From IMG/VR virus record IMGVR_UViG_3300044712_001710, positions 1 to 21,772 of that record: a DNA stretch of 21,772 nucleotides. The stretch is one strand, 5' to 3'. This document shows, piece by piece, positions 1-21,772 of this stretch. Every line of letters starts with the position of its first letter. Position 1 is the stretch's first letter. A program made the position numbers and the translations under genes. The stretch is from a virus. The notes under the pieces are model-generated. The model searched no databases. It had not been told where the DNA came from and worked only from the letters and a program-made list of their open reading frames with translations.

Positions 1-256
1 TCGGGCGGCGGCCGCGGGGCGGATCGAGGATCAGGCGCTCCTGTCGGACCTGGCCAAGACGGACTCGGACTGCGACGTAAGGGCGGCGGCCGCGGGGCGG
101 ATCGAGGATCAGGCGCTCCTGTCGGACCTGGCCAAGACGGACTCGGACTGGAGGGTTCGGGCGGCGGCCGCGGGGCGGATCGAGGATCAGGCGCTCCTGT
201 CGGACCTGGCCAAGACGGACTCGGACTGCGACGTAAGGGCGGCGGCCGCGGGGCGC
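1..256 (+). repeat. 78-bp in-frame tandem repeat with 156-bp higher-order period
   Basis: A 78-bp unit (26 codons) is repeated with almost no base changes. The variants alternate: the codon pair before the next unit is TGC GAC in one unit and TGG AGG in the next, followed by GTA AGG or GTT CGG. This gives a 156-bp super-period. Bases 1-99 are identical to 157-255, and the match ends at 100/256. Synonymous sites are conserved too, so the array expanded recently or is homogenised by recombination. Confidence 0.95.
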
Positions 257-286
257 CTGAAGAAGCTTTTCCGGGGCGCGGCGTGA
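1..286 (+). CDS. HEAT-like repeat protein, C-terminal part (5' end outside window)
   Basis: The open frame enters from the left edge (first full codon at 2) and stops at TGA 284-286. It reads as 26-residue units of the form VRAAAAGRIEDQALLSDLAK followed by TDSD plus two variable residues (CD or WR), then a short basic end, RLKKLFRGAA. Units with a conserved 'VRxAAxxRI..' helix followed by a second helix are typical of HEAT/PBS-lyase-like alpha-solenoids, which serve as protein-binding scaffolds. About three full units and one partial unit are visible. The start and the rest of the protein lie outside the window. The stop overlaps the GTG of the next gene by 3 nt (GTGA), so the protein belongs to the same phage-like operon. 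Its role is unknown. The fold assignment is by repeat pattern only. Confidence 0.75.
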   Translation, partial: RAAAAGRIEDQALLSDLAKTDSDCDVRAAAAGRIEDQALLSDLAKTDSDWRVRAAAAGRIEDQALLSDLAKTDSDCDVRAAAAGRLKKLFRGAA

Positions 287-588
287 GTTCATCCTACACG
301 CCCGGACCATGGAGGGTAGGGGATACAAACCGGCCTTTCTGGGAAAGCCCCTATGAAGTCTATATAGACAAGGAGAACGGTGGGGCGCGTCGTATTCTTT
401 CCGCCAATTTTGCCATTGGGGAGCTGATTGGGCAAAAAATCTGCCTAGCCAATGTTTCCCTAGCGGCGGCCGCCCCCGATCTCTATGAAGCGCTCAAGGC
501 CATCCGGGGCGCCAAGGATCCGGACGCACTCCTGGAAGCCCTGCGCCGTGGGGATGCCGCGATCAAGAAGGCCGAGGGGAAGGCATGA
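283..588 (+). CDS. Small phage protein with TPGPWR motif
   Basis: A 101-residue protein that starts at GTG 283, overlapping the stop of the upstream repeat gene. The N-terminus carries TPGPWRV, and about 55 residues later comes ANVSLAAAAPDLYEALKAIR. This two-part signature ('TPGPW' ... 'A.LIAAAPDLLEAL') recurs in many small phage and prophage proteins of unknown function. The C-terminus is charged and probably helical. The gene at 791 carries a diverged version of the same pattern. There is no membrane segment and no catalytic motif. Function is unknown; the family resemblance is from memory of the motif, not from a search. Confidence 0.75.
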   Translation: MSSSYTPGPWRVGDTNRPFWESPYEVYIDKENGGARRILSANFAIGELIGQKICLANVSLAAAAPDLYEALKAIRGAKDPDALLEALRRGDAAIKKAEGKA

Positions 589-794
589 GCCATAAGCCCG
601 GAGCCGTTGATTTCGGCCCCTTATTCGACCAGGCCCCCCGCGGCGAGGTGAATGACCGGCTCCTCTGGGCCGCCCGCCTGGGGGCCGCGTACCTAGGGAA
701 GGCCGTGGCCGAGGGGCTCATGGGCGATTGCGCTATTCCACCTTCAAAGGCGCTCGAGCGGATCGAATCCATCATAGAGGAGGCTCGAGGGTGA
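585..794 (+). CDS. Small hypothetical phage protein (69 aa)
   Basis: ATG 585 overlaps the previous stop (ATGA), and the stop overlaps the GTG of the next gene (GTGA). The operon spacing therefore supports this frame. The product is mostly helical, with an alanine/glycine-rich middle (AARLGAAYLGKAVAEGL) and an acidic amphipathic end (ALERIESIIEEARG). I recognise no family. The -1 strand frame over this region is longer but crosses the gene boundary and has no operon logic. Confidence 0.65.
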   Translation: MSHKPGAVDFGPLFDQAPRGEVNDRLLWAARLGAAYLGKAVAEGLMGDCAIPPSKALERIESIIEEARG

Positions 795-1012
795 AGACGC
801 ATACCCCGGGTGAGTGGCGAATCGTTCGATCGGGAATCGGGGAGGTTCAGATCGTTTCCGGGCTCGAATACGTGGCCTATTTCGGTATTGCCACGGATCG
901 GAACAACGTCGACGCGGACGCGGCGCGGATCGTCGCCTGCGTCAACGCCTGCGCGGGGATCCCCTCCGAGGATCTCGGGCGGGTCCGGGATCTCCCTAGG
1001 AAGCCGGCATGA
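791..1012 (+). CDS. Small phage protein with TPGEWR / ACVNACAG motif
   Basis: The start is set at GTG 791, which overlaps the upstream stop, rather than at the upstream in-frame ATG 728, which would lie deep in the previous gene. This gives 73 residues: HTPGEWRI near the N-terminus, then DADAARIVACVNACAGIPSEDL. The 'TPGEW ... NA.RIVACVNAC.G' pattern is common in uncharacterised phage proteins and is a relative of the TPGPWR protein encoded at 283. The stop overlaps the next ATG (ATGA). Function is unknown. Confidence 0.72.
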   Translation: MKTHTPGEWRIVRSGIGEVQIVSGLEYVAYFGIATDRNNVDADAARIVACVNACAGIPSEDLGRVRDLPRKPA

Positions 1013-1287
1013 CGGAGTTCGCCCGAAAGCTCAAGACCGCCACCATTTATGTGAGCGGCCGGCCCCTAGAGGGGATAGAAGCGGTTTACGCCTACTTCGA
1101 CGCCAAGGAGCGCTGGGACCGCCAGTACATCCGTAAGGCGATAGAGCTTGAGCGTCCATACCGGAATTCCACGATGAGCCTTTTCCCGCCTCAGGTGGAG
1201 AGGGTGAAGCGAGAAGATCCGCTCGGGATGGGCGGAATGCTACTCCGGGGCCACTGCACCCACGGCCTCGGCGTGTTGAGGAGGTAA
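1009..1287 (+). CDS. Hypothetical phage protein (92 aa)
   Basis: ATG 1009 overlaps the previous stop, and the gene ends 5 bases before the next ATG. The N-terminal half looks like a compact alpha/beta piece (ATIYVSGRPLEGIEAVYAYF) followed by a basic/acidic helix (DAKERWDRQYIRKAIELERP). The C-terminal 30 residues are glycine-rich and hold a single Cys. I recognise no domain. The sequence GAGGAGG about 12 nt upstream of the next start serves the following gene. Confidence 0.6.
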   Translation: MTEFARKLKTATIYVSGRPLEGIEAVYAYFDAKERWDRQYIRKAIELERPYRNSTMSLFPPQVERVKREDPLGMGGMLLRGHCTHGLGVLRR

Positions 1288-1292
1288 GGGGA

Positions 1293-1610
1293 ATGGAGTT
1301 GATCCTCGATCGGCCGGACCCGGCCAATATCGTAGCCCACAACATTTGGGTTGGGAACATGCTCGAAATGCTCGTCCGGGACCGGGAAGAGAAGCGGATC
1401 AACGCATCCGCCGCTGCGCGGTCCCTTGGCTACGATGCCCGGTACTTCCACGGATCGCCCTGGAGGATCCCGGGGTTCGGGCTCAAGGGGATGATGCATT
1501 CGCTCGCCGCCTGGCGGGCCTGGAATGAGCGGCCCGAGGCCGCGCGGCGGGCCGAGTGGGACGCCATGCCGCTCGATCAGCGCCGGTTGGCGCGCGGGTT
1601 CGCGGAATGA
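1293..1610 (+). CDS. Hypothetical phage protein, possible small DNA-binding fold
   Basis: A 105-residue protein starting at ATG 1293, preceded by a good ribosome site (GAGGAGGTAAGGGGA at 1278-1292). Residues ~33-75 read INASAAARSLGYDARYFHGS then PWRIPGFG, and later a Trp-rich helix (LAAWRAW). The order 'AA..LGY...YF...PWRIP.F' resembles the helix-turn-helix plus wing of excisionase/AlpA-type proteins, but the match is loose. If correct, it would be a small DNA-binding regulator. The stop overlaps the ATG of the zinc protein. Confidence 0.6.
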   Translation: MELILDRPDPANIVAHNIWVGNMLEMLVRDREEKRINASAAARSLGYDARYFHGSPWRIPGFGLKGMMHSLAAWRAWNERPEAARRAEWDAMPLDQRRLARGFAE

Positions 1611-1816
1611 GCCGCGCCGCGAAGGCCCGCGAGGCAATCGATGGAATTGGGGGGGGGGCGGATCAAAACAGTATCTGCTCTGTATGTGGCCGGACGTTTA
1701 CTTCGATCATAAGGAAGCCCATACGTTTCGGGCCCGCACTTTTCAAGGATGTTCCAATGGGCGAATACGTTTGCTCATCCTGCGATAAGAAGCTGGAAAG
1801 AAGGAGGCCTGCTTGA
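1607..1816 (+). CDS. Small zinc-ribbon-like protein with a G10 tract
   Basis: The start is set at ATG 1607, overlapping the previous stop; the in-frame ATG 1556 is inside the previous gene. The 69-residue product has ICSVCGRTF, a ~25-residue spacer, and YVCSSCDKK. That is two CxxC knuckles, the pattern of a zinc ribbon that binds nucleic acid or protein. A run of ten G (1649-1658) encodes three glycines and shifts into the third alternative codon. Any gain or loss of a G would remove the zinc part. The stop TGA overlaps the TTG start of the next gene. Confidence 0.7.
   Translation: MSRAAKAREAIDGIGGGADQNSICSVCGRTFTSIIRKPIRFGPALFKDVPMGEYVCSSCDKKLERRRPA
1801..1807 (+). promoter_or_regulatory. 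Strong Shine-Dalgarno that favours a TTG start at 1813
   Basis: AAGGAGG at 1801-1807 lies 5 nt from TTG 1813, an ideal spacing. TTG 1813 also overlaps the upstream stop (TTGA), as in the rest of this operon. The alternative start, ATG 1831, has only a loose AAGAAGAAAAG in front of it. The TTG start is therefore preferred. Confidence 0.65.
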
Positions 1817-2202
1817 AAGAAGAAAAGCCTATGAGTAATTCATGGATTTTGGGCGTTCTTATCGCGACGGCCGTTCTTTCCGGGGCGATAGGATCGCTAA
1901 CGGAGCGGTTCAGGGCGCCTGAGTTCAAGCCAACGGGATGGATAGACCCCCAAGAGCGGCTTCCCGCGGATAGGGAGCGGGTGACGGCTCTCTACGCGGT
2001 CGACGGAGCGACCATTTCGGAGACGGTTACGTACTGCATCACCGATGTATCCGGGGCGGCGCCAGAAGCCGCCTGGGTACGCTATAGCAGGGATGGAACG
2101 GCCCAGCCCGACCTTGGGGAACCCCTCAAATGGGAGCCGTTCCCGATATTGCCAGACCTATACCTCAAGGCGCGATCAAAAGCGCAGCGTGTCGGACGCT
2201 GA
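1813..2202 (+). CDS. Membrane-anchored DUF551-like protein
   Basis: A 129-residue protein from TTG 1813 (or 123 residues from ATG 1831). Residues ~10-28 are hydrophobic (WILGVLIATAVLSGAIGSL) and should form one N-terminal membrane segment or signal anchor. The rest matches the layout of DUF551, a small domain common in phages: it opens with WIDPQERLPADRERV, has a middle strand pair, and closes with WVRYSRDG and a W-x-P-x-P segment (KWEPFPILP). DUF551 proteins are usually soluble, so the membrane anchor is unusual. Function is unknown. Confidence 0.65.
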   Translation: MKEEKPMSNSWILGVLIATAVLSGAIGSLTERFRAPEFKPTGWIDPQERLPADRERVTALYAVDGATISETVTYCITDVSGAAPEAAWVRYSRDGTAQPDLGEPLKWEPFPILPDLYLKARSKAQRVGR

Positions 2203-2208
2203 TGGCCG

Positions 2209-2523
2209 ATGATCGCCTTCACGGTAGAGGTCGCGCAACGGTTCAGGCTCACGTTCAGCGATCCAGAGGCAAGTGAAGAGGCCGCCCGGGTCATTGCGGA
2301 GCAGAATATTACGCGAATTATCCCGATGGGTGGCAATGGCCGGACGCTGGGAGAGTGGAAGGCCATGCCGCTCGATTTTCTGGTTTCCGTGGTTCCCATG
2401 GTTCTTGAGGCTCCCGAGGTAGTGAGCGCGCCTAGGCGCAAGGAAGAAGGCGCCAGGCCGGAGCAGGCGCGCCAGGCGCCTAAGAGGGAAAAGAGAGGAC
2501 AGGGAGAGCTGGAGATTTTTTAG
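2209..2523 (+). CDS. Small protein with C-terminal clamp-binding-like motif
   Basis: A 104-residue protein from ATG 2209. Residues 1-70 look folded (alternating strands and helices, ending LDFLVSVVPMVL). Residues ~72-97 are a charged, Pro/Arg/Lys/Glu-rich linker that is probably disordered. The last seven residues are QGELEIF, which fits the bacterial sliding-clamp (beta) binding consensus Q-x-x-L-x-(L/I)-F. This layout, a domain plus a flexible tail plus a clamp motif, suggests recruitment to the replication clamp. The domain itself is not recognised. The clamp idea is an inference from a short motif. Confidence 0.6.
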   Translation: MIAFTVEVAQRFRLTFSDPEASEEAARVIAEQNITRIIPMGGNGRTLGEWKAMPLDFLVSVVPMVLEAPEVVSAPRRKEEGARPEQARQAPKREKRGQGELEIF

Positions 2524-2535
2524 AAAGGAGAATGC

Positions 2536-2745
2536 ATGAAGAAGAGCTACGATTTTGCGTTCGACATCGACGACAAGGTGGTCTGCCCGGTGACGGGAGA
2601 GACCGGAGTCGTGACGATGTGCGCCGTGGATGACGGAAGGAAGCCCCAGTACTTCGTCAAGAGCAAGGATGGGGAAAAATGGTGGCCCGAGCGGCACCTC
2701 GACGCGGTGGCTATGGAGGGCGAGCCGGCGGCGGACCAGGCCTAG
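2536..2745 (+). CDS. Small SH3/KOW-like phage protein
   Basis: A 69-residue protein from ATG 2536 with a strong ribosome site, AAAGGAG, at 2524-2530. The sequence DIDDKVVCPVTGETGVV, then VDDGRKPQYFVKSKDG, then WWPERHLDAV follows the strand pattern of small SH3- or KOW-like barrels often seen in phage early regions ('D.V....G..G.V......Y.V....G....W.E..L'). The role is unknown. It is the last protein gene before the hairpin-rich, gene-free stretch. Confidence 0.7.
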   Translation: MKKSYDFAFDIDDKVVCPVTGETGVVTMCAVDDGRKPQYFVKSKDGEKWWPERHLDAVAMEGEPAADQA

Positions 2746-2770
2746 CGTCACGCCGGGGAAACCCGGCATC

Positions 2771-2872
2771 GGAGGCGCGACCTCCCGCCGTTCTCGCATA
2801 CGACGGCGGGCAGGCGCTAGGAAGGGGTACGCGGCGCGTACCTCGGCCAGGGTTCGAATCCCTGGGCCTCCA
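2771..2872 (+). other. tRNA-like element (T-arm and acceptor, no D-arm)
   Basis: CAGGG-TTCGAAT-CCCTG (2848-2864) is a textbook T-arm. It is followed by GGCCTCC and A, like the 3' acceptor strand and discriminator base of a tRNA. GGAGGC at 2771-2776 pairs perfectly with GCCTCC at 2866-2871. Between them lie an 8-bp hairpin (2784-2810, in the anticodon-arm position) and a 9-bp hairpin (2824-2844) like the long variable arm of class II tRNAs such as Ser. There is no D-arm, the presumed anticodon loop is too long (11 nt), and CCA is not encoded. It may be a tRNA mimic, a decayed tRNA, or the tRNA 3' end copied into an attP site. Confidence 0.4.
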
Positions 2873-3096
2873 AGTGGTGTCCACAACCAAAGTTGCCGAA
2901 AGGCGTGAAGCGTGGCGGCGAGGAGCCTGGCCGATAACCCGGGCGGTGGTCCGTTGTCGGTGACATACCTCATGGAACCGAACGCAAGCCGAAGCGCGAC
3001 AGGTGCAGGGGTGGTCGAACCTGCTAAAAAACCAGCGCCCTTGACACTGGCGACTAAAAACTTACCACGCGTTGCCGCGGCGAGACGGGGCTGGCC

Positions 3097-3119
3097 GCCG
3101 GGAAAGACCGGCTTTTTTT
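3097..3119 (+). terminator. Rho-independent terminator
   Basis: Stem GCCGG (3097-3101) / CCGGC (3108-3112), loop GAAAGA, directly followed by seven T (3113-3119). It would end the early operon or the candidate RNA just before the next gene. Confidence 0.75.
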
Positions 3120-3186
3120 GGAGGACGTCCTGGGAGGTGATTGGGAGGATTTTCATAGAGACGACTATCCGGCCTTAAAGGTTCAG

Positions 3187-3342
3187 ATGGCCGCGGATGT
3201 GAAAACACTCCGACCTGATTGCGGATCCTTGGAAATGCTTCGCGACGATCTGAAGGAGCAACTAAAGGCTAGGTCAATCCAAGGGATTCGCTCATATGCG
3301 GCGATTCTCAAGGATTTGGCTGATGGATGCAGGAAGGCATGA
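3187..3342 (+). CDS. Hypothetical phage protein (51 aa, start uncertain)
   Basis: ATG 3187 is preceded by AAAGG at a usable distance. The frame is also open back to a TTG at 3118 (74 residues), but that start lies in the T-run of the terminator and has no ribosome site. The product is acidic/basic and helical (SLEMLRDDLKEQLKARSIQG followed by IRSYAAILKDLADGCRKA). I recognise no family. It is the first gene after the terminator, so an unseen promoter should lie in or near 3120-3186. Confidence 0.5.
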   Translation: MAADVKTLRPDCGSLEMLRDDLKEQLKARSIQGIRSYAAILKDLADGCRKA

Positions 3343-3356
3343 AGGGGAGGGGAATC

Positions 3357-3482
3357 ATGAGGAAATGGTACTTCATCCGGGGCGCGGTGTATCGCCTTGG
3401 AACGCGCTTTAAAGAGGCAGGGGAGAGCCTTCGCCTCATCGGATTCATCAGGCTCGGGTTATGGCTTAGGGGACGCGCCTAA
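3357..3482 (+). CDS. Very small basic phage protein (41 aa)
   Basis: ATG 3357 to TAA 3480-3482, with a very strong purine ribosome site (GAAGGGGAGGGGAA, 3341-3354) just upstream. The product begins MRKWYFIRGAVYRLGTRFKE and ends in a basic hydrophobic stretch (LIGFIRLGLWLRGRA). Such small Arg/aromatic-rich proteins occur in phage early operons, but I cannot name a function. The strong ribosome site and the fit between neighbours support a real gene. Confidence 0.6.
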   Translation: MRKWYFIRGAVYRLGTRFKEAGESLRLIGFIRLGLWLRGRA

Positions 3483-3521
3483 AGGCTTTCCCTGTCGAAT
3501 GGCTGGAGGATCGGGGAGAGT

Positions 3522-4547
3522 ATGAAGAACAACATCGGCCACTTTACCCACGAAGTGAATGCCCTTGATCATCGCAAATTCCTCATCCTGCGCGCTTTCT
3601 ATGGCGGTGAAAAAGGATGGGCTATGGAGGCCCGTTTCTGGGGCTTAAACTGCCTGATTGGTGATGCTGAGGGATGCCGGCTTGATACGGCCAAGAAAGG
3701 CGAAAAAGCCCGGATTGGTAGGGCTCTTGAGCTCTCTCTGAAGGAGGTAGACGAGTTCCTAACCGTCCTCGAGGTAGAGGCCGAGCTCCTTCATAATGAG
3801 GGCGGAATCATATGGACCGACCAAACCCAAGAGGACCTTGGGCGGGCCATGTCGGTTAGGATTGAGTCCAAAAATAGAAGAAATGGAAGAAACGGACGGC
3901 AACCGGATGTAAAAGAAGAAAAGACGGCCGTTGAAACGGAAACGACGGCCGACAAAACCCACGGAGCGGAGCGGAGAGGAGAGGAGAGGAGTAATACAAG
4001 AGCGAGCGAGCATACTACATCGGCAGAGCCGTCGCCTGTGGAAAACTCTCAAGAATCCGGGGCGATAGAATCGCCCGCCCGCCCGCCGCTCTTAAGAGAC
4101 CAGATCCAGGAAAAGATAAATGCGGCCCCATGGCCTATAACCTTTTCAGCTTCAGAAGCTGCTTTTTTAGCCGTCCGGCTGGTTGCTTTCTGCGCCGATG
4201 CCGGATTTGTTGACTACGCCATAGACCGCGTTTCTAGGCAAAATCCAAGCAATCCACCAGGCCTCTTGATCGCGGGCCTTACGAGATATGACGAGTGGAT
4301 CCACGAATACATCAAGGGCAAGGAGCGTGAAAAAGATCGAGACGCGCGAGCCCCTCCCGTGATTCCACCACCCCCACCCTGTTCTTGTGGTGGTGAAAGC
4401 GGTGTCCGCTTTTCTCTCAGGATCGATGAGGGCAAGTGCAAGGATTGTGGGGCTTGGTTTGAGTGGAATTATGAGCATGGCTCATGGGTTGAAGATCGTG
4501 CGTTGTGCGGTGATCGAATAGCTGATCGTGTTGACGTTGGAGGCTGA
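3522..4547 (+). CDS. DUF4373 (Lin1244/Lin1753-like) replication/regulatory protein
   Basis: A 341-residue protein from ATG 3522, behind GGGGAGAG. Residues 1-95 fit the DUF4373 N-terminal domain: HFTHEVNALDHRKFLILRAF, then YGGEKGWAMEARFWGL, then an acidic helix. This domain is found in phage DnaD-like replication-initiation proteins. Residues ~115-185 are a charged, low-complexity linker. Its DNA holds a GGAGA-type purine microrepeat (about 3962-3991). Residues ~186-270 form a helical domain. After a proline run comes a zinc ribbon (CSCGG ... CKDCGAWFEW). It probably binds DNA or loads helicase, by family analogy. No helicase loader gene is visible here. Confidence 0.65.
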   Translation: MKNNIGHFTHEVNALDHRKFLILRAFYGGEKGWAMEARFWGLNCLIGDAEGCRLDTAKKGEKARIGRALELSLKEVDEFLTVLEVEAELLHNEGGIIWTDQTQEDLGRAMSVRIESKNRRNGRNGRQPDVKEEKTAVETETTADKTHGAERRGEERSNTRASEHTTSAEPSPVENSQESGAIESPARPPLLRDQIQEKINAAPWPITFSASEAAFLAVRLVAFCADAGFVDYAIDRVSRQNPSNPPGLLIAGLTRYDEWIHEYIKGKEREKDRDARAPPVIPPPPPCSCGGESGVRFSLRIDEGKCKDCGAWFEWNYEHGSWVEDRALCGDRIADRVDVGG

Positions 4548-4555
4548 CCTAGGCA

Positions 4556-4900
4556 ATGACCTACAATGAGCGCCTTTTTAAACTTCAAGATCAATACGGG
4601 ATTGCTCGAGATCCAGCCGTTTTAGATGGCATGTATCAAGTGCTTTATCGGATCGCCCGTGGCATGTCAGCGCCATACGTGGGACAGGGGCGCGGTGAGT
4701 TGGATTCTGCTGATGATATTGCCCATGATGCTGCGGCGGAAATCATAAAGCGATTTCTTGAGAATCCAAAATACCAAGTGTACCGATGCTTTAAAGCTGT
4801 TGTCCGTCATGCGTTGCGCGATAGATGCAGGCCAAAGCGCATTATTGATCAATGCGTAGACAGGATAGACGACATAGGGAAGGACCATGCATGCGCTTAA
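4556..4900 (+). CDS. Sigma-70 region 2-like small protein
   Basis: A 114-residue protein from ATG 4556. Residues ~52-97 contain SADDIAHDAAAEIIKRFLEN and, after a short linker, FKAVVRHALRDRCRPKR. This is the order and spacing of ECF sigma region 2 ('..DA.DL.Q..F......F..wl..iarn..rD..Rr.r'), the part that binds core RNA polymerase and the -10 element. No region 4 follows; the protein ends shortly after. It sits directly before the HNH-terminase block, where late-gene regulators are often found. A late transcription activator is possible, but the resemblance is moderate. It overlaps the HNH gene by 10 nt. Confidence 0.5.
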   Translation: MTYNERLFKLQDQYGIARDPAVLDGMYQVLYRIARGMSAPYVGQGRGELDSADDIAHDAAAEIIKRFLENPKYQVYRCFKAVVRHALRDRCRPKRIIDQCVDRIDDIGKDHACA

Positions 4901-5247
4901 AGTTTTGCGCTAGCCCTGGATGTCAGGTGATGATACCTCAAGGTCAAACACGTTGCCCGAAACATGCAGGCGTAGGCGGTGCATTTGATGGGGCTATTAG
5001 AACTAATGGGCATCTGTACAATACGCGCCGATGGAGGAATCTACGGGCTGACGTTATAAGACAGCATCCGTACTGTGTTCGATGTCAAAGAACGACCGGC
5101 CTAACCGTCGATCATATTCAGCCCCCTAGAGGTGATGAAGTTCTATTCTGGGATCCGGACAACCTTGAAGTTATTTGCCATGAGGATCAGGCAAGAAAGA
5201 CAGCCGCGGAAGTGAGGGCAAGGAAGAATGAATACAAGACGAATTAA
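4891..5247 (+). CDS. HNH endonuclease-like protein with Gln in place of the last His
   Basis: Start ATG 4891 is preferred over the in-frame ATG 4852, which lies in the previous gene; AGGGAAGGA is 7 nt upstream. The 118-residue product has an N-terminal knuckle (FCASPGC ... RCPKH), then YCVRC (Cys62, Cys65), VDHIQP (Asp74, His75), DNLEVICHEDQ (Asn91, Cys96) and RKTAAE. HNH proteins next to terminases help cut DNA during packaging. The usual ending is 'CxxCH.RKT'. Here the second Cys is Asp99 and the catalytic or metal-binding His is Gln100, so activity is uncertain. Confidence 0.8.
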   Translation: MRLKFCASPGCQVMIPQGQTRCPKHAGVGGAFDGAIRTNGHLYNTRRWRNLRADVIRQHPYCVRCQRTTGLTVDHIQPPRGDEVLFWDPDNLEVICHEDQARKTAAEVRARKNEYKTN

Positions 5248-5467
5248 GAAGGCTCGAAAAGAAATTAGTAAACAGGAAATTGCGATGCTTGAAGAGGCGC
5301 GAAAGAAAAGGCGCGTTCCTCTCCTTGTCCAAATGGCCTCCGTGAACGGATGGCATGGACCATATATGCGATGGGCTGCGCGTTGGGAAATCAGAGCAAT
5401 TAGGAACATTTCGTCAGCACGGAAGAGGGCGGCGCATAATGTCGCGCACACCCATAGGGGTCTTTAA
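5228..5467 (+). CDS. Small basic hypothetical protein (79 aa)
   Basis: ATG 5228 lies 20 nt inside the end of the HNH gene, behind GGCAAGGAAG. The product is highly basic (RRIKKARKEISKQ, then EEARKKRRVP) with an aromatic middle (GWHGPYMRWAARWEIRAIRN). No domain is recognised. A competing frame starting at 5355 lacks a ribosome site. The gene bridges the GC-rich upstream DNA and the AT-rich terminase block. Confidence 0.5.
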   Translation: MNTRRIKKARKEISKQEIAMLEEARKKRRVPLLVQMASVNGWHGPYMRWAARWEIRAIRNISSARKRAAHNVAHTHRGL

Positions 5468-5483
5468 AAAAATGCATTTTTCT

Positions 5484-5530
5484 CTTTACTGTAAAGCACA
5501 ACCGCTCTCATCCGCACATTTTGGCAAAAT
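5484..5530. promoter_or_regulatory. Two small palindromes upstream of terS
   Basis: In the 92-bp AT-rich gap before the terminase genes, CTTTAC-T-GTAAAG (5484-5496) and ATTTT-GGC-AAAAT (5518-5530) are perfect inverted repeats with centres 34 nt apart. They could be operator or activator sites for late genes. I see no convincing -35/-10 pair. Confidence 0.3.
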
Positions 5531-5559
5531 CCAAGGTTTTCATTTTGGGGTCTTAGGGC

Positions 5560-6054
5560 ATGCCAGGCGGTAAGGTAGGGAGGCCAAGAAAATCAACAAA
5601 ACAAAAAGTAATTGAAGGTACGTTTCGCCATGATCGCGATGGTGGAAGGGCGGATATTGACTTTCCAATTATTGAAAATACATCGGCTATAAAGGCGCCC
5701 GCGTCAATAAAAAATAAAGAAGTCCGCAATCATTTTGAAATGCTTGTAAAAAATCTTTTAAAAGTACAAAGCCTAACCTGGCAAGACATGGCTTCCCTTG
5801 AGCAAGCCCACCTCCAGCTTGAGAAATGCTACATCCTACAAAAGATGATCACCTCGATGGAGACTAACGGAATAGGAGATCAGATTTCTGATTATACAGG
5901 ATTATTAGCGGCTCAAAAAAGAGCGCTCGAGGCATATACCTCAATCGTTTATCGGTTTGGAGTGTCGCCTCTTGAGCGTTCGCGTATAACAAAAAAGGCA
6001 GTTATAGAAAATGGAAAATCAAAATTAGCTGAAATACTACTGGCTGCAAAATGA
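5560..6054 (+). CDS. terS: Terminase small subunit, P27 family
   Basis: A 164-residue protein from ATG 5560. It opens GGKVGRPRKSTKQKVIEGTF and continues RHDRDGG, the N-terminal signature of P27-type small terminases ('GRP.kP...k.l.GT.r..R'). A helical middle and a C-terminal motif (FGVSPLERSRITKKA) follow. This subunit recognises the packaging site and presents DNA to the large subunit. It overlaps terL by 4 nt (ATGA), which fits coupled translation. Its codons are clearly AT-richer than those of the head genes. Confidence 0.9.
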   Translation: MPGGKVGRPRKSTKQKVIEGTFRHDRDGGRADIDFPIIENTSAIKAPASIKNKEVRNHFEMLVKNLLKVQSLTWQDMASLEQAHLQLEKCYILQKMITSMETNGIGDQISDYTGLLAAQKRALEAYTSIVYRFGVSPLERSRITKKAVIENGKSKLAEILLAAK

Positions 6055-7703
6055 AATTAAAAGATGAAATAGAATTATATTGTCGGGATGTAAAAGAAAA
6101 TAATCTCCATCATTGTGAGAAAGAAAAACAAGCGGTATTAAGATTTGAGGCCGACTTAAAAAGAAAGAATTTCAATTTTGTGATGGAATGGGAAAAGGCT
6201 GCTGCGCTTATTGCCTTTGCTGAAAGTCTTAAGCAGGCAAAGGATGAGGGATATGGGAAACACCTACTTCTAAGCCCGTGGCAAAAGTTTATTTATGTTA
6301 ATTTATGGGGATGGAGATATAAAAAGGATAGGCTTAAAAGAAGATTTACAAAAGCCTATATTCAAATTGCGCGGAAAAATGGAAAGACAACCTTTCTTTG
6401 TCCGATTATGGGGATAGATATTCTCACTACTCCCGGTGCAGAAATATATATTGCGGCTAATCAGAAATCACAATCGAACATTGCCTTTGATTTATTCAAA
6501 TCGATGATTAGTCAATCAGATGAATTGTATGGATTGTTAAACATTACACGCGATGCAATAACAATGGGTGAAAATAGGATAAGGCCGTTATCAAAAAATA
6601 TTGATATTGATGGATTTAACGCTTCAATAATTATCATCGATGAATATCATCAAGCACGTAATACGGAAATGATAGAAGGGCTCCAGCGTGGACAGGCATC
6701 AAGGAAAAACCCACTCCTATTAATTATTACGACCGCAGGAACAAATCTTAATGGACCTTGTTATCAGGAATACAAACATGCAGCAAAGATATTGGCAGGT
6801 ATAGAAAAAGCAGAAAACTATTTCCCTATTATATTTGAACAAGATAAAGGCGATGATTGGACTGATATAAAAATCTTTAGAAAATCAAATCCAAATATTG
6901 GTGTGTCTGTTCAATTGGATTACCTGGAAAAAAGCCTCCTAGAGGCCAAGCAAATGCCGAGTCAGGTCTCGGGGTTCAGGACAAAGAACCTAGATGAATG
7001 GGTCCAAAATACCATTGATACATGGATTCCAGATAAAGCATGGACAGCCCAAATAAAAAAGAAAATTGACCTAATGGGCCGGGAATGTTTTGGAGGAATT
7101 GACTTATCAAAGATAAACGACCTTACCGCTTTTACTCTCTATTTTCTGATTGAAGGATTCTATTATGCAAAGCATAGATTTTATATTCCTGAAGAAAGAA
7201 TAGCTGAAAAAGCCAAGACGGATAACCTCATGATTCCCACTTGGGTACGAGATGGATGGATCACCGCTACGCCAGGTGGAACGATTGATTACTCATTTCT
7301 TGAACGCGATGTCCTCGAGGACTCGAAGAATTATAAAATAAACCTGATAGGATACGATCGATATTATTCAAGCCAAATTGAGAAGACGCTTTCAACAATG
7401 CCCGTTCTAGAGTTCGATCAAAGTCTGAAACATTTTGCCGCCCCCACAAAGGCCTGGGAGAAGGATGTTCTTGATGGAAAAATTATTGACGACAATCCGG
7501 TAATGCGGTGGTGCCTATCATGCGCCACCGTGAGGCCCGATGTCAATGACAACTACAAGCCCATGAAGCGTAAGGGATCCGGATCTGATGAACGAATTGA
7601 CGGCGTGATTACGTCGATTATTGCGCATTCACTGGCCTCGCGCATCACTATATCTAGTGAGGGTATCTCGACCGATAAGCTTTTCGGACTCTTGGGGGTG
7701 TGA
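6051..7703 (+). CDS. terL: Terminase large subunit (ATPase-nuclease)
   Basis: A 550-residue packaging motor, of normal length. The Walker A motif is ARKNGKTT (residues 107-114), Walker B is SIIIIDE (192-198), and the coupling motif LIITTAGTN follows. The C-terminal RNase H-like nuclease has its acidic residues in GGIDLSKINDL (Asp351), IGYDR (Asp436) and SDERIDG (Asp513/Asp517). The protein translocates DNA into the prohead and cuts it. Most of the gene is AT-rich with AAA/ATT-type codons. GC-rich codon choice returns near its 3' end (after about 7470), a possible mosaic junction. Its TGA is followed immediately by the portal gene. Confidence 0.95.
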   Translation: MKLKDEIELYCRDVKENNLHHCEKEKQAVLRFEADLKRKNFNFVMEWEKAAALIAFAESLKQAKDEGYGKHLLLSPWQKFIYVNLWGWRYKKDRLKRRFTKAYIQIARKNGKTTFLCPIMGIDILTTPGAEIYIAANQKSQSNIAFDLFKSMISQSDELYGLLNITRDAITMGENRIRPLSKNIDIDGFNASIIIIDEYHQARNTEMIEGLQRGQASRKNPLLLIITTAGTNLNGPCYQEYKHAAKILAGIEKAENYFPIIFEQDKGDDWTDIKIFRKSNPNIGVSVQLDYLEKSLLEAKQMPSQVSGFRTKNLDEWVQNTIDTWIPDKAWTAQIKKKIDLMGRECFGGIDLSKINDLTAFTLYFLIEGFYYAKHRFYIPEERIAEKAKTDNLMIPTWVRDGWITATPGGTIDYSFLERDVLEDSKNYKINLIGYDRYYSSQIEKTLSTMPVLEFDQSLKHFAAPTKAWEKDVLDGKIIDDNPVMRWCLSCATVRPDVNDNYKPMKRKGSGSDERIDGVITSIIAHSLASRITISSEGISTDKLFGLLGV

Positions 7704-7704
7704 T

Positions 7705-8919
7705 TTGGGTCTGTTCGATTGGGGGAAAAAGGGAAAAAAACGCGCCTACGGCGCGGAATATACTTGGATCCCCTTCGCGGATGGAGTATCCGGCGCATTC
7801 CAGGGCGTAAATGCAACCGCGTTTATATGCGAAAAGTTGATTGCCGACGCAATCAGCGAGATTCCGTTAAACCTCTACGTGAAGAAAAAGGACGGTTCCA
7901 GGGCGAAGGCGGGATACCATCCGCTCTATTCGATCGCGAAATATGCCCCGAACAGTGACGAGCCCCCCGTCCTTTTCTATTCCTCCATGGTCCGCGACTA
8001 CTTCCGGGGGAACGTCTATATCAATAAGGTAATGCGGGGCAAAGATGTTTCAAGCCTTTTCCTCCTCGATAGAAACCTGATGAACGTGAAGCGGATTCTA
8101 GGCCGGAAGGTATATACCTACCAGGGCGCAGAAATTCCTTCCGATCAGGTCCTGCATATCCCGTCCAAATGGTCCTACGATGGGATTAAGGGCGGATCGA
8201 TCTTCGATGTATTGATATCCGTTCTTAAGGCGGGCAGCTCTCTCGATGAGTATACGCATAAAAGCTTTGGCGGCGTGGTCGGGAAGCGGCTCGTTCTTGA
8301 GCTCCAGAAGCTCGATAAGACTTTAACCGATACGGAAATTCAGGCCAAGCAAGATATTTTCGCCGCCAAATACGGCGGCGCCAAAAACGCCGATAAGGCG
8401 CTCATGCAGTTCCCTGATACCAAGTACTCAGTACTCGATACGGGAACGATAGACGACCGTATCCGATGGCTGAAAGAGAACGCGGCTTATCAGGATGAGC
8501 GCATCGCCAAGGTGTTTGGCGTACCCATCCCATTGATCAATGGGACATACCAAAACAACCTTGAAGCCATTTTTACGGTCTTCATCGAAACAGGCCTACG
8601 CCCCATCTGCACCCATTTCGAACAGTCTTTCAATATGCTCCTTTCTCCCGCCGATCGCCTCTATCATTATTTCGAATACGATTACAATTCGCTCATGAAG
8701 GCCGATCTCGCCGCGCGGATCGACGCCTATACCAAGCAGATAACCAACGCCATCGCCTCACCTAACGAAGTAAGAGAAAAGGAAAATCTTCCAGGGATTG
8801 GCCCCGCGGGAGATACGTACTTTATCCCCGCAAATCTCATGCCGCTCACCATGGAAAACATCACGGCCTATATGGCCAAAAACAAGGAGGCCCAGGCCGG
8901 CCTGGGGAATCAGCCATGA
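7705..8919 (+). CDS. Portal protein, HK97 type
   Basis: The start is set at TTG 7705 (404 residues), giving MGLFDWGKKGKKRA, the usual portal opening. GGGGGTG lies at 7694-7700, and the terL stop is 1 nt upstream. The in-frame ATG at 7621 would place 28 unrelated residues inside terL. Portal landmarks are VNATAFICEKLIADAISEIP, PLNLYVKK, YPL-type 'HPLYSIAKYAPN', and IPSDQVLHIPSKWSYDGIKG. It forms the dodecameric ring through which DNA enters and leaves the head. It overlaps the protease by 4 nt. Confidence 0.93.
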   Translation: MGLFDWGKKGKKRAYGAEYTWIPFADGVSGAFQGVNATAFICEKLIADAISEIPLNLYVKKKDGSRAKAGYHPLYSIAKYAPNSDEPPVLFYSSMVRDYFRGNVYINKVMRGKDVSSLFLLDRNLMNVKRILGRKVYTYQGAEIPSDQVLHIPSKWSYDGIKGGSIFDVLISVLKAGSSLDEYTHKSFGGVVGKRLVLELQKLDKTLTDTEIQAKQDIFAAKYGGAKNADKALMQFPDTKYSVLDTGTIDDRIRWLKENAAYQDERIAKVFGVPIPLINGTYQNNLEAIFTVFIETGLRPICTHFEQSFNMLLSPADRLYHYFEYDYNSLMKADLAARIDAYTKQITNAIASPNEVREKENLPGIGPAGDTYFIPANLMPLTMENITAYMAKNKEAQAGLGNQP

Positions 8920-9602
8920 AGAAAGAGCTCCATCGATTCACTATCAGGACCGCCCCCGAGCTGCGCGAGAGCGAGGGGAAGCGGTATATCAGGGGGCTCA
9001 TCCCTTACGACTCCCCGAGCGAGTGGATGGGATACACCGAATTCCTCGCGCCCACGGCATTCAATAAAACGATTGCCGACGGCGCCGACGTGAAGGCCCT
9101 CCGGAACCACGATTCGAATATGATCCTCGGCCGGACGAAGAACGGGACCCTCAGGCTCGAAAATTCCGAGGGGGGACTCATACCCGAAATAGAAATCAAC
9201 GAAGGCGTGTCCTACGCCATGGACCTCTGGGCGGCCGTTCAGCGCAAAGATGTCGACACTATGTCTTTCGGGTTCATTCCGATCCAGCAGGAAATAAAAA
9301 AGACCGATGACGGCGAAGAGGTACGCATCACGGAAGCGCGCCTCATCGAAGTCAGTTTCGGAGTCCCGTTCCCGGCGTATCCGGAGACGGGATCCGAGGC
9401 CGTACAGCGTTCTTTGGAGGAGGTGCTCGCCGCTCAAGAGATTGACGAGGCCGGCGCCATCCTCTTAACGGAAACCAAGGCGAAGATCGACGAGGCCCTA
9501 GCCCGTAGGAATCCGCCGTCACCTGAGCCGCCCGCAAGCACTCAGGCCGACACGGGGGACATGGACATGAAGACCGCCGTCACCCTAGCCCTGATCGATT
9601 AA
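8916..9602 (+). CDS. Prohead protease, HK97 family (U35)
   Basis: A 228-residue protein whose ATG overlaps the portal stop. It opens with RYIRGLIPYDSPSEWMG, then LAPTAFNKTI, ALRNHDSNMILGR (candidate catalytic His65) and VDTMSFGF (candidate Ser117), and ends the domain with EARLIEVSFGVPFPAYPET. These are the conserved His and Ser blocks of the HK97 maturation protease, which cleaves the capsid delta domain and itself. The last ~50 residues (Pro/Ala-rich, then DMDMKTAVTLALID) are a tail beyond the core domain, perhaps a scaffold-like targeting segment. Confidence 0.92.
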   Translation: MKKELHRFTIRTAPELRESEGKRYIRGLIPYDSPSEWMGYTEFLAPTAFNKTIADGADVKALRNHDSNMILGRTKNGTLRLENSEGGLIPEIEINEGVSYAMDLWAAVQRKDVDTMSFGFIPIQQEIKKTDDGEEVRITEARLIEVSFGVPFPAYPETGSEAVQRSLEEVLAAQEIDEAGAILLTETKAKIDEALARRNPPSPEPPASTQADTGDMDMKTAVTLALID

Positions 9603-9613
9603 CAGGAGGAACT

Positions 9614-10702
9614 ATGGATCCCGAACTGGAACTATTGAAGAAGGAGCAGGAAATCCGATCCCTTCCCGAGCAGTTCAAAAACGATAAAGAGGGCTTCGAT
9701 AAAGCCCTCGCCGAGAAGTCGGCCGAGCTGCGCGCCTTGAAGCAGCAGATCGACCAGGCCCGTATGCCCAGTCAGCCGCGCTCGGCTGAGGCCCAAGAGA
9801 AGCCGTGGGCGGATCTGGCCAAGGCCATCATCGAAAAGCGCTCCGTCACCATGAACGGCGGACAGGGTTCGAGGCTGGTTCAGGACATCTTTGCCCTGCC
9901 CGGCCTGGCCTCCAAACTCTACAGTAAGGTGAACCAGGTCGATGGGCCCTTCGGCGAGGTGGTCGTACCCTGCTTCAACCCCTCGCCCGCGCGGCCCGCG
10001 GCCGTCGCCGAGGGCGGGAGCGTTTCGGCGGATTCGACCGGCGTCTACGCCGGGAAGACCCTCACCCTCAAGCCCTGGATTTCCACCCTACCGGTGAGCG
10101 TAGGCCTCTGGGAAGGGCTTTCTGTGGACGGATTCAAGGACAAGCTGGTCGGGATTTTCTCCGACGCCTTCCTGTCCTCCATCGATAACGCGGCCATCAA
10201 CGGAACCGGATCCGCCCCCGATTCGCTCGGCGTCTTCGTCGCCGCGGCCGGCGGCGTTCCCACCTCCCAGGACATCACCGGGGCGGCCGCCACTTCCTTC
10301 ACCCTCGTGGATCTCCTCACCCTCGTGGCGGCCATCCGGAACCGGTACAACCCCGAGGACTGCTCGGTGGTCCTGAACGGGTCCTTCATCTCCGCAATGC
10401 TCGCGGAGTCCTCGAGCTCCTTCGAGGGGATCAAGAACGAGATCCTCCTCAAGGGATCCATCCGAGGCGTGGAGATCATCGAATCCGGCAACGCCCCCAC
10501 GACCCTTACCGCGGGCTCCTATGTCGCGGTGGCGGGCAACTTCAAGCGCGGATATACCTGGGGGCGTGGCCTAGGTCTCCGGATCTCCCCGATCGAATCC
10601 GCGACCGACGATCTGGTCAACGTCAAGGCGACCATGTACATGGGCGGACTGCCCCACCTCGGGACCGCCTTCTACCGCCTGAAGACCAAGGCCGGAACCT
10701 AG
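9614..10702 (+). CDS. Major capsid protein, HK97 fold
   Basis: A 362-residue protein behind an ideal AGGAGG (9604-9609). Residues ~1-60 are a charged coiled coil (delta/scaffold domain; LLKKEQEIRSLPEQFKNDKE). The shell domain begins around ~75-90 and includes VVVPCFNPSPARPAAVAEGG, then SVSADSTGVYAGKTLTLKPW and INGTGSAPDSLGVF. The final part (GLGLRISPIESA) is typical of phage capsids. By analogy with HK97, the delta domain is cut away during maturation by the upstream protease. The gene is GC-rich with strongly biased codons, which fits high expression. Confidence 0.93.
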   Translation: MDPELELLKKEQEIRSLPEQFKNDKEGFDKALAEKSAELRALKQQIDQARMPSQPRSAEAQEKPWADLAKAIIEKRSVTMNGGQGSRLVQDIFALPGLASKLYSKVNQVDGPFGEVVVPCFNPSPARPAAVAEGGSVSADSTGVYAGKTLTLKPWISTLPVSVGLWEGLSVDGFKDKLVGIFSDAFLSSIDNAAINGTGSAPDSLGVFVAAAGGVPTSQDITGAAATSFTLVDLLTLVAAIRNRYNPEDCSVVLNGSFISAMLAESSSSFEGIKNEILLKGSIRGVEIIESGNAPTTLTAGSYVAVAGNFKRGYTWGRGLGLRISPIESATDDLVNVKATMYMGGLPHLGTAFYRLKTKAGT

Positions 10703-10704
10703 TA

Positions 10705-10914
10705 ATGGCCGGAGAGTCGAAGCCCGATAAGGGCGCGTCGGCCTCCGCCGCGGCCCAGGCCAGGGAGCCTGCGGCCGCGGAAGAGGAAATCGAAGTGAAG
10801 ATGCTCAACCTGGCAACGGGCGAATGGGGCATCTATCAAGCGTTCGGCGTCTACAAGATGCCGGCCGCCCGGGCGCTGTCCTTCATCAAGGCCGGCGACG
10901 CCGAGCGGATATAA
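10705..10914 (+). CDS. Small head/connector-region protein (69 aa)
   Basis: ATG 10705 is 2 nt after the capsid stop. The first ~28 residues are a low-complexity Ala/Glu linker. The rest (VKMLNLATGEWGIYQAFGVY, then KMPAARALSFIKAGDAERI) fits small proteins often found right after capsid genes ('V+ml....g.......G.vy.l....A..li..G.A..'). The role is not known; decoration or head-tail joining has been suggested for such positions. It is followed by a strong hairpin. Confidence 0.7.
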   Translation: MAGESKPDKGASASAAAQAREPAAAEEEIEVKMLNLATGEWGIYQAFGVYKMPAARALSFIKAGDAERI

Positions 10915-10920
10915 TCGGCC

Positions 10921-10953
10921 CCCCGGCCGGGGCAACCTGGCCGGGGATTTTCT
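10921..10953 (+). terminator. Strong hairpin between capsid and connector genes
   Basis: CCCCGGCC (10921-10928) / GGCCGGGG (10939-10946), an 8-bp all-GC stem with a 10-nt loop, followed by ATTTTCT. The T-run is short, so it is probably a partial terminator or an mRNA-end stabiliser that keeps capsid mRNA more abundant than downstream mRNA. Confidence 0.5.
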
Positions 10954-10965
10954 AAGGGGAACCAG

Positions 10966-11496
10966 GTGATCGTATCGCTTTCGGCGTTCAAGGCATGGAT
11001 CAATGACTTCAATACCTCCGACGCCGATCTCCAGGTATGCCTTGACGTGGCCGAGCGGGCCGTCATCGATCATCTGGGATATGATCCTGCTACGGGTACC
11101 AGGACGGAATACCTCTCCGGGCTCGGGCTTCCCTTCATCACCATCCGCGCGAAAAACATCACCGCCATTACCTCTATCACCGTAGACGGGACGGTGATCA
11201 ATGCTTCCCTGGTACGAATCGAGGACAATTTCATTTTCTATAAAGACGGCACCACGATATTCCCCGCAGGGCGTGGGAATATCGTGGCCGTCTACGTAGC
11301 GGGATGGTCGACGATCCCGACCCTGATCCAACACACCACCATGAGGATCGGGAACATCGTCCGTATGGACAAGATCGCCAACGGCCAGGCCACCATCAGC
11401 ACGCCGGACGGCGGATCCCGGTCCTATGCCCAGTACCTCAAGTTCGATCAGCAGCTAGCCGTCCTCGGATCCTACCGCGTGGGGCCGCTCGCATGA
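10966..11496 (+). CDS. Head-tail connector, gp6-like
   Basis: A 176-residue protein from GTG 10966, with AAGGGGA upstream. It opens VSLSAFKAWINDFNTSDADL, and continues QVCLDVAERAVIDHLGYDP, which is the helical start of HK97 gp6/SPP1 gp15-type adaptors ('...lk..l.id..d.d..l...i..A...ie..l'). A beta part (YLSGLGLPFITI ... VAVYVAGWSTIP) and a final helix follow. It would form the ring under the portal. Its stop overlaps the next ATG. Confidence 0.78.
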   Translation: MIVSLSAFKAWINDFNTSDADLQVCLDVAERAVIDHLGYDPATGTRTEYLSGLGLPFITIRAKNITAITSITVDGTVINASLVRIEDNFIFYKDGTTIFPAGRGNIVAVYVAGWSTIPTLIQHTTMRIGNIVRMDKIANGQATISTPDGGSRSYAQYLKFDQQLAVLGSYRVGPLA

Positions 11497-11903
11497 GTAC
11501 CGTCATCGTCAAGACCGAAATAGCCGAGGCGGTAAAGTTCATCAATGGCCTCGGAGGATCAGCGAAGATTTTCACCGGAAAGGCCCTCCGAGCCGTAGGC
11601 GGTAAAGGCGTTTCGGCCGTAAAGAAAGAATATAAAAAGACCCTGAAGAAGCGGAGCGGGCTCCTCTACAAGGAGGTCAAGTCAAGCCTCGCGCGGGACA
11701 AGATGGCCGTTTCAGTCTACTCCAGGGCGCAGCGCGAGAAGGTGCGGTATGGCTTCGTTCTCGCGGCCGGATCCGCGGCGCGGAAGATCGAGGCGCGGGA
11801 CTGGTTCCAGCCTCCGCTTGAGCGGTTCATGCAATCGAGTGAATTCCTGGCCACGGTTCAGAAGGTACTCGACAAGGAAGTCGGGAGGCTCGTGAAAAAA
11901 TGA
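11493..11903 (+). CDS. Head-tail joining/neck protein, HK97 gp10-like
   Basis: The start is set at ATG 11493 (ATGA with the previous stop), not at the upstream in-frame ATG 11304, which lies inside the connector gene. The 136-residue product is basic. A helix at AVKFINGLGGSAKIFTGKAL is followed by KGVSAVKKEYKKTLKKRSGL, then beta strands (MAVSVYSRAQ) and a C-terminal helix after ARDWFQPPLERFM. This matches the size, order and pattern of HK97 gp10-type tail completion proteins. Assigned mostly by context. Confidence 0.65.
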   Translation: MSTVIVKTEIAEAVKFINGLGGSAKIFTGKALRAVGGKGVSAVKKEYKKTLKKRSGLLYKEVKSSLARDKMAVSVYSRAQREKVRYGFVLAAGSAARKIEARDWFQPPLERFMQSSEFLATVQKVLDKEVGRLVKK

Positions 11904-12352
11904 GCGAGTTGGCGGTCATCAATAAGGTTAAATCAATCACCATCGCCAAGCTTAACCCCTACCTCCTGGCCGCGACCCCGGCGCTTCCTACCGTCGATTC
12001 GCGGAATGTCCGGATCGAGGCTATGGATCCATCCGTTCAGGCCTCCCTGGTGGTGTGGATCAAGGCGGACTACTCGCGCTTCGAGGAAGGCTCCATTTCT
12101 GAGGATGATGCCACTACCATCGTAAAGGTTTACCTGGTGGTCCGGGGCGCCGCAGCCGCTGCGCTCTTCGAAAATCTCTATAAGACAGCGGCCTTTTTCC
12201 GCCAAATGATATGCGCGAACGCAACCCTAGAGGGCGAAGCGCTCGACGCAACGGTCACCGATTTCAATTATTTCGACAGCATTGAAGGCTCGCCCGAATC
12301 GCGGGCCGTAGAAATAACGATCCAGGTTTCCCATGAGGAGCCGAGGGGGTAA
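11900..12352 (+). CDS. Probable tail terminator/completion protein
   Basis: A 150-residue protein whose ATG overlaps the previous stop. It is the gene before the tail tube, which is the usual place of the tail terminator (lambda gpU-like). Features seen are an N-terminal helix (VINKVKSITIAKLNPYLLAA), alternating strands (DATTIVKVYLVVRG) and a C-terminal strand VEITIQVSHEE. No sequence motif proves the family, so the function is from position and fold pattern. Confidence 0.6.
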   Translation: MSELAVINKVKSITIAKLNPYLLAATPALPTVDSRNVRIEAMDPSVQASLVVWIKADYSRFEEGSISEDDATTIVKVYLVVRGAAAAALFENLYKTAAFFRQMICANATLEGEALDATVTDFNYFDSIEGSPESRAVEITIQVSHEEPRG

Positions 12353-12354
12353 CG

Positions 12355-13326
12355 ATGTCAGGGAATATGGGGGCGGGAAGTCGCCTACAGCTCGCGAAGG
12401 AGAGTTCCTACGGGACGCTCCCGACCATGACCGATCAGCTCAATTTTTTGAGCGAATCGCTCAAGCTCGACGTGGACCGGAAGGTGGAGGATAACCTCCT
12501 CACCGCGGTGGTCGCGCAGCAAGGGGAGATCGTAGGCCTGAAGGTCTCCGGGGATTTCGCGGTGGGGCTAAAGCCCGAAAACGCGGGACTCCTCTTCAAG
12601 ATGGGGATGGGCGCCGAGGGCACGCCTACGCTCAAGGGAGGGACGACCGGAGTCTATAAGCATCCCTTCACCCTGGTTCCATCCACCGGAAGCTTGCCCT
12701 CATTCAGCGCCACGGTTGACCGCAAGCAGGCCGTGAAGGCCTATACCGGCCTCAAGGTCGATACCCTGAAGCTGGAGGCGCAGAGCCAGGACACGCTCCG
12801 CGCTACCGTGGGCGTGAAGGGAAAGACCGAGGCGAGCGGGACGACTGCGAGCCTCTCCGCTCCGACCCTCAAGTCCTTCAAGTTCGCCGGCGGTTCGCTC
12901 ACGATCGATACCGTGAGCTTTGCGTCCGTGACCGGATTCAACCTCGAGATCGCGAACAAGCTTTCCGAGGAGAAGCCAAACATCGGATCCGGGCTTTATA
13001 GCCCCGAGCCGCTCCACGATACCCGCGAGGTCAAGGTCACCATCGAGGCGGATTACGACGCGCAGAGCGAGGCGGTCCACGAGACCAATTTCAAGGCCGG
13101 GACCCTCATCGCCCTGGTGGCGAAATTCTACTCCACGAGCCTGATCGAAGCCGGGCAGCCCTATGAGATCGACATCACCATCCCGAACCTCGAGATCGTG
13201 GAAGCCTCCCCGAACGTGGGCGGCCGCGGGAAGATCACCATGAGCATCAGCGGGAACGCGGTCGCGGTCGGATCCACGGAGCCCATCACCGTTGACTTTT
13301 ATTCGGCCCAGGCTACGGCCTATTAG
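12355..13326 (+). CDS. Major tail tube protein
   Basis: A 323-residue protein from ATG 12355, 2 nt after the previous stop. It opens with GAGSRLQLAKESSYGTLPTM followed by LNFLSESLKL, the usual N-terminus of tube proteins that stack as hexamers ('..l.i..EssyGt......f.....sl'). The body is beta-rich with many Thr/Ser/Gly, and ends ITMSISGNAVAVGSTEPITV. It is longer than a bare tube protein (about 150-200 residues), so it may carry an added beta domain. It is followed by the chaperone pair and the tape measure, as expected. Confidence 0.85.
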   Translation: MSGNMGAGSRLQLAKESSYGTLPTMTDQLNFLSESLKLDVDRKVEDNLLTAVVAQQGEIVGLKVSGDFAVGLKPENAGLLFKMGMGAEGTPTLKGGTTGVYKHPFTLVPSTGSLPSFSATVDRKQAVKAYTGLKVDTLKLEAQSQDTLRATVGVKGKTEASGTTASLSAPTLKSFKFAGGSLTIDTVSFASVTGFNLEIANKLSEEKPNIGSGLYSPEPLHDTREVKVTIEADYDAQSEAVHETNFKAGTLIALVAKFYSTSLIEAGQPYEIDITIPNLEIVEASPNVGGRGKITMSISGNAVAVGSTEPITVDFYSAQATAY

Positions 13327-13333
13327 GAGAGCT

Positions 13334-13660
13334 ATGGCGCAGTTCAAGAAAGACTTCTTGGCCACGAGGACGTTCTCAATTGGGAAAATAATTCCCGATG
13401 GCGAGATCACGATCAGGGAGCCGTCGAGGCTTCAGGTCTACGAGATCAAGCGAGCCGGCGGGGATGATGAAAAGACGGTTGATGCTGTGATGAAAATCGC
13501 GCCGGAGATCGTCATTGATCACAACGTCGAGGACGAGGACGGGAAGATGAGTATCCCGACGCTCCTTAAGGCTCTTTTCAACTCGATGAATTTCACGACG
13601 TTGTTCGCCGAAGAGGTGACCGCTTTTTTTCCCTCAAAGAAGAAGAAAAGCGAGGAATAA
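13334..13660 (+). CDS. Tail assembly chaperone (lambda gpG-like)
   Basis: Start ATG 13334 follows TAGGAGAG; the in-frame ATG at 13292 lies inside the tube gene. The 108-residue acidic/helical product has strands at FSIGKIIPDGEITIREPSRL and a helix LPTLLKALFNSMNF-type region (residues ~75-90, read as IPTLLKALFNSMNF), and ends FPSKKKKSEE. It sits between the tube and tape measure genes, where siphophages encode chaperones that coat the tape measure during tail assembly. A second frame continues it by frameshift. Confidence 0.8.
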   Translation: MAQFKKDFLATRTFSIGKIIPDGEITIREPSRLQVYEIKRAGGDDEKTVDAVMKIAPEIVIDHNVEDEDGKMSIPTLLKALFNSMNFTTLFAEEVTAFFPSKKKKSEE

Positions 13661-13911
13661 GGTACGCATGCGATCACCATTTCAAAGGGTTTTCTTGGCC
13701 GGACGATGAAGACGACCAGGCCGCGGTAATGGCCTGGTCGTTCTATATCACCGACCTGTTCATGGTCTGCGCGAATCTAAAGCATGGCTGTTTCAATTTC
13801 CTGCCGTGCTCTGGATCGCTCCTTGATCAACCGGAGCACACCATGCAGGTGCTTCAGTTCATTCAGACCAGGTACCTAGAGCACCTGGATAGCTTGATGC
13901 CCAAGAGGTAG
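13334..13911 (+). CDS. Frameshifted tail assembly chaperone (G-T-like fusion)
   Basis: After -1 slippage at 13624-13630, translation continues TCC CTC AAA GAA ... to the TAG at 13909-13911, giving a fusion of about 192 residues. The added 93 residues include CDHHFKGFSWPDDEDDQAAV, then MAWSFYITDLFMVCANLKHG and FIQTRYLEHLDSLMPKR. This is a coherent domain that has no good start of its own: an ATG at 13729 would cut it in half and lacks a ribosome site. In lambda the G part coats the tape measure while the T part recruits tube protein. Here that role is inferred. Confidence 0.8.
13624..13630 (+). promoter_or_regulatory. -1 programmed frameshift site (T TTT TTT)
   Basis: In the chaperone frame the codons are GCT TTT TTT CCC, so the last T of GCT and the two TTT codons form the slippery heptamer T-TTT-TTT. 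Sliding back one base enters a frame that stays open from here to 13911. Position, direction (-1) and neighbours match the conserved lambda G/G-T type frameshift. Confidence 0.82.
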
Positions 13912-13915
13912 GACG

Positions 13916-16390
13916 ATGGCGGCTTCGGCCTATTTTATGATCAGCGCCAAAGACGAAACCAAGGCAGGAATCAAGTCCGCGCTGAATGGTTTGAACGGCC
14001 TCAAGTCCGGGGCGTCAAGCGCTGTCTCCGGCCTCACCGCCGTGGCCGGAAAGATCGGGGGGGCATTCGCCGCGATCGGGATAGCCGGGATGGGCATATC
14101 CTCGATCAAGGATTCGGTCACCGCCTTCCAGGAGTCCGAAGGCGCGGCTATTAAGCTTGCGCAAGCCGTGAGGAATTCTCCGCTCATCGATGGAACGGGC
14201 TTCGCCAACATCACCAAATACACGGCCCAGCTTCAGAGTCAAATCGGCGTTGATGAGGATCTCATGAACGCCCAGGCCTCCCTGGTGGTTGGGATGGGCC
14301 TCACCGAGGATCAGACCCTGGCAACCCTTGCCGCGGCGACGGATTTAGCCGCGGCCGGCGTAATGCCGCTCGAAGAGGCGGTGAAGGCGCTAGGGAAGAC
14401 CTATTCAGGAAACCTTGGAACGCTCGGGAAGCAAATCCCCGCCCTGAAGAATCTCACGGAGGCTGAGCTCAAGAACGGCGAGGCAGTTAAGGCCGTGGCC
14501 GCGAATTATAAGGGCATGGCCGAGCAGATGTCAAAGACGGGGGCGGGGATCTATCAGACCTTTCAGGCTTCCATGGGAGAGCTTCAGGAGGCGATCGGAA
14601 AGCCTTTCTCCGAGATCGGAATAAAGCTCATCGAGGCGATCAGGCCGGGGATTGAAAAGGTTACGACCTTCATTTCTGATAATTCCTACAAGGTGGTCAA
14701 TTTCTTCGCGAATCTCCCGGAGATCGCGCTCACCGCTCTGTCCATGCTTCCTAAGATTTTTGAGACGGTACTTTCATTCGATTTCATCAAGGCTTTTTTC
14801 GAAGGCCTTTTCAAATATTATACTGAGTTTCTTCCCGCACTCGGGAAAGGAATCTTCGAATGGTTCGTCAGCGGATTCAAGGGCATTGGATCATTCATAA
14901 TTGGAATATCCGCGGGGTTATGGGTTCCCATTAAAAATAAGTTTGGCGAAGTAATTGGCGGTATCCGTATTTTCTTCGCGGAAATAATCAATTTCTTTAT
15001 TGAGAGAATAAACGATTTCTTGAAAGGTTTGAATAAAATTGGGGATCTTCCTTTAGTAAAAAAGGCGCTGGGTGCCGTAGGATTATCCGTTGATTTTAAG
15101 ACGATAGATTTGATTGATGCGAAAAAATTAGGTGAGACAATAGCAGCCGAACAGAAGAAGGCGGCCGGAGGGCGAACACTCGATCAGCAAATCGAGGACG
15201 AGCGTAAGAAGTTCTATGGGTTTGGCGTTGATGGACTCACGGAGGCGTTGCATGCCTTTGATGGAGTGATTGCGGCGGGGATCGATACAGTTTCCCCCGC
15301 GCTTGCGGTCCTTGGCGATGAATTGAAGCCGCTCCGAGACAAGATACTTGGGCTTATCAACACGGTTAAGGAGAATACTGGGGCTGTCAAAGCTGAGACG
15401 ATCGCGGCTGGTGGGGCCACTTCTGGGGGAGCCCCTGGATTCGATTGGTCCTCGCTCCTCGAAAAGCTTGGAATCAATAGCACCGAAAGTGCAAAGGGTT
15501 TAATAGATGCGTTCAAGGAAGGGTGGGGGCAGCTCTTTTCTGGGGGCGGTCTTGGAGAATTAGGCCCGGCAATAACTGGATTGATCACCCCGGCAATCGG
15601 AGCAATAACGCCGATCATATCCGCCCTTGGCTCCCTCGCTGGCCCGATTGCCATTTTGGCCGTAATTGTAACTGGCTTGATGAGTATTCTCGGCCCGGCC
15701 ATCACGGGGATTATCCAGCCGCTTTTCAATGCCCTTATGTTCATCGGCCAAATGCTCGGAGGAGTTCTTCTTCCGATCTTCGATGCTCTCGCTCCTGTGA
15801 TCAGTATTGTTTCTCAATTGTTAATATCAATGGCTGAGCCCATCGCCGAATTACTTATCCCACTCGTTCAACTAGTAGCATCCCTCATCCAAATAGTAGT
15901 TCTTCCAATCATCAAGATGGTGGCGATAGCGTTTGAGGTCCTTTATTCGCCGATCAAATGGGTGGGGGATTTATTCCTCTGGTTTGGTGCGGTGATCAAA
16001 GCCATTGGGAATAATATCAATGAATATATCGTCCATCTTTTTGATCCAAATAATAGACAGCTTCAAGCAATCCCCGCGTTTTCTTCTACGGCATTCACGG
16101 GATTGGCTGAAAGGATAGCTGCGATCTGGCAGATGGGGAGTACTTCAAGCTTTAGTAATTCTCTTTATGGGAATGACTGGGCGGATTTCCAATCCTGGAT
16201 GACAAACGGGATGAACACGATCCCCTTTGAATTCTCCACTCCTGGGGGTGGTACTGCCGCCTCCTACCAGGCTCGCGATATCACGATCAATTTTTATAAC
16301 GAGGCGCCGGCCGTTGGGGACGAAGGGCTTCGCCGCCTGGCTCTCATTTTGCGCGAACAATTGGCTGAGGCCGAGGCAATGGGGGCATAA
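13916..16390 (+). CDS. Tail tape measure protein
   Basis: An 824-residue protein from ATG 13916. Residues 1-60 are Ala/Gly/Ser-rich helices (SALNGLNGLKSGASSAVSGL). Residues ~60-250 resemble the conserved N-terminal tape measure region (LTEDQTLATLAAATDLAAAG ... LGTLGKQIPALKNLTEAELK). A long run of hydrophobic helices spans about 547-690, as expected for a protein that can insert into the membrane at DNA entry. At roughly 0.15 nm per residue it predicts a tail near 120 nm (family rule of thumb). No lysozyme motif is seen. The middle (14,900-15,140) is AT-richer than the rest. TAATG overlap with the next gene. Confidence 0.9.
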   Translation: MAASAYFMISAKDETKAGIKSALNGLNGLKSGASSAVSGLTAVAGKIGGAFAAIGIAGMGISSIKDSVTAFQESEGAAIKLAQAVRNSPLIDGTGFANITKYTAQLQSQIGVDEDLMNAQASLVVGMGLTEDQTLATLAAATDLAAAGVMPLEEAVKALGKTYSGNLGTLGKQIPALKNLTEAELKNGEAVKAVAANYKGMAEQMSKTGAGIYQTFQASMGELQEAIGKPFSEIGIKLIEAIRPGIEKVTTFISDNSYKVVNFFANLPEIALTALSMLPKIFETVLSFDFIKAFFEGLFKYYTEFLPALGKGIFEWFVSGFKGIGSFIIGISAGLWVPIKNKFGEVIGGIRIFFAEIINFFIERINDFLKGLNKIGDLPLVKKALGAVGLSVDFKTIDLIDAKKLGETIAAEQKKAAGGRTLDQQIEDERKKFYGFGVDGLTEALHAFDGVIAAGIDTVSPALAVLGDELKPLRDKILGLINTVKENTGAVKAETIAAGGATSGGAPGFDWSSLLEKLGINSTESAKGLIDAFKEGWGQLFSGGGLGELGPAITGLITPAIGAITPIISALGSLAGPIAILAVIVTGLMSILGPAITGIIQPLFNALMFIGQMLGGVLLPIFDALAPVISIVSQLLISMAEPIAELLIPLVQLVASLIQIVVLPIIKMVAIAFEVLYSPIKWVGDLFLWFGAVIKAIGNNINEYIVHLFDPNNRQLQAIPAFSSTAFTGLAERIAAIWQMGSTSSFSNSLYGNDWADFQSWMTNGMNTIPFEFSTPGGGTAASYQARDITINFYNEAPAVGDEGLRRLALILREQLAEAEAMGA

Positions 16391-19300
16391 TGGCTCTGAC
16401 GATAACGGCAACGATTGGCGGAACATCCTTCGACCTCTCGGGATACGTTATAAAGGATTCAGTATCGCGCAGGCTCTCGAGGCATAATGAAGCCCTCGAG
16501 CCCACAACCGATACCTGTTCTTTTTTGGTACGGAATTATCCCGCTTTCCTTGCCGCGCTCTATGCGAAGGAATCGGATGTTTCCGTTTCGATCCTCGACG
16601 GCTCAACACCATACTTTTATGGATTCCTTACGGATAATTATTCCTTCAACGTGCTCCAGACGGGGGCGGGGCCGATCAAGCTTCAAGTTGAGGATCCCGG
16701 GATAAAGAAATTAAAGAAGGCCATCACTTCAAATAATTCGGTATACACTGACCTCACGGGTAAAGATGTATGCAAGCCAACGGATATGACTAATTCCGCC
16801 GTTCATATTCTTGCCGCGCTGGCAGGGGTGACGGTTGATTCATCAATCACCGCCATTGATCGACCGCTTGAAAACGCGGTTTTCTGTGACGATGAAAAAC
16901 CGGAATACTGGACGATCCTGAAAGACATCCTTTTCGAGTACGGATATATATTTTATTTCCAGCGCGATGGGAAGTTGAACCTTTACGATCTTGTTAGGGC
17001 TACTATTTCCACCTCGAACGTCCTAACGAGTTCGGGCTCGGGAAAGAATATCATCGAACGTCCGGAGATCAAGCGCAAGCGCCGAGAATATAAACAGGTT
17101 GAAGTAAAATGGCAGAGCATCAAGACCATTCCGACCGGGGTTATTTTCTCCGATACCACAGGCGGCACGGCTGTTTTTAAATGTAATATCCCTGTTGCCG
17201 CAGGAGCCTACTATCCCGAAAGTGCGGATGATGATTCAGAGGAATATTCCGAGTACAAACTCGAAGACGGATCGGAGATTATTAGCGTCCAATCTGTAGC
17301 GACTGATTTCATTTATGATTCTGGTATCACCTCGGAATTCACCGACCTAAAAAGAAAATGTAAGTTGAAACTTCACAACCCAACAGGGGCGCCAAAAAAT
17401 ATCAGGCGTCTTGATCTCGTTGGGACGAATATCAAGATTTATGGAGCAATAAATAAAACGCGATCCGGGGTGAACTCCGATGATCGGCTCTTGAAGATCG
17501 AGGCAAAATATCTTTCAAATCTCGTAGATGCGAAGACCCTCGCGAATCTTGTTGAACAACACTACCGCTTTGCGAATTATCAATATGGTATTAGGAGCCC
17601 CTCATCCTATTACCCCGGGGATCTGGTTCAAATAGATGAGAGCGTCTATACGGGGATCGATACCTACGGAGTCATTATTGAGCGAGAGGACAGCCTTAAA
17701 AGTAGCCTCTGTGATTACACCATTCTCGGAATCAGCTCTTTCGATATTACGGTCCCTGTGGCGACCGCCACCACCAATCTAGGCGAGAGCGTTAATAACC
17801 CGCTCGCCTCGGCTGGGGAAATATTCACGGGGCTTGGGAATCGCCCGACATATGCGGAAATATTAGACGGGTTTGAGGACGAGGGAAGCGGGGCGACTAA
17901 TATCCCGGCCGACCTCCCGGCCCCCGTGCTCTCCGGATCGATCGAAAACACGACCGCGACGCTTCATTGGGATCGCCCGGCTCAATTTACGGGAAACGAT
18001 ATCCGCTATCGCATATACCGATCCGATGAGCTCCTTGGGACATACGACCTTATAGCTACGGTTTATAGTACCAATGTCTATACTGATGCCGGTCTTGCCC
18101 TCGGCGGGACTGAAGAAACGCCCACATCAAAAAATTATTTTTATAAAGTTGCTTTAGCCAACGCGATCGGGCAGGGGCCAGATTCAAATACGGTTACGCT
18201 TGAAGCATACGCCATAGAGGAAAATCAGCTTGCCGCTTCATCCATAAGCGTGGGGAAGCTAAAGGCCGATATCCTAAGCGCCCTGATGGCCCAAATAGGG
18301 AACCTGGTAATTTCTGATACATATGGATTTGTGGCGGGTCCTAGCGCTGATTCTGGTCTTGATGAAGGTGATAGGCGGGTATTTCAAAACCAGGATTCCT
18401 TGAAGATGCAGGAATACCGATCGAGTGCCTGGAGGAATCTCCTTTCGATGGTTATTTCCGGAGAGCCAGGGAATCGTCAAAGCTCTGTTATATTCGGCCC
18501 TAATGAAACCTCGCGCTTGGATTTCTCTGAATTAACAGGATTGACCAAGCTCATAAAAATGGCCGCGCTTATCAAGTTCCGTGGTTCTTGGATCATGGGC
18601 ACGTTCGGGGCTTATTCGGCAGTAGAATCTTCTGCTTGTGACCATCCGACTTCAATTTTACTGCCTGACGGAAAATTACTTTGTATTTATATTGACTCTA
18701 ATAGATATCTTTGTCAAAAGGTCCGCGAAACTAATGGAACGTGGGGAACGGCTTCTACTATTGAAAGCGTATCTTCAAATTATCCTTCATTAACAGTATT
18801 ACCAGATGGGCGAGTAGTTTGCGTTTATGTAGATTATGATACTAAATATTTACGTCAAAAAATCCGGGCTACTGATGGAACGTGGGGCTCTTATTCAGTT
18901 ATTGAAAGTGTAATCTCAAAATACCCTTCAATAGTAACGCTTCCTGATGGAAAAGTATTATTAGTTTACGGTCATTATACTGATTCATCATTCCGGCAAA
19001 AGATTCGCGCCACAGATGGAACATGGGGCGCATATTCCCAAATTGAAGCTTCATCAAATCAAAAATCATCCTTGTTAGTTTTGGCTGATGGTTCAGTGGT
19101 ATGCGTTGATTCAGGCGGTGCCAATATATATCTCCGCCAAAGAATCCGTGCCGTAGATGGGACATGGGGATCAGCTTCAACTATTGAAAGCGCCGTCTCA
19201 TATAATCCTTCGTTGGTATCATTATTAGATGGAAGAATATTATGTATATATAGGGACGCAGGGACTACCTACCTTCGCCAAAAAATACGTGCCGTCGATG

Positions 19301-19824
19301 GGGCATGGGGCGCTTATTCGGCAGTTGAAAACGTGGATTCAAGCTACCCCTCTGTCTCAATCCTCTCCGACGGTAAAATTATTTGTATATATAAAAATAC
19401 TTCAAATGGGTATTTACGCCAGAAAATAGACACCTCGGGCGTTGGGGTTATCCCGATAAAAGATGACTATATCGACGTTGGCGGATGGGAGATCGGGCAG
19501 AATGCATATGGCATTTATATCAAGACCCCGTTTGGAATAACAATACAGTTTGGCGCATATCAACACACGCTAGCATTAGGGGGAACGGTAGACCCTTATT
19601 GGTATTCAGGTACAGGAGGGAATAATTTCCCGATAGCATTCGGCGACTACACCAAGGTTGTAATGCTTGGGAATGCAGGGATATCAAGCGTTAGTCAATA
19701 TGTCGGCTTAGCAACTTGTTTCGCGGTAAGTGCAACAGCCTGGCAGTTCCGAGAACAATATCTTTATAACTATTCGGGCGCAACTGGTAATGTTTTTTGG
19801 TTTGCTATCGGTCCATCAGCTTAG
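16390..19824 (+). CDS. Tail hub / receptor-binding protein with FN3, propeller-like repeats and gp53-like tip
   Basis: An 1144-residue protein whose ATG overlaps the tape measure stop by 1 nt. Residues 1-~470 look like a tail hub (DVSVSILDGSTPYFYGFLTD; LKIEAKYLSNLVDAKTLANL; YYPGDLVQIDESVYTG). Residues ~508-607 form a fibronectin type III domain (PAPVLSGSIENTTATLHWDR ... YRIYRSDELLGTYDLIATV). Residues 740-1017 hold six 46-47-residue repeats. The end (YIKTPFGITIQFGAY ... FPIAFGDYTKVV ... FWFAIGPSA) fits a gp53-like fibre tip. No separate distal-tail or fibre gene is seen, so this one protein may span hub to receptor. The repeat-coding DNA is AT-rich. Confidence 0.82.
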   Translation: MALTITATIGGTSFDLSGYVIKDSVSRRLSRHNEALEPTTDTCSFLVRNYPAFLAALYAKESDVSVSILDGSTPYFYGFLTDNYSFNVLQTGAGPIKLQVEDPGIKKLKKAITSNNSVYTDLTGKDVCKPTDMTNSAVHILAALAGVTVDSSITAIDRPLENAVFCDDEKPEYWTILKDILFEYGYIFYFQRDGKLNLYDLVRATISTSNVLTSSGSGKNIIERPEIKRKRREYKQVEVKWQSIKTIPTGVIFSDTTGGTAVFKCNIPVAAGAYYPESADDDSEEYSEYKLEDGSEIISVQSVATDFIYDSGITSEFTDLKRKCKLKLHNPTGAPKNIRRLDLVGTNIKIYGAINKTRSGVNSDDRLLKIEAKYLSNLVDAKTLANLVEQHYRFANYQYGIRSPSSYYPGDLVQIDESVYTGIDTYGVIIEREDSLKSSLCDYTILGISSFDITVPVATATTNLGESVNNPLASAGEIFTGLGNRPTYAEILDGFEDEGSGATNIPADLPAPVLSGSIENTTATLHWDRPAQFTGNDIRYRIYRSDELLGTYDLIATVYSTNVYTDAGLALGGTEETPTSKNYFYKVALANAIGQGPDSNTVTLEAYAIEENQLAASSISVGKLKADILSALMAQIGNLVISDTYGFVAGPSADSGLDEGDRRVFQNQDSLKMQEYRSSAWRNLLSMVISGEPGNRQSSVIFGPNETSRLDFSELTGLTKLIKMAALIKFRGSWIMGTFGAYSAVESSACDHPTSILLPDGKLLCIYIDSNRYLCQKVRETNGTWGTASTIESVSSNYPSLTVLPDGRVVCVYVDYDTKYLRQKIRATDGTWGSYSVIESVISKYPSIVTLPDGKVLLVYGHYTDSSFRQKIRATDGTWGAYSQIEASSNQKSSLLVLADGSVVCVDSGGANIYLRQRIRAVDGTWGSASTIESAVSYNPSLVSLLDGRILCIYRDAGTTYLRQKIRAVDGAWGAYSAVENVDSSYPSVSILSDGKIICIYKNTSNGYLRQKIDTSGVGVIPIKDDYIDVGGWEIGQNAYGIYIKTPFGITIQFGAYQHTLALGGTVDPYWYSGTGGNNFPIAFGDYTKVVMLGNAGISSVSQYVGLATCFAVSATAWQFREQYLYNYSGATGNVFWFAIGPSA
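18607..19430 (+). repeat. Six propeller-like protein repeats in the tail tip
   Basis: Repeat starts are at residues 740, 786, 833, 880, 927 and 974. The consensus is G-(A/S)-x-S-x-I-E-S-x-x-S-x-Y-P-S-x-x-x-L-x-D-G-(K/R) followed by (V/I)-x-C-(V/I)-Y and Y-L-R-Q-K-I-R-A-x-D-G-T-W. The pattern is like sialidase/BNR-type blades. DNA identity between repeats is low, so the array is old, unlike that at 1-256. Confidence 0.8.
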
Positions 19825-19834
19825 GGGAGGGAAT

Positions 19835-20278
19835 ATGAAATTAGTTCTTGATACCTGGCAATCAATCACCGCGTTTTGGATCGGTGCAATTGCATTCATT
19901 TCTGTCCTTGGGATCATCATCATCACTGCCATGAAGACCAAGATGGTGAACCAAATCAAGGTCAAGGGCGCGAAGGGCGAAGAAGCTGAAATCGGGGGCG
20001 AGCCCGAACCAGCCACCCCCGAAACTCTCACCCCCGAGGAGGTAACGAAACTTATTTCCGAGTCCGGGGCGCATGAGTGCCGGAGGGACAAGGATTTTGA
20101 GCAATTTTCCCTTGTTCTTGAAGCGGTTGGCGATACATTCGCCGGGGTAGCAGAAAGGATTCTTAACCCGGCGGCACCCCCGGAGGTTGTATCAACCCCT
20201 ATGGCAGTGCTTGGAGTGAGGATGAAGGACTATAAGCGGCACCTCGACGCCCAGGGCTACGTGGGGCGGGTGGCGTGA
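19835..20278 (+). CDS. Single-TM membrane protein, holin candidate
   Basis: Start ATG 19835 follows GGGGAGGG; the in-frame ATG 19730 lies inside the tail gene. The 147-residue product has one N-terminal membrane helix (FWIGAIAFISVLGIIIITAM, residues ~12-32), a basic stretch (KTKMVNQIKVKGAKG), an acidic/proline linker (GGEPEPATPETLTPEEVTK) and a helical C-terminus. It lies directly before the endolysin, so a holin or lysis regulator is likely from position. The long soluble tail is unusual for a holin, so confidence in the role is low. Its stop overlaps the amidase GTG. Confidence 0.6.
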   Translation: MKLVLDTWQSITAFWIGAIAFISVLGIIIITAMKTKMVNQIKVKGAKGEEAEIGGEPEPATPETLTPEEVTKLISESGAHECRRDKDFEQFSLVLEAVGDTFAGVAERILNPAAPPEVVSTPMAVLGVRMKDYKRHLDAQGYVGRVA

Positions 20279-20925
20279 AAACGGCGTTGATTCCCTCGGG
20301 GCACCCCAACCGACGCGGTTGGAAGCTTGAGACCTTGGCCGGGTATGTCATCCATTCAACCGCTAATCTTCAACCTGGGGCAGGGGATGAATTCCACGGG
20401 AAATGGTTCTCTCGATCCTGGATTCCCGGGACCGATGGCCCCCTTGAGGCTGACGGCCTCACCCCTTTCAAGTGTGGGGCAACTCATGCCGCGGCCGATG
20501 CGGATAGCGTGACGCTTTATATTCCCCTTGATGAGTACGCCCCTGGGGCAGGAGATCGCCCTCAGCCATGGACGAACCAGGGGAAGGGACAGAATCCCCT
20601 GGCTAGGATCGCCTTTGCAAACCGGCAGAATTGGAGGACCATCCAAATAGAGATATGTGAGGCCGGGGGATGGAACCAAGCATCGGAGAAGATGGCCCGG
20701 GATTGGGTGATCGAGGACATGCTTTGCCGCGGGATCCGAGTGGATCTCCTGGGGTCGCTCCTCCCAACGGATGTGGTTGCTCCTCCCGCTCCGGGGAAGG
20801 TCCTCCTAGTCCGGCATTTCGACCTTACTGGGAAGGCATGCCCTTCCTATTTTGTCCAGAATAAGCGGGCATGGGAGGATTTTATTCGATATGTGGCGGC
20901 CGCGGTCAACGGCGGAAGGGCATAG
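20275..20925 (+). CDS. N-acetylmuramoyl-L-alanine amidase endolysin (Amidase_2)
   Basis: A 216-residue protein from GTG 20275 (GTGA with the previous stop). Amidase_2/T7-lysozyme landmarks are YVIHSTA (His27), HAAADADSVTLYIPLDEYAP, TIQIEICEAGGW, and VRHFDLTGKACPSYF (His181, Lys187, Cys189). His27, His181 and Cys189 fit the three zinc ligands of the family. The enzyme cuts the bond between muramic acid and the stem peptide. There is no signal peptide, so it would need a holin to reach the wall. There is no separate cell-wall-binding domain. Confidence 0.9.
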   Translation: MKTALIPSGHPNRRGWKLETLAGYVIHSTANLQPGAGDEFHGKWFSRSWIPGTDGPLEADGLTPFKCGATHAAADADSVTLYIPLDEYAPGAGDRPQPWTNQGKGQNPLARIAFANRQNWRTIQIEICEAGGWNQASEKMARDWVIEDMLCRGIRVDLLGSLLPTDVVAPPAPGKVLLVRHFDLTGKACPSYFVQNKRAWEDFIRYVAAAVNGGRA

Positions 20926-20932
20926 GCTACGA

Positions 20933-21532
20933 ATGTGGAAACCCGTAAAAAATGGCTTTGGGCTGCGGTGGGTGGCCTCTGTGCTCTTCTTCTGGCTTTC
21001 CTTGGGGGTTTTCTCCTTGGATCGCGCGGAGGAGCCTCCAGCATCGCTGACGCTCGACGAGATATGCTCCAGGCTCGAGCTGATCAACGCACAGCTGAGG
21101 ACCGAGCTCTTGGCCTTGAAAGAGGCCTATATGAGCTCGGCGGACGAAGCCGTCTCATTGAAGACCTTGCTCGAAGAAACGAAGATGGAGCTCGACGGGC
21201 TGAGGCTCGAGCTGAAGAAGCGTACCGACGAAGCGGAGAGGCTGTTGAGCGAATCGGCCGGCTTGCGGACGTCCTTGGACAAGGCGCAAGGGGATTCGGT
21301 AGAGCTGAGGCTCTCCTTGACGAAAGCGACGAGCTCCTTAGAGCAGGCAGAAAAATCCTTGAAGGCGATAGAGAAGGAAATCCAGCGCCTTAAGCTATGG
21401 GGGTGGGTAGCATCCATCGCCGCGGCGGCCGGCTGGATCCTCTACATTCTCCTTATTCTGGGGGTTGATCTAGGGAGAGGGCTCCTTTTTACCGGTTTAT
21501 CAGGATGGGGAACCCAACCGATACAGGGGTAA
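20933..21532 (+). CDS. Spanin-like coiled-coil protein with N- and C-terminal hydrophobic segments
   Basis: ATG 20933 (199 residues) is preferred over the in-frame ATG 20852, which lies inside the amidase gene. Residues ~9-26 are hydrophobic (GLRWVASVLFFWLSLGVFSL), residues ~40-155 are a long heptad-rich coiled coil (LKTLLEETKMELDGLRLELK), and ~160-180 form a C-terminal membrane helix (VASIAAAAGWILYILLILGV). GC-rich third positions match neighbouring phage genes. The layout recalls a one-component spanin, but no lipobox Cys follows the N-terminal segment. A second frame is fully nested in it. Confidence 0.65.
   Translation: MWKPVKNGFGLRWVASVLFFWLSLGVFSLDRAEEPPASLTLDEICSRLELINAQLRTELLALKEAYMSSADEAVSLKTLLEETKMELDGLRLELKKRTDEAERLLSESAGLRTSLDKAQGDSVELRLSLTKATSSLEQAEKSLKAIEKEIQRLKLWGWVASIAAAAGWILYILLILGVDLGRGLLFTGLSGWGTQPIQG
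20935..21393 (+). CDS. Nested i-spanin-like (Rz-type) protein in an overlapping frame
   Basis: GTG 20935 begins 2 nt after the ATG of the other frame (ATGTG) and stays open for 152 residues. The product has basic residues, one membrane helix (WLWAAVGGLCALLLAFLGGF, residues ~7-26), then a long charged helix (RRDMLQARADQRTAEDRALG; AERIGRLADVLGQ-type region about residues 98-115). That is the layout of an Rz/i-spanin. Its codons are rich in CGA, GCT and GAA, as expected if the overlapping frame shapes base composition. It could therefore be a by-product. Both frames may be real, as with lambda Rz/Rz1. Confidence 0.5.
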   Translation: METRKKWLWAAVGGLCALLLAFLGGFLLGSRGGASSIADARRDMLQARADQRTAEDRALGLERGLYELGGRSRLIEDLARRNEDGARRAEARAEEAYRRSGEAVERIGRLADVLGQGARGFGRAEALLDESDELLRAGRKILEGDREGNPAP

Positions 21533-21534
21533 AA

Positions 21535-21564
21535 GGCGCGGAATGACGCAAAATGGCGCGGAAT
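21535..21564 (+). repeat. Short direct repeat after the lysis genes
   Basis: GGCGCGGAAT occurs at 21535-21544 and 21555-21564, 20 bp apart (two helical turns). A small inverted repeat, AGCCC-TAG-GGGCT, follows at 21589-21601. It may be a binding site or a chance repeat; no gene is present. Confidence 0.45.
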
Positions 21565-21610
21565 ATACCTTAATAAGGGCAAAAAGTGAGCCCTAGGGGC
21601 TATAACCAGA

Positions 21611-21636
21611 AAAACCTGCCGAAAGGCAGGTTTTTT
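21611..21636. terminator. Rho-independent terminator (bidirectional form)
   Basis: AACCTGCC (21613-21620), GAAA loop, GGCAGGTT (21625-21632), with an A-run before and six T (21631-21636) after. A perfect 8-bp stem. It would end the late transcript that includes the tail and lysis genes. Confidence 0.92.
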
Positions 21637-21667
21637 CATTAGCATGCGCCTAGGGGAATCGAAACGA

Positions 21668-21741
21668 AGGCCCGGCCTGGAGATCGCGATAGCGATCGTA
21701 AGGACTCGGCGCACGAAGCGCCGAGAGGGCCGTAGGCGGCC
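21668..21741. repeat. Cluster of four palindromes after the late terminator
   Basis: AGGCC-C-GGCCT (21668-21678), GATCGC-GATA-GCGATC (21682-21697), CTCGGCGC-ACGAA-GCGCCGAG (21705-21725) and GGCCG-TAGG-CGGCC (21728-21741) lie almost end to end. No gene is visible from 21533 to the end of the window. It may be a packaging (cos/pac) region, a host repeat, or another structured RNA. Confidence 0.7.
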
Positions 21742-21772
21742 TGGAGGGTGCGAACACGGATGTGAGCGCCCG

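Follow-up and report, generated by a model that had tools for sequence, protein, structure and literature searches.

mascRNA and menRNA are tRNA-like modules carried by non-coding transcripts; in MALAT1, mascRNA undergoes processing by RNase P and RNase Z. What bacterial RNase P chiefly recognizes in its substrates is the T-arm/acceptor branch, and this acceptor/T-arm part is also what the CCA-adding and T-loop-modifying enzymes read. In tmRNA, whether one-piece or permuted, a tRNA-like domain resides on an RNA of several hundred nucleotides, and bacterial Y RNAs (YrlA) are non-coding RNAs with a tRNA-mimic module. Among phages, mycobacteriophages carry Y RNAs according to a passage of PMC12282133 that cites Chen 2014, and ROOL and GOLLD represent large non-coding phage RNAs that are often encoded near tRNA islands (PMC12286853).

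The element described here lies in a viral record (IMG/VR IMGVR_UViG_3300044712_001710), whose full stretch of 21,772 nucleotides was analysed and is referred to as the window. Positions 2771-2873 combine an acceptor/T-arm branch shaped as in tRNA with a middle that is not that of a tRNA, and the element is not a translating tRNA. It shares with tRNA-Sec and other long-arm tRNAs a 12-bp acceptor/T branch, a consensus T-loop and an extra hairpin preceding the T-arm, but it differs from tRNAs in having neither a canonical D-arm nor an anticodon loop and in not encoding the CCA end. The likeness to mascRNA and menRNA is that of a tRNA-like module on a non-coding transcript, although mascRNA is mammalian and the acceptor partner chosen by its model (position 2813) is not the best one in the phage domain; a similar likeness links the element to the bacterial Y RNAs. 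In contrast to tmRNA, the phage domain is closed within 103 nt, follows the normal tRNA order and is not accompanied by a credible tag frame. ROOL and GOLLD differ as well, having models of 574 and 416 positions and giving no match.

The gap between the early genes

The element is located in a plus-strand gap of the early operon (2746-3186). According to the list of open reading frames, the upstream gene stops at 2745, and translation probably resumes at an ATG (3187) preceded by AAAGG. A preliminary description of this DNA had considered the gap gene-free, and this view holds, as both borders are confirmed and no tested frame displays the codon usage of the early genes. When scored against the early genes of the window, the gap frames tested on both strands yielded values of -0.04 to -0.25, as opposed to +0.07 to +0.19 for ten of the eleven early genes (the eleventh, an HNH gene, scored -0.11) and +0.16 for the first ORF 3' of the gap. 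Because the tested frames are thus unlike the early genes in codon usage, while the next ORF is alike, the gap is real and looks non-coding. On the same grounds, a 326-aa ORF on the minus strand was rejected along with other protein-coding readings of the gap. A search of positions 2000-4500 for sigma-70-like promoters returned none, and the Rho-independent terminator previously noted at the end of the stretch was found again (Table 1).

Table 1. Sequence and structure features in the gap of the early operon
Feature	Position	Strand	Basis
Hairpin GCCGGG-GAAA-CCCGGC, just upstream of the tRNA-like domain	2752-2767	+	sequence, fold
tRNA-like domain	2771-2873	+	fold z -5.0, strict descriptor, sub-cut-off tRNA-Sec and mascRNA alignments
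Acceptor stem, 5' strand GGAGGC	2771-2776	+	exact pairing with 2867-2872
Long hairpin in the place of D-arm and anticodon arm	2777-2817	+	fold, inverted repeat I2
Hairpin of 9 bp with a GGC triloop where an anticodon or variable arm would be	2824-2844	+	fold
T-arm CCAGGG-TTCGAAT-CCCTGG with consensus T-loop	2848-2866	+	sequence, descriptor
Acceptor stem, 3' strand GCCTCC, followed by an A at the discriminator position	2867-2873	+	sequence
Possible small H-type pseudoknot, GCAGG/CCTGC with TGGT/ACCA	3005-3034	+	read from sequence
Rho-independent terminator GCCGG-GAAAGA-CCGGC followed by a T run	3097-3119	+	terminator search

The structure of the region turned out to be unevenly distributed. The preliminary description had envisaged a structured RNA of about 370 nt with at least eight perfect or near-perfect stems, two of them GAAA hairpins. 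Both of these hairpins are present (at 2752-2767 and around 2895-2904), and over its full 374 nt the region is more stably folded than shuffled versions (z -2.7, with 1 of 100 shuffles equally good). However, the excess is confined to the first 128 bases (2746-2873), which reach a z of -5.3, whereas the tail (2874-3119), with a z of -0.2, shows nothing beyond its composition. Eight meaningful stems through 370 nt are therefore an overstatement, and the proposal of a structured non-coding RNA stands for 2746-2873 but not for a single stable class of 370 nt; a role of the ~250-nt tail as part of a structured RNA is unsupported. The stem of the possible pseudoknot (3005-3009/3020-3024) is listed among the computed stems, but given that the tail has no fold excess, the pseudoknot may have arisen by chance.

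A tRNA-like domain without a decoding part

While the preliminary description had reported no landmark of a known RNA, positions 2771-2873 contain a canonical tRNA T-arm that is stacked on a closed acceptor stem. The T-arm is perfect, and its six base pairs stack with the six of the acceptor stem to give a 12-bp branch of the tRNA type. Neither a canonical anticodon arm and loop nor a canonical D-arm is found, and the position of the CCA end is occupied by AGT. The sequence CTCGCAT in the loop of the long hairpin was considered as an anticodon loop (CGC) but lacks a regular closing stem and was judged a coincidence.

This arrangement occurs beyond chance expectation. A strict descriptor, requiring a consensus T-loop, a perfect 6-bp T-stem and an exact 6-bp acceptor partner ~30-130 nt upstream, matches once in the window but in 0 of 600 shuffled windows and in 0 of 3000 shuffled versions of the first, GC-rich 3.5 kb. 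The 6-mer GGAGGC by itself appears in 7% of the shuffles of the GC-rich upstream stretch. Moreover, when acceptor stem and T-arm are held fixed, the middle of the domain remains more stably folded than its shuffled counterparts (z -3.1).

Standard models detect the domain only below their cut-offs. The Rfam scan recommended in the preliminary description found nothing in the window above cut-off, and ARAGORN at normal thresholds called neither a tRNA nor a tmRNA. With relaxed thresholds, ARAGORN reported a low-quality tRNA-Ala(GGC) spanning 2805-2872, whose 3' half is good but whose loop, GCGGCGC, lacks U33. Neither of the two tRNA covariance models scored the domain above cut-off: the general one (RF00005) produced no match even at an E-value of 10, and that for tRNA-Sec (RF01852) aligned end to end with 2771-2871 at 13.1 bits (cut-off 47). 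Among Rfam families, mascRNA (RF01684) matched the domain best, covering 2813-2870 with 23.3 bits against a cut-off of 42.5 and an E-value of 0.0052. The preliminary description found no tmRNA landmarks and claimed no match to GOLLD or ROOL, and by the models tested in ARAGORN, the Rfam scan and single-family searches the region is indeed none of these. Specifically, the tmRNA model (RF00023) had no match at an E-value of 10, the permuted tmRNA model (RF04321) touched only the T-arm (7.4 bits), and a search for permuted tmRNA, in which ARAGORN was run at relaxed thresholds on pieces treated as circular, gave only low-scoring pseudo calls. GOLLD (RF02032) and ROOL (RF03087) were both absent from the Rfam scan and from single-family searches at an E-value of 10, with a weak control for the ROOL search in that no control genome responded. 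YrlA (RF02553) likewise had no match at an E-value of 10, in a search in which no control genome exceeded the cut-off either, and the Pfam scan of 20 proteins revealed no Ro/TROVE protein.

Relatives and closed T-arms in other phage loci

No homologue of the region was recovered by blastn in phages and plasmids, by nhmmer in all fetched loci or, for the tail pattern, in IMG/VR. The exact T-arm 23-mer GGGTTCGAATCCCTGGGCCTCCA is absent from IMG/VR, where acceptor/T-arm patterns match only tRNAs, tmRNA-like 3' ends or unrelated elements. Relatives were also sought through the TerL and replication proteins in IMG/VR and genomes. The only close relative identified in this way (L002, 70% in TerL) is represented by a contig that begins after the region, and no such element was seen in a more distant one (L003, 32% in TerL). 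A tblastn search with three neighboring genes in phages returned nothing.

To place the element among similar structures, we considered the fetched phage loci, a sample obtained mostly with T-arm patterns and thus biased toward tRNA-rich loci. These loci contain 98 perfect T-arms outside ARAGORN calls. An exact acceptor partner closes 30 of them, compared with 5 and 7 for control 6-mers. With a z of -3.1, the middle of the window's element is the best folded among the 31 closed elements; most of the others have unremarkable middles, and some may be chance occurrences or decayed tRNAs. When fourteen loci with closed elements were scanned with Rfam at the models' own cut-offs, the closed element of L046 was the only one called as a tRNA. 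Together, these results suggest that phage DNA repeatedly contains tRNA-like elements that ARAGORN and Rfam fail to recognize, and such elements may be common and overlooked by standard annotation, as far as this biased sample can indicate.

At the level of individual loci, closed T-arm/acceptor elements without a tRNA call by ARAGORN or by Rfam at cut-off are found in L011, L020, L026, L045, L052, L057 and L086 and likewise in L108, L113, L119, L120, L123 and L128. Thirteen of the 31 closed elements have a called tRNA no more than 1 kb away. One solitary ARAGORN-negative element (L158, 378-476, minus strand), located between two genes of a phage contig, is tRNA-Sec-like and reaches 34.6 of the 47 bits required.

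Proposed role and rival explanations

We favor the reading that the domain is a tRNA-mimic module within a phage transcript, which host RNase P and other enzymes acting on the acceptor/T-arm branch read as a processing signal or a decoy, a reading whose chances we regard as evenly balanced. Host enzymes that recognize this branch would then read the domain. A cut by RNase P before G2771 would leave the upstream operon mRNA with the GAAA hairpin (2752-2767) at its 3' end, where it could serve as a cap. Trimming near 2873 by 3' tRNA maturation would free a tRNA mimic of ~103 nt, and a tail of ~246 nt, ending at the terminator (3119), would also be released. Once free, the mimic could also divert tRNA-binding enzymes as a decoy. 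That the gap is transcribed, that RNase P cuts the transcript and that the mimic serves as a decoy are inferences from the sequence. Points against a tRNA mimic are above all the failure to recover a homologue, and further the missing CCA, the negative promoter search in 2000-4500, the negative RF00005 search, the occurrence of GGAGGC alone in 7% of the upstream shuffles and the unremarkable middles of most other closed T-arms. If real, the module would represent a case in which a phage uses the acceptor/T-arm branch of tRNA without its decoding part, serving either the cutting of an operon by host RNase P or the occupation of tRNA-binding enzymes, possibly including tRNA-targeting defences. 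More tentatively, and with some doubt, phages could carry recurrent tRNA-mimic RNAs, unannotated and overlooked by tRNA finders and Rfam, in which a closed acceptor/T-arm branch surrounds a non-tRNA middle. The element at 2771-2873, which stands alone in an early operon and has its own terminator, would then be one that recruits host tRNA enzymes as processing factors or sequesters them.

Several other origins of the domain have to be weighed against that of a tRNA-mimic module. It could be a decayed or highly divergent phage-borne tRNA gene without present function, as the full-length alignment with tRNA-Sec (13.1 bits) and the good 3' half of the relaxed tRNA-Ala(GGC) call would suggest. Decay should, however, have eroded the pairing, yet pairing is almost perfect in the acceptor stem, the T-arm and the two inner hairpins, the middle folds more stably than when shuffled, and the relaxed call has no U33 in its loop, so that we consider this origin unlikely. 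It also appears improbable that 2746-3119 constitutes one new class of large structured phage RNA, comparable in kind to GOLLD and ROOL, with a tRNA-like 5' module and a pseudoknotted tail: its discrete length, terminator, tRNA-like start and possible pseudoknot at 3005-3034 would fit such a class, but the tail has a fold z of only -0.2, no homologues were found in phages, plasmids or IMG/VR, and neither ROOL nor GOLLD gave a match.

A different possibility is that the T-arm/acceptor stretch serves integration and is no RNA module: it would be an attachment site of the phage, formed by the captured 3' end of a host tRNA gene. The two weak phage matches obtained for the stretch by blastn (E-value about 5) both come from Synechococcus phages, in which it forms the 3' half of a tRNA-Ser whose end is 46 bp away from an integrase-annotated gene. 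Nevertheless, we view an attachment site as distinctly unlikely. Such sites normally adjoin int, but no integrase-like protein was detected in the 21.8-kb record among the proteins scanned (20 with PHROGs and 20 with Pfam). Moreover, an attachment site would need neither the matching 5' acceptor strand nor the structured middle, and the 23-mer does not occur in IMG/VR. Scarcely probable at all is a GC-rich spacer in which hairpins and a terminator are accompanied by an accidental T-arm look-alike. GC-rich DNA folds strongly and other stretches of the record reach z values below -3.5, but the absence of the strict descriptor from all 600 shuffled windows and the additional z of -3.1 contributed by the middle both argue against chance.

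Several further features of the record deserve mention. Its non-coding right end (21532-21772), which has no Rfam match above cut-off, contains a bidirectional terminator-like hairpin (21610-21636) followed by structured sequence, and positions 21601-21720 show the strongest fold of any 120-nt stretch in the window (z -5.6). At the opposite, left end, where the record is cut, a 78-bp unit is repeated head to tail about three times (positions 3-255, 94% matches) and seems to encode a repeated peptide. Finally, the GC content drops sharply over the terminase genes (5000-8000), falling to 36% at 6000-7000, while their flanks are GC-rich (62-66% in the first 3 kb), a pattern that suggests a mosaic genome.
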